This document shows positions 1 to 64,000 of a stretch of DNA of 64,000 nt, in pieces. The notes below the pieces were generated by a model. The model made no database searches. It saw only the letters and a list, made by a program, of their open reading frames with translations, and had not been told where the DNA came from. Source of the stretch: Secundilactobacillus odoratitofui DSM 19909 = JCM 15043. Its GTDB lineage: Bacteria; Bacillota; Bacilli; Lactobacillales; Lactobacillaceae. The stretch spans positions 62,502 through 126,501 of the forward strand of contig NZ_AZEE01000028.1 of assembly GCF_001434895.1 (NCBI RefSeq). The letters run 5' to 3'. Both the position numbers and the translations under genes were made by a program. Position 1 is the first letter of the stretch. Every line of letters starts with the position of its first letter.

Positions 1-798
1 AGCGTCGGCAACAAAGTCAAAGTCGCCAACTGAAACGGCGCCGTCAGTGATGACCATGTCGTTTTCAGCGATTGCTTTTTTCAGTGCGGCCTTCAACAAG
101 TCCGTATCATCAATCAGTTGTTCGTAACTCGTAACTTCACCACCAGCTTCTGTGACCAACTGCTTGATCATTGGGCCGTTACTATTGTAGATTTTGCCAG
201 CTTGGAGTGGTTCATCTGGCTGCATTAATTCGGTACCAGTAGTGATAATTGCAACGCTTGGCCGTTTGTAGACCGTGACATTTTGAATGCCAAAGGCCGC
301 TAGAATTGCCAACCCGCCCGGATTAAGTTCAGTATCCTTGGCAATTAACTGGGCACCTTCAGCAAATTCAGTCCCCACTTCAGTGATATTCGAGTGTTTT
401 TCGGTTACTAACATTTTGACGTGATCGGGATCATCTTCTATTTCGCGAGTTTGCTCCAGCATGATTACCTTACCAGCGTTTTCAGGCACAAATGCTCCCG
501 TCATAATGCGGGCTGTTTCATTTTCACCCAGTGGACCGTCAAAGGTTGCACCGGCTGGAATATTGCCGACCACCTTGAAAACTTTAGGATAATTCTGGTC
601 ATCTTCGGCTCGAATGGCATAACCATCGTAACCAGAGCGGCGAAAATGTGGGTAGGCATATGGGGCCACTACGGCTTGCGCCAAGACACGGTGGTTCGCC
701 TCATCGACTGAAATCGTCTCTGTATCAGTGGTCACACTTAATGCGTTTAGTTTTGCTTGTGCTTCGTCAATTGAAATTGGGTATCGTCTAGTTAACAT
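1..798 (-). CDS. moeA: Molybdopterin molybdenumtransferase MoeA (3' end cut by window edge)
   Basis: MoeA inserts molybdate into adenylylated molybdopterin, the last step of molybdenum cofactor synthesis in the cytoplasm. I translated this frame by hand from an ATG at 798, with an AGGAGA ribosome binding site just upstream; 266 codons are visible of roughly 400. The N-terminal part reads as MoeA, with the stretch RRSGYDGYAIRAED near residue 45, an ITTGTEL motif and a glycine-rich TDGAVSVGDFD segment at the edge. The last usually reads TTGGVSVGDYD, so the second glycine appears to be alanine-shifted here. It is the last gene of a minus-strand run moeB-moaB-moeA that diverges from narGHJI, whose NarG subunit needs the cofactor. 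Confidence 0.93.
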   Translation of the reverse strand, partial: MLTRRYPISIDEAQAKLNALSVTTDTETISVDEANHRVLAQAVVAPYAYPHFRRSGYDGYAIRAEDDQNYPKVFKVVGNIPAGATFDGPLGENETARIMTGAFVPENAGKVIMLEQTREIEDDPDHVKMLVTEKHSNITEVGTEFAEGAQLIAKDTELNPGGLAILAAFGIQNVTVYKRPSVAIITTGTELMQPDEPLQAGKIYNSNGPMIKQLVTEAGGEVTSYEQLIDDTDLLKAALKKAIAENDMVITDGAVSVGDFDFVADA

Positions 799-815
799 TG
801 TTGGTCTCCTATTAT

Positions 816-1283
816 TTATTTACGTCGTTCAAAGAGAAGGTGTTCGTATTCCGGTAAAATGAGTGCCGTCATCGCAGTTTGGCAAGCGTTGGTGGAACCC
901 GGCAGACAGTAGCATAGCTGTTGACGTGTGTTAAAACCGGCAATGGCGCGGGAAGCTAACGCACGAGTGCCAACCTCTTTAAAGGATAGTTCACGAAAAG
1001 CTTCACCAAAACCATCAATTTGAGTTGGTATCAGTGGTGTCAAGGCGGGGATGGTGACGTCACGTATTGCAATGCCAGTCCCACCGTTAGTTAAAATCAT
1101 GTCTGGTGATTGTTGTTCAAACAGTAGAAATTGGGTTTGAATGTCAACTGCATCATCGATCACTACTTGGCGGTCCAAGACATTGACACCTTGTGATTTG
1201 AGCGCCGTTTCTAAGTACAGTCCCGATTTATCAGCGTTCAAATCACGGGTATCGCTAACGGTTAAAATCATGGCAGTTGTCAT
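816..1283 (-). CDS. moaB: MoaB/MogA-family molybdopterin adenylyltransferase
   Basis: MoaB/MogA proteins bind molybdopterin and adenylylate it before MoeA loads the metal. The 155-residue length is typical. The family's NGGTG substrate-binding motif is visible (TNGGTGIAIRDVT, near residue 90), as is LPGST near residue 130. I chose the ATG at 1283, about ten bases after an AGGAGG site. A TTG at 1289 would overlap moeB by four bases but is too close to that site. The gene lies 2 bp after moeB and 17 bp before moeA, so the three are one operon. Whether it acts as MoaB or MogA cannot be told from sequence; only one copy is in the window. Confidence 0.9.
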   Translation of the reverse strand: MTTAMILTVSDTRDLNADKSGLYLETALKSQGVNVLDRQVVIDDAVDIQTQFLLFEQQSPDMILTNGGTGIAIRDVTIPALTPLIPTQIDGFGEAFRELSFKEVGTRALASRAIAGFNTRQQLCYCLPGSTNACQTAMTALILPEYEHLLFERRK

Positions 1284-1285
1284 GT

Positions 1286-2317
1286 TCAAATCGCCTCCTG
1301 ATTAATGGTTGATGCCAGAGCCTGTTTCAGACTGGCATAAATGGGTTGCGCTTCATCTAAAGTTGGTACTCCATATAACAGTAGTTTGCCGTTTTTAAAT
1401 AAACTGACGGTGTAGTCTTGCCAGTTGAACGTGGTGAAACTTTTGAACTGACGGTTGGCAAGCTTGCGGTCATTTAACCAGTTGGCTAATTGATTGAGCG
1501 TTGGTGTATTGCTCATCTGGACGCTATAGGTTTGGGTGCCACAAAGCGTTGTCAACTGATCCGTAGTGTCATCAGCATCTAACGACCAATCATGGTGCTG
1601 GCAGACAGGACAATTAGTATTTTTGGTCACTTTAAAGGATTGCTGTGTTAGTTGCCAGTTATCGATTGTTACCAGTTGGTTAAAATTGACGCTTGAACGA
1701 TCAACAAAGTAGTGAAGCGCCAATGATACTTGTAGTCCGGAAATAATCGGAATGAGTGCTGTATTGACGCCAATCAAGTCACAATCAGTTTGCTTGAGCG
1801 CTTCGAGATTGGGGTAAAGGCAGTTTAAACAAGCATGCTGGTTTGGCGAAACGGCCATGACGCTGCCAAAGGTACCCGCACAGCTGGCAAAAATGAAATC
1901 GAACCGATTATTGAGGGCTGCTTTATTAAGTAAATCACGGGTTCGAAAATTATCCAAACAGTCGAGGACTAAGTCAAAGTCTAGGTTAGACAGGTGCTCG
2001 CCACTTAATGGTTCAGGGTAGATGTCAATTGTGACGGTGTGATCGATTGCCAGCAAGTGTTGCTTGGCGGCTTCCACCTTAAACTGTCCATTTGCCACAT
2101 CAGCTTCTGTAAAGAGCGCTTGGCGTTGCAAGTTAGTGGTTGAAACAACGTCGGGGTCAACTAATATCAAATGGTGGACACCTGCGCGAACCAGTTGGCT
2201 GGCGGTGTAACTGCCCAACGCGCCAACGCCAGCAATCAAGACAGTGGCGTTGCTGATGTTTTGCTGACCAAGCTTTCCAATGACTTTGACGCGTTCTTGT
2301 CGATCGTAACGGTTCAT
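1286..2317 (-). CDS. moeB: MoeB/ThiF-family E1-like sulfur-carrier adenylyltransferase
   Basis: These enzymes adenylylate the C-terminal Gly-Gly of a sulfur carrier, here most likely MoaD (34507-34752), so that it can be thiocarboxylated for molybdopterin synthase. The 343-residue protein has the nucleotide-binding GVGALGS at residues 30-36, the DNFRTR segment near 122-127, and two zinc-binding CxxC pairs (163-166 and 236-239). Cys179 lies in the CDLIGVNTALIP stretch that matches the family's catalytic-cysteine region. The ATG at 2317 follows an AAGGAG site. It is the first gene of the minus-strand moe operon and diverges from narG. ThiF is an alternative, but the Moco context favours MoeB. 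Confidence 0.9.
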   Translation of the reverse strand: MNRYDRQERVKVIGKLGQQNISNATVLIAGVGALGSYTASQLVRAGVHHLILVDPDVVSTTNLQRQALFTEADVANGQFKVEAAKQHLLAIDHTVTIDIYPEPLSGEHLSNLDFDLVLDCLDNFRTRDLLNKAALNNRFDFIFASCAGTFGSVMAVSPNQHACLNCLYPNLEALKQTDCDLIGVNTALIPIISGLQVSLALHYFVDRSSVNFNQLVTIDNWQLTQQSFKVTKNTNCPVCQHHDWSLDADDTTDQLTTLCGTQTYSVQMSNTPTLNQLANWLNDRKLANRQFKSFTTFNWQDYTVSLFKNGKLLLYGVPTLDEAQPIYASLKQALASTINQEAI

Positions 2318-2446
2318 GTTGGGGCTCCTTTCTGGGTTTATTTCAATAGTATTGTGTTTTTAAATTTTTGGGGGAAGTGTCGGATGGTTGTTAGTCACCG
2401 GATTCTTTGTGAAGTGTTTCGCTGGTGGCTTGACTAAACGTGCGCC

Positions 2447-2547
2447 ACCAAGCAGAGACTTGCATATAGTGAGCTTTGCCCGCAGTCCCACAAAGTTCGC
2501 GGAACCACGGGCAAAGCTCACTATATTTCAGTCTCTAACCGCTTGGT
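2447..2547. repeat. Long hairpin repeat, copy 1
   Basis: This intergenic palindrome has a 19-bp perfect inner stem (2464-2482 with 2508-2526) and a conserved outer end, AGAGACTTGCA on the left and CAGTCTCTAA on the right. Outside that, ACCAAGC pairs with GCTTGGT. The loop contains AAAGTTCGCGG. A second hairpin at 31435-31531, read on the opposite strand, has the same outer ends and an AAGTTCGGG loop but an unrelated inner arm. It lies between the divergent moeB and narG operons, upstream of the candidate operators, and has no T-tract of a terminator. Confidence 0.8.
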
Positions 2548-2563
2548 TCTGCACTCTGAAATA

Positions 2564-2577
2564 TAGGACTTTCCCTA
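2564..2577. promoter_or_regulatory. Candidate NreC-type operator, narG distal site
   Basis: The 14-bp dyad TAGGACTTTCCCTA differs at one base from TAGGG-N4-CCCTA, the consensus known for the staphylococcal nitrate regulator NreC. It lies 121 bp before the narG start and exactly 50 bp (about five helical turns) from the proximal site. No nreABC genes are in the window, so the cognate regulator is inferred. Confidence 0.5.
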
Positions 2578-2613
2578 GTCGAAGTATACCAAGTCACATG
2601 CTAATCTTGATAT

Positions 2614-2627
2614 TAGGGAAATGGCTT
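2614..2627 (+). promoter_or_regulatory. Candidate NreC-type operator, narG proximal site
   Basis: The left half TAGGG-AAAT is perfect and the right half is degenerate (GGCTT). The extended 19-bp sequence at 2611-2629 closely matches stretches before sufC (26027-26045) and moaE (34017-34035). The downstream sequence has only poor -35 and -10 candidates, which fits a promoter that needs an activator. It is about 70 bp before the GTG start. Confidence 0.5.
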
Positions 2628-2697
2628 ACTTTTAGATTTACCAGTTCTCGGAAAGTAATGCACCATTGATTTCGAACACAGAGGAGGTCGCAGAAAA

Positions 2698-5600
2698 GTG
2701 AAAAAATCCCGCTTTTTTAACCGCGTTGAAAAATTCAATGGGACCTTCACTCAGCTAGAAGAACACAATCGTCGCTGGGAGAAGCTCTACCGTCAACGCT
2801 GGGCACATGATAAAGTTGTTCGGACAACTCACGGTGTTAACTGTACGGGGTCTTGTAGCTGGAATGTTTATGTCAAACAAGGGGTGATCACTTGGGAACA
2901 TCAAGCAACGGATTATCCTGAGTGTGGCGCCAACATGCCTGGTTACGAACCACGTGGGTGTCCTAGAGGGGCTAGTTTTTCGTGGTACGAATACAGCCCA
3001 GTTCGGATTAAATATCCTTATATTCGTGGCAAGCTATGGCAACTTTGGACGGATGCTAAAAAGCAATATGACAACCCAATTGATGCTTGGGGCAGTATTG
3101 TTGAGGATCCAGAAAAAAACGCAACTTACAAAGCTGCGCGTGGCCATGGTGGCATGGTTCGGGTTCACCGACCAGAGGCGTTGGAACTCATTTCAGCGCA
3201 GTTGTTGTACACCATTAAGGCCTATGGACCAGATCGGATTGCCGGCTTCACGCCAATTCCAGCCATGTCCATGATGAGTTATGCTTCCGGCGCCCGGTTC
3301 ATTTCGTTACTTGGTGGTGAAATGCTGAGCTTCTATGACTGGTATGCTGATTTACCACCTGCATCTCCTCAAATCTGGGGCGAACAAACGGATGTGCCTG
3401 AATCAGCCGACTGGTATAACAGCCAGTACATCATGATGTGGGGGTCAAACGTGCCGTTAACTCGGACCCCAGATGCTCACTTTATGACTGAATCACGTTA
3501 CCACGGTGCTAAAATCGTGGCCGTCAGTCCTGATTACGCTGAAAACGTTAAGTTTGCTGATAACTGGTTAGCACCAAACCCAGGGACTGACGCTGCTTTG
3601 GCTCAAGGTATGACACATGTGATCTTAAATGAGTATTACCAAGAAAAAGACGTGCCGGAATTCCGAAACTACGTCAAGCAATACACCGATTTACCATTCT
3701 TGATCACGTTACAGCCAAGTGCTGCTAATGATGAAGATTACACGTCAGACAGATTTGTTCGGATTTCAGATTTAACCAATGAAGCCATCGAAAATGCTGA
3801 GTGGAAGCCAGTTGTCTTTGATGCTAACCAACAAAAAATCGTGGTACCAAATGGGACCATGGGCCAACGTTGGGAGGCTGGTAAACAATGGAACTTAACC
3901 TTGAAGGATGCAGATGGTAATGCAATTGATCCAGAACTATCCATTAAAGCAGACCAACAAGTGACGGTTGATTTTCCGACCTTTGATAACGCTGGTAACG
4001 GCGTCTTAAAGCGCCATATTAATGCTAAAAAGCTAACGTTTGCTGATGGTAGCGAACACTTCGTAACCACTGTATTTGACCTCATGATGAGCCAATACGG
4101 TATCAAACGCGATGCCAACGATGACTTAGCGGCTAAGGGCTATGACGATGCCGACAGCTTCTACACACCGGCCTGGCAAGAAAAGGTCACCGGCGTTAAA
4201 CAAAGTCTCGTGGTTCAAATTGCCCGCGAATTTGCTCAAAACGCGCTAGATACTGGTGGTAAGACCATGGTCATCATGGGTGCCGGGATCAACCACTGGT
4301 TCAATTCAGATATGACGTATCGTGCCATTATTAATAACTTGATTCTTTGTGGCTGTGAAGGCGTGCAAGGTGGTGGCTGGGCTCACTACGTTGGTCAAGA
4401 AAAGCTACGTCCTCAAGAAGGTTGGGCGACCATTGCCTTTGCCAATGACTGGCAAAAGGGTGGTGCACGTCAACAAAACGGGACTTCATTCTTCTACTTT
4501 GCTTCTGACCAATGGAAGTATGACGAGCTAGATAACAAGGCACTCAAATCACTAGTTGCCAAATCGTCTCACAGTTACGACCACACTGCCGATTACAACG
4601 AATTAGCCATTCGGCTCGGTTGGTTACCCTCATACCCACAATTCGACCGTAGCAACTTGTCGTTTAGTGAGCAATATGGTACCACCGATATTGCTGAAAT
4701 TAGTCAAAAAGTGGTTGAAGAGTTGAAGGCTGGTAGTTTACACTTTGCCGCTGAAAACCCTGACGCTAAGCAAAACTCACCGAAGAGTCTGTTCATCTGG
4801 CGTTCAAACCTGTTTACCAGTTCTGGTAAGGGTCAAGAGTACTTCATGAAGCATTTGCTCGGAACTGAAAACGGTTTATTGGCTAAAACTAACGAACGCA
4901 ACAAACCTGAAGAAATGGTTTGGAACGATGATACGATTACCGGTAAGCTGGATCTGGTTATTGACATGGACTTCCGGATGGTTGCAACGCCAATGTACTC
5001 TGACGTGATTTTGCCCGCCGCAACCTGGTACGAAAAAGAAGATTTGTCTTCTACTGATATGCACCCATTCATTCACCCATTTAATGCAGCAATCAGTCCA
5101 ATGTGGGAATCAAAGAGTGACTGGCAACAGTTCAAGACTTTAGCGAAGACTTTCTCAGGCATGGCCAAGAAGTACTACGCTGAACCACAGTACGATTTGA
5201 AGACCCAACCACTAGGCCACGATTCCAAGGGTGAAATCACGCAGCCAATGGGTGTCATCAAAGACTGGAAGAAGGGTGAAATCGAACCAATTCCTGGTAA
5301 GACTATGCCATCATTAGCCTTGATCAAACGTGATTACACTGCTGTTTACGACAAATACGTTGCTTTAGGGCCAAACGCTCGAGGCAAGGTCGGCGGTGAA
5401 GGTTACGCCTATGATGTTTCGCCGGAGTATGATGAACTCAAAGACATGCTGGGGACGTTCGACCGTGGTGCTAATGAAGGCTGCCCTAAATTGGATGAAG
5501 ATAAGAACGTTTGTGAAGCAATTTTGCATCTATCAAGTACTTCAAACGGTCACGTGGCTGTCAAAGCTTGGCATAATGCTGAAGAAATTACCGGTCAAAA

Positions 5601-6372
5601 GCTCAGTGATATTCCGGCTGGCCGTGCAGAAGACCAGATGACGTTCAAGAACATTACTGCTCAACCGGCAGAAGCTATTCCAACGCCAATCTTTACCTCA
5701 TCGAAGCATGATGGTGATCGTTATTCACCATTTACGGTGAACATCGAGCGCTTAGTGCCATTTAGAACCTTAACTGGTCGTCAACAGTTCTTCTTGGATC
5801 ACGAAATTTTCCAAGAGTATGGTGAATCCTTAGCCAGTTATAAGCCAACGTTGCCACCACAAGTTATGGCCCCAACGGATACAGAAGTGGCCCCCGCTGA
5901 AGATGGTCAAGAATTGACGTTGCGTTACATGACGCCTCATGGTAAGTGGAACATCCACACCATGTACTACGATAACTTGGAAATGCTCACATTGTTCCGT
6001 GGCGGTCCAAACGTCTGGCTCAGTCCTGTTGATGCCGATAAGATTGGCATTAAAGATAACGACTGGTTGGAAATTTATAACCGTAATGGGGTTGTGACCT
6101 GTCGTGCGGTGGTTTCACACCGGATGCCAGCGGGTTCAATGTACATGTACCATGCTCAAGACATGCAGATTCAAGAACCACTGTCGACCATTACAGGGAA
6201 CCGTGGTGGGTCGCACAACGCACCAACGCAGATTCACGTTAAGCCAACCCAAATGGTCGGTGGGTATGCACAATTGAGCTACGCATTTAACTACTACGGC
6301 CCAATCGGGAACCAACGTGACTTGTACGTCAATGTTCGCAAGTTAAAGAAGGTGAACTGGAATGAAGATTAA
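2698..6372 (+). CDS. narG: Respiratory nitrate reductase alpha subunit NarG
   Basis: NarG is the molybdenum-bis-MGD catalytic subunit that reduces nitrate to nitrite at the cytoplasmic face of the membrane. The 1224-residue length matches the family. The N-terminal FS0 iron-sulfur site has the NarG-type ligands His45, Cys49, Cys53 and Cys88. The expected molybdenum-ligand aspartate lies in SFYDWYADLPPASP (Asp214). The start is GTG, eight or nine bases after GAGGAGGT; there is no twin-arginine leader, as expected for a cytoplasm-facing Nar enzyme. It is the first gene of narGHJI and overlaps narH by 11 bp. Two candidate NreC-type operators lie upstream. Confidence 0.98.
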   Translation: MKKSRFFNRVEKFNGTFTQLEEHNRRWEKLYRQRWAHDKVVRTTHGVNCTGSCSWNVYVKQGVITWEHQATDYPECGANMPGYEPRGCPRGASFSWYEYSPVRIKYPYIRGKLWQLWTDAKKQYDNPIDAWGSIVEDPEKNATYKAARGHGGMVRVHRPEALELISAQLLYTIKAYGPDRIAGFTPIPAMSMMSYASGARFISLLGGEMLSFYDWYADLPPASPQIWGEQTDVPESADWYNSQYIMMWGSNVPLTRTPDAHFMTESRYHGAKIVAVSPDYAENVKFADNWLAPNPGTDAALAQGMTHVILNEYYQEKDVPEFRNYVKQYTDLPFLITLQPSAANDEDYTSDRFVRISDLTNEAIENAEWKPVVFDANQQKIVVPNGTMGQRWEAGKQWNLTLKDADGNAIDPELSIKADQQVTVDFPTFDNAGNGVLKRHINAKKLTFADGSEHFVTTVFDLMMSQYGIKRDANDDLAAKGYDDADSFYTPAWQEKVTGVKQSLVVQIAREFAQNALDTGGKTMVIMGAGINHWFNSDMTYRAIINNLILCGCEGVQGGGWAHYVGQEKLRPQEGWATIAFANDWQKGGARQQNGTSFFYFASDQWKYDELDNKALKSLVAKSSHSYDHTADYNELAIRLGWLPSYPQFDRSNLSFSEQYGTTDIAEISQKVVEELKAGSLHFAAENPDAKQNSPKSLFIWRSNLFTSSGKGQEYFMKHLLGTENGLLAKTNERNKPEEMVWNDDTITGKLDLVIDMDFRMVATPMYSDVILPAATWYEKEDLSSTDMHPFIHPFNAAISPMWESKSDWQQFKTLAKTFSGMAKKYYAEPQYDLKTQPLGHDSKGEITQPMGVIKDWKKGEIEPIPGKTMPSLALIKRDYTAVYDKYVALGPNARGKVGGEGYAYDVSPEYDELKDMLGTFDRGANEGCPKLDEDKNVCEAILHLSSTSNGHVAVKAWHNAEEITGQKLSDIPAGRAEDQMTFKNITAQPAEAIPTPIFTSSKHDGDRYSPFTVNIERLVPFRTLTGRQQFFLDHEIFQEYGESLASYKPTLPPQVMAPTDTEVAPAEDGQELTLRYMTPHGKWNIHTMYYDNLEMLTLFRGGPNVWLSPVDADKIGIKDNDWLEIYNRNGVVTCRAVVSHRMPAGSMYMYHAQDMQIQEPLSTITGNRGGSHNAPTQIHVKPTQMVGGYAQLSYAFNYYGPIGNQRDLYVNVRKLKKVNWNED

Positions 6373-7921
6373 AGCCCAAATCGGAATGGTGCTCAACCTG
6401 GATAAGTGTATTGGGTGTCACACCTGTTCCGTAACGTGTAAAAATACCTGGACCAACCGTCCGGGTGCTGAATATATGTGGTTTAATAACGTTGAAACTA
6501 AGCCAGGGGTTGGGTTCCCTAAACGCTGGGAAGATGAAAGTCACTACAAGGGTGGCTGGGAATTGAACAGCAAAGGTAAACTACAACTCAAGGCTGGTAA
6601 CAAGATCAACAAGGTGGCCCTGGGTAAGATTTTTTGGAACCCCGACATGCCTGAACTTGATGATTATTACGAACCATGGACCTATGATTATCAAACACTG
6701 TTCGGTGCTGAACGTAAGCACCAACCAGTGGCCCGTGCGAAATCACAAATCACTGGCTTGAACATGGACCTAAAAACGGGTCCTAACTGGGACGATGATT
6801 TGGCAGGCTCACCGGAATATTTCAAGCAAGATCCGAACATGGACAAGATTGAAACTGACATTAAGGCGAACTTTGAGTCAGCTTTCATGATGTATTTACC
6901 ACGACTATGTGAGCACTGTTTGAACGCACCTTGTGTTGCTTCTTGCCCTTCAGGCGCCATGTATAAGCGTGACGAGGACGGTATCGTCTTGGTTGACCAA
7001 GAACGTTGTCGTGGCTGGCGCTTTTGTATGACTGGCTGCCCTTACAAGAAGGTCTACTTTAACTGGAAGACCAACAAGGCTGAAAAATGTACGTTCTGCT
7101 ATCCACGAATCGAAGAAGGCGAACCAACCGTCTGCTCCGAAACCTGTGTTGGCCGAATTCGCTACATTGGTGCCATGTTATACGATGCTGACCGCGTTGA
7201 AGCTGCTGCTGAAACCGAAGACGAAAGCAAGCTCTACGAAGCCCAATTGGACTTATTCTTGGATCCTAACGACCCAGAAATCGTTGAACAAGCCTTAGCA
7301 GATGGTATCACGGAAGAAATGATTGAAGCGGCTCAAAAGTCACCAATCTACCGCATGGCAGTTGAAGAAAAAATTGCCTTCCCATTGCATCCAGAATACC
7401 GGACGATGCCAATGGTTTGGTACATTCCTCCTTTGAGCCCAATCATGAGCTACTTTGAAGGCCGCGATTCAATTAAGGATCCTGAGATGATTTTCCCAGG
7501 TATCGATGAAATGCGGGTGCCCGTTGACTACCTGGCCAGCTTACTGACTGGTGGTAACGTGGACGCAATCAAGTACGCACTTTACAAGTTAGCTATGATG
7601 CGGTTGTATATGCGCGCACAAACTAGTGGCAAGGACTTTGATACCAGCAAGTTAGACCGCGTTGATTTGACTGAAGGCACCGCTACGAGTCTGTATCGCT
7701 TACTTGCTATCGCCAAGTACGAGGATCGTTTCGTTATTCCAAGAAGTCACAAGGAACATTTCGAAGACGTCCAAAGTGAACAGGGTGGTTTAGGCTACGA
7801 TGAATGTGAAGGCTGTTCATTAGCACCACAACACGGCTCAATGTTCAAGAAGGCCGAAGCTGGTGAATCGACCAACCAGATTTACGCAGAAAGTTTCTAT
7901 GGGGGGATTTGGCGTGATTAA
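6362..7921 (+). CDS. narH: Nitrate reductase beta subunit NarH
   Basis: NarH carries the four iron-sulfur clusters that pass electrons from the NarI hemes to NarG. The 519-residue protein has four cysteine groups in order: CIGCHTCSVTC (Cys16/19/22/26), CEHCLNAPCVASCP (near 178-191), CRGWRFCMTGCP (near 211-222, with the Trp typical of the 3Fe-4S site) and CTFC...CSETC (near 238-260). It starts inside the end of narG and its stop lies inside the narJ start, so the operon is translationally coupled. Confidence 0.98.
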   Translation: MKIKAQIGMVLNLDKCIGCHTCSVTCKNTWTNRPGAEYMWFNNVETKPGVGFPKRWEDESHYKGGWELNSKGKLQLKAGNKINKVALGKIFWNPDMPELDDYYEPWTYDYQTLFGAERKHQPVARAKSQITGLNMDLKTGPNWDDDLAGSPEYFKQDPNMDKIETDIKANFESAFMMYLPRLCEHCLNAPCVASCPSGAMYKRDEDGIVLVDQERCRGWRFCMTGCPYKKVYFNWKTNKAEKCTFCYPRIEEGEPTVCSETCVGRIRYIGAMLYDADRVEAAAETEDESKLYEAQLDLFLDPNDPEIVEQALADGITEEMIEAAQKSPIYRMAVEEKIAFPLHPEYRTMPMVWYIPPLSPIMSYFEGRDSIKDPEMIFPGIDEMRVPVDYLASLLTGGNVDAIKYALYKLAMMRLYMRAQTSGKDFDTSKLDRVDLTEGTATSLYRLLAIAKYEDRFVIPRSHKEHFEDVQSEQGGLGYDECEGCSLAPQHGSMFKKAEAGESTNQIYAESFYGGIWRD

Positions 7922-8486
7922 TTTTGATCAATTACACGCGCTTTCCGAGGCCTTCGTGGATCTTTCCCGGTTTGTTGACTATCCAGACGAAGAGACGTTT
8001 AACGACGAATCTTACGATGACTTTGTTAAACATTATCCGGAAACCGCGCAAAAACCACAGCTGATGGCAGTCATTGATGAACTCCGTCAAGATGACTTGC
8101 TGAAGCAACAAGCACATTATTCTAACTTGTTTGAAATGAACAAGCGCTACACACTGTATATGAGTTACTACAAGATGACTGATTCCCGGGAACGGGGTAC
8201 TATTTTGGCCAAGCTTAAGATGCTGTACGAGATGTTTGGCGTGACTATCGACGGCAACGAACTCGCTGACTTTTTGCCAATGTTACTCGAATTTTTAGCT
8301 TTCGGTAGCTTTGACAATGATCCACGGCGGCAAGACCTTAAGTTGGCTTTTCAGGTCATCGAGGATGGAACCTATGAGTTGCTGAAAAACGCAGCGGCTG
8401 ATATTGACGATCCATACTTCAGATTAATTCAAATCATCAGAGAAGAACTCAAGAGCTGTGTCGAAGTGGAGGTGGAAGCCAAATGA
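7914..8486 (+). CDS. narJ: Nitrate reductase assembly chaperone NarJ
   Basis: NarJ is the dedicated cytoplasmic chaperone that holds apo-NarGH until the molybdenum cofactor is inserted and the enzyme docks on NarI. The 190-residue acidic, helical protein has the size and position expected. I chose the GTG at 7914, preceded by a G-rich site at 7901-7907. An upstream ATG at 7863 would put an extra 17 residues inside narH and has no ribosome binding site. The gene overlaps the narH end by 8 bp and narI by 4 bp. The call rests mainly on operon position plus the helical composition; motifs in this family are weak. Confidence 0.92.
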   Translation: MINFDQLHALSEAFVDLSRFVDYPDEETFNDESYDDFVKHYPETAQKPQLMAVIDELRQDDLLKQQAHYSNLFEMNKRYTLYMSYYKMTDSRERGTILAKLKMLYEMFGVTIDGNELADFLPMLLEFLAFGSFDNDPRRQDLKLAFQVIEDGTYELLKNAAADIDDPYFRLIQIIREELKSCVEVEVEAK

Positions 8487-9169
8487 GTGACTTTGGTTCG
8501 ATTTTACTTTGGGTGATTTACCCGTACGCCATGTTGTTATCCTTCGTCTTCGGCACCATCATCCGTTTCGGTTGGTTCCGTGGCGGTATCACCGCCGTTT
8601 CTAGTGAAATGCTTGAGAAACGTAAGTTGATGGTGGGAAGCCTAGTCTTTCACGTCGGGATTATTCTGGCCTTCTTCGGTCACATTTTGGGGATTTTAAT
8701 TCCTAAAACCTGGACGGCGTTCTTCGGTATTTCTGACGAAACCTATCATATTTTTGGGTCATTAATGATGGGGACTGGTGCCGGGTTGCTGGCGCTGGCT
8801 GGTATAATCATCCTAACTTACCGGCGTTTTAGTAATCCACGGGTGTTCTTGACCAGTTCGTGGAGTGACTTGGTGGTTAACGTGGCGTTGTTGATCACGA
8901 TTATTTTGGGGTTAGCCTCAACTATTTCTAGTGGGTTTGTGGAATTTGATTACCGCTCAACGTTATCAGTTTGGGCCCGGTCATTGTTCTACCTCCACCC
9001 ACAGTGGCAATTGATGGCTACCGTGCCTTGGATCTATAAAATCCACGTGATTTGTGGATTCGCCATCTTCGGGTTCTTCCCTTATACCCGATTGATCCAC
9101 GCACTGACCTTACCTTGGCAGTATATTTTCCGTCGGTTTATTGTTTATCGGCGTCGGCCAAGATATTAA
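8483..9169 (+). CDS. narI: Nitrate reductase gamma subunit NarI (cytochrome b)
   Basis: NarI anchors the complex in the membrane, binds two b-type hemes and oxidises menaquinol. The 228-residue protein has five hydrophobic segments. The heme-ligand histidines are visible as two pairs: His57/His67 (FHVGIILAFFGH) and His188/His206 (KIHVICGF...RLIHA). It overlaps narJ by ATGA and is followed by a terminator at 9191-9217. Lactobacilli generally do not make heme, so activity probably depends on heme taken up from outside. The polyprenyl synthase at 22129 could supply a quinone side chain. Confidence 0.97.
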   Translation: MSDFGSILLWVIYPYAMLLSFVFGTIIRFGWFRGGITAVSSEMLEKRKLMVGSLVFHVGIILAFFGHILGILIPKTWTAFFGISDETYHIFGSLMMGTGAGLLALAGIIILTYRRFSNPRVFLTSSWSDLVVNVALLITIILGLASTISSGFVEFDYRSTLSVWARSLFYLHPQWQLMATVPWIYKIHVICGFAIFGFFPYTRLIHALTLPWQYIFRRFIVYRRRPRY

Positions 9170-9190
9170 ATTGTAAATGATTTGTTGAAG

Positions 9191-9217
9191 CAGGCTTGAT
9201 GATGAGCCTGTTTTTTT
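9191..9217 (+). terminator. Rho-independent terminator of narGHJI
   Basis: The stem CAGGCT/AGCCTG with an 8-nt loop is followed by seven T residues. It lies 22 bp after the narI stop. Confidence 0.85.
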
Positions 9218-9585
9218 ATTGCTTTGAAAATCATAAATGGAAACGATTCTTAAAATATACCCGAAACTAAACAAAAAATTTAATTAACAGAACAAACAAA
9301 TTAAATTAATAACATAATACGTTAAAGGTATAGTAAAATAGCTACAAAGACTATTACCGTCAAATGCTCCGATACTAATTTTTGGCCCAGAGACTGGCAC
9401 TGGTTCATACGGCAACAGTTTATAGCGTTACAAAGCATGATGTTTACTATACTTCTCATGGAACAAACTATCTACACAAGGCCTTACGTCATGCAAATTC
9501 GGCGAGTAAACTTTATCATTCCGCAATTAAAATTCGAAAATATCGAATAATAAAAATGCATATTTGATTAGTCATAGGTGAGAAA
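9218..9585. other. AT-rich intergenic stretch, no supported gene
   Basis: The base composition drops to strongly AT-rich after the nar terminator. A 61-codon open frame (9382-9567) starts at TTG without a ribosome binding site; I do not regard it as a gene. No hairpin with a T-tract was seen. Confidence 0.5.
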
Positions 9586-9906
9586 ATGAAGAAATTAAAA
9601 ATAGTACTAATAATTGTATTAATTTGTTTATTAGGGATCAGTCTACGTTGGCTACCATTTTCCTATAAAAATGCAATTAGATTTAATTTGCTAATGCACG
9701 GTCAAGTAGTTGGCTCAGTTTTTTGTGAGCCGACTTTTAAAAGCGCAAACGAATCACTGTCGTTACCAAAAAAGGGCGCCAAAATTTATTCTATTGGAAA
9801 GTACAATTATATGGACTACGATTTAGCATCAAATATCACAGATTACGAAGCGTATACTTTTAAAGGAAAAATCATTGCTAAACCATTGGCTGAATACATG
9901 CCTTAA
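9586..9906 (+). CDS. Small membrane-anchored protein of unknown function
   Basis: I do not recognise this 106-residue protein. It starts MKKLK, has one hydrophobic segment (about residues 5-25) and then a polar domain, so it is probably anchored with its C-terminal part outside the cell. The ATG follows TAGGTGAG. Codon use is AT-rich, unlike narGHJI, which suggests acquired DNA. A protein of the same size and layout lies on the other side of the transposase remnant (11292-11600); their N-termini (KKLK followed by an Ile/Leu-rich helix) look alike, but I cannot show that they are homologous. Confidence 0.6.
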   Translation: MKKLKIVLIIVLICLLGISLRWLPFSYKNAIRFNLLMHGQVVGSVFCEPTFKSANESLSLPKKGAKIYSIGKYNYMDYDLASNITDYEAYTFKGKIIAKPLAEYMP

Positions 9907-9932
9907 TTCTATTGATAGCCGTTCCTATTGGA

Positions 9933-10027
9933 CTATACCAATATTCACTTAACAAATTCGCTTTAGTACATTAGTAGACGTTTCAAGGATTTCAAGTCTT
10001 GGAGCGCCTTTCTTATTATTGGTATAG
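9933..10027. repeat. 11-bp inverted repeat pair, 95 bp overall
   Basis: CTATACCAATA at 9933-9943 is matched by its exact reverse complement at 10017-10027. The spacing is too wide for a terminator and there is no T-tract. It lies left of the transposase remnant and may be a relic of a mobile element end; the evidence is weak. Confidence 0.3.
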
Positions 10028-10198
10028 GTAATTATCATTATTAGAATACCGCGTTTTAAAATCAAGTTAGCCACTCGCAGTAAAATTTTGAGCAAATAAA
10101 CTTACCCGGATTTAAACTAGTAAAATATTTTAAGGTACACAAATAGGCCATAGAGATCTACACTTTAAACATCGACGAATAAAGAAAGAAGTCTCTTC

Positions 10199-11260
10199 AT
10201 GATCCAAGTAAATACCACACCACTTGTACCTACCAACAACTTTCAGAAGCCGAAGGAGGTGCTATTCAAGCGTTTCATGAAGATCATTATTCTATTCGTG
10301 AGATTGGTAAACGACTTCATCGAAGCCCTAGTACCATCAGTCGCGAACTCTGGTGTGGCACCGTTCGTCAGCTTAATTCAGATTATTTGTCTTACTACCA
10401 ATACTACGCCGTTGCTGGTCAAGCTAACTATCTCAAACACCGTGCTAACTCTCATTCTAAAGGGCTTTTCAGCGGTGCTGGTTGTTCTTTTCAATGCTCT
10501 GTAAAGCGCTCAAAACGCACGTTCGCGTTGATAGTGTCGATAGTTTCGTTCACCGGTTTCGAGCCATGCCCCTCAACACCAACCGTTTATCGGTACATCG
10601 ACATGGGTCTGCTTAATTAGATAACACTGACTTGCCAGCCAAGCTCCGACGGCGTGTTAAAAGCACTCGCAAAGGCCATGCACGTATGAACAAGACAAAC
10701 TTGGGAACTTCCATTGATGAACGCCCGGATTCCATCGATAACCGCCTAACACTTGGTGACTGGGAAGGCGACCTAGTCAAAGGTAAGCTAATCACTAGTG
10801 AACCCGCTGTATGACTTTGACTGAACGTTTGAGTCGCTTTGAAATCATCGTTAAGATTCCAGACTATCACGCTGAAACTTGTCGTGACATTCTTCAAGCG
10901 ATTCTCAATGAATACAGTACTGAGAAGTTTCACTCGATTACTTTTGACAACGGTTGTGAATTCTCCTTAATGAACCAAGTTGATGGGACACAGATCTACT
11001 TCGCCCATTCTTACACACCTTGGGAACGTGGCAGTAACGAGAATCAAAACAGTTTGATTCGAGAGTTTATACCCAAAGGTAAATCACTGCGTGCTTACGA
11101 TGAACACTACATCGCTCAAATTCAAGATCCTCTTAATCATCGTTTATGAAAATCCTTGAACTACCTGAGCGCTGGTGAAGCTTTTGAGCTTTTTTCACCG
11201 TTTCAGTTAAAGCTACGTTAACAGCAGCTCTCCATGGTCAGGTTATTCGGGTATGTGTCG
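10199..11260 (+). pseudogene. Decayed IS30-family transposase
   Basis: Reading across frames recovers an IS30-type DDE transposase. There is an N-terminal helix-turn-helix (IGKRLHRSPSTISREL), then TVYRYIDMGLLN, LPAKLRRRVKSTRKG, the first catalytic Asp in GDWEGD, the second in FDNG and a GSNENQN segment with the Glu. The frame is broken at about 10225, 10475, 10565, 10618 and 10812, and a TGA at 11147-11149 interrupts the C-terminal part, so no functional enzyme can be made. The right end near 11258-11285 (GTGTCGCACTTGATTTGACA) looks like an IS terminal repeat; I could not find a clear left partner. It lies between two small AT-rich membrane-protein genes. Confidence 0.85.
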
Positions 11261-11291
11261 CACTTGATTTGACAATTCGGGGGTAAATTTA

Positions 11292-11600
11292 ATGTTAAAG
11301 AAGCTAAAATACATTTTAATTTCGATTTGTATTCTACTTGTTTTTATTTTTTATTTCTTTGTATGTACACCACTTGGCAGCGCATATGCGTATGTCCTGG
11401 TATATGATTGGAACGGCTTTCCACATGCGCTAAGTTATCGATTTTCCATAAAATATAAAAGTCAGAATACCATAGTGTATAAACTAAATAAACCGTTTAG
11501 TGACAACGGAAATTATGTATTAGAGTTCAAAGGAACACACGATGGCATCATTTGGAAAGTCGGACCACATAATGATCCGCTTGATTTTCCTAGTCCCTAA
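11292..11600 (+). CDS. Small membrane-anchored protein of unknown function
   Basis: This 102-residue protein is not recognised. It has an N-terminal hydrophobic segment (about residues 6-27) after MLKKLK and a polar C-terminal part ending in Pro residues. The ATG at 11292 has only weak ribosome binding sequence (GGGGGT at 11278-11283), directly at the right end of the transposase remnant. The insertion may therefore have replaced its promoter. Size and layout resemble the 106-residue protein at 9586-9906. Confidence 0.5.
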   Translation: MLKKLKYILISICILLVFIFYFFVCTPLGSAYAYVLVYDWNGFPHALSYRFSIKYKSQNTIVYKLNKPFSDNGNYVLEFKGTHDGIIWKVGPHNDPLDFPSP

Positions 11601-11674
11601 ATCTTTTTCCCAAATTGCAATAAAATAAATGCCTTTAAACCTTAAGTTGAGTGACAGTTTCCATGTTAAACGAA

Positions 11675-11709
11675 CAACCTTCATGATTTTTTGTGAGGGT
11701 TGCTTTTTT
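11675..11709 (+). terminator. Rho-independent terminator
   Basis: The stem CAACCTTCA/TGAGGGTTG (one G-U pair) is followed by six T residues, 75 bp after the small membrane-protein gene. Confidence 0.7.
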
Positions 11710-11980
11710 GCTAAATTCGTTACTAATCTGTGAAATTTAAATTTCTTGTCCTGTCTAATTTGCTTTTATTATCCGATATTGTTAGGTTCTATCTCAGGAT
11801 CGGAGGTTAGGTCCGTGTCAACAAACAAAAAAATCTCATTGCCACAGGAGTTAGTTGATTAGAAGCATTGCAGTATGTACCACGGTGCATGATCACACAG
11901 CAAAGGACAGGAAGCATGAATTAAATTTTGGGTAATCGTTAAGAAACCGAACACTAATAAGGTTAGGACTGAAAACTAAC
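11710..11980. other. Non-coding stretch, nothing recognised
   Basis: There is no open frame with a plausible start and no strong hairpin between the terminator and the inverted-repeat element that follows. It is part of a 920-bp gap before the pyruvate oxidase gene. Confidence 0.4.
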
Positions 11981-12106
11981 ACAGTGCCTATTAAATAATA
12001 GATGCAAGTCATTTTGGATATAGACTGGGTTCTTAGTTAGCTTATACAAAGCATTTTTAAATAAACTAAACAATAAAAATTGCACCTATTTTTCAATAGG
12101 CACTGT
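11981..12106. mobile_element. MITE-like element with 26-bp terminal inverted repeats
   Basis: The ends 11981-12006 and 12081-12106 are inverted copies matching at 23 of 26 positions; the outer 12 bases (ACAGTGCCTATT) match perfectly. The 126-bp total length and lack of coding capacity fit a miniature inverted-repeat element. Each end contains its own small palindrome (CTATT-N4-AATAG), which adds to the symmetry. I saw no clear target-site duplication, so mobility is inferred only from structure and the accessory context. Confidence 0.45.
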
Positions 12107-12177
12107 ATCAAAGTAAAAAAGAAGTTTCGACACTAATTGAGTAACATGCGATCATTTTCACGGTAACGAGAACGGAG

Positions 12178-12345
12178 ATTAGCGGTTTTTTTCGGTTGCA
12201 GTGACAAGTCCTTCTTAGCGCAGAGCGGTTAGAAGGACTGGACGTTTCTGAGACCCATGGGGTTGGGGCTCAGAAACGAGGCGGAAGCCACGCGTTTCAT
12301 GCGTGGCTGAAGACGGTCCCACAGCAACCGAAAAAGGCCGCTAGG
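12178..12345 (+). ncRNA. Structured repeat element, copy A (multi-stem RNA candidate)
   Basis: A long closing stem (12180-12199 with 12324-12343, 20 bp with two G-U pairs) encloses three hairpins: 12207-12215/12231-12239, 12244-12252/12269-12277 and 12287-12293/12301-12307. The joining sequences AGTGACA, GGAC, GAGGCGGAAG and GAAG-GGTCCCAC-GC recur in the same order in copy B at 23272-23433, while the stems differ in sequence but still pair. That pattern of compensatory change indicates a selected fold. The strand is not certain; the GGAAA loop in copy B favours plus. I do not recognise an Rfam family, and no T-tract follows. It lies about 180 bp upstream of pyruvate oxidase. Confidence 0.7.
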
Positions 12346-12430
12346 CGTAGTGGCAGTGGCCGAGAAAAGGATATGTAATCGATAACCTCATAAGTTGAAA
12401 ATGAGGTGTAACTTCACTGAGTCAAGTTAA

Positions 12431-12459
12431 TTGCTATTTCAACCCGAACTGACTATGAT
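12431..12459 (+). promoter_or_regulatory. Sigma-A promoter of pyruvate oxidase
   Basis: TTGCTA (12431-12436) and TATGAT (12454-12459) are separated by exactly 17 bp, 65 bp before the ATG. A short hairpin (GACGCTT/AAGCGTC) lies in the 5' leader. I saw no clear catabolite-responsive element. Confidence 0.75.
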
Positions 12460-12523
12460 AATGACGCTTTAATCAATAAGCGTCGTTGTTGCAGCAGTGA
12501 ATTAAAACTTGGAGGAGATAGTA

Positions 12524-14278
12524 ATGGCTGAAACAATTAACTCAGGTGTCGCAGTACTGAAGACGTTGGAAAGTTGGCACGTTAATCATATTTATGGCAT
12601 TCCGGGTGGAACCATCAATAATTTAATGTATGCGTTACACAAAGAACAAGAAAACATTCAGTACATTCATGTCCGCCACGAAGAAGTTGGCGCATTGGCT
12701 GCTGTCGCTGATACAAAGTTAACGGGGCATATTGGCGTGGCTTTTGGCTCAGCTGGACCTGGCGCAACCCATTTATTTCAAGGGGCCTATGATGCGATGG
12801 CCGATAAAGTACCCGTGTTATTTATCGTTGGCCAAAACCCTCAGGCAATGATGAATCAAGACTTCTTTCAAGAGTTCGATGAAGATCCGTGGTTTGATAA
12901 TCCGGGAGTTTATGCTCGGACAGTGACAACTGCTGAAAGTCTGCAACACGTGATTGACGAAGCTATTCGGCGGGCATTTGCCGAACACGGTCCAGCTTTT
13001 GTAACCATTCCGAATGATTTGGCCAATAAACCGATCCCAGCGGATGGTTACTATAGTGCCGCGGCTAACTTTGCACGGCCAACTTTGGCTGCTGGGTCGG
13101 ATGAACAAGTACAGCAGATTTTGGCACTTTTAAAAAACGCCAAGAAACCGCTGATTTATGTTGGTCAAGGTACGGTTGGCGCGGCAGAAGAAGTTATGCA
13201 GTTTGCCAAACAGTTCCAAGTGCCAGTGGTGACGACGGCGCTAGGTAAAGAGGTGATTCCATATGACTTCGAGTCGCTGCTGGGGTCAGCAGCGCGGGTA
13301 GCTTCGAAACCAGCAAACGAAGCGTTGAAGGAAACAGATTTTATGCTGTTTGTTGGATCAAACTATCCGTTTGCCGAAATCATGTTTAAACCAGACGTGA
13401 AATTCGCCCAAATCGATACGAACCCGGCGATGCTAGGAAAGCGGCACCGTACTGATGTTGCCATTTTGGGTGATGCCAAGGCAACTCTACAGAAATTAAT
13501 CGTGTTGGGTGACACGGCGGCCCCATCGCCATGGTATCAAGCCAATGTAGCCAACGTTGCCAATTGGCACCAGTATAATGACGATATGATGAATCGAACC
13601 GAGGGCCAGTTACGATTTGAACCAGCTTTTAAGGAAATCAATCGGATTGCGGCTGAAGATGCGATTTTCTCAATTGATGTGGGTGATGTGACGCAAAATG
13701 CCGTTCGACTGTTAAAAGTGAACGGTAAGCAGCCATGGATCACATCAGGGTTATTTGCCACCATGGGTGTTGGGTTACCAGGTTCGATTGCTGGGCAATT
13801 AAGTTTCCCGGGACGACAGGTCTTTAACCTCACTGGTGATGGGGCGGCAGCTATGGTGATGCAGGATCTCAGTACGCAAGTCACCTATAAATTGCCAGTC
13901 ATTAACGTGGTCTTTACGAACTTAGCCCTCGGTTTCATTGAAGACGAGCAGGAAGATGATGGTCAGGAGTGGTTTGGAATTAGCCTGCCGAAGACCGATT
14001 TTGCCAAAGTTGCTGAGGCGCAGGGGATGACCGGTATTACCGTTACAACGGTAGAAGAGATGAAACCGGCGTTTGACCGGGCACTGGAATTAACTCAGGC
14101 TGGCAAACCAGTGTTGATCGATGTCAGAATGTCTAATGAGCGACCGATTCCAGTTGAAAAGCTAGCACTGGATCCCGACCAATTTGACGCCGAAACTATC
14201 GCGGCCTTCAAGAAACGATACTACGCAGATAACTTGGCACCGTTGAGCCAGTATTTGAAGCAGTATGGTGTGTCGTAA
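12524..14278 (+). CDS. pox: Pyruvate oxidase (TPP/FAD-dependent, acetyl-phosphate forming)
   Basis: Pyruvate oxidase converts pyruvate, phosphate and oxygen to acetyl phosphate, CO2 and hydrogen peroxide. The 584-residue protein has the three-domain TPP-enzyme layout. The catalytic glutamate is in RHEEVGALAA (Glu53/54), a SAGPGATH loop is near 75, and the C-terminal thiamin-diphosphate motif starts at GDGAAAMVMQDLST and ends at the Asn of VVFTN. ATG 12524 follows GGAGGAG; an upstream in-frame ATG at 12509 overlaps that site and is less likely. Acetolactate synthase has a similar fold, but the RHEEVGALAA and C-terminal sequence favour the lactobacillar pyruvate oxidases. The next operon is a thiamin-salvage operon, so cofactor supply and use are adjacent. 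Confidence 0.9.
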   Translation: MAETINSGVAVLKTLESWHVNHIYGIPGGTINNLMYALHKEQENIQYIHVRHEEVGALAAVADTKLTGHIGVAFGSAGPGATHLFQGAYDAMADKVPVLFIVGQNPQAMMNQDFFQEFDEDPWFDNPGVYARTVTTAESLQHVIDEAIRRAFAEHGPAFVTIPNDLANKPIPADGYYSAAANFARPTLAAGSDEQVQQILALLKNAKKPLIYVGQGTVGAAEEVMQFAKQFQVPVVTTALGKEVIPYDFESLLGSAARVASKPANEALKETDFMLFVGSNYPFAEIMFKPDVKFAQIDTNPAMLGKRHRTDVAILGDAKATLQKLIVLGDTAAPSPWYQANVANVANWHQYNDDMMNRTEGQLRFEPAFKEINRIAAEDAIFSIDVGDVTQNAVRLLKVNGKQPWITSGLFATMGVGLPGSIAGQLSFPGRQVFNLTGDGAAAMVMQDLSTQVTYKLPVINVVFTNLALGFIEDEQEDDGQEWFGISLPKTDFAKVAEAQGMTGITVTTVEEMKPAFDRALELTQAGKPVLIDVRMSNERPIPVEKLALDPDQFDAETIAAFKKRYYADNLAPLSQYLKQYGVS

Positions 14279-14371
14279 AATTCGTTATAATAATTTGAAG
14301 TATTTTTCAAATTTGGTGATTGGAAGAAGAATGATTGCATTTCTCAATTAATTATGGCATGATTAGGCCAC

Positions 14372-14453
14372 AAGCTAGGGGTGCTCATTCGAGCTGAGAT
14401 GGCAGTCGCCAGACCCTTTGAACCTGAGAGTTAACACTCACGTAGGAAAGCTA
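14372..14453 (+). promoter_or_regulatory. TPP (thiamin pyrophosphate) riboswitch
   Basis: The conserved thi-element blocks appear in order: GGGGTGC, GCTGAGAT, ACCCTTTGAACCTGA, GTTAACAC and CGTAGGAAAGCT. A terminator follows at 14470-14502, so the mechanism is probably transcription attenuation: with TPP bound, the ylmB-ykoE operon is switched off. Confidence 0.97.
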
Positions 14454-14469
14454 TTGATCGTGTGAATCA

Positions 14470-14502
14470 GACTCTCGAAGCTTGCTTCGAGGGTCTTTTT
14501 TT
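14470..14502 (+). terminator. Riboswitch-controlled terminator
   Basis: The 11-bp stem GACTCTCGAAG/CTTCGAGGGTC, loop CTTG, is followed by seven T residues. It is the expression platform of the TPP riboswitch. Confidence 0.9.
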
Positions 14503-14552
14503 GTCTAACTTAGGTTCGTGGCTGAGTTTGTACCACGAAGGGACTTTGTAAT

Positions 14553-15827
14553 ATGGATAGTTCAAAAGCGTCATTGTTGGCAGCGGTAACGGCTCAACAA
14601 GACCACTTGGTGACAATTTTGTCACGATTGGTGGCCTTTGAAACAGTTTCACCACCCGCACGTAACACGATTGGTGTTCAACAGTACGTGGCCAATCAAC
14701 TCACCGAAGCTGGCGCCACGGTCAATCAGCAGCCGTTTTATGAACAAGACCGCTTATTATCGGCCGTCCTAAGGGGCAGTAATCATATGCACTATCAGAG
14801 TTTGATTTTAAACGGCCATGTGGACGTGGCGGCACTGACGGATGCGGATAAGTGGGAAACCGACCCGTTTACATTAACGCAAGAGGCTGATCAGCTGTTT
14901 GGTCGCGGTGTTAGTGATATGAAAGGGGCGATGGCCTGCTTTATTTACCTGGCCTACTTATTAAAGCAACAAGGGATAACGCTGCCAGGAGATTTGATTT
15001 TTCAGTCGGTGGTTGGTGAAGAAGCGGGTGAGGCCGGGACTAAAACACTGTTGAAGCAGGGTGAGACAGCTGATTTTGCAATCGTGGGCGATACCAGTAA
15101 TCTGACCTTTCAGGGGCAAGGTGGTGTGGTCACTGGCTGGATAACACTTCGTAGTCCGCATACCTATCATGACGGCAACCGGGTGAACATGTTGCGGGCT
15201 GGTGGTGGATTAAAGGCCGCAAGTATGGTTGAAAAAATGCCGGTGATCATTGAGGCCCTCCAAAAATTGGAACACTATTGGGCGGTGACAAAACAGTATC
15301 CCGGTTTTCCAGCGGGCACCGATACCATTAACCCTGCGTACATTGAGGGGGGCATTCACCCCGCTTTTGTTGCCAACGAATGTCGCCTCTGGATCACGGT
15401 TCATTTTTATCCAAATGAAACAGTGGCTCAGGTTACCAAAGAAATTGAAGCGCAAGTCTTGGCAGCAGCCAAGGCGGATCCATGGTTGAAAGATCAGTTA
15501 CCAACCTTTCAGTGGGGTGGCGATTCAATGCTGGTCGATAAGGGTGAGGTATTCCCTGCGCTGCAAATCGACGTTCAGTCGCCAGCGGTTCAATTACTTA
15601 GTCAGGCACACGAGCAGCAGTTAGGTCACAAACCAGACATTTCAATGTCAACCACGGTCACGGACGGCGGTTGGTTTGAGGCCTACAATATTCCAGCAGT
15701 CGTATATGGACCAGGTGAACTAGAACAGGCCCACAGTGACAACGAGATGGTGCAGTTATCGCAATTATTGACGTATACCAAAGTGTTGGCGGCATTTGTA
15801 ATTGATTGGTGCAATCAGGCCAAATAA
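14553..15827 (+). CDS. ylmB: M20 deacylase, probable formylaminopyrimidine deformylase (YlmB-like)
   Basis: This 424-residue protein is an ArgE/DapE-type M20 metallohydrolase. The zinc ligands and base are visible: His89 and Asp91 in NGHVDVA, Asp122 in GRGVSDMKGA, the Glu pair in VGEEAGEAG (156/157), and a C-terminal AHSDNE. The TPP riboswitch directly upstream points away from arginine or lysine synthesis. It points to the Bacillus YlmB role, deformylating formylaminopyrimidine, a thiamin breakdown product, for pyrimidine salvage. The length is close to YlmB. The co-transcribed ykoE is a thiamin-precursor transporter subunit. The ATG at 14553 has a modest AAGGGA site. The specific substrate is inferred from regulation and context. 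Confidence 0.78.
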   Translation: MDSSKASLLAAVTAQQDHLVTILSRLVAFETVSPPARNTIGVQQYVANQLTEAGATVNQQPFYEQDRLLSAVLRGSNHMHYQSLILNGHVDVAALTDADKWETDPFTLTQEADQLFGRGVSDMKGAMACFIYLAYLLKQQGITLPGDLIFQSVVGEEAGEAGTKTLLKQGETADFAIVGDTSNLTFQGQGGVVTGWITLRSPHTYHDGNRVNMLRAGGGLKAASMVEKMPVIIEALQKLEHYWAVTKQYPGFPAGTDTINPAYIEGGIHPAFVANECRLWITVHFYPNETVAQVTKEIEAQVLAAAKADPWLKDQLPTFQWGGDSMLVDKGEVFPALQIDVQSPAVQLLSQAHEQQLGHKPDISMSTTVTDGGWFEAYNIPAVVYGPGELEQAHSDNEMVQLSQLLTYTKVLAAFVIDWCNQAK

Positions 15828-15842
15828 CGGGAGGATCCAACT

Positions 15843-16400
15843 ATGAAAAAACATTTTCACCTGCAAGATATTATCTTAATTACTATGATTGCCTTAATTT
15901 TTGGGGCGATTTTTGTCGGTACAGATTACTTGTACAATGTATTATTTGTGGCGGTCGGGCCATTTGCAAATGAAATTTTGTTTGGTCTGTGGATCATGGC
16001 CGGACCACTGGCCATCTATCTTACCCGAATTCCTGGTGCGGCCATCGTCGGTGAAGTACTGGGTGCGGCGGCTGAAGTGATTTTTGGCGGTACCTTTGGC
16101 ATTGCAGCCCTCTTGTCTGGTATCGTGCAGGGGGTCGGCAGTGAGATTGGGTTTGCCGTTTGGCGCTACAAACAGTGGAATTGGTTGAGTTTACTGACAT
16201 CATCCGTGACAACCACCATCGTCGCCTTTACGTATGAGGTCTTCAAGCTGGGCTACATTCACTATTCGCTGGGAATGATCGTGGCCTTATTTACGGTACG
16301 GCTGATTTCCGTGATTTTCTTTGGCACCGTTTTGGTTCACAGTATCTTTGCACTGCTAGAGCGGGCGCATGCGCTTCGGCATTTGAAATCAGAAGAATAG
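15843..16400 (+). CDS. ykoE: ECF transporter S component, YkoE family (thiamin precursor)
   Basis: The 185-residue integral membrane protein has five or six hydrophobic segments and the small size of an ECF substrate-binding subunit. The sequence pattern (GPFANEILFGLW..., GEVLGAAAEVIFGGTFG, QGVGSE) matches the YkoE family, which takes up hydroxymethylpyrimidine or thiamin. It lies 15 bp after ylmB with a GGGAGGA site and shares the TPP riboswitch. No ykoD/ykoC-like ATPase and T-subunit genes follow, so it probably uses the ECF energy-coupling module shared by many S components in lactobacilli. The exact ligand is not visible. Confidence 0.85.
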   Translation: MKKHFHLQDIILITMIALIFGAIFVGTDYLYNVLFVAVGPFANEILFGLWIMAGPLAIYLTRIPGAAIVGEVLGAAAEVIFGGTFGIAALLSGIVQGVGSEIGFAVWRYKQWNWLSLLTSSVTTTIVAFTYEVFKLGYIHYSLGMIVALFTVRLISVIFFGTVLVHSIFALLERAHALRHLKSEE

Positions 16401-16502
16401 TTGTGATTTGATTAAACAATTGGCAGTGATGTGGTGTGGTGTGTTTATTTAACTCTATGACATCGTCGAACCGTGAAGAAAGTGAAATTTTTTGAGCAAA
16501 TT

Positions 16503-16565
16503 AAAAATACGAAGTCGAGACCCTTCACTGATACAGTGACTCAGGTTCTGACTTCGTATTTTTGT
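16503..16565. terminator. Bidirectional terminator
   Basis: AAAAATACGAAGTCGAGACC pairs with GGTTCTGACTTCGTATTTTT; a nested TCACTG/CAGTGA stem forms the tip. A/T tracts on both sides serve ykoE on plus and the acyltransferase gene on minus. Confidence 0.85.
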
Positions 16566-16629
16566 GAGTTGATCCAATGATTGCGCCTGTTTTGAAAGAC
16601 GAAATCATACAAATCTAGCTGGTTATTTT

Positions 16630-17838
16630 CTATTCACGAACTCTGAGTGAGGCTGCGTGACCGATTCCTTTCGCATGTCGTGCCTTTAGCGGACGCTTCT
16701 GTGGTCGCCCAATCAAGAAGCCAAATGGATAAACTTTATAGCAGAACCAAGCAATCAAGAACGAGTAGGAGAGTACAAACAGGCTACCAAGTGGGATGGC
16801 AACGACTAGCGCCCAGTCACCAAGTTGTAAGTGATCCAAGATAAGTCGTAGGGTGATTAAACCAATGATTTGGTTCAGGTAAATACCGAAGTTGACCTTA
16901 GCACTGCGTTGGATGATGCCGTCCAACCAACTAGGCATGCCATTTTGCCGCCAAGCTGCGTATTGTTTGCCAATCCAGAAAACGACCATAATCATGATGA
17001 CGTCATAGATAAACAGGTAAGGTTGTTGCGTATCATCAGATGAGCTTTGGCCGAGGTGTAAAACAGCTTCGTCCCAGAATCGGAAATAGACGGTGGTACC
17101 AAGTCCCATCACAACGGCGGTAATCGCCAGCGGTTTAATGTGCGCATTGATCCAATCATAGACTTCATTATAGTGAATGGCAGTATAGCCACCCGCAATG
17201 AAGTAGAATTGGTAAACAAACACGTTAATGCCAAAGGTTTTGAACCAGTACGGCCAACTTGTCAGGTCCATTTGTTCCAGTTTGTATTTGATCACAAACA
17301 TCATGGCTAACTGAATCACGAAACTTACGGTGAGAAGCGTGCCGTGATGGCCTTCCAAACGCTTGAAGAGCCAAACGAGTCCAGGAAATAGTAAGTAGAG
17401 TTGCATGATGATAATCATAAAGTATAGGTAGAAGTGACTGCCGTGGACGACATAGTTTAAGTACGATAGACTGAACTTCGAGAACTGAAAAGTATCGTTG
17501 TTTGCCCACATGATGACAACCATCATCAGAAAGTTCCAGATTAAGTAGGGTGGAATGCTGCCTTTGAAACGTTTCTTCAAAAATGCGCCCCAGTGGGGTT
17601 CCTTGTTGTAGTAGTTCAACATCAGCACTAAACCACTCATGAACAAAAAGCCCATTCGCGTGTAGTGCGGAATCATGCGGATGCTGTCCACTAAGTAGTA
17701 GGGTAAACCTGAAGTAGAACTCATATGATCCGTAAATACATTGACACTGTGATTGATTAAGACACCAAAAATGAAGAAGAGTCGCATGAAGTCTACTTCA
17801 TAGAGGTGCACTTTATGTTTTGGCGTCGTTTGAGCCAC
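16630..17838 (-). CDS. Acyltransferase family 3 membrane protein
   Basis: This 402-residue protein has about ten membrane segments. Its N-terminus (YEVDFMRLFFIFGVLINHS) holds the arginine and histidine positions typical of acyltransferase 3 proteins, which transfer acetyl or other acyl groups to cell-surface glycans. It lacks the extracellular SGNH domain of OatA, so it is not a complete OatA. The start is GTG, spaced from AAGGAG. It is monocistronic, closed by the bidirectional terminator. The substrate (peptidoglycan, teichoic acid or exopolysaccharide) cannot be told. Confidence 0.82.
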   Translation of the reverse strand: MAQTTPKHKVHLYEVDFMRLFFIFGVLINHSVNVFTDHMSSTSGLPYYLVDSIRMIPHYTRMGFLFMSGLVLMLNYYNKEPHWGAFLKKRFKGSIPPYLIWNFLMMVVIMWANNDTFQFSKFSLSYLNYVVHGSHFYLYFMIIIMQLYLLFPGLVWLFKRLEGHHGTLLTVSFVIQLAMMFVIKYKLEQMDLTSWPYWFKTFGINVFVYQFYFIAGGYTAIHYNEVYDWINAHIKPLAITAVVMGLGTTVYFRFWDEAVLHLGQSSSDDTQQPYLFIYDVIMIMVVFWIGKQYAAWRQNGMPSWLDGIIQRSAKVNFGIYLNQIIGLITLRLILDHLQLGDWALVVAIPLGSLFVLSYSFLIAWFCYKVYPFGFLIGRPQKRPLKARHAKGIGHAASLRVRE

Positions 17839-18184
17839 GTGCTCATCTCCTTGAAAAAGTCATGAGCTTAGGTTAAGCCGGTTAACTTAAAGTGGGCTTA
17901 AAGCTGGAAATTGATAGTTGACCGACTGTTAAATATACTGAAACCTTCAAATCGGTAGGAATTAGATCGATTGTATTGGATCAACATTAATATGTATAAT
18001 ACAAGTAATTGATGTAACAGCGTTTATTAGTGATATCTTTGAGCTACTAATTCTCCCTAAAATGCCAGAAGTGTATACAATAAATTAATCTTCCTATAAA
18101 TATTTTATATTGTGCAGGGCAATTAACTATGATAAAGTCAACCGTAAGTAATGTAGGCGATTTCAATCCGAGGGGGATTTCATC
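17839..18184. other. Intergenic region between divergent genes; promoter candidate at 17971-18000
   Basis: TTGTAT (17971-17976) and TATAAT (17995-18000) are 18 bp apart on the plus strand and would give a leader of about 180 nt before the secreted protein at 18185. No riboswitch or repeat was recognised. Confidence 0.45.
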
Positions 18185-18844
18185 ATGAATAAAACAACTG
18201 TAACGACCGTTGTTGCACTTGCACTTGGCCTAGGGGGTGGCTATCTTGCCACGCAACAGCCAACAGTTGCCCAGGCATCAGCGAAGTTTGCTAAAAAGGA
18301 TCTTCAGAATCCATCTGGCTATTATTACACCAATAAGGGCCGTTATGCCTTTCACTGGCAAAACAAGAAGTCCGGTCATAAAACTTACCATTATCTCGTG
18401 ATGTCTGATTTTAAAGCGGGTATCGTGTATACCGGCAGCATTTCATACCACCAGATCAGTGCTAATCGCCGCACGTTTACGACCACGTTTCGACTGTTGG
18501 ACAATGGTGGAAAGCTGACAAGTACGAAATATAAGTTCGGGTTATATAAGTTAAGCAACTCGAAGTACCGGGTTAAACTCTATAACAGTGGTTCTCGGCG
18601 CTTGGTCAGCAATCATGGGACGACCTACGCGATTACCAGAACAACTAAGAATCCGTTCACGCGGATGTTTAATGCTTATACTAAGAAGTCACTGAAAGCT
18701 GATATCAACAAGGTGCTGACCGAACGTTACAACGATGGTTATTCAAAGGTTGATCCGAAGAGTTCGGACGGTCAAAAAGCCTTGAATACGGGTGTGCACG
18801 CTGGTTATGTTTATGTGAAGGATGCGTTTAGTTTGAAGGGATAA
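18185..18844 (+). CDS. Secreted protein of unknown function
   Basis: The 219-residue protein has a signal peptide (MNKTTVTTVVALALGLGGGY..., predicted cut after AQASA near residue 33). The mature part is rich in Lys, Tyr, Ser and Thr (YYYTNKGRYAFHWQNKKSGHKTYH). No LPxTG or lipobox is present, so it is probably released or loosely bound to the wall by charge. Such Lys/Tyr-rich proteins are common in lactobacilli and mostly uncharacterised. The ATG follows GAGGGGG. It is a single gene closed by a terminator at 18896-18938. Confidence 0.75.
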   Translation: MNKTTVTTVVALALGLGGGYLATQQPTVAQASAKFAKKDLQNPSGYYYTNKGRYAFHWQNKKSGHKTYHYLVMSDFKAGIVYTGSISYHQISANRRTFTTTFRLLDNGGKLTSTKYKFGLYKLSNSKYRVKLYNSGSRRLVSNHGTTYAITRTTKNPFTRMFNAYTKKSLKADINKVLTERYNDGYSKVDPKSSDGQKALNTGVHAGYVYVKDAFSLKG

Positions 18845-18895
18845 TGTTTAACTTTGTAGGTTTCTTATCCTGCCTAAATAATTATTTATAACAAG

Positions 18896-18938
18896 TAGAG
18901 GCGACACCCAAGTGGAAACCTGGGTGTCGCCTCTATTT
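18896..18938 (+). terminator. Strong hairpin, probable terminator
   Basis: The 15-bp perfect stem TAGAGGCGACACCCA/TGGGTGTCGCCTCTA is followed by only a short T run (TATTTG), so termination may be partial. Confidence 0.65.
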
Positions 18939-19221
18939 GCGTATTGGTTGATTTCTTATTTCTGATAAATTGATATATTGTAACAAGCATAAATACGTAA
19001 CATTGGCGAAAAATTTGCAAATATCTGAAAAAATCTATCAAGTTTATGAGCTATTTACACTCGGATGTATCAGTCAGTTATCAATCATACTTCCGAATCT
19101 GCTTTCTCTTCACGCAAAATATTATGCAGATCACGACATTTCATTATGCGCCCTTTCCCTAATAGCATTCCCGCCCACACCCCGGTAAACTAAAAGAAAA
19201 CCATGAAACGGGGGACACATT
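18939..19221. other. AT-rich intergenic region
   Basis: A 72-codon open frame at 18970-19188 begins at TTG with no ribosome binding site and is probably spurious. Promoter elements for the gene at 19222 could not be chosen with confidence. Confidence 0.4.
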
Positions 19222-20187
19222 TTGGGACAGTTTAACTTTGACTTGAACGCTTCGCGACTGGACGCAAGTGGTCACTATGATTTTCAAAACGTGTTTGAAT
19301 TTCCAGACTTTATTGAAATGCGGCCGCGGTTGCGTGACGCCGTGCGAACGGTGGCGCAAGAAGCCTTTGATCAGCCCGTGTTGCCGGTGAAAGTAGAACG
19401 GCTGACAACTTCACTGGAAGAACAGTTAGAACGTGAGACTCGTAAGTATGCGCGCCAGTTAGGCGTTTATCCCAACCAGAAGGGTGAACGCAATGAACTG
19501 GTGCGGTTATTTACCCACATTCTGCAGATTATTAGTCGAACGGATGATATCGATGAAGAATTGGAAGATATGATATATGCGGTCAATCAGACTCGATTAA
19601 GTCTGATTGGGCTACCTGAGCTGACGGGTGAAGGTGAACTCTACAACGCGGATCAAGACCAAGAACTTATCCCTGGCACCTTTTATTATGAGGTGACTAA
19701 GCAGCTTGTTAAGCCGTATTTGATTAATTCGAAGGGTGAGATGGTGCCTGAAAATGTCACAGAAGAAGGGCGTCACTTAGTAGTTAAGATGACCACGTAC
19801 GCATACCGTGATTGGGATGCTTACTTGATGCACGAATACGACGAGCAACACATTATCAAAAACGAAAAGGGCCTTCAAGACGAGACCTATTTCAATAAAT
19901 TAGAGGAAATTGAACTCAAGTACGCTGACCACGCTTACGCAGAAGTGTTAGCTGACACTTATCAAGATTTCAGCAAGCTGTTGGTACCGGACTTTGTGCC
20001 AGCCTTTGAAATCATGTCGACGGACTTGCGGCCACTGATTGCCAAACAACCAGGCTTACGCATTCGATTGACCGCCAAAATTGCTGATCGATTTAAACTT
20101 GACGCTGACGGTTTCGAACACGTCATGGATCAGCCACTAAACGAAATCAAAACCAAATACAACTTTTACCGTCAAAACTTTGCTTAG
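19222..20187 (+). CDS. Conserved-looking cytoplasmic protein of unknown function
   Basis: I do not recognise this 321-residue soluble, acidic protein. No membrane segment, signal peptide or known motif is visible. The frame opens at TTG (19222) after a GGGGGAC site; the next in-frame Met is about 32 residues inside, so TTG is likely. It is followed 12 bp later by another unknown gene, with which it forms an operon ending at a shared terminator (20650-20694). Codon use resembles the surrounding chromosome, so it is not obviously acquired. Confidence 0.65.
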   Translation: MGQFNFDLNASRLDASGHYDFQNVFEFPDFIEMRPRLRDAVRTVAQEAFDQPVLPVKVERLTTSLEEQLERETRKYARQLGVYPNQKGERNELVRLFTHILQIISRTDDIDEELEDMIYAVNQTRLSLIGLPELTGEGELYNADQDQELIPGTFYYEVTKQLVKPYLINSKGEMVPENVTEEGRHLVVKMTTYAYRDWDAYLMHEYDEQHIIKNEKGLQDETYFNKLEEIELKYADHAYAEVLADTYQDFSKLLVPDFVPAFEIMSTDLRPLIAKQPGLRIRLTAKIADRFKLDADGFEHVMDQPLNEIKTKYNFYRQNFA

Positions 20188-20199
20188 GATGTGACGAAG

Positions 20200-20637
20200 A
20201 TGATGAACCAAGAACCCTTAACAGGGCCAGAAGCCAAAATGGGTTTACCGGAATTTGAAAACACACTATTTGTGCTGGATGTGGCACCGACCCAAGCGAA
20301 TATTGAAGACTTTGCCATGCAAGGTAACTTGTATCCAGAACCTTTGGATGATGTGGCATGGGCGCTACCTGGGTATTTATCCGACGATTACAATTTATTT
20401 CTGATATTTGCCCCGAACGTTTTGGAGAACTGGACAATTACATGTGCACAGGTCGAAATTGTGAACGGTAACGAAATCACCCATATGAGTAACGTGGTGC
20501 CAACTGGAACTGGTTTGAATGCGATTGCGTCTATCAGTAAGAGTGGGTCAATTGAATTATTAGCATACTTTAAAACGCTGCAAGCGAACGGTTTAGGTCA
20601 TTTTGACGAAGAACTTTGGAAACAAGTTTCACATTAA
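20200..20637 (+). CDS. Unknown protein, second gene of a two-gene operon
   Basis: This acidic protein of about 145 residues has no recognised motif. The best start is ATG 20200 (10 bases after AGGA at 20186-20189). A GTG at 20191 would be only one base from that site, and ATG 20203 is also possible. The upstream gene ends at 20187. It is probably co-transcribed with it, and both may act together. Confidence 0.6.
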   Translation: MMNQEPLTGPEAKMGLPEFENTLFVLDVAPTQANIEDFAMQGNLYPEPLDDVAWALPGYLSDDYNLFLIFAPNVLENWTITCAQVEIVNGNEITHMSNVVPTGTGLNAIASISKSGSIELLAYFKTLQANGLGHFDEELWKQVSH

Positions 20638-20649
20638 ATCGTTGATGTG

Positions 20650-20694
20650 AATGAAAAACGCCTCGGTATGACTACTCACACCGGGGCGTTCATT
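20650..20694. terminator. Bidirectional terminator
   Basis: AATGAAAAACGCCTCGGT pairs with ACCGGGGCGTTCATT across a 14-nt loop. It separates the plus-strand unknown operon from the minus-strand binding protein. Confidence 0.7.
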
Positions 20695-20704
20695 GCTTAT
20701 TCAT

Positions 20705-21766
20705 TTACTTAGTAGCTGTTGAGCCTGATAAAATCAGGTTAGCTTGATGGCGACTCAACTGATAGTTGTAATATTTCTGGTAGAAGGCTTGCGTCTTTTG
20801 GGTCATGTGGAGCTGCTTGAACTGGGCAGGATGTAGTTTCTGCGCAGCCCAAAGCACTTGAAGGGCTTCTTCTGCACTGTAACGATCCCACGGGAAGGTG
20901 CCTTGTGGGTTGCCGTATACGTGACCAGTTTTGACCGCAGTCAGTTTGCTGAGGACGGGGTCTTTTTTCAAGGCTTTTAGGGCATTGGCGGTGGTTGTAC
21001 TACCGACAATGATGACGTCGGGGTTAGACTTGGCCAATTTTTCAGTTGTGACCGAAATCATGTTACCTTTTTGAGACAGGGCGTTTTGACCACCAGCTGC
21101 CTTGATCCATTCGTCCACAATCGTGTTTTGGCCATCCACCACGTTTAAGTTGGTGCTGTTGACGATGTGGAGCACCTTTGGCTTGTTGGTGACACCTTTC
21201 AGCTGAGTTTTAACGTAATTCAAGTTGCTGGTTAAGTCCTTTTGGTAATTCTTAGCAACTTTAGGCGCGTTACCGCCTAGTACGTTTGCGGTTAGGTTTA
21301 CGGAACGACGTAAGCCCGCAAAATCCTGATACATGGCGTTCACGGTCGGTAATTTAGCGTTTCGGGCCTGTTTAATTTGGCCAGGGTCAGATGAAATCAC
21401 CACGTCAGGTTTCGTTTTGAGTAGCGCTTCAATCTGCATGTCCTCTCCGGAAAACGGTGCTTTAACTTTTGAAATGCCAGGGAAAATGGCGTTGATCCAT
21501 GGCTCTGTTTTAATCATTTGTGTGGTTGCCACTAATTTCTTTTGACCGCCGAGTAGCATCACGACTTGATTATTTGCGTGCCAAAGGTCAGCAACTCGTG
21601 AGACTTGGGTGGGAAGCTTAACTTTGGTACCACTCATATCAGTCACCGTTCGGGTGGTCGTTGAGCTGTTACTGCTAGACTTGCTAGTATTCCCACAGCC
21701 GACCACAATGGTAGCCAATGCTAGTATACTTAAGATACCAGCGACAAAACGAACTTGATGTTTCAT
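20705..21766 (-). CDS. ABC transporter substrate-binding lipoprotein, FecB/BtuF type
   Basis: This 353-residue extracytoplasmic binding protein belongs to the family that captures iron chelates, corrinoids, heme or molybdate for FecCD-type importers. A lipoprotein signal is visible (hydrophobic 8-22, lipobox VVGC with Cys24). The two-lobe fold is indicated by LKTKPDVVISSD near 115, the long helix region near 150-180 (FAGLRRSVNLTANVLGG) and NPDVIIVGS near 250. ATG 21766 follows GGAGGAG. The only matching permease and ATPase genes in the window are 10 kb away (31719-33517), so it probably works with them. The ligand is not visible; the molybdate alternative is discussed in the findings. Confidence 0.85.
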   Translation of the reverse strand: MKHQVRFVAGILSILALATIVVGCGNTSKSSSNSSTTTRTVTDMSGTKVKLPTQVSRVADLWHANNQVVMLLGGQKKLVATTQMIKTEPWINAIFPGISKVKAPFSGEDMQIEALLKTKPDVVISSDPGQIKQARNAKLPTVNAMYQDFAGLRRSVNLTANVLGGNAPKVAKNYQKDLTSNLNYVKTQLKGVTNKPKVLHIVNSTNLNVVDGQNTIVDEWIKAAGGQNALSQKGNMISVTTEKLAKSNPDVIIVGSTTTANALKALKKDPVLSKLTAVKTGHVYGNPQGTFPWDRYSAEEALQVLWAAQKLHPAQFKQLHMTQKTQAFYQKYYNYQLSRHQANLILSGSTATK

Positions 21767-22128
21767 ATAACAAACTCCTCCCAGAATAAATGCAGTGGTT
21801 CAAATAATTGCTGTTCAACGATTTTATAGTGTTCCAACATGAAGAGAATGAAACCGCTTATAAAATAATTATATCGTATTTTTGGTATATTTTCACTTAA
21901 TTGACAGGAATATTTAAGCATAAAATTGACTGAAAACGCCGTTATATCAGCATTAATTGCAGCTGTTCGTCCGGCATCATCAACTTGCACCTTAACTCGT
22001 TTCAACTGTAATTTATACGGCCAGAGCAACACGAATTGCAACGGATGTGGTAACATAGTGAAAGCAGTTATTTTACGTTATAAACCCGTGGGGAGTGCGG
22101 GTAAATTCAAGGTAGAGGAGTGCCAAAG
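21767..22128. other. Divergent intergenic region
   Basis: It holds the promoters for the binding protein (minus) and the polyprenyl synthase (plus), but I could not pick convincing -35/-10 pairs. Two overlapping open frames here (21763-22056 minus, 21926-22201 plus) have no ribosome binding sites. No NreC-like dyad was seen. Confidence 0.35.
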
Positions 22129-23106
22129 ATGGTTCACAAACTATGGCGCCAGTTTCCACGAGTTCAGACACAACTACAACAGTTGCAACCTTATCTCGTA
22201 GATGTGGTGACATTACCAAACCAACCGATACATAAACGAATACTCGCGTTATTACAATCTGGGGGCAAGCTCTTACGGCCCGGTCTGTTTTACTTGTTTA
22301 CTGAGTTTGGTGAACAACATGATGAAGACGCTTTGCGTGCAGGGGCTGCATCCTTGGAACTACTTCACGTTGCTACACTGATTCACGACGACGTGATTGA
22401 CCGTTCGCCACTACGTCGTGGTGTGACGACGATTCACACGCTGTATGGCTCACGAAACGCTGTGTACGCGGGCGATTATTTGTTCACGGTTTATTTTAAT
22501 GAAGTCATGAAAGCCACCCATGATATGGCCGAATTGCAGCTGAATATCAACAGCATGCGCGACATTTTGATTGGTGAGTTGGAACAGATGACGCTTAATT
22601 ACAAGCGTGACGTGACTGAAGATGAGTATTTCCAAGAGATTAGTGGTAAAACTGCCGAGTTATTCTGGCTTAGTTGTCGACAAGGTGCATCGTTGAGTCA
22701 TAGCTCACAAGCTGTGGTTGACTTGGCTGGTCAAATCGGCATGACGATCGGTCAGGCATATCAGATCTTGGATGATATCTTAGATTATGATGGACAGTCC
22801 AAAGCCACCAAGAAGCCAGTTTTAGAAGACCTTAAGTCGGGCGTCTATTCGTTACCGTTAATTCTGGCAATGAAGGGGGCTGGTCAGGTCTTTAAGCCTT
22901 ATCTGGCCAAAAAAGACCAGATGACTAGTGACGACATGGTGCAGGTTCAACGACTGGTGACGCAATATGATGGTGTGGGTCAGGCAAAAGCTAAAGCGGC
23001 TGAATTGACACAACAAGCTTTAGCGTTGATTGATCAATTACCAGACCAGCCCGTCAAACAGGATTTGGCAACCTTAACCTCATGGTTGCTTGGGCGGCAA
23101 CAGTAA
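22129..23106 (+). CDS. All-trans polyprenyl (heptaprenyl) diphosphate synthase
   Basis: This 325-residue trans-isoprenyl synthase makes the long side chain of menaquinone. Both aspartate-rich motifs are present: first DDVIDRSPLRRG (near residue 85) and second DDILDY (near 218), plus GGKLLRPGL near 45. ATG 22129 lies 8 bases after GAGGAG; a GTG at 22120 overlaps the site. Product length (hepta versus other) cannot be read from sequence. A quinone is required as electron donor to NarI, so this gene is a likely support function for nitrate respiration. It is monocistronic with a terminator at 23126-23169. Confidence 0.87.
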   Translation: MVHKLWRQFPRVQTQLQQLQPYLVDVVTLPNQPIHKRILALLQSGGKLLRPGLFYLFTEFGEQHDEDALRAGAASLELLHVATLIHDDVIDRSPLRRGVTTIHTLYGSRNAVYAGDYLFTVYFNEVMKATHDMAELQLNINSMRDILIGELEQMTLNYKRDVTEDEYFQEISGKTAELFWLSCRQGASLSHSSQAVVDLAGQIGMTIGQAYQILDDILDYDGQSKATKKPVLEDLKSGVYSLPLILAMKGAGQVFKPYLAKKDQMTSDDMVQVQRLVTQYDGVGQAKAKAAELTQQALALIDQLPDQPVKQDLATLTSWLLGRQQ

Positions 23107-23125
23107 TGATTTTGAAATATGACAG

Positions 23126-23169
23126 AAGTACTTAGAATTCCGGTAATGGAATTTTGAGTGCTTTTTTTA
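23126..23169 (+). terminator. Rho-independent terminator
   Basis: AAGTACTTAGAATTCC pairs with GGAATTTTGAGTGCTT (several G-U pairs), followed by a run of T residues, 20 bp after the polyprenyl synthase. Confidence 0.8.
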
Positions 23170-23271
23170 TTGGGTGTCACTGATACTGTGACCAGCGGTT
23201 TACCTACAGTTCTCGACACGTTAGTTCGATCGGTATTTAAACGTATAACGGTCAAGTGACGTTAGTGTAGA

Positions 23272-23433
23272 CAATCAGGCCCGGTCCGCAGCAGTGACAA
23301 ATGGCTGTTGGTGCTTTAGTATTTACAACCATTGGACGGTCATGAGACTCGGGTTGTGAGGCTCATGACCGAAGCGTAAGACACGGGAAACGTGGCCGAA
23401 GCTGGTCCCACGGCAGTGGACCGGGCCTGATTA
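23272..23433 (+). ncRNA. Structured repeat element, copy B (multi-stem RNA candidate)
   Basis: The closing stem (23273-23289 with 23416-23432) encloses hairpins at 23300-23304/23329-23333, 23338-23346/23362-23370 and a CACG-GGAAA-CGTG stem-loop near 23382-23395. The single-stranded blocks AGTGACA, GGAC, GAGAC...GGTT...GCTCA, GAAGCGTAAG and GAAG-TGGTCCCAC-GC match copy A at 12178-12345 in order and spacing, while stem sequences differ. It lies between the polyprenyl synthase and the feo operon in a 427-bp gap without genes. Function is unknown. Confidence 0.7.
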
Positions 23434-23492
23434 TCGAAACGAAAGCGGTGCGTAAAAGCGCATCAAACTAATCTAAAAACTCGCGATGCCCA

Positions 23493-23527
23493 ATAAAAAA
23501 ACCACCAAGCAATTAAACTTGGTGGTC
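23493..23527 (-). terminator. Rho-independent terminator of the feo operon
   Basis: ACCACCAAG/CTTGGTGGT with a T-run on the minus strand (seven A residues on plus at 23494-23500), seven bases beyond the small FeoB-associated gene. Confidence 0.85.
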
Positions 23528-23533
23528 AAATGA

Positions 23534-23698
23534 CTATACCGGACGCTTCTTAGCGTTGTCCATCATTCGCTTGGCTTCACAGTCGTAATCACAAGCTGCG
23601 CACTTGCCTTGTTTGGAACGCTTCACAGCGCGGTAAATCTGATAGCCGGCAAATCCAACAATGGCGGCCATGATTAAAATATTAACAATCAAACTCAT
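23534..23698 (-). CDS. FeoB-associated Cys-rich small membrane protein
   Basis: I translated this 54-residue gene by hand. It has an N-terminal membrane helix (residues 3-23), a basic stretch (YRAVKRSKQGK) and a C-A-A-C-D-Y-D-C cysteine cluster (Cys33, Cys36, Cys40). This is the hallmark of the short FeoB-associated proteins often found at the end of feoAB operons. It may act in handling ferrous iron next to FeoB. The ATG at 23698 follows AGAGGC. It lies 15 bp after the feoB end and is closed by the operon terminator. Confidence 0.85.
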   Translation of the reverse strand: MSLIVNILIMAAIVGFAGYQIYRAVKRSKQGKCAACDYDCEAKRMMDNAKKRPV

Positions 23699-23713
23699 CT
23701 CGAATGCCTCTTT

Positions 23714-25711
23714 TCACATGAACAAAGAACCAATCTGAAAAATCAAAAAGGCTAAACTATAACTGATAAATAGGCTAGAGACCACCGAATAAGTGGCCCA
23801 CTTACCAGAACCAGTCTCTGACTTAATTGTCCCAATCGTAGCAAAACATGGGATGTAAAGCAAGATAAAGACTAATAATGCATAGGCAGATAACATGTTG
23901 AAACTGCCACCCAATGCAGCGATTAACGCGGTTTGGTTGCTGGTATGGAATAACACCATCATGCTGGAACTGATGACTTCCTTAGCGAGGACGCCAGTCA
24001 ACAACGCGCTGATTGGCTGCCAAGTTGTAATGCCAATTGGCTTGAAGGCGGGCAGTAACAGTTGACCTAAGTTAGCCGCAAAACTTTGACTAATATTGGT
24101 GGTGTAACCGTGCAAACCAAAGTTTGATAACAGCCAAATTAAGACGGTACCGGCAAAAATAATTGTGCCGGCTTTTTTGACGAAGCCCTTGCCTTTATCC
24201 CACGTCCCGTGCCAGATAATGTCAGGACGTGGCATGTGGTACTGCGGTAGTTACACGATGAAAACTGAGTTCTCTTTAACGTGAAATAAAACGTGGTAAA
24301 ACTTAGCCATTAACAGACCAACCGTGATCCCCAAGAAATAAATTGATAACACAATCACGGCTTGATGACGTGGAAATAGGGCGGCTACGAACAGGCTGTA
24401 AATTGGCAGTCGTGCAGAGCAACTCATGAAAGGTGAAATCAGGGTGGTGATCAGTCGCTCTTTGGGTTGTTCGATCGTACGTGCGGCCATGATACCGGTG
24501 ACGTTGCAACCAAACCCAATAATCAGTGGAATGAACGCCTTACCGTTCAGGCCAATCAGTTCCATGATTCGGTCAGTCACGAGAGCTGCCCGGGCCATGT
24601 AGCCGGAATCTTCAAGAATCGAAATACAGGCGAATAACACGAAAATCTGGGGCATAAACACTAGCACACCGCCAACCCCGGCGATTAAGCCATTGACGAC
24701 TAATGACCGTAACATCGGCAACGCGCCAACTTGAGTAAGAAAATGATTTGCCCAGGTGGATATCGGGCCAGATAACAGTGCATCAAGCTGGTTAGACAGT
24801 GGCGTGCCAATCCAGTCAAATGATAGTTTAAACATTAAAAAGAAGACACCAATAAAGACGGGTAAACCGAGTAACGGGTGGGTGACCACTTTATCGATTT
24901 TTGACGTTATCGTAACGTGCTTCGTGGATTCGAGTGTCTCAGTTGCTGTGGTAAGCGTTGATTCAATAAAGGCCAAGCGGGTCTCAAAAATCGCATCCTC
25001 AAACTTCTGAGCATCATAATAAGCACGTTGGGAAAGTAACGGCTTTAAATCATGTGCTTTAGCGTATTTTCGAACCACTTTATTGCAATTAATGTACTGG
25101 ATTGATAACCAATGAGCAAATTGTGGCTCAATTTTATAATCATTTACTAATGAATTAGTTGCCTGTCGGATGGCTTGATTAACCATCATCGGATAGTCTA
25201 GTTTCAGCGGTGAATTTTCATGGATCTGAGCTTGATCTTTTACTAATTCAGATTTTAATTGTTCCAACCCCTCTTTGCTGCGGGCATTAGTGGTACGAAT
25301 CGGGCAGCCTAGAGCGTTTGCGAGCGTTTCCAAATTATAGTAATGGCCAGTTCGCTTTAAGTCATCGATCATGTTAAGTGTGATGATGACTGGCAAGCCC
25401 AGTTCCAATACTTCGATGGATAACAGTAGGTTACGCTTGAGCTGACTGGCGTTGGTGACGTTTAAAATCAGGTCAGGCTTGCTCCTGAGCAGGTAATTAG
25501 TCACCACGGATTCGTCCTTAGTGATTGGGTTGAGCGAATAAATGCCTGGCAAGTCTACAACCATAGTGTCACTGTGTTTAATTTGACCGACCTTTTTTTC
25601 TACCGTTACACCGGTCCAGTTACCGACGTAGGCGTACTTATCAGTCAATTCATTAAACAGGGTGGTTTTACCGGTATTCGGATTGCCTAATAATGCGACG
25701 GTTGTCATCAT
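23714..25711 (-). pseudogene. feoB: Ferrous iron transporter FeoB interrupted by an in-frame stop
   Basis: FeoB is the GTPase-coupled Fe(II) importer. The N-terminal part (24251-25711, 486 residues) has G1 GNPNTGKT (residues 9-16), G3 DLPG, G4 NMID and the first Gate domain with several membrane helices. A TAA at 24251-24253 then ends it. The same frame continues without shift for the rest of the protein (to 23714), rejoining as FIV-stop-LPQYHMPRPD, where a Glu is expected in FeoB (E-L-P). A single G-to-T change of GAA to TAA explains it. Restored length would be about 665 residues, normal for FeoB. Either the gene is inactive, or the stop is read through, or the base is a sequencing error. 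Confidence 0.85.
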
Positions 25712-25909
25712 CTAACCCCCTATGAGTTGTCGAAAGACTTGGTAGCGAATACCGATTCGCTGCTGGTCGACTTGAATAATGACGGGTCCATGAAATGGGT
25801 AAAAGCGCACGGTTGTGAGTACGCTGCCAGTTTGAAGACCCAAGCTATGTAGTCGTTGTGTGGTTGAGTCGTCGAGGCCATTAAACTGGTGAATGGTAAA
25901 TTGTTTCAT
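25712..25909 (-). CDS. feoA: FeoA small SH3-like protein
   Basis: FeoA is a small cytoplasmic protein that assists FeoB. The 65-residue protein has the glycine/leucine pattern of the family (RLHSLGLQTGSVL, then a beta strand, VDQQRIGIRYQVFRQL). I chose ATG 25909, ten bases after AAAGG; ATG 25915 is also possible. It directly abuts feoB (stop at 25712, feoB start 25711), so the two are translationally coupled. Confidence 0.88.
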   Translation of the reverse strand: MKQFTIHQFNGLDDSTTQRLHSLGLQTGSVLTTVRFYPFHGPVIIQVDQQRIGIRYQVFRQLIGG

Positions 25910-26029
25910 GATCATCAACCTTTCTCGCAGTTAAGCGAACAAAAATATTCTTAAATCAGTTCAATTTCAAATTGTTATTATGAATATCTTACACCATATA
26001 CTATCTCATAATATGATTTTTTTAGGTAT

Positions 26030-26043
26030 AAGGGAAATGCCTA
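26030..26043 (+). promoter_or_regulatory. Candidate NreC-type operator before sufC
   Basis: AAGGG-AAAT-GCCTA matches TAGGG-N4-CCCTA at four of five bases in each half. The flanking 19 bp resemble the narG proximal site. It ends two bases before the suf -35 box and could also influence the divergent feoA promoter. Confidence 0.45.
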
Positions 26044-26045
26044 GT

Positions 26046-26073
26046 TTGAATATCGTGAGAAAACCTCTATAAT
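26046..26073 (+). promoter_or_regulatory. Sigma-A promoter of the suf operon
   Basis: TTGAAT (26046-26051) and TATAAT (26068-26073) are separated by 16 bp, giving a leader of about 120 nt before sufC. Confidence 0.75.
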
Positions 26074-26204
26074 CTAATGATGTAATGAACAATATTTGCG
26101 CCGATAAAAGTAAATGGGATGGTGGCGGTTACATTTTGGCTACGTTTCAGAAATATTCCTAAATATTCTTGTTGGTGATGACTAACTAGTGGAGGATGAT
26201 TTTA

Positions 26205-26999
26205 ATGGCAACGCTCGAAGTGAAAGATCTGCACGTTGAGATTGAAGAAGAAAAGGACCAAACTCGCGAGATTTTAAAGGGTGTTAATTTAACCATGAAT
26301 ACCGGCGAGATTCACGCCATCATGGGACCTAACGGAACGGGTAAATCAACACTGTCACAGACCATCATGGGTAATAGCGCCTATCACGTTACGCAGGGTG
26401 ACATTTTATTAAATGGTGAAAGCATCTTGGACATGCCAGTTGACGAGCGTGCTCGTAAAGGTTTGTTTTTAGCAATGCAATACCCAGCTGAGATCCAAGG
26501 CGTGACCAACGCAGAATTCTTACGGGCGGCAATTAATTCACGTCGGCCAGAAGATGACCAAATTTCAGTCATGGCTTTCTTAAAGGAACTGGATAAGAAC
26601 CTTGAATTATTGGATATGAGTGAAGAAATGACGGAACGTTACCTGAATGAAGGCTTCTCAGGTGGCGAAAAGAAACGAAACGAGATCCTTCAGTTATTGA
26701 TGATCAAGCCATCATTTGCCTTGCTAGATGAAATTGACTCTGGGCTTGATATCGATGCACTTCAAGTGGTATCAAAGGGTGTTAACTCAATGCGGGGTGA
26801 CAACTTTGGCTCATTGATCATTACCCACTACCAACGCTTGTTGAACTATATCGTACCTGACGTGGTTCACGTGATGATGGGCGGTAAGATCGTGAAGAGT
26901 GGCGACGCTGAACTCGCTAAGAAACTTGAAAGCGAAGGCTACGCTGGTTTACGTGACGAATTAGGGTTGGATGTTAGTTTAGTTGACGACAACCGTTAA
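26205..26999 (+). CDS. sufC: Fe-S assembly ATPase SufC
   Basis: SufC is the ABC-type ATPase of the SufBCD scaffold, which builds iron-sulfur clusters in the cytoplasm. The 264-residue protein has Walker A GPNGTGKST near residue 41, the signature SGGEKKRNE near 152 and Walker B LLDEIDSGLD near 175; the SGGEKKR form and DEIDSGLD are typical of SufC rather than of transport ATPases. ATG 26205 follows GGAGGA; an upstream ATG at 26196 overlaps that site. It is the first of five genes, sufC-sufD-sufS-sufU-sufB, the usual Firmicute order. Confidence 0.96.
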   Translation: MATLEVKDLHVEIEEEKDQTREILKGVNLTMNTGEIHAIMGPNGTGKSTLSQTIMGNSAYHVTQGDILLNGESILDMPVDERARKGLFLAMQYPAEIQGVTNAEFLRAAINSRRPEDDQISVMAFLKELDKNLELLDMSEEMTERYLNEGFSGGEKKRNEILQLLMIKPSFALLDEIDSGLDIDALQVVSKGVNSMRGDNFGSLIITHYQRLLNYIVPDVVHVMMGGKIVKSGDAELAKKLESEGYAGLRDELGLDVSLVDDNR

Positions 27000-27011
27000 G
27001 GAGGGGTAGTT

Positions 27012-29989
<2,978 letters not shown>

Positions 29990-29992
29990 CTT

Positions 29993-31417
29993 ATGGCAGA
30001 AGGAACAGGCGCACAAGGTGTCCCAGACATCGTTGCCAAAGATCAAGACTATGAATACGGGTTCCACGATGATATCAAGCCGGCCTATTCAACTGGCCGT
30101 GGCTTAACTGAAGCGACCGTCCGTGAAATTTCGGCTGCAAAAAAGGAACCACAATGGATGTTGGATTATCGGTTGAAGGCGTACGAAGCCTACAAGAAGA
30201 TGCCAATGCCAGATTACGGGCCAGATTTATCTGATCTAGATTTAAAAAACATGTTGTACTACCAAAAAATGACCGATAAAAAGTACCGTGATTGGGATGA
30301 CGTCCCTGACGATTTAAAGAAGACCTTTGATCGGTTGGGGGTCCCTGAAGCTGAACGAAACTATTTAGCTGGATCATCTGCACAATACGAGTCTGAAGTG
30401 GTTTACCACAACATGCGTAACGACTTTGAAAAACTCGGGATTATCTTTACAGATACCGATACTGCTTTACGGGAATATCCAGAGTTATTTAAGAAGTGGT
30501 TTGGTAAGTTAGTGAAGCCCACCGATAACAAGTTTGCGGCGTTAAACGCTGCAGTTTGGTCAGGTGGCTCGTTCATCTATGTGCCAAAGGGTGTGCAGAC
30601 TAAAACGCCAATTCAGTCATACTTCCGGTTGAACGCCGAAAACTCCGGTCAATTTGAACGGACATTGATCATTGTGGACGAAGGGGCGCGCGTGGACTAC
30701 GTTGAAGGATGTACGGCACCAAACTATTCATCGGATAGTTTGCACGCTGCGGTCGTCGAAGTTAACGTTGAAAAGGATGCCTATTGTCGTTACACCACCA
30801 TTCAAAACTGGTCGGATAACGTGTACAGTCTGGAAACGAAACGGGCTGCTGCCGAAGAAAACGCCACGATGGAATGGGTCGACGGCAACTTAGGGTCAAA
30901 AGTTACCATGAAGTACCCAAGTGTATACCTAAACGGTGAAAACGCCCGCGGCACGATGTTGTCAATTGCCGTTGCTTCAAACGGCATTCGGCAAGATTCT
31001 GGTGCCCGGATGATTCATAATGCACCGAATACGTCGAGCTCAATCGTATCGAAGTCAATTGCTAAAACCGGTGGTGCCACTGATTATCGTGGGACGGTTC
31101 GTTTTACCAAGAAATCGGATGGCTCAAAGGCTCACGTGGAATGTGACACGATCATTATGGACGATCAGTCATCATCAAACACGATTCCATACAACGAAAT
31201 CTATAACGGTAACGTTGCCATGGAACACGAAGCCAAGGTCTCAAAGATTTCAGAAGAACAGCTCTATTACCTCATGAGTCGTGGTATTTCAGAATCTAAG
31301 GCCACTGAAATGATCATCATGGGCTTCGTCGAACCATTCACAAAGCAATTACCAATGGAATATGCGGTTGAATTGAACCGGTTGATTAGTTTTGAGATGG
31401 AAGGGTCAATCGGTTAA
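29993..31417 (+). CDS. sufB: Fe-S scaffold protein SufB
   Basis: SufB is the cluster-assembly scaffold. The 474-residue protein has the SufB-type sequences [48 protein letters not shown] and the cysteine [16 protein letters not shown] near residue 385. ATG 29993 follows GAGGAAGGGG. It is the last gene of suf and is followed by the long hairpin repeat and then a bidirectional terminator. Confidence 0.97.
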
Positions 31418-31434
31418 GGTGTGCAAGGTGCGTA

Positions 31435-31531
31435 AAGAGGCGTTTAGAGACTGGAGCCTAAGGCGTCCTGCACATAAAGCCCGAACTTAGCTTTATGTGC
31501 GGGACGCCTTAGGTGCAAGTCTCTGCCTCTT
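31435..31531. repeat. Long hairpin repeat, copy 2
   Basis: The inner arms 31457-31480 and 31490-31513 pair over 24 bp with one G-U pair. The outer ends are AGAGACT on the left and TGCAAGTCTCT on the right; read on the minus strand they match copy 1 (2447-2547), including an AAGTTCGGG loop. The inner arm sequence is unrelated to copy 1, so the structure is kept while the stem is replaced. Confidence 0.8.
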
Positions 31532-31636
31532 GTAGCCCGATTAGACTAGATATAAGTGGAGTGCCATAAGGCCCGAAGGGTTACTTTTAGTGCGAGCCAT
31601 TGCTTTGTGTAGCCCGATAAGGCTAGATAAAAGTGG
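31531..31636 (+). repeat. 29-bp imperfect direct repeats with GCCCGA core
   Basis: 31531-31559 and 31608-31636 match at 26 of 29 positions and start TGTAGCCCGAT. Two further looser GCCCGA units lie at 31478 (inside the hairpin loop) and near 31569, so four GCCCGA cores are spaced along the sufB downstream region. No open frame runs through them. Confidence 0.6.
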
Positions 31637-31673
31637 CGCACACATAAAGCGTCAAACTTTAATAAAATCAATC

Positions 31674-31718
31674 AAAAAGGAGCCAATGCCTCAACGAGAG
31701 AGACATTGGCTCCTTTTC
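31674..31718. terminator. Bidirectional terminator between suf and the ABC importer
   Basis: AAAAAGGAGCCAATG pairs with CATTGGCTCCTTTT across a 15-nt loop, with A and T tracts on each side. Confidence 0.85.
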
Positions 31719-32498
31719 CTAAAATGACGGTAATTCACAAATCATCCGCCCCAACGTCGGCTCATAAATCAGCTTCAACGGCGTCTGATAAGTCTGCTGC
31801 AATCGTTCTTCCGTCAACAACTCATCTGGCGTGCCAGTTTCAAATGAACCATCTGGCGAGAATAAACCAACCATATGACCCAATTGAAAAGCATGGTTCG
31901 GATTATGCGTGGTATGGATCACGGCAAAGTGGTGCTGCGCTAAATCCTGAATGAGTGCCAGTACTTGTCGCTGTCGGCCAAAATCCAACGCAGCGGTGGG
32001 TTCATCTAAAATGACCAACTGAGGTTCTTGAACCAACGCTTTAGCAATTGTTACGAGCTGAAATTGGCCACCACTGAGTGTGTTCACTTGCCGGTTTGCA
32101 AGTTGCGTCAAGCCTAATTGTGCAAGCGCGTCTTCAACCCGCGCATATTCTTCCGCACCGGGAGCTTGCGCAAACGACATATACGGTGTTCGGCCAGTAA
32201 CGACGTAATCATTAACCGTTAAACTACCTGGATCAGGCACGTGCTGTGGGACGTAAGCGACCAACTGAGCAAGTTGTTTTACTGATTGCTTTGCTAAGGG
32301 CACGTTGTTCATACTGATGGTGCCACTGGTTGGCTTTAAAAGCCCCATCAGGCATTTTAACAGTGTTGATTTGCCAATCCCATTAGGGCCTAAGATCGTG
32401 AGTACTTGGCCAGCCTGGAGCTGGCAATTGATGTCTTGAAAAAGGACAGCTTGCTTAGGATAGTGATAGGCGAGGTGGGACACATCAAGTAAGCTCAT
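31719..32498 (-). CDS. ABC importer ATPase, FecE/BtuD type
   Basis: This 259-residue ATPase energises a FecCD-type importer. Walker A GPNGIGKST (residues 37-45), Q-loop near 85, signature LSGGQFQL near 143 and Walker B LVILDEPTAALDF near 160 are visible, as is the switch His in TTHNP. It overlaps the permease gene by 4 bp and belongs to the operon flavodoxin-permease-ATPase on minus. The nearest candidate binding protein is at 20705-21766. Substrate: iron chelate, corrinoid or molybdate; see findings. Confidence 0.92.
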   Translation of the reverse strand: MSLLDVSHLAYHYPKQAVLFQDINCQLQAGQVLTILGPNGIGKSTLLKCLMGLLKPTSGTISMNNVPLAKQSVKQLAQLVAYVPQHVPDPGSLTVNDYVVTGRTPYMSFAQAPGAEEYARVEDALAQLGLTQLANRQVNTLSGGQFQLVTIAKALVQEPQLVILDEPTAALDFGRQRQVLALIQDLAQHHFAVIHTTHNPNHAFQLGHMVGLFSPDGSFETGTPDELLTEERLQQTYQTPLKLIYEPTLGRMICELPSF

Positions 32499-33517
32499 CG
32501 CAGGGTCACCTTCCTTGTGGCTAGAATATAGATAAAGATTGGCGTCCCAATAAAGCCAGTTAGAATACTGAGCGGAATTTCACCAGCCGATAACGTACGA
32601 GCTAGTGTGTCCACAATCAACAAAAAGATGGCACCAATCAGACCAGAAAGCGGCAGTGAGTACCGGGTGTTGGGACCGACTAGCATTCGGGCCATGTGAG
32701 GCACCACGAGGCCAATCCAGCCAATCGTACCACTCAAGCACACTGAGGCAGCAGTTAAAACGGTCGCACAGAGCACGACGATGCGCCGTTCAGTTGTGAC
32801 GTTAATGCCCATACTTTGAGCGGCCGCGTCACCGAGACCAAGGACCGTTAATCGCCAGCGCATGATAAATAAGACCAGCGTGCCCAAAAGCAGCATGGGC
32901 AGTACGGACATGAAACTATTAACGGTAACTTTCGATAAACTCCCCAGTTGCCAATAGACGATGTTTTGCAGTTGTGAATCGGGATCCGCCATGTACTTTA
33001 AAAGGCCTAAAATGGCCTGCATGAGACCGCTGACAACGACACCTGCCAACACTAAGGTCAAGTTGGTTGAACGTCCCATCAGGCGCGGAATCAACACACT
33101 CAGCATGACCGCAGCCAGGCCGACGATGAACGCGAGTACCTGGGTACCAAAGCTATGTAATCCAAGCAAAATGGCAAGCGCAGCGCCAACTGCCGCGCCG
33201 TTGGAGACGCCCAGTAAGTCGGGTGACACGAGCGGATTTTGAAAAATACTTTGATAAGCCGTCCCAGAAATGGCAAGGGCGGCACCAATGCCAACGGCGG
33301 CCAACATTCGAGGTAACCGTAAACTAAAAATGATGTTGCTTTCAATTGGACTGACCAGTGGTTGACCAGTGAATTGCGCTAATATTGCATCATACAAATG
33401 AGACATCGGAATCTGATAATTACCAAAGCAAAGCGAAATAATGGCAAGTAAAATTAGCGTCATTAATGCAAACATGATGGTCCGAAATTGATGATGGGTG
33501 GTCGAAATAGCGCTCAC
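32495..33517 (-). CDS. ABC importer permease, FecCD family
   Basis: The 340-residue membrane protein has nine or ten helices and the FecCD/BtuC landmarks: SLRLPRMLAAVGIGAALAISG near residue 65-90, NPLVSPDLLGVSNGAAVGAALA near 105 and GTIGWIGLVVPHMARMLVG near 265 (the ATPase-coupling loop). One permease gene implies a homodimer. It overlaps the ATPase and flavodoxin genes by 4 bp each. The divergent neighbour is the moaEDA operon. Confidence 0.92.
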   Translation of the reverse strand: MSAISTTHHQFRTIMFALMTLILLAIISLCFGNYQIPMSHLYDAILAQFTGQPLVSPIESNIIFSLRLPRMLAAVGIGAALAISGTAYQSIFQNPLVSPDLLGVSNGAAVGAALAILLGLHSFGTQVLAFIVGLAAVMLSVLIPRLMGRSTNLTLVLAGVVVSGLMQAILGLLKYMADPDSQLQNIVYWQLGSLSKVTVNSFMSVLPMLLLGTLVLFIMRWRLTVLGLGDAAAQSMGINVTTERRIVVLCATVLTAASVCLSGTIGWIGLVVPHMARMLVGPNTRYSLPLSGLIGAIFLLIVDTLARTLSAGEIPLSILTGFIGTPIFIYILATRKVTLR

Positions 33518-33966
33518 CGCCTTTCTAAAATCGATTGAATTTGAGCCACAAATTGTCTGAGCCGTTGCTGATCAGTCTTGTCCATTCGTAAATCAATCAG
33601 TAATGGGGCTACTGCACGAGTCGCACCAGTTGACTGCAATCGCGCGTCAAATTTGGTGACGGCTAAACCAAAGTCGTCGCCGTACGCAATATCACCGGAA
33701 CCAGCTACCGCGTACGTGAGGTGCGTCAAATTGAGCTCACTTAACGCGTCGTACAGGTCCAAGCCCTCCTCAGGTAAATCACCTTCACCATAAGTATACG
33801 GAACGATCACGGCTAAGTCACACTGAAGTAAATCTTGTTCATTAAATTGTGACATTTCAACTTGAAGCGCATCAAAACCGCGAGCAACTAGCTCACTCGT
33901 GATAAATTCAGCAATCTCTTCATTATTCCCGGTCAGGGATGCGAAAATCACGCGTGCTGTGGTCAT
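33514..33966 (-). CDS. Flavodoxin
   Basis: Flavodoxin is a small FMN electron carrier. The 150-residue protein has the N-terminal phosphate-binding loop in ASLTGNNEEIAEF (residues 9-21) and the YGEGDLPEEG and GSGDIAYGDDF segments that flank the FMN ring. ATG 33966 follows AGAGGGG; the TTG at 33972 is less likely. It is the first gene of the operon with the ABC importer. A reducing role for imported ferric chelates, or for Fe-S enzymes such as MoaA, is possible. Confidence 0.88.
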   Translation of the reverse strand: MTTARVIFASLTGNNEEIAEFITSELVARGFDALQVEMSQFNEQDLLQCDLAVIVPYTYGEGDLPEEGLDLYDALSELNLTHLTYAVAGSGDIAYGDDFGLAVTKFDARLQSTGATRAVAPLLIDLRMDKTDQQRLRQFVAQIQSILERR

Positions 33967-34019
33967 TCTCAACCCCTCTTTCTTAAGTCCAGTATATCAT
34001 TTTCGATTTTGACAATTAT

Positions 34020-34033
34020 TAGGGATTTGACTA
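34020..34033 (+). promoter_or_regulatory. Candidate NreC-type operator before moaE
   Basis: TAGGG-ATTT-GACTA lies inside TTAG-N8-CTAA, a perfect outer dyad. The 19-bp context (34017-34035) resembles the narG and sufC sites. It ends two bases before the -35 box of the moa operon. Confidence 0.5.
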
Positions 34034-34034
34034 A

Positions 34035-34063
34035 TTCAATCAGGAATATTCTTTTGAAATAAT
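34035..34063 (+). promoter_or_regulatory. Promoter of moaEDA-narK
   Basis: TTCAAT (34035-34040) and AATAAT (34058-34063) are 17 bp apart. The match to consensus is modest, consistent with an activated promoter. Confidence 0.5.
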
Positions 34064-34102
34064 AAGAGTTGTAATTAAGTTTAGGAAAAACGGGTGGTCA
34101 AT

Positions 34103-34504
34103 ATGTATTACCTCAACATCGGCGATTCACCAATTAATGTGGATGCGCTGTACCAAAAACTAAAGGATCCACAATACGGTGGCATCGTGACCTTTGTGGG
34201 AACGGTGCGACAGTGGACGGGTGACATTGAAACCAAATACATTGATTATTCTGCTTATCATCCGATGGCCGAAAAGCAACTTGAGAAATTAGCTGCGCCA
34301 ATCGAAGCGAAGGGTGCACGAGTAGTCATCGCCCATCGAACCGGCCATTTGGAATTGACCGATGAGGCTGTTTTTGTCGGTGTGGCAGCTGCTCATCGTG
34401 GCGATGCATTTCGTTGGTGTGAGTATTTAATTGATACCCTGAAACAAGAAGTACCAATTTGGAAAAAAGAAACGGATACCGACGCTGTGAGATGGGGGGA
34501 TTAG
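34103..34504 (+). CDS. moaE: Molybdopterin synthase catalytic subunit MoaE
   Basis: MoaE converts cyclic pyranopterin monophosphate to molybdopterin using sulfur from MoaD. The 133-residue protein shows the family sequence GGIVTFVGTVRQ, HRTGHLELTDEAVFV (near 75-89), AAHRGDAF and the active-site lysine region PIWKKE near the C-terminus. ATG 34103 follows GGTGG; a GTG at 34094 is also in frame. It is the first gene of moaE-moaD-moaA-narK. Confidence 0.93.
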   Translation: MYYLNIGDSPINVDALYQKLKDPQYGGIVTFVGTVRQWTGDIETKYIDYSAYHPMAEKQLEKLAAPIEAKGARVVIAHRTGHLELTDEAVFVGVAAAHRGDAFRWCEYLIDTLKQEVPIWKKETDTDAVRWGD

Positions 34505-34506
34505 TG

Positions 34507-34752
34507 ATGCAGATTCAAGTGAAATTGTTTGCAATGTTACAAGAAGCGCTGGGTGAGACCGTGACTGTTGAAGTGCCTGCCACGCCGAGTGCCGAGGAAA
34601 TTAAGGGTGCGGTGAGTCAAATTGCACCAAATTTAAAGCAAATGATTCAGACATCGCGGTTAGCGGTCAACCAAGAATTTACCACCAATGCACCAATTCA
34701 GCTGCAGTCAACTGATGAAGTTGCGTTGATTCCACCAGTGAGTGGCGGTTAG
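34507..34752 (+). CDS. moaD: Molybdopterin synthase sulfur-carrier subunit MoaD
   Basis: MoaD is the ubiquitin-like sulfur carrier of molybdopterin synthase. The 81-residue protein ends in VSGG; this C-terminal Gly-Gly is the site that MoeB (1286-2317) adenylylates. The family's VALIPPVSGG end is complete. ATG 34507 lies 2 bp after the moaE stop. Confidence 0.94.
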   Translation: MQIQVKLFAMLQEALGETVTVEVPATPSAEEIKGAVSQIAPNLKQMIQTSRLAVNQEFTTNAPIQLQSTDEVALIPPVSGG

Positions 34753-34763
34753 GAGGAGCTAGA

Positions 34764-35762
34764 ATGGAAAAACTATACGATAAGTACGATCGACTCCACG
34801 ATTACGTCCGATTATCAATCACGGACCGCTGTAATTTACGGTGTGTGTACTGCATGCCCAAGGAAGGGTTACCGTTCTTTCCAACAGATCGAGTGCTCTC
34901 CCAAGACGAAATCGTGCAAATGATTCAAAACTTCGCTGATATGGGCGTTTCCAAGGTTCGAATTACGGGCGGTGAACCATTGCTGCGAACGGACGTCGTT
35001 GAAATTGTCCGTCGAATTAAGGCCATCGATGGCATTAATGATGTTTCAATTACGACTAACGGTTTGTTTCTTGCTAAGAAAGCAGCTGCCCTAAAAGAGG
35101 CCGGCCTCGACCGGTTAAACATCAGTTTGGACACCTTCAAAGCTGATCGTTACAAAGAGATTACGCGTGGTGGCAATATCAACCAAGTCCTTGAGGGCAT
35201 CGACACAGCCAGCAAGTTACATTTTAAGAAAATCAAACTCAATATCGTCTTGATTCGTGGCCAAAATGAAGATGAAGTTTTAGACTTTTTGCACTATACT
35301 AAAGACCATGATATCAATGTTCGCTTCATTGAATTTATGCCGATTGGGAACCCACTAAAAACCTGGCAAAAGGAGTATGTTGGGTTAAAGAATGTGTTTG
35401 AAACGGCGGATGAAGCTGGCCTGGCTTATCACCCAATTGAGTTGAAGGGGAATGGGCCATCTGATAACTATCAAATTGAGGGGTATCAGGGCAGTTTTGG
35501 GTTGATTCACCCAATCAGTTCCAAGTTCTGTGAAAATTGTAACCGCCTTCGAATTACGGCGGATGGTTACGTTAAAGCCTGCTTATACTGGAATGAAGAA
35601 ATTGATATTCGTAAGGCGATTCCAGACAAAGCGGCCTTCCGTGAACTGATTCAAAAGGCACTGGACAACAAGCCTTTGAATCACGAAATGGCGATGGCTG
35701 AAACTGATCGGATTATTGATAAGGCGCCAACTTGGCGTCATATGAGTCAAATAGGAGGGTAA
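34764..35762 (+). CDS. moaA: GTP 3',8-cyclase MoaA (radical SAM)
   Basis: MoaA makes 3',8-cyclo-GTP, the first step of molybdopterin synthesis. The 332-residue protein has the radical-SAM cysteines CNLRCVYC (Cys23, Cys27, Cys30), the GGEP motif (ITGGEPLLR near 70), and the second-cluster cysteines starting at FCENCNRLRITADGYVKAC near the C-terminus. It ends in Gly-Gly, as active MoaA proteins do. ATG 34764 follows AGGAGGAG. MoaC, the partner that finishes the step, is not in the window. Confidence 0.96.
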   Translation: MEKLYDKYDRLHDYVRLSITDRCNLRCVYCMPKEGLPFFPTDRVLSQDEIVQMIQNFADMGVSKVRITGGEPLLRTDVVEIVRRIKAIDGINDVSITTNGLFLAKKAAALKEAGLDRLNISLDTFKADRYKEITRGGNINQVLEGIDTASKLHFKKIKLNIVLIRGQNEDEVLDFLHYTKDHDINVRFIEFMPIGNPLKTWQKEYVGLKNVFETADEAGLAYHPIELKGNGPSDNYQIEGYQGSFGLIHPISSKFCENCNRLRITADGYVKACLYWNEEIDIRKAIPDKAAFRELIQKALDNKPLNHEMAMAETDRIIDKAPTWRHMSQIGG

Positions 35763-35766
35763 TATT

Positions 35767-36960
35767 ATGGCAACGCAAGAAGATGTGGCACATGGTAGTC
35801 GGTATAACGCATACATGGCGTTAATTCTATCAACGATTGCAATGATTGTTTGTTTTATGTCTTGGTCTAACTTCGCACCACTGGCTGCGCAGGTAGCAAA
35901 AATGTTTGGTCTATCAGTTGGCCAAAAGACCTTATTGTTAGCAACGCCAGTTTTACTGGGGTCGATCATGCGGATTCCAGTCGGGATTTTAAGTGACAAA
36001 TATGGTGGCAAGAAAGTATACATTATTTTAATGATTTTCATTTTAATTCCACTGTTCATGATCACTAAGGTCCACACTTTTGGTATGTTATTGTTCGCAG
36101 CCTTACTCGTTGGGATGGCTGGGACTTCATTCGCGGTCGGGGTTTCCTATGCGTCGGTTTGGTTTCCAAAGGAAAAGCAAGGCTTTGCGTTAGGAATCGT
36201 TGCCATGGGTAACATGGGTAACGCCGTTGCAGCGTTGACTTTACCAAGAATCTCAGCGTCAAAGGGCTTTACGAACGTGTACTATTTCTTGATGATTATT
36301 ACGGTAATCATTATGGTTTTATTCGCAATTTTCTGTAAGGAAATGCCAACGGATAAGACCAAGTCAGTAGCCGGTGCTTTGTCAGTCGCTAAGGAAAGCA
36401 ATACTTGGTATCTTTCATTATTTTACTTCTTAACGTTCGGACTGTTCGTGTCATTCACGAACCTGACGCCAATGTTTCTCGGGGACATCTTTGGTATCAA
36501 CGCTGTTACGGCTGGGTTGTACGCCGCACTCTTTGCCTTCTTATGTACAATTGTTCGGCCCATCGGTGGCTCTGCCGCTGACAAATTCCGACCAATGTCG
36601 ATGTTACAGTGGATCTTCATCATTATTGCAGCGTTCTCGTTAGTCATCATGTTCTCATTCAAGTCACAACCACTATTTATCTTAGGCATTGTCGGGACCG
36701 GCTTGGCTGCTGGTTGGGGCAACGGGGTCATCTTCAAGATGGTGCCCGAAGTTTCTAAGGGTAACACTGGTGCCGTAACTGGTTTCGTTGGGGCCGTTGG
36801 TGGTCTTGGTGGCTTCTTCCCACCATTAGTTGTGGGTTGGATCAAAGGCTGGACCGGCAGTTATCAATGGGGCATTGCCTTACTGGTCTTGACCGCCTTA
36901 GTTTGCTGGTACATGCTTCGGCGTCGCTTCATTAAAGGTGACGTACACATCGTTAAATAA
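35767..36960 (+). CDS. narK: NarK-family nitrate/nitrite MFS transporter
   Basis: NarK proteins bring nitrate in and let nitrite out for respiration. The 397-residue protein has twelve membrane segments. Typical NarK glycine-rich signatures appear: GTSFAVGVSYASVWFPKEKQGFALGI near residue 120 and AAGWGNGVIFKMVPE near 315, with the substrate-binding arginine candidate in GSIMRIPVGILSDKYGG near 65. It lies 4 bp after moaA, so it is co-transcribed with the cofactor genes rather than with narGHJI. Confidence 0.93.
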   Translation: MATQEDVAHGSRYNAYMALILSTIAMIVCFMSWSNFAPLAAQVAKMFGLSVGQKTLLLATPVLLGSIMRIPVGILSDKYGGKKVYIILMIFILIPLFMITKVHTFGMLLFAALLVGMAGTSFAVGVSYASVWFPKEKQGFALGIVAMGNMGNAVAALTLPRISASKGFTNVYYFLMIITVIIMVLFAIFCKEMPTDKTKSVAGALSVAKESNTWYLSLFYFLTFGLFVSFTNLTPMFLGDIFGINAVTAGLYAALFAFLCTIVRPIGGSAADKFRPMSMLQWIFIIIAAFSLVIMFSFKSQPLFILGIVGTGLAAGWGNGVIFKMVPEVSKGNTGAVTGFVGAVGGLGGFFPPLVVGWIKGWTGSYQWGIALLVLTALVCWYMLRRRFIKGDVHIVK

Positions 36961-36989
36961 ATCGCAATTATATCGTGGAGGGTTTAGCT

Positions 36990-37289
36990 ATGAAGGTTTT
37001 ATCACCGGATACAACGGTTTCGGAAGGTCCAGATCGACTGTTATCGCAGCATCATTTATCAATAGTTCGACTTGTGTTGCCAAAGGGTGATACAATTAAG
37101 AGGCACAGGTCATTGATGACAGTGACTGTGGTCGCCATCAAAGGTTCCATTCAATTTCACACTGATGACGAAGAGACCACTTTGGTACCTGGGAAAGCCG
37201 TTGTCATGGCACCAGGTGAATTTCATTGGCTTGAAGCACCCGATGAAGCCGGTGAAGTCATGGTGGTTCACGGCGTCTTAGCACAATAA
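36990..37289 (+). CDS. Small cupin-domain protein
   Basis: The 99-residue protein folds as a single cupin: the first motif has KGDTIKRHRSLMTVTVVAIKG and the second GKAVVMAPGEFHWLEAP. A metal is likely, with His and Glu as ligands; the function is unknown. ATG 36990 follows GTGGAGGG. It lies 29 bp after narK and 37 bp before the SufT-like gene, and may be co-transcribed. Such cupins sometimes sense or detoxify small molecules; nitrite handling is only a guess. Confidence 0.72.
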   Translation: MKVLSPDTTVSEGPDRLLSQHHLSIVRLVLPKGDTIKRHRSLMTVTVVAIKGSIQFHTDDEETTLVPGKAVVMAPGEFHWLEAPDEAGEVMVVHGVLAQ

Positions 37290-37326
37290 ACCGCAATCAC
37301 TGCGTTATAAATAGGAGGTTCTTGAT

Positions 37327-37659
37327 ATGTCAGAAGAAGTTGGCGAAAAGTTCTCGCCCGTTGAAAACAAAGTTATGACTGCCCTAGAAGACGTGATCGA
37401 TCCGGAACTCGGCATCGATATGGTTAACCTAGGCTTAATCTACGATATTAATGTGGACGAAAAGGGTCAATGTGTAGTGACGATGACCTTGACCACCATG
37501 GGTTGCCCATTGGGTAACTTGTTGGCGGATTCAATCAATAGTGCTGTACTTTCCGTTGAAGGTGTCACTGCCTGTGACATCAACTTGGTTTGGGAGCCAG
37601 CATGGGATATTAACCGTATGAGTCGGTTTGCTAAGGTGGCCCTTGGCATTCACGGCTAG
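37327..37659 (+). CDS. SufT/MIP18-family (DUF59) Fe-S assembly factor
   Basis: The 110-residue protein matches the DUF59/PaaD family (DPELGIDMVNLGLIYDI, then TTMGCPLGNLLADSI with the conserved cysteine, and WEPAWDINRMS). Family members mature Fe-S proteins. It lies between narK and an Rgg-type regulator, 6 kb from suf, so it probably helps to make the many clusters of NarGH and MoaA. ATG 37327 follows AGGAGG. Confidence 0.88.
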   Translation: MSEEVGEKFSPVENKVMTALEDVIDPELGIDMVNLGLIYDINVDEKGQCVVTMTLTTMGCPLGNLLADSINSAVLSVEGVTACDINLVWEPAWDINRMSRFAKVALGIHG

Positions 37660-37682
37660 TCAAGCTAGATAGGATTGATAGT

Positions 37683-38591
37683 ATGAATATCGGCAAATTT
37701 GTTGAGCGGCGCAAAGCTTTGCGCATCTCACAGGTCAAGATGTGTGAAGGCATCTGTACCCAATCAACGTTGAGTAAGTTTGAGAGTGGCGGTCACATTC
37801 CATCACTCGTGATTTTAACTAAACTTTGCGCACGGATCGGTCTCACCATTGATGACTTAAATGAATCGGATACAATCACCGCTAACCAACTCCAGGCTCA
37901 ATTAGACGACCTAGAGCAAGAATTAGTGATGGAAAATTATCAGGGCGTATTAGCTGGCCTCTCACAAATTGACGAACAGCAGCTTGACTCAATCCTGTTA
38001 AAGATGCAGTTCTACTATTTGCGCGGTTTACTAGGCGCACTGATCAATCAGCCACCAGAAGAAGTTTTGTATGATTTTTCGCAAATTTTAAATGATTTGG
38101 ACGAGAGTCATGAAACGATTTTTACCCAACTCGTTTACGTCGGCTCTGGTGTGATGTATAACCGGATGCAGCAGGCCGACCGCGCCAACTTCTACTTTAA
38201 GAAGGTCCATGCCTTTATAAAGAACGTGATGAAGGATGAAAAACTGTACTTCAGACGTGTGGGTGACAATTACTTACGGTTATTGACAATGGTGTTCTTT
38301 ACCGCTAGCTACTACAACGGTGTTGGTAAGCTGAAACAAAGCAAGCAGTTGGTGGCGACGGGTGTTGAGATTTGTGCCCAACACCACGTCACCTACTTCT
38401 TGCCGCGATTGAAGTTTTTAGCCGCTAAGAACGCGATTGAAGAGGGACAAGAAAAGGCTGTCGTGGATCGTTTGATCAATGAAGTGCTGGCCTTTGCCCG
38501 AATTAATGAGAATCAAGTCATTGAAGTGAAGGCGGCAGCGCTGACCACCCGTTATGCAAAGGGCGAGTCTTTGGTCGATTTGACGCCTTAG
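37683..38591 (+). CDS. Rgg/GadR/MutR-family transcriptional regulator
   Basis: The 302-residue protein has an N-terminal HTH_3 domain (RISQVKMCEGICTQSTLSKFESG, residues about 15-38) and a helical C-terminal half as in Rgg-type regulators, which often bind short peptides. No small peptide gene was recognised next to it. It lies 23 bp after the SufT-like gene and may be read from the same operon. Whether it controls the upstream genes is unknown. Confidence 0.85.
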   Translation: MNIGKFVERRKALRISQVKMCEGICTQSTLSKFESGGHIPSLVILTKLCARIGLTIDDLNESDTITANQLQAQLDDLEQELVMENYQGVLAGLSQIDEQQLDSILLKMQFYYLRGLLGALINQPPEEVLYDFSQILNDLDESHETIFTQLVYVGSGVMYNRMQQADRANFYFKKVHAFIKNVMKDEKLYFRRVGDNYLRLLTMVFFTASYYNGVGKLKQSKQLVATGVEICAQHHVTYFLPRLKFLAAKNAIEEGQEKAVVDRLINEVLAFARINENQVIEVKAAALTTRYAKGESLVDLTP

Positions 38592-38635
38592 TGCCCAACG
38601 CAATACTGATGTGTTGAAAATTAATAACATCTGTG

Positions 38636-38675
38636 AATAGGATGATTGCCGATAGTGGCAGTTGTCCTATTTTTC
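38636..38675 (+). terminator. Rho-independent terminator
   Basis: AATAGGATGATTGCC pairs with GGCAGTTGTCCTATT (with G-U pairs) and a short T tract follows. It ends the moa-nar support operon after the Rgg gene. Confidence 0.75.
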
Positions 38676-38864
38676 ATATCGTGAAAACTGATGTTAGCAG
38701 TGATTTACAAGATGCTTGTCAGACTATCTACGTTTCTAGATAACTTAGAAAAACGGTTTCATAAAAGTATAGGGTGGATTGGTAGATTATGGTATGATGA
38801 ATTTGTAATAATAAAGTTATCTTTGGATAGGTATTTTACTTTTGGACCATGGGGAGGTCTCAGG

Positions 38865-41800
38865 ATGAATAAGCGGAATTGTCTAGAAAAAAAGGTACAT
38901 TATAAAATGTTTAAGGCTGGTAAAAATTGGCTGTTTGTCAGTATGACAAGTGTCGCCGTGTGGGGGAGTGTATTTATCAGTACGTCGATGACGGCCAATG
39001 CTGATACTGCTGAAGTAACAACGACCAATACGCAAACAGCAACTCAAGGTACGCCAGCAACCGATGCAGCCCAATCGAGTACGGCAGCGTCAGACGTGCA
39101 GGCAACTACACCGGCAAAAACTGAATCGACGACGAAGACAACGGATGAAGCCACTGGTAACACTGAGCCTGAACAATCTCTGGTTTCGCCGACTCAATCG
39201 GCGACAGCAGCTACTACTGCGACGAACAGCATCACATCGAGTAGTCAAAAACAAGTCACACTAAAACCGGTAGCAATCAAAGCGACTTCGGCGTCCATAT
39301 TGGGCACGCCAAAGACTGACGTGGCGGATGTCGCCAACGAGCACGTCGACTTACTGATTGGCCAATCACAGACAACCGAACCAGCCGAAGTTAACGTTAA
39401 CGGTGAGAGCCGTTACATGTTAGGTGCGACTGGTCGATTCGATATCGATGGTGATAAAGTTGTTGCTGGGGCGAGTTTTGCCATTGCTAACTTAAGCATG
39501 GTCGCAGACGCCAGTGGGTACACAGTCCCACTCCAAAGCGATGGGGCTTCAATTGGCGGGTCGGTGGTGAACCAAGAAGGTAGGTCCATCGGCAGTGTCA
39601 CGTTTGACAATGGGCAACTGAATTTTAGGGTTGCGGATAATTTTAGTCAGTCAGATACACCACTCTTAGGGATGGCTACCTTGTACTTCAACGGGCCATG
39701 GATGATGGTGATCAATTATCAAACCCCGGTTGATACCATTCGTAAAATGCCATTCTCAAATACCCTGCAGATTTCGTCATTGGACGGAACGGTACTAAAT
39801 AGTTACAAGTTTAATTTTAGTGAAGTTAACGTGATACCACTCGATAAGTGGCTACCAACTTACTTAGTGATCAATAGTAGTGCTGCCGATACCCGGGTCA
39901 ACGCGATGCAGACCACTGAAGTAATTCCAAACGTTGACGTTTTGCGTCAGTTGCAAGCATCAGGCGGTCAAACTGGTGATACGGTTTCTAAATCAAATTA
40001 TCAGTTTGCCTATCATGTTTCTGCTGATCATTTATTTAAGTTCAAAGATAGTTTTGTTGATTTGTGGGGATTCGTTGCCAATTCGGACTCGAAAGAATTG
40101 GTTCGAATCGATCGACCGGGATTTAGTGCACCTTGGTTTGTCAAAACGGGTACTCGGGCCGAATACCAAGCTAAGAATGGTGCTACTTTGCAAGAATTAG
40201 AGGCACTTAATTTCGATGGTGCAGCCTATTCACTTCAAAGTGATGGCAGTTACCTGTTTTACTTTAATTTGCCAGCTGCCGAAGTTTCGGTAAAAGATGA
40301 CACCTTAAACACCAAACAATCTGTTGAGGCCTCGTTTGACACTAGTTTTGACGCCGCTAGTCAAGCAACTCATGATTACTACATGGGTGCAATGGCGGGC
40401 ATTCCACCGGTTTTTCAGCCGGTCATGGAATTTGACTTTGAAAACGAATATATTCCCAACACCGTCACGATGGATATGCTGGATCTAAATACTGGCGCCA
40501 CGATTGATAGTAAAACCGTAACATCTGTGCCAAATCAGATTAACTTGAATGGTCAATCGTTGGCTGTCTACCATTACATTGATGCTGATTCTGGTGAGGT
40601 ATTGCATACTGTTCAACTCGGCAGTTATTACACGCCAGATGGTACGAATTTGGAAACGGCACCAGCTACTGAAATTAGTGGCTATGAGTTGCTAACAAAA
40701 GTACCAGATGATTATCAGTTACCAGTGAACGCCGAGGGGACTGCGATTGCGGCCGATACACTAGAGGTATCGCGACCACAAACTGCGAACCTTATTAGCA
40801 ACTATTATCTGTTGTATCAGACCAGTCGTGAGGTGAAAACTGCGACCAAAACGGTGACGCAGACGATTCATTATCTTGACGCTCAGGATCATAGTCACGT
40901 CTTGTCCCGGCCAAAGACACAGACGTTGAATTTCGCCGAAAACGCATTGTACGAGGATGCAACCGGTGATTTGCTCGGCTATGACACCGATGGGGACCGA
41001 CGCGTGAATACGACGGTTGCCGATGAAGGCTGGCTACCGTCTGAGCAGTCCTTTACCGCCGTTCAATCACCCGATTTAACTAATGAAGGTTATGGTGTGG
41101 CAAGTCAGCCAACCGTTGCTGCCACGGCTGTTAGCGCTGCTGCGGTGACTGATGGGCAACAATTTAACGTTGACGTTTACTACGACCACGGTAGTAGTGA
41201 CATCAAAACCGAGACCAAAACGGTGACACGAACGATTACCTATGTTGATGCTAACACCCGCCAAATGGTGGCGAACACGGTCACACAACCCGTTGAACTG
41301 TCTCGGACAATCACCACGGATGCTGTGACAAAGGCGGTGACTACTAGTGCTTGGACCGTAACAGCGGGTGCCTATGCCGCAGTTAATTCTCCGGACCTCT
41401 CAACTCAAGGCTATGGTCCAGCCAGCCAGAATGTTGACGCAGTGACTGTAAATGGCGACACGACTGATATGGCAGTTGAAGTCCTGTATGAACACCGGGT
41501 ACGGCCAACCAACGAAGTCAAAACGGTTACGAGAACTATTCACTATTTGGACCGTCAAACCAATGCTGTACTGGCTGAACTACGAACACAGCAAGCCGCG
41601 TTTACCCGAACCAGTAGTGAAGACCTTGTCACTCACGTAGTCACAACGACTGATTGGCAGCCTGAAAAAGCCAATCTACTAAATGTCACATCACCAGATT
41701 TGACAGAATCAGGCTATCAGACACCAAGCCAGGTTACCGTCGGACCTTTAACTGTAACGCCGACTAGTGGGGATGTGGAGGTCAATGTTTACTATGACAA

Positions 41801-42227
41801 GGTGACTAGCCCTGCTCAACCGAGTCAGCCAACTGAGCGGAGCGAGCCAACAACGTCGGTAACACCGACTCAACCAGTTCAGCCTGTGGCACCAACCACG
41901 CCAACGACACCTTCGACACCGGTTCAACCAACAACGTCAGTTACACCAACTCAACCAGTAACACCAAATGAGTCGATTGAACCGACATTACCGGTTAATC
42001 GGATTGATCAAACCGTTACGCCTCGCTTAACTGAAGCGAAGCAACAAGCCAATTCGACCATTGGAGTGACAGATGCAGAGGCAAAGACATTGATTCAGCG
42101 AAATCAAACGCAAACACCAATGTTGCCACAAACCAATGAATCTCAATCAGTTGCTTCGTTGATTGGACTGGGATTGGTAACTGTTTTGACAGGCTTAGGT
42201 GTGCAAAAGAAGAAGCGTCGTGAGTAA
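38865..42227 (+). CDS. LPxTG-anchored mucus-binding type adhesin
   Basis: The 1120-residue cell-wall protein begins with a KxYKxGKxW-type signal (HYKMFKAGKNW at about residues 10-20, cut near TANA, 45), then a Ser/Thr/Gln-rich stretch. A central domain follows (about 130-600), then a MucBP-like domain (VYHYIDADSGEVLHT, near 570-650), three Mub-type repeats of about 100 residues each starting with KTVTQTIHYLD, KTVTRTITYVD and KTVTRTIHYLD (about nt 40846, 41218, 41518), and a Pro/Thr linker. The C-terminal sorting signal is LPQTNE, a hydrophobic helix and KKKRRE. ATG 38865 follows GGGGAGG; the in-frame ATG at 38691 has no site. Ligand unknown; mucin binding is inferred from the repeats. Confidence 0.9.
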   Translation: MNKRNCLEKKVHYKMFKAGKNWLFVSMTSVAVWGSVFISTSMTANADTAEVTTTNTQTATQGTPATDAAQSSTAASDVQATTPAKTESTTKTTDEATGNTEPEQSLVSPTQSATAATTATNSITSSSQKQVTLKPVAIKATSASILGTPKTDVADVANEHVDLLIGQSQTTEPAEVNVNGESRYMLGATGRFDIDGDKVVAGASFAIANLSMVADASGYTVPLQSDGASIGGSVVNQEGRSIGSVTFDNGQLNFRVADNFSQSDTPLLGMATLYFNGPWMMVINYQTPVDTIRKMPFSNTLQISSLDGTVLNSYKFNFSEVNVIPLDKWLPTYLVINSSAADTRVNAMQTTEVIPNVDVLRQLQASGGQTGDTVSKSNYQFAYHVSADHLFKFKDSFVDLWGFVANSDSKELVRIDRPGFSAPWFVKTGTRAEYQAKNGATLQELEALNFDGAAYSLQSDGSYLFYFNLPAAEVSVKDDTLNTKQSVEASFDTSFDAASQATHDYYMGAMAGIPPVFQPVMEFDFENEYIPNTVTMDMLDLNTGATIDSKTVTSVPNQINLNGQSLAVYHYIDADSGEVLHTVQLGSYYTPDGTNLETAPATEISGYELLTKVPDDYQLPVNAEGTAIAADTLEVSRPQTANLISNYYLLYQTSREVKTATKTVTQTIHYLDAQDHSHVLSRPKTQTLNFAENALYEDATGDLLGYDTDGDRRVNTTVADEGWLPSEQSFTAVQSPDLTNEGYGVASQPTVAATAVSAAAVTDGQQFNVDVYYDHGSSDIKTETKTVTRTITYVDANTRQMVANTVTQPVELSRTITTDAVTKAVTTSAWTVTAGAYAAVNSPDLSTQGYGPASQNVDAVTVNGDTTDMAVEVLYEHRVRPTNEVKTVTRTIHYLDRQTNAVLAELRTQQAAFTRTSSEDLVTHVVTTTDWQPEKANLLNVTSPDLTESGYQTPSQVTVGPLTVTPTSGDVEVNVYYDKVTSPAQPSQPTERSEPTTSVTPTQPVQPVAPTTPTTPSTPVQPTTSVTPTQPVTPNESIEPTLPVNRIDQTVTPRLTEAKQQANSTIGVTDAEAKTLIQRNQTQTPMLPQTNESQSVASLIGLGLVTVLTGLGVQKKKRRE

Positions 42228-42263
42228 TTGATAAATAGGGTTAATATGTAGTTCATTGAAAGA

Positions 42264-42290
42264 GCCGTCCAATGATTGGACGACTTTTTT
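42264..42290 (+). terminator. Rho-independent terminator
   Basis: CGTCCAA-TGA-TTGGACG followed by a T run, about 35 bp after the adhesin gene. Confidence 0.88.
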
Positions 42291-42394
42291 GCTATTTTAA
42301 AGTGATGAAGGCTAACAATCTTTTGCTTAACAGCGTTGACAGCCACCGCACCTAAAGCGCATATTGAGATTAAATTATGATGCAATGAGGTGAA

Positions 42395-42640
42395 ATGATG
42401 CAACTCTTAATTAGTGACCCATCCGAATTGACCATGTTGACTCGACAAGCAGAAATTCAGCTTTTCTTTCAACACATTGGGTATCAATTGACTTATTCGG
42501 ATGCAGACGGTTTACAGCTTAAGAGTGCGTATGCCACTGTTCAACTGACGACACCGGTGTTATTTGTGCGCTATGACCGAGAGCACTTTTTAAGCGTTCG
42601 AATGGAAAAGGTTGAACAACAATTACCGTATGTCCAATAA
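42395..42640 (+). CDS. Small unknown protein
   Basis: The 81-residue soluble protein is not recognised. It has a mixed helix/strand pattern (ELTMLTRQAEIQLFFQHIGYQ). ATG 42395 (or 42398) follows GAGGTGA. It is single and shares a bidirectional terminator (42650-42697) with the convergent gene at 42712. Confidence 0.6.
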   Translation: MMQLLISDPSELTMLTRQAEIQLFFQHIGYQLTYSDADGLQLKSAYATVQLTTPVLFVRYDREHFLSVRMEKVEQQLPYVQ

Positions 42641-42649
42641 GCCGAAACA

Positions 42650-42697
42650 AAAAAACGGGTACCCGAACAGTCAACGACAAGTCGGATACCCGTTTAA
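42650..42697. terminator. Bidirectional terminator
   Basis: AAACGGGTACCCGA pairs with TCGGATACCCGTTT, flanked by A and T tracts. Confidence 0.85.
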
Positions 42698-42711
42698 AAA
42701 TACGGTTGAGA

Positions 42712-42960
42712 CTAGATTTTTTTGGTGATCTGATATTCTTTAGAAGCGTTCTGTTGCTTGGTTTGCTCCTTCAGGTGCGTAATCTCATTGTCTGCCAGGA
42801 ACACATCAAAGCTCGTTTTGTTGACGCCTTTGACGACCAAGACATGACCATCTTGAATTTGGTTGGACTCACGATAAATTTGAGCGGTTCGAACAGCTTC
42901 ATCGTAATCGTGGAAGTTGCCAATCGAATCACCTGGGTTAAATAAAATCAAATTATCCAT
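42712..42960 (-). CDS. Small unknown protein
   Basis: The 82-residue hydrophilic protein starts at ATG 42960 (MDNLILFNPGDS) after GGAGTGA. An upstream ATG at 42978 overlaps that region and is less likely. No motif is recognised; it has a charged, Gln-rich C-terminus. Confidence 0.6.
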   Translation of the reverse strand: MDNLILFNPGDSIGNFHDYDEAVRTAQIYRESNQIQDGHVLVVKGVNKTSFDVFLADNEITHLKEQTKQQNASKEYQITKKI

Positions 42961-43097
42961 TAAAATCACTCCATTCATGGTTCAAGTTCATTATACCGCA
43001 ATCGCTTACATTTCACTAATCTAAAGAAAACCTTATGTGGTATGATGTTTGCTAGTATTACAGCGTTTTTTTTGCTAAAATAAAGTTTGTTTTTAAT

Positions 43098-43136
43098 TGT
43101 GCTCCAGCCTTTGTCCGGTTGACAAGGGCTGGCACA
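43098..43136 (+). promoter_or_regulatory. Leader hairpin before asnB
   Basis: TGTGC-T-CCAGCCTTTGTC pairs with GACAAGGGCTGG-CACA with one bulge, 64 bp upstream of the asnB start. There is no T-tract, so it is not a terminator. It may be a protein or RNA binding site in the leader. Confidence 0.4.
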
Positions 43137-43199
43137 AGTTCGACGTGCAAAATGGCGTCAATGAAACTGTAAATAGATGGGAAAAAGGGGATAACAAAC

Positions 43200-45104
43200 A
43201 TGTGTGGATTTGTTGGATACGTCAACCAATCAGATGTTCCTAGCGATACAATTGTGAAGATGGCGAACCGAATTCGTCACCGCGGACCAGATGATGAAGC
43301 TTACTTTAGCGATGAAAAGGCCACAATGGGCTTTCGTCGTCTATCAATTATTGACTTGGCTCATGGTAAGCAGCCTATGTACAACAATGATCAAACCAAA
43401 GTTTTAACCTTTAACGGTGAAATTTATAACTACCAAGAGATTCGTGAAGAACTTAAAGGTCTTGGTTACGAATTTAAGACAGACGTTGATTCAGAAGTCT
43501 TGATTCACGGCTACGATGCTTGGGGCCCAGATTTGCTCCAACGTTTACGTGGTATGTTTGCGTTTGTTATCTATGATTCAAAGACCGGTGAAGTGTTTGG
43601 TGCCCGAGATCACTTTGGTATCAAGCCGCTTTACTACTATGATGACGGCAACACATTTTTGTGGGCCTCAGAAATCAAGGCGTTCTTGGAACACCCTAAT
43701 TTCAAAAAAGAATTTAATGAAGACTTACTTGCCATTCACTTGAGCTTTGAATTCATTCCATCAAAGGACACGATGTTTAAGAACGTCTTCAAGTTAATGC
43801 CGGGTCATTACTTCTTGCACCGGGCCGATGGTCACACTGAGACTCATGAATACTACAAGTTCTCATATGACAACATTGATGAGAATCAAACCATCGAAGG
43901 TGACGCTAAAAAGATTCGTAAGATCGTGGACGAGTCAGTTGATGCGCACATGATTGCCGACGTTGAAGTTGGTAGTTTCTTGTCTAGTGGGATCGATTCA
44001 AGTTATGTCTTGAATGAAGCCGCTAAACTCAAGCCAATCCAATCATTCTCACTTGGCTTCAATGATTCCAAGTACAGTGAATTAAGTTGGTCAACTGAAT
44101 TTGCTAAAGAAATCAAGCAGCAAAACACGCCATTGACCATGACTGGTGACGATTACTTCGACATTTTGCCAACCATCATGTACTACATGGACGAACCACT
44201 TTCAAACCCTTCAGCTATGCAGTTATACTACCTGTCAAAGGGCACCCGTCAAAAGGTGAAGGTTGCCTTATCTGGTGAAGGTGCTGATGAGTTCTTCGGT
44301 GGCTATAACACTTATCTAGAAGCTAAGCCGTTTGAAACTTACCAGAAGTACGTCCCTGGTTTCGTTCGTAAGGGCCTCGCTAAGGCAGTTGTTAACTTGC
44401 CTCGTTTCCACGGTCGTCGTTTCTTAGTTCGTGGTGCTCAGCCATTAAGCGAACGGTATTACCGTGTCAACTACGTATTTGACTACCATGATCGCGAACG
44501 CATCTTGAAGCACCCAGAATTAAACCGGGATGCCGGTGAATACACCAAGCACATCTTTGATGACGTGAAGGGTAAGGACGAGATGACTCAGATGCAGTAT
44601 TTTGACATCAACACTTGGTTACCTTACGACATCTTGCATAAAGCTGACCGGATGAGCATGTGTAACTCGCTGGAAGTTCGGACACCGTTGGTTGATAAAG
44701 AAGTCGCCAAGTTTGCGGCAACGATGCCAATCAAGACCCGGATTCGGGGCACTGAAACCAAGGTCTCACTGCGGACTGCTGCACTTTCTGAATTACCAGA
44801 GCGAGTTGCCAAGAAGGAAAAACTTGGTTTCCCATCTCCAATCGCCAGCTGGATCAAGGAAGATAAGTATCGTAAGCGGATCGAAGAAGCTTTCACGTCA
44901 GACGTTGCCCAAAAGTTCTTTAACACGGATGCTCTTTTAGAGATCCTCCAAGAACACATTAACGGCAAGTCATCGATGCAAAAAATCTTCACCATTTACA
45001 CGTTCATTTTATGGTACCAAGTCTTCTTCCCAGAAGAGACCTCTGCTGATACCATCAGCAAGGTTAAGCGGACTGATATCGATAAGATTCCAGTTGCCAA
45101 CTAA
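43200..45104 (+). CDS. asnB: Glutamine-dependent asparagine synthase-family amidotransferase
   Basis: The 634-residue enzyme has an N-terminal class II glutaminase domain (catalytic Cys2 in MCGFVGYV) and a C-terminal ATP-dependent amidation domain (VGSFLSSGIDSS near 260, ALSGEGADEFFGGY near 355). It may make free asparagine. Homologues in lactic acid bacteria also amidate peptidoglycan side-chain carboxyls, and this gene is followed by murE, an ATP-grasp ligase and aspartate racemase. That context favours amidation of a D-Asp cross-bridge to D-Asn. It is read from its own leader with a hairpin and has a terminator at 45131-45161. Confidence 0.88.
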   Translation: MCGFVGYVNQSDVPSDTIVKMANRIRHRGPDDEAYFSDEKATMGFRRLSIIDLAHGKQPMYNNDQTKVLTFNGEIYNYQEIREELKGLGYEFKTDVDSEVLIHGYDAWGPDLLQRLRGMFAFVIYDSKTGEVFGARDHFGIKPLYYYDDGNTFLWASEIKAFLEHPNFKKEFNEDLLAIHLSFEFIPSKDTMFKNVFKLMPGHYFLHRADGHTETHEYYKFSYDNIDENQTIEGDAKKIRKIVDESVDAHMIADVEVGSFLSSGIDSSYVLNEAAKLKPIQSFSLGFNDSKYSELSWSTEFAKEIKQQNTPLTMTGDDYFDILPTIMYYMDEPLSNPSAMQLYYLSKGTRQKVKVALSGEGADEFFGGYNTYLEAKPFETYQKYVPGFVRKGLAKAVVNLPRFHGRRFLVRGAQPLSERYYRVNYVFDYHDRERILKHPELNRDAGEYTKHIFDDVKGKDEMTQMQYFDINTWLPYDILHKADRMSMCNSLEVRTPLVDKEVAKFAATMPIKTRIRGTETKVSLRTAALSELPERVAKKEKLGFPSPIASWIKEDKYRKRIEEAFTSDVAQKFFNTDALLEILQEHINGKSSMQKIFTIYTFILWYQVFFPEETSADTISKVKRTDIDKIPVAN

Positions 45105-45130
45105 GCTCAGATTAATTTAACTAAAAAATG

Positions 45131-45161
45131 AGAAACCGGCCGCAATGTCGGTTTCTTTTTT
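45131..45161 (+). terminator. Rho-independent terminator of asnB
   Basis: AGAAACCG pairs with CGGTTTCT, followed by T residues. Confidence 0.8.
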
Positions 45162-45217
45162 GATGAAAACGTGAAATAATAGAGACTAGGACTCAATTAA
45201 TTGGAGATGAATAAGCC

Positions 45218-46753
45218 ATGTCACTTGATATGACCCAAGTGGTGACTTTATTAGATGAGCATCATTTATTAACTGAAGTGACGACGTTAAACGATCGACA
45301 GACGTTTAGCAATGTCACGTACAATTCAAAAACGGTGAAGCCCGGTGCGCTGTTCTTTTGCAAGGGTAATTTTAAACCGGACTACTTAGCATCTGCCAAG
45401 GCAGCAGGGGCCACGGCCTACGTATCGGAACGAGCTTATGATGAAGGGGACGGCATGACTCGCATCATCGTGAACAATATTCAAAAAGCCATGTCTTTAT
45501 TAGGCGCAGCCTTTTATGACTATCCTCAAAACGACTTATTTATCATTGCGTTTACTGGTACCAAGGGCAAGACGACCTCATCGTACTTTACCTATGGCAT
45601 CGAGCAGATTCACACGCATGACCGGGTTGCACTTTTTTCAACCATCGATCGCATCGTTGGTAACGCGCCAGAGGATCGGTTCAAATCCGATCTGACGACA
45701 CCTGAATCGCTCGACTTGTTCCGCGATATGCGACGAGCTGTCGATAATGGTATGAGTCACCTTGTGATGGAAGTTTCCTCACAGGCGTACAAGAAGAACC
45801 GGGTTTACGGCTTAACTTATGATGTCGGCATTTTCCTTAACATTACGCCAGATCACATTGGTGAAAACGAGCATCCAACTTTTGCGGACTACTTATACTG
45901 TAAATCACAATTGTTGGTGAACGCGAAAACCTGCATTATCAATGCTGAAACTGATCATTTAGCTGAGGTGTATCAAACGGCTAAGTCAACGACTGAACCA
46001 GATCACATTTACCTCTACGCGCGTGAAGGTGCTCAGCTTAGTGAGAACGTGCCCTTAGATGTGACCTTTAAGAACGTTAACGAAACGTTACATCAAAGTG
46101 ACTTTGAAGTGACCGGTTTGTCAGAAAAGGGCAAGCAACTTCAAGTTAACGGTGCTTATGAGCTTCACGTGCCAGGTGATTATAACGAAAGCAACGCGGT
46201 GAGTGCGATTATGGCCAGTGCATTAGCCGGCGCTTCCAGCACTGATGCTGTACAAGCACTAACGGACGTGCATGTGCCCGGTCGAATGGAAATGGTGACG
46301 AGTGCGGATCATGGCACCATTTACATTGACTATGCGCATAATTATGCAAGCTTAAAGGCGTTGTTGAGTTTCTTACGAACGCAAACAGACGCTGGCCGAG
46401 TTATCGTAGTCCTTGGTAGCACCGGTAACAAGGGTGTTTCTAGACGCCAAGGTTTTGGCCAGGCACTCAGCGAAGAAGCTGACGTGGCCATTTTAACCAC
46501 CGACGACCCTGGCTTTGAGGACCCCAAGAAGATTGCCGAAGAAATCGATGCGCACATCGATCATCAATCAGTGCAGGTCCAGTACGTGATGAATCGCGCT
46601 GAGGCCATCCAAACTGCAATTAAAATGAGTCATCAAGATGACATCGTTGTGCTGGCCGGTAAGGGTGAGGACAACTATCAAAAGGTGAATGGCGTCAACA
46701 CACCGTACGCAACAGACGTCACAATTGCCAAAAACGCTGTGGAGGAACTGTAA
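45218..46753 (+). CDS. murE: UDP-MurNAc-tripeptide synthetase MurE
   Basis: MurE adds the third amino acid to the peptidoglycan stem. The 511-residue protein has the P-loop GTKGKTTSSYF (near residue 115), TPESLDLF and the C-terminal NKGVSRRQGF and TTDDPGFEDP. In meso-DAP enzymes the specificity loop is DNPR. Here it is DDPG, so DAP is unlikely and lysine is the best guess. ATG 45218 follows TTGGAG. It is the first of three tightly spaced genes with the ATP-grasp ligase (3 bp) and aspartate racemase (5 bp). Confidence 0.92.
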   Translation: MSLDMTQVVTLLDEHHLLTEVTTLNDRQTFSNVTYNSKTVKPGALFFCKGNFKPDYLASAKAAGATAYVSERAYDEGDGMTRIIVNNIQKAMSLLGAAFYDYPQNDLFIIAFTGTKGKTTSSYFTYGIEQIHTHDRVALFSTIDRIVGNAPEDRFKSDLTTPESLDLFRDMRRAVDNGMSHLVMEVSSQAYKKNRVYGLTYDVGIFLNITPDHIGENEHPTFADYLYCKSQLLVNAKTCIINAETDHLAEVYQTAKSTTEPDHIYLYAREGAQLSENVPLDVTFKNVNETLHQSDFEVTGLSEKGKQLQVNGAYELHVPGDYNESNAVSAIMASALAGASSTDAVQALTDVHVPGRMEMVTSADHGTIYIDYAHNYASLKALLSFLRTQTDAGRVIVVLGSTGNKGVSRRQGFGQALSEEADVAILTTDDPGFEDPKKIAEEIDAHIDHQSVQVQYVMNRAEAIQTAIKMSHQDDIVVLAGKGEDNYQKVNGVNTPYATDVTIAKNAVEEL

Positions 46754-46756
46754 AAA

Positions 46757-48010
46757 ATGTCAGAAACACCAAAGTTTACCCCAATCCTATTGGGTAGTGA
46801 TTTTAATGTCTATGGAATGGCGCGGTCACTTTATGCGCTGTATCACCAACCAGTTAAGGCGTTTGCGTCAATTCAACTGGCACCCACTCGGTTTACCAAA
46901 GTTGTCGATTTGGAACTGTTCCCTGGCTTTGACGAGGATCCAGTTTGGATCAACACGATGCGCCAACTCAAGGAACGCTACCGCGACCATGAAGAACCCG
47001 TGATTTTGATTGGGTGTGGTGACGGCTATGCTGAATTGATTGCTAAACATAAGGACGAACTGTCTGACGTTTTCATTTGTCCATACATTGACTATGATTT
47101 GTTGAAGCACTTGAACAACAAGGAACGGTTCTACGAGATTTGTGACAAATACAACTTGCCTTATCCTGCAACCAAGACCATTTCTAAGGCAGAACATGAC
47201 AATCAGACCGTTGTCGAACAACCATTTGATTACCCAGTTGCGCTTAAACCAGCAAACAGTGTGGAATGGTTGGACGTTCACTTCGAAGGGCGCAAAAAGG
47301 CCTTTCGAATTCAGTCACGAGAAGAGTTTGACCGAGTTCTCGATGCTGCGTACGCCAATGGCTACAAGTCTGATTTTATTTTGCAGGACTTTATCCCTGG
47401 TGATGATAGTAACATGCGGGTTTTAAACGCGTATGTTGACCAACACCACCACGTGAAGATGATGTGTCTGGGCCATCCATTACTGGAAGACCCAGCACCA
47501 TCCGCGATTGGTAATTATGTCGCAATTTTACCCGAATATAACGAAGCCATTTACCAGCAAATTAAGAGCTTTTTAGAAGAGATTGAATTCACCGGTTATG
47601 CTAACTTTGATATGAAGTACGATGTCCGGGATAACACGTTCAAGTTGTTTGAAATTAACTTACGACAGGGTCGCAGCAGCTTCTTTGTGACCTTGAATGG
47701 TTATAACTTGGCCGATTGGGTTGTGAAAGATTACGTCAAACAAGACTTAGCTGACCAACCAACCGTGTATGGGAATCAAGATGAGTCCCAACATGCCCTG
47801 TGGTTAGGTGTGCCGGTAAAAGTCTTCAAAAAATACGCTCGTGAAAACGACGATAAGGCCCGTGCTCTGAAACTCATTGCGGCTGGTCGTTACGGGACCA
47901 CTTACCAGTACTCAGACGATATGAATTTAAAACGCTGGGCGTTAATCAAGTGGATGAATCATAATTATACGAAGAACTTTGATCGCTACTTCGCAGAAAA
48001 CAAGGGGTGA
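46757..48010 (+). CDS. ATP-grasp carboxylate-amine ligase, probable D-aspartate ligase
   Basis: The 417-residue protein has an ATP-grasp layout (LPYPATKT near 131, VALKPANSVEW near 155, YANFDMKYD and FEINLRQGRSS near 275-310). Enterococcus faecium Aslfm, a D-aspartate ligase of this family and similar size, attaches D-Asp to the lysine of the peptidoglycan precursor and lies next to an aspartate racemase; the same arrangement is seen here (racD 5 bp downstream, murE 3 bp upstream). I infer the same role. ATG 46757 lies 10 bases after GGAGGA. Confidence 0.8.
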   Translation: MSETPKFTPILLGSDFNVYGMARSLYALYHQPVKAFASIQLAPTRFTKVVDLELFPGFDEDPVWINTMRQLKERYRDHEEPVILIGCGDGYAELIAKHKDELSDVFICPYIDYDLLKHLNNKERFYEICDKYNLPYPATKTISKAEHDNQTVVEQPFDYPVALKPANSVEWLDVHFEGRKKAFRIQSREEFDRVLDAAYANGYKSDFILQDFIPGDDSNMRVLNAYVDQHHHVKMMCLGHPLLEDPAPSAIGNYVAILPEYNEAIYQQIKSFLEEIEFTGYANFDMKYDVRDNTFKLFEINLRQGRSSFFVTLNGYNLADWVVKDYVKQDLADQPTVYGNQDESQHALWLGVPVKVFKKYARENDDKARALKLIAAGRYGTTYQYSDDMNLKRWALIKWMNHNYTKNFDRYFAENKG

Positions 48011-48015
48011 TCTGA

Positions 48016-48729
48016 ATGCAACACTTCTTTACGATTATCGGTGGGATGGGGACGGAAGCCACCGAAACCTACCTGCATCAGCTAAACGAACGGACACCTG
48101 CGCAACGTGATCAAGATTACTTGGATTATATCTTGGTCAATCACGCCACGGTGCCGGATCGAACGGCGTATATCAAAGATCATAGTCAGCCAAATCCATT
48201 ACCGACTTTGCTGGACGATATTAAAAAACAAAGTCAGTTGGGGCCCGATTTCTTTGCGCTGCCATGTAATACGGCGCACTATTTCTATGATGACTTGCAG
48301 GCAGCGACCGATATTCCGATTTTGCACATGCCAAGAGAAGCGGTTAAGTCGATTAAAACGACGTATCCGAATGCGCGCAAAATTGGCTTGATTGCCACTG
48401 AAGGGACGATTTACGACCACATTTATGATCACGAGATTTTAAATGCTGGTTATGAATTTGCCGCACCAAGTCAGTCTGTGCAAGAACAGACTAATCGGTT
48501 GATTTACGACAACATTAAGGACAACAACGTGGTTGATCGACAACTTTACCACGGCCTTGTCCAACAAATGTTTGATGAAACGCACTGTGATGCGCTAGTC
48601 CTTGGTTGTACGGAACTGTCCTTAGCGCAGGATCGTGAGCCCGTGACGGATAAACCAATGGTGGACAGCCAGTCAATTCTGGTCGATCGTTCACTTGAAT
48701 TAGCACTGAAGTATCAAAAGGGTAACTAG
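48016..48729 (+). CDS. racD: Aspartate/glutamate racemase family protein, probable aspartate racemase
   Basis: The 237-residue enzyme has the two catalytic cysteines of the family: Cys84 in LPCNTAH and Cys198 in LGCTELSL. It also has the GGMGTEATETYL start typical of aspartate racemases. In this operon it would make the D-aspartate used by the ligase just upstream. ATG 48016 follows AGGGGTGA. Terminator at 48738-48785. Confidence 0.9.
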   Translation: MQHFFTIIGGMGTEATETYLHQLNERTPAQRDQDYLDYILVNHATVPDRTAYIKDHSQPNPLPTLLDDIKKQSQLGPDFFALPCNTAHYFYDDLQAATDIPILHMPREAVKSIKTTYPNARKIGLIATEGTIYDHIYDHEILNAGYEFAAPSQSVQEQTNRLIYDNIKDNNVVDRQLYHGLVQQMFDETHCDALVLGCTELSLAQDREPVTDKPMVDSQSILVDRSLELALKYQKGN

Positions 48730-48737
48730 AATGCGTC

Positions 48738-48785
48738 AAAAAAGCAGCTTTGAGCGGACGGTAAGTTCGGCTCAAAGCTGCTTTT
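48738..48785 (+). terminator. Rho-independent terminator
   Basis: AAAAGCAGCTTTGAGC pairs with GCTCAAAGCTGCTTTT; it ends the murE-ligase-racD operon and may also serve the minus strand. Confidence 0.88.
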
Positions 48786-48795
48786 GTTGTTGTGA

Positions 48796-49143
48796 TTAAA
48801 TGGAATGAAGCGTCAGGACAATATCGATCACCGCGGTGATTAAGATGGCAACCGTGACGACCACTTGCCATTTGATTGGTAAAGACTGCTCCTGTTTACG
48901 GCCAAAGGCAATCTCAATTAAGATGATAACCAACACAGCCAGCAGGCCTTTGAACGAAACTAACAGTGGTGAATGATGAAACGTTCGAATCGTTAAGACC
49001 ACCATGGCCGTAGCCATGATGAGGTAGATTAAGCGATCAAAGATTAACCACTGTGCGATTCTTTTTTCAGAGGTTCGGCTGAGACCAATCAGCGTAAAGG
49101 GAATCAGCAAAATTAAACTAGCAAAATAAATTGAGAGCCACAT
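48796..49143 (-). CDS. YisL/DUF1516-family small membrane protein
   Basis: The 115-residue protein has four hydrophobic segments (about 5-22, 35-50, 60-80 and 93-112) and the size and pattern of the YisL/UPF0344 family, whose function is unknown. ATG 49143 follows AAGGACGTG. It is single and convergent with the racD operon. Confidence 0.78.
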   Translation of the reverse strand: MWLSIYFASLILLIPFTLIGLSRTSEKRIAQWLIFDRLIYLIMATAMVVLTIRTFHHSPLLVSFKGLLAVLVIILIEIAFGRKQEQSLPIKWQVVVTVAILITAVIDIVLTLHSI

Positions 49144-49293
49144 GAAGTTGTCACGTCCTTGAATTCTAGAGTTGGTGACGGGGATTCACCGTTGAAACGC
49201 TATCATTTCCAGTTTACCACGGTGACATGTAGATTTGAATTGGCTTTATGAAAGCTTATAGTGACTTTAAGGGGGTTGAAAGATATCCATGAT

Positions 49294-49330
49294 GAAAAAA
49301 ATTCCCTAGAACTTAATCTAGGGAATTTTA
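49294..49330 (-). terminator. Terminator of tRNA-Gly
   Basis: AATTCCCTAGA pairs with TCTAGGGAATT; on the minus strand it is followed by a T tract (A run at 49295-49301 on plus). It lies 35 bp past the tRNA. Confidence 0.75.
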
Positions 49331-49364
49331 ATAAATCTTGACACACGTTCATTAGTTCATCTTA

Positions 49365-49435
49365 AGCGGGTAACGGGAATCGGACCCGCGACACAAGCTT
49401 GGGAAGCTTGGATTTTACCACTAAACTATACCCGC
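49365..49435 (-). tRNA. tRNA-Gly (anticodon CCC)
   Basis: The minus strand folds as a cloverleaf: acceptor GCGGGTA/TACCCGC, anticodon stem CAAGC/GCTTG with loop TTCCCAA (anticodon CCC), and T arm GCGGG/CCCGT. The CCA is not encoded. Confidence 0.93.
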
Positions 49436-49447
49436 ATAACAGTAACA

Positions 49448-49476
49448 ACTATAACATGAAATCATTCATTTGTCAG
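49448..49476 (-). promoter_or_regulatory. Promoter of tRNA-Gly
   Basis: On the minus strand, CTGACA (49471-49476) and TATAGT (49448-49453) are separated by 17 bp, about 13 bp before the tRNA. Confidence 0.8.
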
Positions 49477-49531
49477 CATAAAATTGCATAAAAATGAACA
49501 GTTTTCAGAAAAAGTGTTCTGTTACGGTTTA

Positions 49532-49747
49532 TTATTCGGCCTTCACTTTAGCTGGGGTGGCATCGCCTTTGCGCACGATGGCCCGGTTGTTCAGTTCACC
49601 AACTAAGATGCGGTCTTCGTTATCGAAACTTAAGATGTGAATTAATACGGCGTTTTCGTATACCTTTTCAATTTCACCTTCAAAATCGTGTTCAAAAGAG
49701 CCAAACTTCTTGCCCTTAACGTAGTCGCCGATCTGATGTTCTGCCAT
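49532..49747 (-). CDS. DUF2187-like small protein
   Basis: The 71-residue protein (GDYVKGKKFGSFEHDFEGEIEKVYEN) has a KOW/SH3-like pattern and resembles the DUF2187 family. Function is unknown. ATG 49747 follows GGAGGACG; a longer frame to 49762 includes that site and is rejected. Confidence 0.75.
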   Translation of the reverse strand: MAEHQIGDYVKGKKFGSFEHDFEGEIEKVYENAVLIHILSFDNEDRILVGELNNRAIVRKGDATPAKVKAE

Positions 49748-49944
49748 TTGGTCGTCCTCCACTTCGCATGATGAAAAAGATAATATCAGACTCCACTTGC
49801 AAATACAACCCCTTTTTCCAGATTCATTGGAATTTTAGAAAACTTGGTGTCAAATTGATTGATTCGCACCTGACTCGCCATCTAGGTCAAACTCATATAT
49901 AATTAAGATAGCGTTTACATTAACTGTGAAGGGAGACGACAATC

Positions 49945-51747
49945 ATGGCAAAGTTATCGAATTACAAGCGACTGTGGGCGGTATTGATCGTGGGTGTCCT
50001 CGCACTCATTTTAGCGTTTGGCGTTCAGCAAAACGGTTGGGCACAGCTCCTTGTGACGGTTTTGGGTTCCATCATTGCACTATTGATGTTTATCGATATG
50101 GTCAAAACACTGAGATCCGGTAAGTTTGGTGTGGATTTGCTTGCAATTACGGCCGTGATTGCCACGTTGGCGATTGGCGAGTACTGGGCGGCACTGATTG
50201 TGCTCCTAATGCTTACCGGTGGGGATGCACTAGAAGATTATGCGACTCACAAGGCCAATTCTGATCTGCAGGCGCTGTTAGAAAATTCACCACAAGTGGC
50301 GCACGTGATTATAGAAGAAGATTTAAAGGACGTAGTGGCTGAGGACGTTCAAGTCGGTGATAAATTACTGATCAAGCCGGGTGAGATTGTGCCCGTGGAT
50401 GGGACAATTTTAAGTGGTACAGCAACGGTTGACGAGTCTTCGCTGACCGGCGAATCGAAGCCAATTGATAAAGGACCTGGTGACATGGTGATGTCTGGGT
50501 CGCTGAACGGTGATACGGCAGTGCGCTTAGTGGCTGATAAACGGGCGGCGGATAGTCAGTACCAAAATATCGTGAAGTTAGTGAAACAAGCGGAATCACA
50601 ACCTGCCCACTTTGTTCGGCTGGCTGACCGCTATGCCGTGCCATTTACCATTCTGGCGTACGTGATTGCCGGTATCGCTTGGGCGGTCGCCGGTGACTCA
50701 ACGCGGTTTGCGCAGGTACTCGTGGTCGCTTCCCCGTGTCCATTGATTTTGGCCGCACCCGTTGCACTGGTAGCGGGTATGGGCCGCGCTAGTCAGGCCG
50801 GTGTCATCGTTAAAACCGGAACGACGATTGAAAAATTGGCATTGATCAAAACAATGGCGTTTGATAAAACGGGGACGATCACGTTGGGGCAACTCACAGT
50901 AACCGAGACCCGTCCCGAAGCCGGGTACGATGCTGAAACGGTTTTAAAGTTAGCAGCTGCAGTTGAACAACAATCCAACCACATTTTAGCGCGGTCGCTG
51001 GTTCAAGCGGTGACCACGACGTTGCCTGATATTAGTGATGCCACGGAAGTGACTGGTGAAGGGGTACAAGCGACCATTGATGGCAAATTAGTTAAAGCCG
51101 GCAAAGCGGATTACGTCATGCCCAAAGGGGCCATTCAGCGTGTTGACGAAACAGCGGTGTATGTGTCAGTAGCTGGTCAATACGTTGGCTGCGTCGTTTT
51201 TGCGGATCGCGTGCGTCCCGAAGCCGCTGCTACGATGGCCCAATTGCACCAACTTGGAATTTCCCACCTCATGATGATTTCGGGTGACCGGCAGCCGATT
51301 GCCGCTCAAATTGCGGATGAAGTCGGTATCGATGACGTACACGCAGAGTGTTTGCCTCATGACAAAATCGCAGTCTTAAAGGAAGTGCCATCAACTCAGC
51401 ATCCAGTTGCCATGGTAGGCGATGGTGTCAATGATGCACCATCATTAGTGACAGCTGACGTTGGGATTGCCATGGGTGTTCACGGTGCCACCGCTGCCAG
51501 CGAATCGGCGGACGTGGTGATTTTAAAAGACGACCTGATGCGAATTGCACGGGCGGTTAAAATCTCACGAGAAACCATGTCGGTAGCACGGCAATCCGTT
51601 TTAATTGGGATTCTCATCTGTACAATTTTGATGCTGATTGCCAGCGTGGGTGTGATACCAACCATTATTGGGGCGATGTTGCAAGAAGTCGTCGATACGG
51701 TGACGATTCTGTGGGCATTGAAGGCCCGGAGTCGGGGTCGAGAATGA
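49945..51747 (+). CDS. P1B-type heavy metal ATPase, SPC motif (likely Fe/Co exporter)
   Basis: The 600-residue pump has the P-type phosphorylation motif DKTGT (near 309), TGES (near 170), GDGVNDAP (near 493) and a membrane metal motif SPCPLIL (near 262) instead of CPC. The N-terminal cysteine metal-binding domain is absent. SPC and a short N-terminus mark the P1B-4 group, known to export cobalt, iron or zinc (for example CoaT and PfeT). It sits alone with no regulator beside it. ATG 49945 follows GAAGGGAG. Confidence 0.88.
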   Translation: MAKLSNYKRLWAVLIVGVLALILAFGVQQNGWAQLLVTVLGSIIALLMFIDMVKTLRSGKFGVDLLAITAVIATLAIGEYWAALIVLLMLTGGDALEDYATHKANSDLQALLENSPQVAHVIIEEDLKDVVAEDVQVGDKLLIKPGEIVPVDGTILSGTATVDESSLTGESKPIDKGPGDMVMSGSLNGDTAVRLVADKRAADSQYQNIVKLVKQAESQPAHFVRLADRYAVPFTILAYVIAGIAWAVAGDSTRFAQVLVVASPCPLILAAPVALVAGMGRASQAGVIVKTGTTIEKLALIKTMAFDKTGTITLGQLTVTETRPEAGYDAETVLKLAAAVEQQSNHILARSLVQAVTTTLPDISDATEVTGEGVQATIDGKLVKAGKADYVMPKGAIQRVDETAVYVSVAGQYVGCVVFADRVRPEAAATMAQLHQLGISHLMMISGDRQPIAAQIADEVGIDDVHAECLPHDKIAVLKEVPSTQHPVAMVGDGVNDAPSLVTADVGIAMGVHGATAASESADVVILKDDLMRIARAVKISRETMSVARQSVLIGILICTILMLIASVGVIPTIIGAMLQEVVDTVTILWALKARSRGRE

Positions 51748-51752
51748 ATTTA

Positions 51753-51802
51753 AAAATCACGTGCTCTGGTTGTTATCATCGACTTTAGCACGTGATTTTT
51801 TT
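51753..51802 (+). terminator. Rho-independent terminator
   Basis: AAAATCACGTGCT pairs with AGCACGTGATTTT with a T run, after the P-type ATPase. Confidence 0.85.
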
Positions 51803-51825
51803 GATTTATTCTTGAGTGTAGCCCT

Positions 51826-52932
51826 TCATACGTGTAATTTAACTTCTTGAAACATCAAATAGCTGATGAGCAGCGTGTCAACTAGCGTAATGGTGACAAT
51901 TGTATAGAAGTCTTCGGCCATCAAGGCGGCCGCAAACGCAATGATCCAGCTCAAGATAAATATCGTCCGTGTGAATAACCCATGGGCAAACGGTTGTCGG
52001 TTGAAGCGAGTTGCTAAGCCAATCCCAATATAAAAGAGTAATAACCCAAGGTAAAGCATGGTAACCGGAAAGTCGAAGTTATGATCTAATTCACCAACAA
52101 AATTTAACGCGACGGTGATTAGACTGAGCCCGAAAATAATCGGGTAGTGTAAGTAGATCAGTAAATTACCAGTTTCGCCACGACGTTGATTATTGATGAG
52201 ATGGTCAAATTCGGCGATATACGTAAAGAATAACGCCACCACGACTGCAAAAACCATCACTGAACCGATGCTGAGGGTTTGCTTAGTGAAGTAACCCGCG
52301 ATGGCGACAATGGTTTCGCCGAACATAATAATTGTGAGTAAGGATAACCGCTCCACAAGATGTGAAAAAATAATCGGGTGGTGCTTCGTGTATTTACCAG
52401 TGAAACTAGGTGCAATCCAACTACTGATAATGCCGACTAAGGCGAGTGGAATGCCGATCGGTTCTGGAATGAATCCGGCAATAAGCAGCGTGCAGGTTCG
52501 AATTAATAGAATATAGATAAACACCGTCGCAATCTGCTGGTCAATTTGGGCCGCTGTTTTTAAACGAACGCCTAAGTATTGCGCTAATAACGTTGCTGAG
52601 AGCAATCCGGCAGCGATGAAGAACGGATGTAAATCATAGGTGAGACTCCCGGAAAAGGAGTTAGACATGTAGAGCACGATTGCCATGTCGACAAAAGCGT
52701 AAAACATATCAGACCAAGATGAGCTGCCATAGCGATTGGTAAAAACGGTTTGAACCATCCACGAGTTAATAAACACGATAACGACGAACGTGAAAATTAA
52801 AAAGGTGGTGGGTTTAACGACGCCGTCAGTTAGTTGATGGATCAGTGCGGTGGCCCGTGAAATCATGTAGACAAACACTAAATCATAAAATGCTTCGATT
52901 AAAGTGACCCGTTTGGATAATTGTTCTGCCAT
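51826..52932 (-). CDS. LtrA-family membrane protein
   Basis: The 368-residue protein has about ten hydrophobic segments and the LtrA pattern VTLIEAFYDLVFVYMISRATALIH near the start and GETIVAIAGYF near 220. LtrA (low temperature requirement A) proteins are membrane proteins of unclear function. I chose ATG 52932 (MAEQLSKR), right after GGGGGAAAG; the longer frame from 53007 would add an unmatched 25 residues. Confidence 0.85.
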   Translation of the reverse strand: MAEQLSKRVTLIEAFYDLVFVYMISRATALIHQLTDGVVKPTTFLIFTFVVIVFINSWMVQTVFTNRYGSSSWSDMFYAFVDMAIVLYMSNSFSGSLTYDLHPFFIAAGLLSATLLAQYLGVRLKTAAQIDQQIATVFIYILLIRTCTLLIAGFIPEPIGIPLALVGIISSWIAPSFTGKYTKHHPIIFSHLVERLSLLTIIMFGETIVAIAGYFTKQTLSIGSVMVFAVVVALFFTYIAEFDHLINNQRRGETGNLLIYLHYPIIFGLSLITVALNFVGELDHNFDFPVTMLYLGLLLFYIGIGLATRFNRQPFAHGLFTRTIFILSWIIAFAAALMAEDFYTIVTITLVDTLLISYLMFQEVKLHV

Positions 52933-53112
52933 TTTACTTTCCCCCAAGTTTTGCTTACTACGTTCATTATCCGATTGATTGGTCAAATCGGCAATTAGAA
53001 ATTTCACTTAAAAAGTACTTGCCTTGAAGTCCACTTCAAGGGTTAAGCTCAGCTTGTGAGTTCGTAATGAACTGATAATGAACAGTTAATTAAGTTAATG
53101 GAGATGACAAAT

Positions 53113-54165
53113 ATGAAAACAGCAGTTTTTGTAAAACCAGGTCAAATTGAAGTTCAAGATTTACCAAAACCAGAGATTCAGCAACCAACTGACGCAATTC
53201 TTAAAATTGTACGGGCGTGTGTCTGTGGTTCTGATTTATGGTGGTACCGTGGCATCAGTGAACGCCAGCACGGCACACCAGTGGGTCACGAAGCGATTGG
53301 TATTGTTGAGTCAGTGGGCGACGAAGTGACCGATGTGAAACCCGGCGACTTTGTGATTGCACCGTTTTCACATGGATGTGGTCACTGTGCGGCTTGTCTT
53401 GCCGGTTTTGATGGGAACTGTTTAACACCGGTCGATGACGAGGTAGTCGGCTATCAGGGTGAATACTTACGGTACAAGCACGCCAACTGGTCATTAGTTA
53501 AAATTCCGGGTCAACCGTCAGATTATACGGACGATCAACTGAATGATTTGCTGACGCTTTCCGATGTAATGGCAACTGGTTACCATGCAGCTGCCAGCGC
53601 CGAAGTTAAGCCGGGTGATACCGTGGTGGTCATGGGTGACGGTGCAGTTGGGTTATGCGGTGTCATTGCAGCGAAATTACGTGGTGCGACCCGCATCATT
53701 GCCATGAGTCGGCATGCTGACCGTCAAGCACTAGCAAAGCAGTTTGGTGCTACTGATATTATTGCTGAGCGTGGTGATGCTGCAGTTGCAGCTGTTATGG
53801 CGCTAACTAATGGAACGGGTGCAGATGCGGTTTTGGAATGCGTCGGGACGAATCAGTCGGTTGAAACCGCTGTTCAAGTTGGTCGACCTGGTGCGATTGT
53901 CGGCCGAGTTGGCGTCCCCCAACAGCCAGAAATCGATACCAACGGCTTATTTTGGCGGAACATTGGTCTGCGTGGTGGAATTGCTTCAGTTACCACTTAT
54001 GATAAAAAAATTCTGTTAGATGCTGTCTTGAAGGGTGATATTCATCCTGGGTTGGTCTTTACCAAGCGCTTTAGTTTAGATGACGTTCAATCAGCTTATG
54101 AGGCGATGGATAACCGCGAAGCCATCAAGTCATTGTTAATTGTTGATGAGCTATCAGAGAAGTAA
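53113..54165 (+). CDS. Zinc-dependent alcohol dehydrogenase (MDR family)
   Basis: The 350-residue oxidoreductase has the catalytic zinc region (CVCGSDLWWYR, GHEAIGIVESVG), the structural-zinc cysteines CGHCAACLAGFDGNC and the NAD(P) loop GDGAVGLCGVIAAK near 180. Substrate unknown. ATG 53113 (MKTAVFVKPG) follows GGAGATG; the upstream ATG 53098 is only 15 bases before. Closed by terminator 54196-54242. Confidence 0.9.
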   Translation: MKTAVFVKPGQIEVQDLPKPEIQQPTDAILKIVRACVCGSDLWWYRGISERQHGTPVGHEAIGIVESVGDEVTDVKPGDFVIAPFSHGCGHCAACLAGFDGNCLTPVDDEVVGYQGEYLRYKHANWSLVKIPGQPSDYTDDQLNDLLTLSDVMATGYHAAASAEVKPGDTVVVMGDGAVGLCGVIAAKLRGATRIIAMSRHADRQALAKQFGATDIIAERGDAAVAAVMALTNGTGADAVLECVGTNQSVETAVQVGRPGAIVGRVGVPQQPEIDTNGLFWRNIGLRGGIASVTTYDKKILLDAVLKGDIHPGLVFTKRFSLDDVQSAYEAMDNREAIKSLLIVDELSEK

Positions 54166-54195
54166 CACCCGTAAAGACGTATGGATACCCACAAC

Positions 54196-54242
54196 AAAAG
54201 CGATTCAAGCTTTCCCGTTTAGGTAAGCTTGAATCGCTTTTT
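54196..54242. terminator. Bidirectional terminator
   Basis: AAAAGCGATTCAAGCTT pairs perfectly with AAGCTTGAATCGCTTTT; it serves the dehydrogenase and the convergent DedA gene. Confidence 0.88.
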
Positions 54243-54264
54243 CATATAGAACTATATTCGATGT

Positions 54265-54921
54265 TTAATTAACCGGCGTTGCGGGTTTCTTTAACTTGCG
54301 ACGCAGTGCCATTAGCATGGCTGGTAAGAGCGAAATTGCGACAATTGCCAACATAATGAGTTCAAAGTGGGCTTTGACGATGGCAATGTTACCAAGGAAG
54401 AAACCGGCTAGTACAGTCACGCTGACCCAGCTCAAACCGCCTAAAACGTTGTATAAGATAAAGCGATGATAGGCCATTTTACTAATACCAGCTGTGAAGG
54501 GAATGAAAGTTCGAATGAGTGGCATGAAACGGCCCAAAAAGACTGCGGCGTTGCCATGTTTGGTGAAAAATCGTTCTGTATCATGTAAGTACTTCGGTTT
54601 GATCCAACGTTGGAAACGTGGTGAAGTTAAATGATGGCCGAAGTGTTTACCAATTTCAAAGTTAACGGTATCACCAAGAATGGCGGCGATTGACAAGATG
54701 ATAATGAGTAGCAGTGGGTTCAATGTCGTGCCGCTAAGGGCTGCCAGCGAACCACTCAAAAATAGTAAGGAGTCACCGGGTAGAAATGGCAAGACCACCA
54801 CACCCGTTTCAATGAAAATAACGAGGAATAGTACAAGGTAAACGAGACTGCCATACTGGCCAATTAAAAGCGGCAGTAAGTGATTCAGATTTAAAAAAGC
54901 AACTAATAAGCTTGTAATCAT
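54265..54921 (-). CDS. DedA-family membrane protein
   Basis: The 218-residue protein has about five membrane segments and the DedA signatures FIETGVVVLPFLPGDSLLF near 36-55, GRFMPLIRTFIPFTAG near 130-145 and NVLGGLSWVS. DedA proteins are thought to move lipids such as undecaprenyl phosphate or to maintain membrane potential. ATG 54921 follows GGAGATG. Confidence 0.92.
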   Translation of the reverse strand: MITSLLVAFLNLNHLLPLLIGQYGSLVYLVLFLVIFIETGVVVLPFLPGDSLLFLSGSLAALSGTTLNPLLLIIILSIAAILGDTVNFEIGKHFGHHLTSPRFQRWIKPKYLHDTERFFTKHGNAAVFLGRFMPLIRTFIPFTAGISKMAYHRFILYNVLGGLSWVSVTVLAGFFLGNIAIVKAHFELIMLAIVAISLLPAMLMALRRKLKKPATPVN

Positions 54922-55063
54922 AGGTTCATCTCCAGTAATTGATGGTTGTATTTAGCGAGCATTGTTATGGTTTAAGGATGAAATTAGTTTAACTGGATTT
55001 GTTCGCAAGCAAAAGTATGGTAATCTGAAGGCTAGATTAGGAATTCACAGAAATGGTGGTGAC

Positions 55064-55531
55064 ATGATGACAGCTATAACGTTTGAGGTGCCAAAACAGG
55101 TTACGGATGAGATGATGGTACTCCTCTTATCGGCAGATCCTGATGAACAAATGATTGAGTCCTACATTCACCGCGCCGAGATTCGGGTAGCTAAGTCGGC
55201 TGATCAGATTGTGGGGGTTATTTGTACATTGACGACGCGGCCCTTAACCGTTGAAATTGTGAATCTTGCTGTTCGTGATGACTATCAAAATCACGGCATT
55301 GGCGCTCAGTTAATTAATGAGGTTATCCAACATTGTCGAGCTGAAAAAGTAACGACTCTGGCGATTGGCACGGGTAGTACTAGTTTTGGGCCACTATATC
55401 TCTACCAAAAGTTGGGTTTCCGGATGGTCGGTGTGGATCGTGATTTCTTCGTACGTCATTATTCCCGACCAATTGAAGAGAATGGGTTAGTGTTGAGGGA
55501 CATGATTCGATTGGAACTCAATCTAAAATAA
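55064..55531 (+). CDS. GNAT-family N-acetyltransferase
   Basis: The 155-residue protein has the acetyl-CoA loop motif VRDDYQNHGIGAQLINEVI near 75-93 and a C-terminal FGPLYLYQKLGFRMVG. Substrate unknown. ATG 55064 or 55067 follows GGTGGTG; the longer frame from 54962 lacks a site and would extend the family start. Confidence 0.85.
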   Translation: MMTAITFEVPKQVTDEMMVLLLSADPDEQMIESYIHRAEIRVAKSADQIVGVICTLTTRPLTVEIVNLAVRDDYQNHGIGAQLINEVIQHCRAEKVTTLAIGTGSTSFGPLYLYQKLGFRMVGVDRDFFVRHYSRPIEENGLVLRDMIRLELNLK

Positions 55532-55688
55532 CCATTGATATAACAGCTTATTGTTACTTACAAATGGTTTTAATCGATTAAGTGTTTTTCAGATTCAGTA
55601 TACAAGAATAGTAATTTAGCTCTTCAGGGCTGCTTGTGGGTTGATACGTTTAGTCGCTTTGAAGGGGCGATTTTAAACCGATAGACAA

Positions 55689-55729
55689 ATAACGTCGCAG
55701 AACCCAGTTATTGAGTTCTGCGACGTTAT
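55689..55729. terminator. Bidirectional terminator
   Basis: ATAACGTCGCAGAAC pairs perfectly with GTTCTGCGACGTTAT; between the GNAT gene and the convergent small gene. Confidence 0.8.
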
Positions 55730-55741
55730 CCTGCGGTAATG

Positions 55742-55969
55742 TTATTTAAGTTGTTCAGCAAATTTGCGCATGGCCGTTTTTACTTCCGTCACTTTTTCCG
55801 GTATCAAAAGTGGCATCAATTTACCGGCTAATTCGGTGAAAGCAGCTTTGTCGAAGCTGCCTTTTGCCTGTTGCTCAAATGCGCTTTGCAGAAAAGCTTT
55901 TGCTTCATCTTGCTTATCTGGCAGGGTTCTATCGATGAAAAAGTTCAAAAATTGTTGTTGTGAATTCAT
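55742..55969 (-). CDS. Small helical protein of unknown function
   Basis: The 75-residue, charged, alpha-helical protein (MNSQQQFLNFF...) is not recognised. ATG 55969 follows GAAGGTG. It is single and convergent with the GNAT gene. Confidence 0.65.
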   Translation of the reverse strand: MNSQQQFLNFFIDRTLPDKQDEAKAFLQSAFEQQAKGSFDKAAFTELAGKLMPLLIPEKVTEVKTAMRKFAEQLK

Positions 55970-56123
55970 ATGAGCACCTTCTTTAAGTTAATAATGTTAA
56001 GTATATCGTAAATCAAGTGATTCCACGTGAATAGTGCTCATTGAGAATCTTTCGAGCAAAATACATTGACTAGACCGCAAAAATTTAGCATCCTAAACAC
56101 TGTAGAAACGAACGGAGATCACC

Positions 56124-56528
56124 ATGAAAAAAATTTACTTTTTATGTACCGGTAATTCCTGTCGTAGTCAGATGGCTGAGGGCTTTGGCAAGGCATTAAT
56201 GGGACCGGACTGGCAAGTGGAGAGTGCTGGGATCGAAATGCACGGTTTAAACCCCAAGGCGGTAACCGTGATGGCAGAAGTCGGCATCGATATTTCCAAT
56301 CAGTACGCCAAATTAATTGATCTTGACTACCTCAATCAGTGTGATTTAGTGGTGACTTTATGTGGGGATGCTCGTGACAAGTGTCCCATGACACCGGCAT
56401 CGGTGCAAAAGCAGCATTGGCCGTTACCTGATCCGGCCCAAGCGAACGGGACTGTGGCCGAACAATTGGCCGTTTTTCGAACAGTTCGAGATGACATTCG
56501 ACACCGGGTGGCCGCGTTGGTATCGTAA
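56124..56528 (+). CDS. arsC: Thioredoxin-type arsenate reductase ArsC / low-MW phosphatase fold
   Basis: The 134-residue protein has the phosphatase loop CTGNSCRS (Cys9, Cys14) and the second pair in [10 protein letters not shown] (Cys82 and Cys89 spacing), the disulfide-cascade cysteines of thioredoxin-coupled arsenate reductases. No arsB/acr3 pump is nearby; the ArsR-type regulator at 57318 is about 800 bp away, in another operon. An orphan ArsC is possible. ATG 56124 follows CGGAGA. Confidence 0.85.
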
Positions 56529-56631
56529 GCAACATCATTTGGTGGCATTTTTTTGTCATCAATGATTGACAGAGTTGTTCTGTCATGGTTTAATGGTTTA
56601 AAATCTTAAACATATGAACGGAGTAATTAAC

Positions 56632-57318
56632 ATGCAGAAAGTATTGATTGTGGAAACAAACGTTACGCGATATGGTCAGACCAACGACCCAACCGGACTT
56701 TGGCTTGGCGAAGCTGCCGAATTTGTAGATGAACTTCAACGGGCCAACATTGAATTTGATTTTGTGAGTCCGAAAGGCGGATTTGTGCCACTAGATCCCC
56801 GCAGTATGAAGTACACGGATGATGAAATCATGCGGATCTACGAATCCCAAGATTTTGTGACGCGCGGCTTAACCAACACGATGACACCTGCAGAAGTTCA
56901 TACTGAAGATTATGCTGCCATTTATTACACTGGCGGTCATGGCGTGATGTGGGACTTTCCAAACGACCAGCCACTCCAAAAAATCGCTCAGACAATTTAT
57001 CAGCAGGGTGGGTACGTCACTTCAGTTTGCCACGGCATCGCTGGTTTACTCAACTTACGAGATGCTGACGGTCAATATTTGATTGCTGGCAAAAAGGTGA
57101 CCGGCTTTACGACGGCAGAGGAGATTATTGCCGGCAAGAAATCGGTAGTCCCATTTTTGAATCAACAAGTGGCTACCAGTCACGGCGCTGTGTTTCAAAA
57201 GAAACGGTTCTACAAACCATACGCAATTGCAGATGGTCAGCTCATTACCGGTCAAAACCCATTTTCAGTCCGACCGGTTGCCAAATTACTCATTGCACAC
57301 TTACAGGAGGCCTCATAA
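56632..57318 (+). CDS. DJ-1/PfpI (class I glutamine amidotransferase-like) protein
   Basis: The 228-residue protein has the nucleophile elbow VCHGIAG (Cys near 134) and the GGHGVMWDF segment near 104-112, matching the Hsp31-like part of the DJ-1/PfpI superfamily, which includes glyoxalase III and protein deglycase-type enzymes. ATG 56632 (MQKVLIVETN) follows CGGAG. It shares one base with the ArsR-type regulator downstream. A role against reactive carbonyls is inferred from family and neighbours. Confidence 0.85.
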   Translation: MQKVLIVETNVTRYGQTNDPTGLWLGEAAEFVDELQRANIEFDFVSPKGGFVPLDPRSMKYTDDEIMRIYESQDFVTRGLTNTMTPAEVHTEDYAAIYYTGGHGVMWDFPNDQPLQKIAQTIYQQGGYVTSVCHGIAGLLNLRDADGQYLIAGKKVTGFTTAEEIIAGKKSVVPFLNQQVATSHGAVFQKKRFYKPYAIADGQLITGQNPFSVRPVAKLLIAHLQEAS

Positions 57319-57632
57319 TGGCAGAACAAACAATGGCGATTTTTAAACGGGGCATTCCCATTTTTACGATGATGCAAGATGAAAATCGACAGCGAATCGT
57401 CGTCATGCTTTGTAAGACGGATCAGATGACCGTTAACCAAATCACAGATGCACTCTCATTGTCACGACCAGCAGTTTCTCATCATTTGAAATTAATGAAG
57501 GATGCGGGATTGGTCAACGTCACTAAGAGCGGAACGGAGCGCTATTATAGCATTCATATGGATGACGCCTTGGCACTGCTGGATGAACTGTCAGCCTCGC
57601 TGCGAGCTGATTTAGGAAAAAAAGCCCATTAA
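57318..57632 (+). CDS. ArsR-family winged-helix regulator
   Basis: The 104-residue repressor has the winged-helix core LSRPAVSHHLKLMKDAGLV (residues about 48-66). The metal-sensing ELCVC box of classical ArsR/SmtB is not present; the equivalent stretch is MLCKTDQM, with one cysteine only. So it probably senses something other than arsenite, perhaps an electrophile or oxidant by a single thiol. It overlaps the DJ-1 gene by one base and precedes the old-yellow-enzyme gene by 58 bp. Confidence 0.85.
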   Translation: MAEQTMAIFKRGIPIFTMMQDENRQRIVVMLCKTDQMTVNQITDALSLSRPAVSHHLKLMKDAGLVNVTKSGTERYYSIHMDDALALLDELSASLRADLGKKAH

Positions 57633-57690
57633 GGCTTTCTTTTTTGAACAATAGGTTTAAATGTTTAAACAAATAAAAGGAGTAATTAAA

Positions 57691-58905
57691 ATGACAAGCA
57701 CGATGTTTCAACCACTAACACTAAACAACGGAACAGTAATAAAGAATCGCTTCGTAAAACCAGCCATGAGTGAAATTTTAGGTGATCATCAGCAACGACC
57801 GACTCAACTGTTGGTGAACTTATACCGGGAATGGGTACAGGGTGGTGCTGGGTTATTGATCACTGGTAATGTCATGGTTGATCGAACTGCCCTCGGTGAA
57901 AAAGGCAACGTGGTGATTGACGATGAACGTGATTTACCAATTTTACGGGCGTGGGCTCAGGCTGGTCAAACAAACGGTGCCCAGACTTGGGTTCAACTCA
58001 ACCACCCGGGTAGACAATCGCCACGCTACATGAACCCAACGCCAGTGGCCCCAAGTGCTGTACCGCTGGAAGGCGACAATGCATTTGCTTTCAATGCCCC
58101 AAGAGCGCTAACAGTTGCCGAAATTCACCAAATTGTTGAGAAATTTGCGACATCAGCAGCTGTCGTAAAAAAGGCGGGTTTTGGCGGTGTTGAGATTCAC
58201 GCCGCTCACGGGTATTTGCTCAGTCAATTCTTATCACCGATTGCTAATGTTCGAACCGACGAGTACGGTGGTAGTCTGATCAATCGGATGCGGATCATTG
58301 AGGAAGTGTACTTGGCGATTAGGCGTCAGGTTGGACCAGCGTTTCCGGTGGCAATCAAAATCAACAGCTCAGATTTTCGAGACGGTGGGTTCAGTGAAGC
58401 CGACTCCATTCAAGTGATTCACCGGATGTCTGATCTGGGTATCAACCTCATTGAAATTTCGGGCGGTAATTACGAGAACACCACCATTCAGGGGAGCAAT
58501 GAGAAGGGCGCCTTTTTCACAAAGTACGCCGCTAAGGCTAAGCAGGGACTGAACACCCCAGTGCTGGTTACTGGCGGATTTAAAAGTTTAACTGGGATGG
58601 CACACGCAGTTGAAAACGGTGAAACCGAACTCGTTGGTTTATCCCGTGGCCTTGCGCTCATGCCAGATCTACCCAATCGAGCAGCTAAGGGCCAATTTCA
58701 CGCCATTCAACTCGAACGACTATCAACTGGCATTAAAGCAGTTGATCAAAAGGCCGGTTCCTATATTGGCTTGAGTTATTACGAGATGCAGATGCGACGA
58801 ATTGCTACGGGAAAAGCACCTAAATTAACGAAGAACGCTTGGGTGCCACTGATTTTTGCTTTGCGCACGCAAGGGCTAGCCATGATGAAACCGCAGCGGG
58901 CATGA
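57691..58905 (+). CDS. NADH:flavin oxidoreductase (old yellow enzyme family)
   Basis: The 404-residue FMN enzyme has VQLNHPGRQSPRY near 100, the active-site HAAHGYLLSQFLSP near 173-186, NVRTDEYGGSLINRMR and a C-terminal LVTGGF...LVGLSRGL phosphate-binding region. Such enzymes reduce alpha,beta-unsaturated carbonyls. ATG 57691 follows AAAGGAG; a Met at 57661 lies upstream of that site. It is probably in one operon with DJ-1 and the ArsR-type regulator. Confidence 0.9.
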   Translation: MTSTMFQPLTLNNGTVIKNRFVKPAMSEILGDHQQRPTQLLVNLYREWVQGGAGLLITGNVMVDRTALGEKGNVVIDDERDLPILRAWAQAGQTNGAQTWVQLNHPGRQSPRYMNPTPVAPSAVPLEGDNAFAFNAPRALTVAEIHQIVEKFATSAAVVKKAGFGGVEIHAAHGYLLSQFLSPIANVRTDEYGGSLINRMRIIEEVYLAIRRQVGPAFPVAIKINSSDFRDGGFSEADSIQVIHRMSDLGINLIEISGGNYENTTIQGSNEKGAFFTKYAAKAKQGLNTPVLVTGGFKSLTGMAHAVENGETELVGLSRGLALMPDLPNRAAKGQFHAIQLERLSTGIKAVDQKAGSYIGLSYYEMQMRRIATGKAPKLTKNAWVPLIFALRTQGLAMMKPQRA

Positions 58906-58960
58906 TATCAGTGGTATCGTTGAAATAGCGTAATGGATGCCAGGCTAATTGAGATACATC

Positions 58961-58998
58961 AAAATAACCGTTACCTTGATGAGGGTAACGGTTATTTT
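58961..58998. terminator. Bidirectional terminator
   Basis: AAAATAACCGTTACC pairs with GGTAACGGTTATTTT; between the flavin oxidoreductase and the convergent regulator. Confidence 0.85.
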
Positions 58999-59006
58999 GG
59001 TTAAAC

Positions 59007-59336
59007 TTATGAATTTCGATGTGGTAAACGGACTTCACCGGTTTGATGCAGCTGACGATTACCCCAGTTTTCTAACTGGTTCAACTCATTTTGAAACGCC
59101 TGACCATCAAGGGTCAACCGATATTGGTAATCCTGGGTTGAATCGACCAAGCTGAGATTAGTTAGATTGGAGAGGGCAATTAACAACTTAAACGTTGAAA
59201 TGCCACGAACCTGCTCTCTGAGTGTCATAAAATCCTGATAGTCGCTATCCAAATTTTGAAGAATAAGCGCATACCACCGGTTGGATAACACGGCCAGGCC
59301 CGCTTGGGTGCCGATGCTGGTGTCACGAACGACCAT
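59007..59336 (-). CDS. HxlR-like winged-helix regulator
   Basis: The 109-residue protein resembles HxlR-type regulators (SNRWYALILQNLDS near 18-31, then a recognition-helix region FKLLIALSNLTNLSLV near 50-65 and a wing). It is divergent from the typical family sequence, with less certainty. ATG 59336 follows AAGGCAG. Confidence 0.65.
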   Translation of the reverse strand: MVVRDTSIGTQAGLAVLSNRWYALILQNLDSDYQDFMTLREQVRGISTFKLLIALSNLTNLSLVDSTQDYQYRLTLDGQAFQNELNQLENWGNRQLHQTGEVRLPHRNS

Positions 59337-59575
59337 TGTAGATCACTGCCTTTTTTAGTAGATACAGATTAGTATAAATGCGGGGATTGATAAACACCAG
59401 TAATGTGACTCTGGGTTTGAGTCTGGTCAGATGCTCTGAGTTAAGAACAGATTGACGGTACCAACCAATTCGAGTTGCGTCATGCCTTTCACGTATAGTC
59501 CAACATACAATGGAGGTATTAGACAGAATTAAAACTTGGCTCTAAACTAAAACTTATGCAAAGAAAGGTGGCGAC

Positions 59576-60148
59576 ATGTCGATGATACTCGAACAATTAA
59601 TCAATGCTGGTCCAGTTGCCTTTAGGGGCCAATTGGCACAACAGGTGGATGCAGTTGTGGCTGAAACCAGTAATCAGTTGGTGCGATTCAATACAACAAC
59701 TGATCAAACAGTTCGCCGGTCAGCCATGCAACACATCCTGGGCTACCCGTTGCCAGCTGAGACGGTGATCAATCCACCATTTCAAACTGACTTTGGGCCT
59801 CACACAAAATTGGGTCGGCACGTCTTTATCAACAGAGATTGCTTGTTCGTTGACCTGGGTGGCATCACCATTGACGACGATGCTTTGATTGGACCACGTG
59901 TTTCGTTAATTTCCGTTAATCACCAAGAAGATCCCGCTCATCGACGTGATTTAGAGTTGAAATCGGTGCACATTGAGCATGGCGCTTGGTTAGGCGCGGG
60001 TGTGACCGTGTTACCTGGTGTGACGATTGGCCACGATGCGATTGTTGGGGCTGGTGCGGTAGTGACCAAGGACGTACCGCCAAGGATGGTGGTCGCTGGG
60101 GTGCCAGCGAAAATTATCCGGCCAATTCAGGCCACTGATCAGGCCTGA
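59576..60148 (+). CDS. Maltose/galactoside O-acetyltransferase-like hexapeptide protein
   Basis: The 190-residue left-handed beta-helix enzyme has the LacA/Maa pattern: INRDCLFVDLGGITIDDDALIGPRV, LISVNHQEDPAHRRD and VTIGHDAIVGAGAVVTKDVPPRMVVAGVPAKIIR near the end. The catalytic His is in VNHQ. Substrate is probably a sugar. ATG 59576 follows AAAGGTGG. Confidence 0.9.
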   Translation: MSMILEQLINAGPVAFRGQLAQQVDAVVAETSNQLVRFNTTTDQTVRRSAMQHILGYPLPAETVINPPFQTDFGPHTKLGRHVFINRDCLFVDLGGITIDDDALIGPRVSLISVNHQEDPAHRRDLELKSVHIEHGAWLGAGVTVLPGVTIGHDAIVGAGAVVTKDVPPRMVVAGVPAKIIRPIQATDQA

Positions 60149-60288
60149 TGTTTAGCCAACGTTGACAGTTGCCTTGTCAACGCAGTATGCTAACTTTAAC
60201 TTAATCAGTAAAGCTAGTGTCGCTAACGGATTGAAGTCCTTTTTTATTTTAAGCAAGATATTCAAACGAAATGACAGACACTTCCAAC

Positions 60289-60331
60289 AAACCTAAGTCG
60301 CTAAGAATTTTTAGTGACTTGGGTTTTATTA
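60289..60331 (+). terminator. Rho-independent terminator
   Basis: ACCTAAGTCGCTAA pairs with TTAGTGACTTGGGT with a T tract after it, 140 bp past the acetyltransferase. A smaller hairpin CGTTGACA/TGTCAACG lies at about 60159-60181. Confidence 0.7.
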
Positions 60332-60387
60332 CTTGGATAGTAAGTTAGCCTGAATCAATTTTCGGCGTTAAAACGGAGGAAAAATTT

Positions 60388-61257
60388 ATGACAACTAAAA
60401 TTACTGATGGTTACTATGAAGGTGAACGTTCACTTTTTGGGCTAAATGGTGCTGATATTGATGGCACAACTTTTGGCAACGGTGAGTCACCACTCAAGGA
60501 AAGCCAAAACATCGCACTCCATCATTCAATTTTTCAATGGAAATACCCGCTGTGGTACAGTCAGCACGTCACGGTAGACAATACTATTTTTGAAACCATG
60601 TCACGCTCGGGTATCTGGTATACTCACGATATTAGTGTCACCAATAGTGCGCTGCAGGCGCCCAAACTTTTTCGGCGGTGCAGCCAAATTAAATTGGATC
60701 ACGTTCACTTTTCAGACGCGGAAGAAACGCTTTGGACCTGTGATGATGTTCAGTTGACCAACGTGACCGTGAACGGTGATTATTTCGGCAAGGACAGCAC
60801 TAACCTATATCTGGATCACGTTAATTTAATTGGCAATTACTGTTTTGATGGTGCCAAAAACGTTGAGGTCCATCACTCAACGCTGGTCTCCAAAGATGCT
60901 TTTTGGAATTGCGAAAATGTCACCATTTATGATTCAACCATTAGTGGTGAGTATTTGGCTTGGAACACGCAAAACCTAACGCTCATTAATTGTACGATTG
61001 AAAGCAATCAGGGGCTCTGTTACATCAAGCATTTGAAGATGACCAATTGTCGCTTGCTTCACACGGATCTGGCTTTTGAATACTGCGCCGATATTGACGC
61101 TCAAATTAATAGTGATGTTATGAGTGTTAAAAATCCCATTAGTGGCAAAATTAAAGCCCACGGTATTGGTGAGTTAATTTTGGATGACCCAGACATTGAC
61201 TTTACTCAGGTTCAAATCACGACGGATGAGCCAATTTCAGAAAGGAAGACTGCGTAA
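60388..61257 (+). CDS. DUF3737-family protein (beta-helix)
   Basis: The 289-residue protein begins ITDGYYEGERSLF and consists of repeated short strands (ALHHSIFQWKYPLW, LDHVHFSDAEETLW, LDHVNLIGNYCFD), a right-handed beta-helix pattern of the DUF3737 family. Function unknown. It overlaps the MalY-type gene by one base (TAATG), so the two are coupled. Confidence 0.88.
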   Translation: MTTKITDGYYEGERSLFGLNGADIDGTTFGNGESPLKESQNIALHHSIFQWKYPLWYSQHVTVDNTIFETMSRSGIWYTHDISVTNSALQAPKLFRRCSQIKLDHVHFSDAEETLWTCDDVQLTNVTVNGDYFGKDSTNLYLDHVNLIGNYCFDGAKNVEVHHSTLVSKDAFWNCENVTIYDSTISGEYLAWNTQNLTLINCTIESNQGLCYIKHLKMTNCRLLHTDLAFEYCADIDAQINSDVMSVKNPISGKIKAHGIGELILDDPDIDFTQVQITTDEPISERKTA

Positions 61258-62417
61258 TGTATGACTTTGATAATGCGCCTCAGCGGTTGCACACTGATTC
61301 GGTAAAGTGGGACGTCAAAGACGGTGAGTTACCCATGTGGATCGCTGATATGGACTTTCAGACGGCACCTGAAATTGTGGCCGCGATGCAAGCCAAACTT
61401 CAATTGGGGGCCTTTGGCTATGAAGAGCCACATGATACTTATTTTGAAGCGGTTGCGGGCTGGTATGCGCGCCAACATCACGCGCAACCCGACACAGACT
61501 GGCTCAATTTAAGTACTGGCGTGGTCCCGGCAATCTCTTCGATTGTTCGTCGGGTTTCAAACGTTGGTGACAACGTTTTAGTTCAAGCACCGGTGTATAA
61601 TATTTTCTACAATTCGATTGAAAATAACGGGCGTCACGTGTTATCTAGCGATTTAGTATACGATGGTAGTCAGTATTCGGTTGATTGGACTGATTTAGAG
61701 GCGAAGCTTGCCCAACCCTTAACCACGCTGATGATTTTATGTAACCCGCATAATCCAGTTGGTAAAGTCTGGTCTGAATCTGAGCTAACTCGTATTGCAA
61801 CATTATGTCAGACACACCACGTGGTGATGGTCTCTGATGAAATTCATGGTGACTTGGTCTTGAATGGGCCAGATTACACACCGGCCTTTTCGTTACCAGC
61901 ACCACTTAATCAAAATGTGATCTCATTAGTATCCCCGAGCAAGACCTTCAACGTGGCAGCGATGCATGTCGCAACCGTGATCGTCCCCAACGCCGATCTT
62001 CGTTCAGTCGTTAATCGGGGGTTGAATACGGATGAGCTGGCAGAACCCAACTTACTGGCCATCCCTGGTACGATTGCGGCGTATACGAAAGGTGATGCCT
62101 GGCTCGCGTCACTCAAGACCAAATTAAATCAAAACTATCAATTAGCGGTTGATTATTTGGCGGCCAACGTGCCAGCTGTCAAAGTGGTTCAAAGCACGGC
62201 AACTTATTTAATGTGGCTTGATGTGAGTGCCATCACGGATGATGCGGATGCACTGACAGCTTCAATTCGAAAAACCACAGGCTTGATTTTATCGTCAGGC
62301 TCAGTTTATCGCGGCAACGGGCCACAATTTTTGCGGTTGAACTTTGCCTGTCCAACAGCAATGTTGCAAGATGGGTTGAAGCGGTTAAAGCGGGGCATTG
62401 AGACATTTCAATCGTAA
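61257..62417 (+). CDS. MalY/PatB-type cystathionine beta-lyase
   Basis: The 386-residue PLP enzyme (fold type I) has the lysine in VSPSKTFNVAAMH near 226, NPHNPVGKVW near 160 and DEIHGDL near 190. MalY/PatB proteins cleave C-S bonds of cystathionine or related substrates. Coupling to DUF3737 is common in lactobacilli but its meaning is not known. Free of frameshifts. Confidence 0.9.
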   Translation: MYDFDNAPQRLHTDSVKWDVKDGELPMWIADMDFQTAPEIVAAMQAKLQLGAFGYEEPHDTYFEAVAGWYARQHHAQPDTDWLNLSTGVVPAISSIVRRVSNVGDNVLVQAPVYNIFYNSIENNGRHVLSSDLVYDGSQYSVDWTDLEAKLAQPLTTLMILCNPHNPVGKVWSESELTRIATLCQTHHVVMVSDEIHGDLVLNGPDYTPAFSLPAPLNQNVISLVSPSKTFNVAAMHVATVIVPNADLRSVVNRGLNTDELAEPNLLAIPGTIAAYTKGDAWLASLKTKLNQNYQLAVDYLAANVPAVKVVQSTATYLMWLDVSAITDDADALTASIRKTTGLILSSGSVYRGNGPQFLRLNFACPTAMLQDGLKRLKRGIETFQS

Positions 62418-62569
62418 ATGATTTTGATTCAATGTCTCAGGCAGATGGTTCTTAATTTCGTGTCGTATCTTCACATTAACGCAGCTTGACGTCGGTTTAA
62501 GCGGTTTGACCTTTATACGAGTCGCGTGTTAATCTTTTGCTAAGGTAATTATTCTGCCGCCGGGCAGCG

Positions 62570-62616
62570 CACCACAGTCACATCCTTTAGGCTTAATAGG
62601 ATGTCGCTGTGGTGTT
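62570..62616 (+). terminator. Strong hairpin between malY-like and SMR genes
   Basis: CACCACAGTCACATCCT pairs with AGGATGTCGCTGTGGTG with one mismatch, followed by TTTTGT. It ends 25 bp before the SMR start. It may be a weak terminator for the upstream gene or an attenuator. Confidence 0.55.
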
Positions 62617-62640
62617 TTGTATTTAAAGGAGTGTATTAAG

Positions 62641-62958
62641 ATGGCTTGGATTTACTTAGTGGTTGCAGGGGTGTTTGAAGTCGTGTGGGCAACATTCATG
62701 AAGTTTAGTGATGGGTTTCATAAGCTTGGGTTCACCGCACTGACGATCATTGGCATGTTGATTAGTTTTTGGTGTCTCGCAGAAGCGACTCGACGACTGC
62801 CGATGAGCATTGCATATCCGATTTGGACTGGAATTGGGGCGGTTGGGACCGTTATTATCGGTGTTGTCTTGTTTGGTGATCGATTGAGTCCGCTGACTTG
62901 GTTTTTCGTAGGGTGCTTGTTCATTGGCATCATTGGCATTAAACTGACGAGTCATTAG
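62641..62958 (+). CDS. SMR-family transporter, SugE/Gdx subtype
   Basis: The 105-residue protein has four membrane helices. The active-site glutamate is in AGVFEVVWATFMKFSDGF (Glu13) and the sequence MKFSDGF resembles the guanidinium-exporting Gdx subtype rather than QacC-type multidrug pumps. ATG 62641 follows AAAGGAG. It is single; no guanidine riboswitch motif was found in the leader. Confidence 0.87.
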   Translation: MAWIYLVVAGVFEVVWATFMKFSDGFHKLGFTALTIIGMLISFWCLAEATRRLPMSIAYPIWTGIGAVGTVIIGVVLFGDRLSPLTWFFVGCLFIGIIGIKLTSH

Positions 62959-62985
62959 AAACTAATGGTTTGTGATATTGTCATG

Positions 62986-63034
62986 CAGAAAAAAGGCTAA
63001 TTACTCTGAGTAAATCGGAGTGATTAGCCTTTTA
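62986..63034. terminator. Bidirectional terminator
   Basis: AAAAAGGCTAAT...ATTAGCCTTTT with an internal TACTC/GAGTG stem; serves the SMR gene and recA. Confidence 0.8.
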
Positions 63035-63056
63035 AAATGTTAGGGGAATGCATTGG

Positions 63057-64000
63057 TTATTTAGTTTCTGGGGTGTCCTTATCAGCCGGTTTAGCCTTAG
63101 TCGCTTTATCAGCTGGTTTTGGTTCTTCTTCAGGGGCATCTTCTTTAGCCCAGATTTCTTTGATCTTGGCTTCAATTTCGGTTTGTAATTCTGGGTGATC
63201 TTCCAGATACTTACGAACGTTAGTCTTACCTTGGCCGATTCGGTCTTCGTTGTATGAATACCAAGCACCGGCTTTTTGAATGACGTTGTTGTCAACGGCC
63301 AGATTCAACAGATCAGACACACGCGATAGACCCTTACCAAAGACGTTTTCAACTTCAATACGCTTGAATGGGGCAGCAACCTTGTTCTTAGTGATCTTGA
63401 TCTTAGTCATCTTACCAACAACTTCCATCTTGTCGCCTGAACCTTCTTTAACTTGTTCAGAACCAAAGACTTCCATTCGGATTGATGAATAGAACTTAAG
63501 TGCCCGGCCACCAGGGGTGACGTTAGGGTTACCGAACATCACACCAACTTTTTCACGTAATTGATTGATGAAGATCATCGTACAGTGGTTCTTGTTGATG
63601 GTCCCGGCCAGCTTACGGAGGGCTTGGGACATCAAACGGGCTTGTAAGCCAACGTGAGAATCACCCATTTCGCCTTCAATTTCAGCTTGAGGAACCAAAG
63701 CGGCCACTGAGTCAACCACGATCAAGTCGACTGCGGCACTGGCTGCCAACGCATCGGCAATTTCGAGACCTTGTTCACCCGTATCTGGTTGTGATAAGAG
63801 TAAGCTATCGAGATCAACGCCTAAGGCTTTAGTATAAACTGGATCAATGGCGTTTTCAGCATCGATGTAGGCAACGGTGCCACCATCGCGTTGAACTTGG
63901 GCAACGGCTGCTAGGGCCAAGGTCGTTTTACCAGATGATTCAGCGCCGTAAATTTCGATAATTCGCCCCTTAGGATAACCACCACCAATGGCGTGATCCA
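63057..64000 (-). CDS. recA: Recombinase RecA (5' end beyond window)
   Basis: RecA drives homologous recombination and the SOS response. The visible 314 codons cover the Walker A loop GAESSGKTT, the DAENAIDP helix, Walker [13 protein letters not shown], the DNA-binding loops ([17 protein letters not shown] and [28 protein letters not shown]) and an acidic/Pro/Lys C-tail. In Walker A the usual proline (GPESSGKTT) is alanine. The start lies past 64000. The tail with repeated KPADK is typical of lactobacillar RecA. Confidence 0.96.

Follow-up and report, generated by a model that had tools for sequence, protein, structure and literature searches.

Paired elements with a predicted fold in lactic-acid bacteria

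The window, a 64,000-nucleotide stretch of a 2.75 Mb genome (G000; Secundilactobacillus odoratitofui DSM 19909), contains two similar noncoding elements on the plus strand. Copy A precedes a gene with three TPP-enzyme domains, which the original prediction had called pyruvate oxidase. Copy B, in contrast, does not precede feo as the original prediction had it: it lies between the convergent 3' ends of a polyprenyl-synthetase gene (+) and FeoB-type ORFs (−). The original prediction described the two as structured RNA-like elements with a shared order of sequence blocks, a four-stem layout and compensatory stems. This observation holds, and it extends much further than two copies.

Both copies fold as described, with an MFE of -94.9 kcal/mol for 12178–12345 (copy A) and -83.5 kcal/mol for 23272–23433 (copy B), and with closing stems of 21 and 17 bp, respectively. 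Copy A is a T1-type arm (see below) at 12163–12360, carrying a 5' motif (GTAACGAGAACGGAG) and a 3' motif (CGTAGTGGCAGTGGCC); it is single, with no partner arm found. These borders come from blastn similarity among copies, which reaches past the closing stem to about 12163–12360. The closing stem pairs 12179–12199 with 12324–12344. Within it lie hairpin H1 (12207–12239), the short helix P3, in which GGAC (12240–12243) pairs with GTCC (12316–12319), hairpin H2 (12244–12277), with the A-G mismatch common in the family (GAGAC/GGCTC), and hairpin H3 (12286–12308). Copy B (23272–23433) is a single arm that was typed T1 by script; its end motifs are diverged. Its closing stem pairs 23273–23289 with 23416–23432, its H1 lies at 23300–23333 and its H2 at 23338–23370. 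The predicted blocks are present in both copies, but in both the GGTT block lies in the loop of H2, which varies, and is not a junction block.

We wondered how many such copies exist. With blastn we found 32 matches in the genome. A covariance model built from 30 own-genome copies (R1) found 114, and 115 copies of 51 bits or more on the fetched stretches, falling into 73 units of which 42 are head-to-head pairs. Within the window, the R1 cores at 12191–12331 (133.8 bits) and 23284–23420 (117.7 bits) were the only two matches at E ≤ 10; both were in the training set of R1, so these scores are not independent. A wider model (R2) found the family in 46 of 395 sampled Lactobacillales genomes, G000 included, and only in G000 among 398 genomes sampled from the phylum. 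Strong matches occur in at least three families of Lactobacillales, the named carriers being Lactobacillaceae. A first pattern search was too short to be useful. Two later pattern hits in other phyla (loci L177 and L206) have no R1 match and are taken as chance, and the one pattern hit in viral contigs (L280) has no R1 or R2 match. Plasmid or phage carriage was not supported, as neither copy A nor a unit from the relative G317 gave a blastn match there.

To ask whether the fold is selected, we examined 127 distinct sequences. Compensatory changes occur in 49 of 50 pairs, and 94.7% of cells are paired, against 70.3% in shuffles. The covariation score was 0.582 against 0.171 in shuffles, and was reached by 0 of 500 of them. 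In the own-genome copies, only 209 of 5601 stem cells (3.7%) are not standard pairs, so the fold is kept after insertion. G-U pairs far exceed A-C on the sense strand (219 against 57; 101:24 in T1 and 111:28 in T2), so one strand is selected to fold. No Rfam 15 family matches the element. At gathering thresholds the window gave only a TPP riboswitch and a tRNA, and 25 fetched loci gave nothing; searching both strands to E 10 returned one irrelevant hit at copy B, on the other strand, and none at copy A. Further copies in related genomes, covariation (assessed by shuffles and slid controls) and the absence of an Rfam match had been set beforehand as tests of the original prediction, and the finding survived all three.

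Inspection of neighboring copies showed that each arm is half of a larger unit of about 500 bp. Two related arms, T1 and T2, stand head to head around an AT-rich middle. Copies less than 1 kb apart are head to head in 42 of 42 cases in G000 and, with duplicates removed, in 10 of 14 in other genomes and 45 of 53 on a set of named contigs. In G000, the best-scoring pairs of paired units are 75.8–82.8% identical end to end, with borders about 30 nt outside the cores, and a solo arm matches one arm at 92.8%. The units lie between genes: of 73, 42 lie between tandem, 28 between convergent and only three between divergent genes. Arms facing gene 3' ends sit at medians of 113 and 118 nt from the stop. 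Seventeen of the 73 units are overlapped by an ORF of about 92–134 codons, which we treated as chance. A strict script found a hairpin plus T-run in 18 of 115 arm flanks, 14 of these 49–82 nt from the core, compared to 3 of 115 in the control and 6 of 115 for terminators pointing the other way, which is only weak support for terminator proximity.

The clearest unit ends were found in one relative, genome G317, where complete units are 501–528 bp and derivatives with most of one arm lost are 404 and 413 bp. Here some units carry terminal inverted repeats (TIRs). The inverted 22-mer occurs 13 and 15 times at ≤3 mismatches, whereas the reversed-pattern control gave 0 and 0; the TIRs are perfect in unit L410 and match at 21 of 22 positions in L408. 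Several units are flanked by direct repeats of about 7 bp (AATTGAG in L410, AATTTCT in L422), although these are imperfect or absent in others (L408, L421). By eye, L412 lies in the loop of a short hairpin. In G000 itself, where the unit ends are not defined, no shared TIR is recognizable, and the mobile reading rests there on shared borders and on relatives. Shared loci of C. nantensis and C. huachuanensis differ in the presence or absence of a unit, in one case (L186/L240) directly after a terminator T-run. Of seven scripted filled/empty candidates, three (L198, L224, L239) look like element-to-element alignments and were dropped, and filled/empty sites could also be deletions. The arms at one shared locus, L202 and L173, differ so much that they may be separate insertions.

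We next looked for an enzyme that might move the units. No transposase with matching TIRs was found: in G317 no TIR pair surrounds a gene at ≤3 mismatches, and in a search of four genomes limited to the ISL3 family (PF01610), the G317 copies have other ends and G000 has no match. Nor did we recognize an autonomous form with a gene between the arms. Among minus-plus gaps over 380 bp (21 rows), none up to 740 bp held an ORF of 80 codons, two at 766 and 843 bp held ORFs of 166 and 99 codons, and longer gaps held ORFs that, judged from their first residues alone, do not look like transposases.

The direction of the arms in G000 follows replication. T1 sense runs in leading-strand direction in 46 of 51 arms and T2 opposite in 47 of 59 (Fisher 3.5e-14, though the arms of a pair are not independent; T1 alone, binomial 2.3e-9), also at loci where all local ORFs run the other way (L104, L106, L138). 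In addition, 594 kb around the inferred terminus, spanning the skew switch (contig C5, 86–680 kb), hold no match where 21 loci are expected from the density elsewhere (Poisson 5.2e-10), a density that rests on partly scanned contigs; 100 kb of contig C1 hold none either. In G317, 4 of 49 copies lie within 300 kb of the inferred terminus, where 12.1 are expected (P 0.003). In contrast, no orientation bias was seen in two other lineages: on the named contigs, mostly Companilactobacillus, with a crude typing that left 51 of 180 arms untyped ([[47,55],[13,14]], p 1.0), or in the recent G317 burst (11 of 18, counted by hand).

We consider it fairly likely that the copies are arms of a family of non-autonomous, MITE/BIME-like mobile units of Lactobacillales, a family we did not find described in our searches. 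In this view, a complete unit consists of TIR, arm on the minus strand, AT-rich middle, arm on the plus strand and TIR; it lies between genes, often close to an intrinsic terminator, and carries no protein gene, and each arm (about 165–200 nt) folds on its own sense strand into a closed three-hairpin domain. After insertion, the TIRs, the middle and often one whole arm would decay, while the remaining arms keep the fold through matched changes, so each scattered copy seems to be doing something. The analysis itself establishes the dispersal, the unit borders, the head-to-head architecture, the TIRs and direct repeats in one genome, the strand-specific covarying fold, and the intergenic position with few divergent gene pairs. 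The order of decay, a DDE transposase working in trans, any transcription of the arms, and the fold acting as RNA in read-through transcripts (as a processing, stability or termination structure standing in for the terminator region it interrupts) rather than as single-stranded DNA at the replication fork are inferences. Of the possible modes of action we lean tentatively, at somewhat less than even odds, towards RNA; single-stranded DNA seems less likely, and a role in chromosome architecture less likely still. Some observations do not fit easily. Arm direction in G000 follows replication even where local genes oppose it, which read-through RNA does not predict. In seven G317 units, the left arm (85.8% mean identity) is no better kept than the TIR (90.0%); only the right arm is (92.7%, or 97.1% without one chimaeric unit, against 81.0% for the middle).

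The original interpretation was partly supported: a selected fold, absent from Rfam 15 and present in many copies per genome, is upheld, as is the alternative of a mobile element, but a free-standing RNA gene of about 160 nt is not supported as stated. It remains possible, though unlikely, that the arms are genuine small RNA genes, transcribed outward from the middle as divergent pairs and amplified and kept for a trans-acting function. Both arms show strand-specific selection in their own sense, the closed multi-helix fold has conserved junction letters, and copies occur at shared loci in a second family, for example between purD- and purE-like genes, with a few compensatory changes in H1. 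However, sigma70-like promoters are not enriched upstream of the 115 arms (5 observed against a shuffled mean of 3.6 at ≤2 mismatches, and 15 against 19.2 at ≤3), the G317 unit is bounded by TIRs, and one genome holds over 70 near-redundant units. A fold working as single-stranded DNA, as a mobility or replication signal read on the exposed template strand at the fork, would suit the orientation and terminus gap in G000, but we consider it unlikely given the lack of bias in the other lineages and the folding of T1 and T2 on opposite strands.

Less likely still are chromosome-organizing sites kept away from the terminus, comparable in distribution to nucleoid-occlusion binding sites. The terminus gap in G000 and the scarcity in G317 favor this reading, but the single-contig genome G362 has copies in many parts of its chromosome (with its origin and terminus not located), and insertion bias or gene dosage could give a gradient. 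We also doubt that the stems are kept perfect by a copying mechanism, such as hairpin template switching or conversion between copies. In its favor, G317 right arms are 97.1% alike while the middle is 80.7%, leaving out one chimaeric unit, L434, which has a different core inside the same closing stem. Against it, the A-G mismatch in H2 and the loop and junction letters persist, and G-U exceeds A-C strand-specifically, which symmetric correction does not give. A more far-reaching and unlikely possibility is that a mobile-element family has become chromosome furniture: each inserted arm would be kept under strand-specific structural selection long after mobility is lost, and the surviving copies, sorted by replication direction and kept out of the terminus region, would act as a replication- or chromosome-coupled nucleic-acid signal, and not only as passive repeats. 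Bacterial small repeats are usually read as decaying parasites. Here over a hundred copies in one genome keep an elaborate fold by paired changes, giving an unusually large natural alignment for working out what such repeats do; the replication orientation and terminus gap, if they hold elsewhere, would link an RNA-like fold to chromosome biology.

How does this family compare to known elements? The closest known kinds are MITEs and BIMEs (BOX, RUP, EFAR, REP). The family shares a complex conserved RNA-like fold with the structured RNAs of Rfam 15, which include T-box, 6S, HEARO, GOLLD, ROOL and group II introns, but matches none of its families. EFAR elements of enterococci, also Lactobacillales, are named as MITEs (PMC3733652). 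EFAR inserts into stem-loops and has two independent folded parts in an L-shaped double-hairpin fold. The intergenic Efa-1 of E. faecalis is 163 bp with 65 copies and is described as a pair of adjacent stem-loops (PMC2267715); no three-way-junction arm or T1/T2 pairing was found described for these elements. The BOX, RUP and SPRITE repeats of Streptococcus pneumoniae (PMC3049150) are likewise folded, MITE-like small dispersed repeats of a Lactobacillales species, with TIRs in BOX and RUP, and are thought likely to affect genes they are co-transcribed with; the word "compensatory" does not occur in that paper. BOX is built of boxA/B/C modules, and the BOX and RUP folds include their TIRs paired to one another, whereas here two separately closed three-hairpin arms stand head to head. 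Finally, REP/BIME elements with REP-associated transposases (PMC2817692, PMC8266576, PMC3733652) share the high copy number, the extragenic position, the regularly spaced modules in alternating orientation, and the solo and paired forms. REPs, however, are palindromes of 20–40 bp, whereas these arms are 165–200 nt long, with several hairpins and junctions.

We first examined the two stretches themselves. Copy A (12178-12345) and copy B (23272-23433) both fold as the original prediction had described and carry the sequence blocks it had listed, so its observation held. Within the 64 kb window they are the only matches to R1, the covariance model described below. Copy A, which had been placed before pyruvate oxidase, lies upstream of a TPP-enzyme gene on the same strand. 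Copy B, in contrast, was found not before feo, as had been proposed, but between the 3' ends of a polyprenyl-synthetase gene and FeoB-type ORFs. FeoB-like sequence is present there in two neighbouring minus-strand ORFs (23714-24235 and 24251-25711): FeoB_N with a Gate domain, and a second Gate domain apart. A search of Rfam 15 at gathering thresholds returned no match in the window other than a tRNA and a TPP riboswitch (14367-14465, plus strand), the latter just after the TPP-enzyme gene and upstream of a 424-codon and a 185-codon ORF. Relaxing the search to E 10 gave nothing at copy A and one irrelevant hit at copy B. Inverted repeats are also present near both copies: a 36-nt imperfect repeat upstream of copy A (11981-12016 and 12071-12106, 54 nt apart), and a 17-nt repeat flanking copy B (23158-23174 and 23489-23505, 314 nt apart).

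To determine the copy number, we searched with copy A by blastn, which gave 32 matches in its own genome (hereafter G000) and none in 30 relatives. We then built R1 from 30 own-genome copies, for which RNAalifold gave 50 pairs, 30 of them with a double change. R1 found 114 matches in G000, where 150 of 668 candidates were scored, and matches in 9 of 14 other genomes of the genus. In stretches fetched around the listed copies, R1 at E <= 10 gave 157 rows, of which we kept the 115 with 51 bits or more and dropped 42 of at most 36.6 bits, mostly antisense shadows and fragments. Real weak copies may lie among the unscored candidates, and one more copy, of 52 bits, was found in a later scan.

The 115 copies form 73 units: 42 head-to-head pairs and 31 singles. 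Each pair in G000 is minus then plus, with a gap of 116-377 bp. In the other genomes, with duplicates removed, neighbours under 1 kb apart are head to head in 10 of 14 cases, and on contigs with species names (named contigs) in 45 of 53. The copies, or arms, have two main kinds of ends, which we call T1 and T2. A script typed 51 arms as T1, 59 as T2 and 5 as unclear, and 33 of the 42 pairs are T1+T2 (4 are T2+T2, 1 is T1+T1, and 4 have an unclear arm). There is a possible third arm type among the G000 arms of 55-62 bits (loci L096, L100, L154, L156 and L157), with ends like CCGTAGTGCGGACGG / GGGAGCCGAAGGCG in most of them, in pairs with a T2-typed or unclear arm. Paired units align to each other over their whole length; the 45 best of 2744 alignment rows are 75.8-82.8% identical, apart from one solo arm at 92.8%, with borders about 30 nt outside the cores. 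By a simple ORF caller, the 73 units lie between 42 tandem, 28 convergent and 3 divergent gene pairs; 17 units are overlapped by an ORF of about 92-134 codons that we treated as chance. Arms facing gene 3' ends lie at medians of 113 nt (T1, 22 arms) and 118 nt (T2, 50 arms) from the stop, and those facing gene starts at 207 and 208 nt.

We next asked whether the fold is maintained across copies. On 129 sequences (127 distinct) from several genera, 94.7% of cells are paired, 49 of 50 pairs have changes on both sides, and the covariation score is 0.582, against 0.171 in shuffles and at most 0.069 in slid controls. This alignment is fitted to the structure, which favours these numbers; however, the MAFFT alignment of own copies, which was not fitted, had already given 30 of 50 pairs with double changes. 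Among the 115 own copies, 209 of 5601 cells are not standard pairs, and G-U cells outnumber A-C cells 219 to 57. This excess holds for T1 and T2 separately, though not for the five unclear arms (7 to 5). So the sense strand of each arm is the one that folds, on opposite strands of the unit. In a second family (probably Streptococcus, as inferred from gene content), seven loci share a copy between purD- and purE-like genes, and hairpin H1 changed there in matched pairs in a few places. The model alignment shifts H1, so the scripted counts of 11, 1 and 7 double pairs over three loci are upper estimates, and 29, 13 and 7 cells there are not standard pairs.

To track the distribution of the family, we built a second model, R2, on the 129 sequences. 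R2 finds 46 of 395 Lactobacillales genomes (own included), in 14 of 80 genera, compared to 17 of 395 with R1. In 398 genomes sampled from the phylum, only G000 itself matched. Because searches of over 40 genomes use stricter filters and score 8 candidates each, these absences are soft. Carriers include at least Companilactobacillus huachuanensis, nantensis, kedongensis, hulinensis, mishanensis and keshanensis, and Secundilactobacillus kimchicus and yichangensis. The copies of G011 and G001, two genomes of the same genus as the window, are letter for letter those of S. kimchicus and S. yichangensis, 30-nt flanks included. Counts differ greatly between genomes, with at most 150 candidates scored in each: 114 in G000 and 63 in genome G010 with R1, and 88, 49, 36, 23 and 9 in genomes G362, G317, G148, G232 and G237, respectively, with R2. 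R1 also gave 72-nt matches at L079, L080 and L093 (genomes G312 and G347) that R2 did not list; L079 shows a GCTTTAGC hairpin inside a closing stem. These matches are perhaps a different, shorter relative.

We wondered whether the units are mobile. In C. nantensis and C. huachuanensis, some shared loci differ by presence of units or arms (L186/L240, L199/L176, L176/L199 and L202/L173); in the first of these, the arm starts a few bases after the T-run of a terminator. Deletion is the alternative explanation for these differences. In G317, 18 copies chosen by a shared 14-base start have nearly identical arms in different surroundings, indicating a recent burst. Units with both ends in that genome, seven of which we aligned, have terminal inverted repeats (TIRs), perfect in L410 and 21 of 22 in L408, an antisense left arm, a middle with its own hairpin, and a right arm. 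L408 and L422 have lost most of the left arm, which would explain singles. Direct repeats of about 7 bp flank several units (AATTGAG in L410, AATTTCT in L422), while in others they are imperfect or absent (L408, L421); L412 sits, by eye, in the loop of a short hairpin. The TIR pattern occurs 13 and 15 times, against 0 and 0 for the reversed pattern. No transposase with these ends was found in our searches, which among transposase families covered only ISL3 (PF01610). Mean identities over the seven units are 92.7% for the right arm (97.1% without one unit with a different core), 90.0% for the left TIR, 85.8% for the left arm and 81.0% for the middle; the left arm is thus no better kept than the TIR. 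In unit L434 of G317 the right-arm core differs from the others within the same closing stem, as if cores are exchanged.

The orientation of the arms in G000 follows replication. Using GC skew signs assigned to contigs from the fetched stretches, T1 sense runs with the leading strand in 46 of 51 arms and T2 against it in 47 of 59, also at L104, L106 and L138, where all ORFs called in the stretch run the other way. The contig that carries the window, C5, switches skew at about 350-400 kb, and from 86 to 680 kb it has no R1 match at E <= 0.01, where 21.4 loci would be expected from the 74 loci elsewhere. A second contig, C1 (100 kb scanned), has none either. These patterns may not be general, however: no orientation was seen on the named contigs, with a crude typing that left 51 of 180 arms untyped, and in G317 the count, made by hand, was 11 of 18. 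G317 is nevertheless thinner near its inferred terminus, with 4 of 49 copies within 300 kb where 12.1 are expected.

Taken together, the original interpretation was partly supported. The selection on the fold is very well supported and the mobile nature of the element well supported. The dispersed copies, their head-to-head arrangement and the strand-specific covariation are shown by the analysis, whereas insertion rather than deletion at the shared loci and arm loss as the source of singles are inferred. In our literature searches, which reached few subscription papers, no listed paper, including those we consulted (PMC3049150, PMC10969869, PMC2267715, PMC2229807 and PMC3733652), was seen to describe this family. 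These elements are best described as a large MITE/BIME-like family with a paired, strand-specific, covarying fold, for which the published account of EFAR is the likeliest place for a relative.
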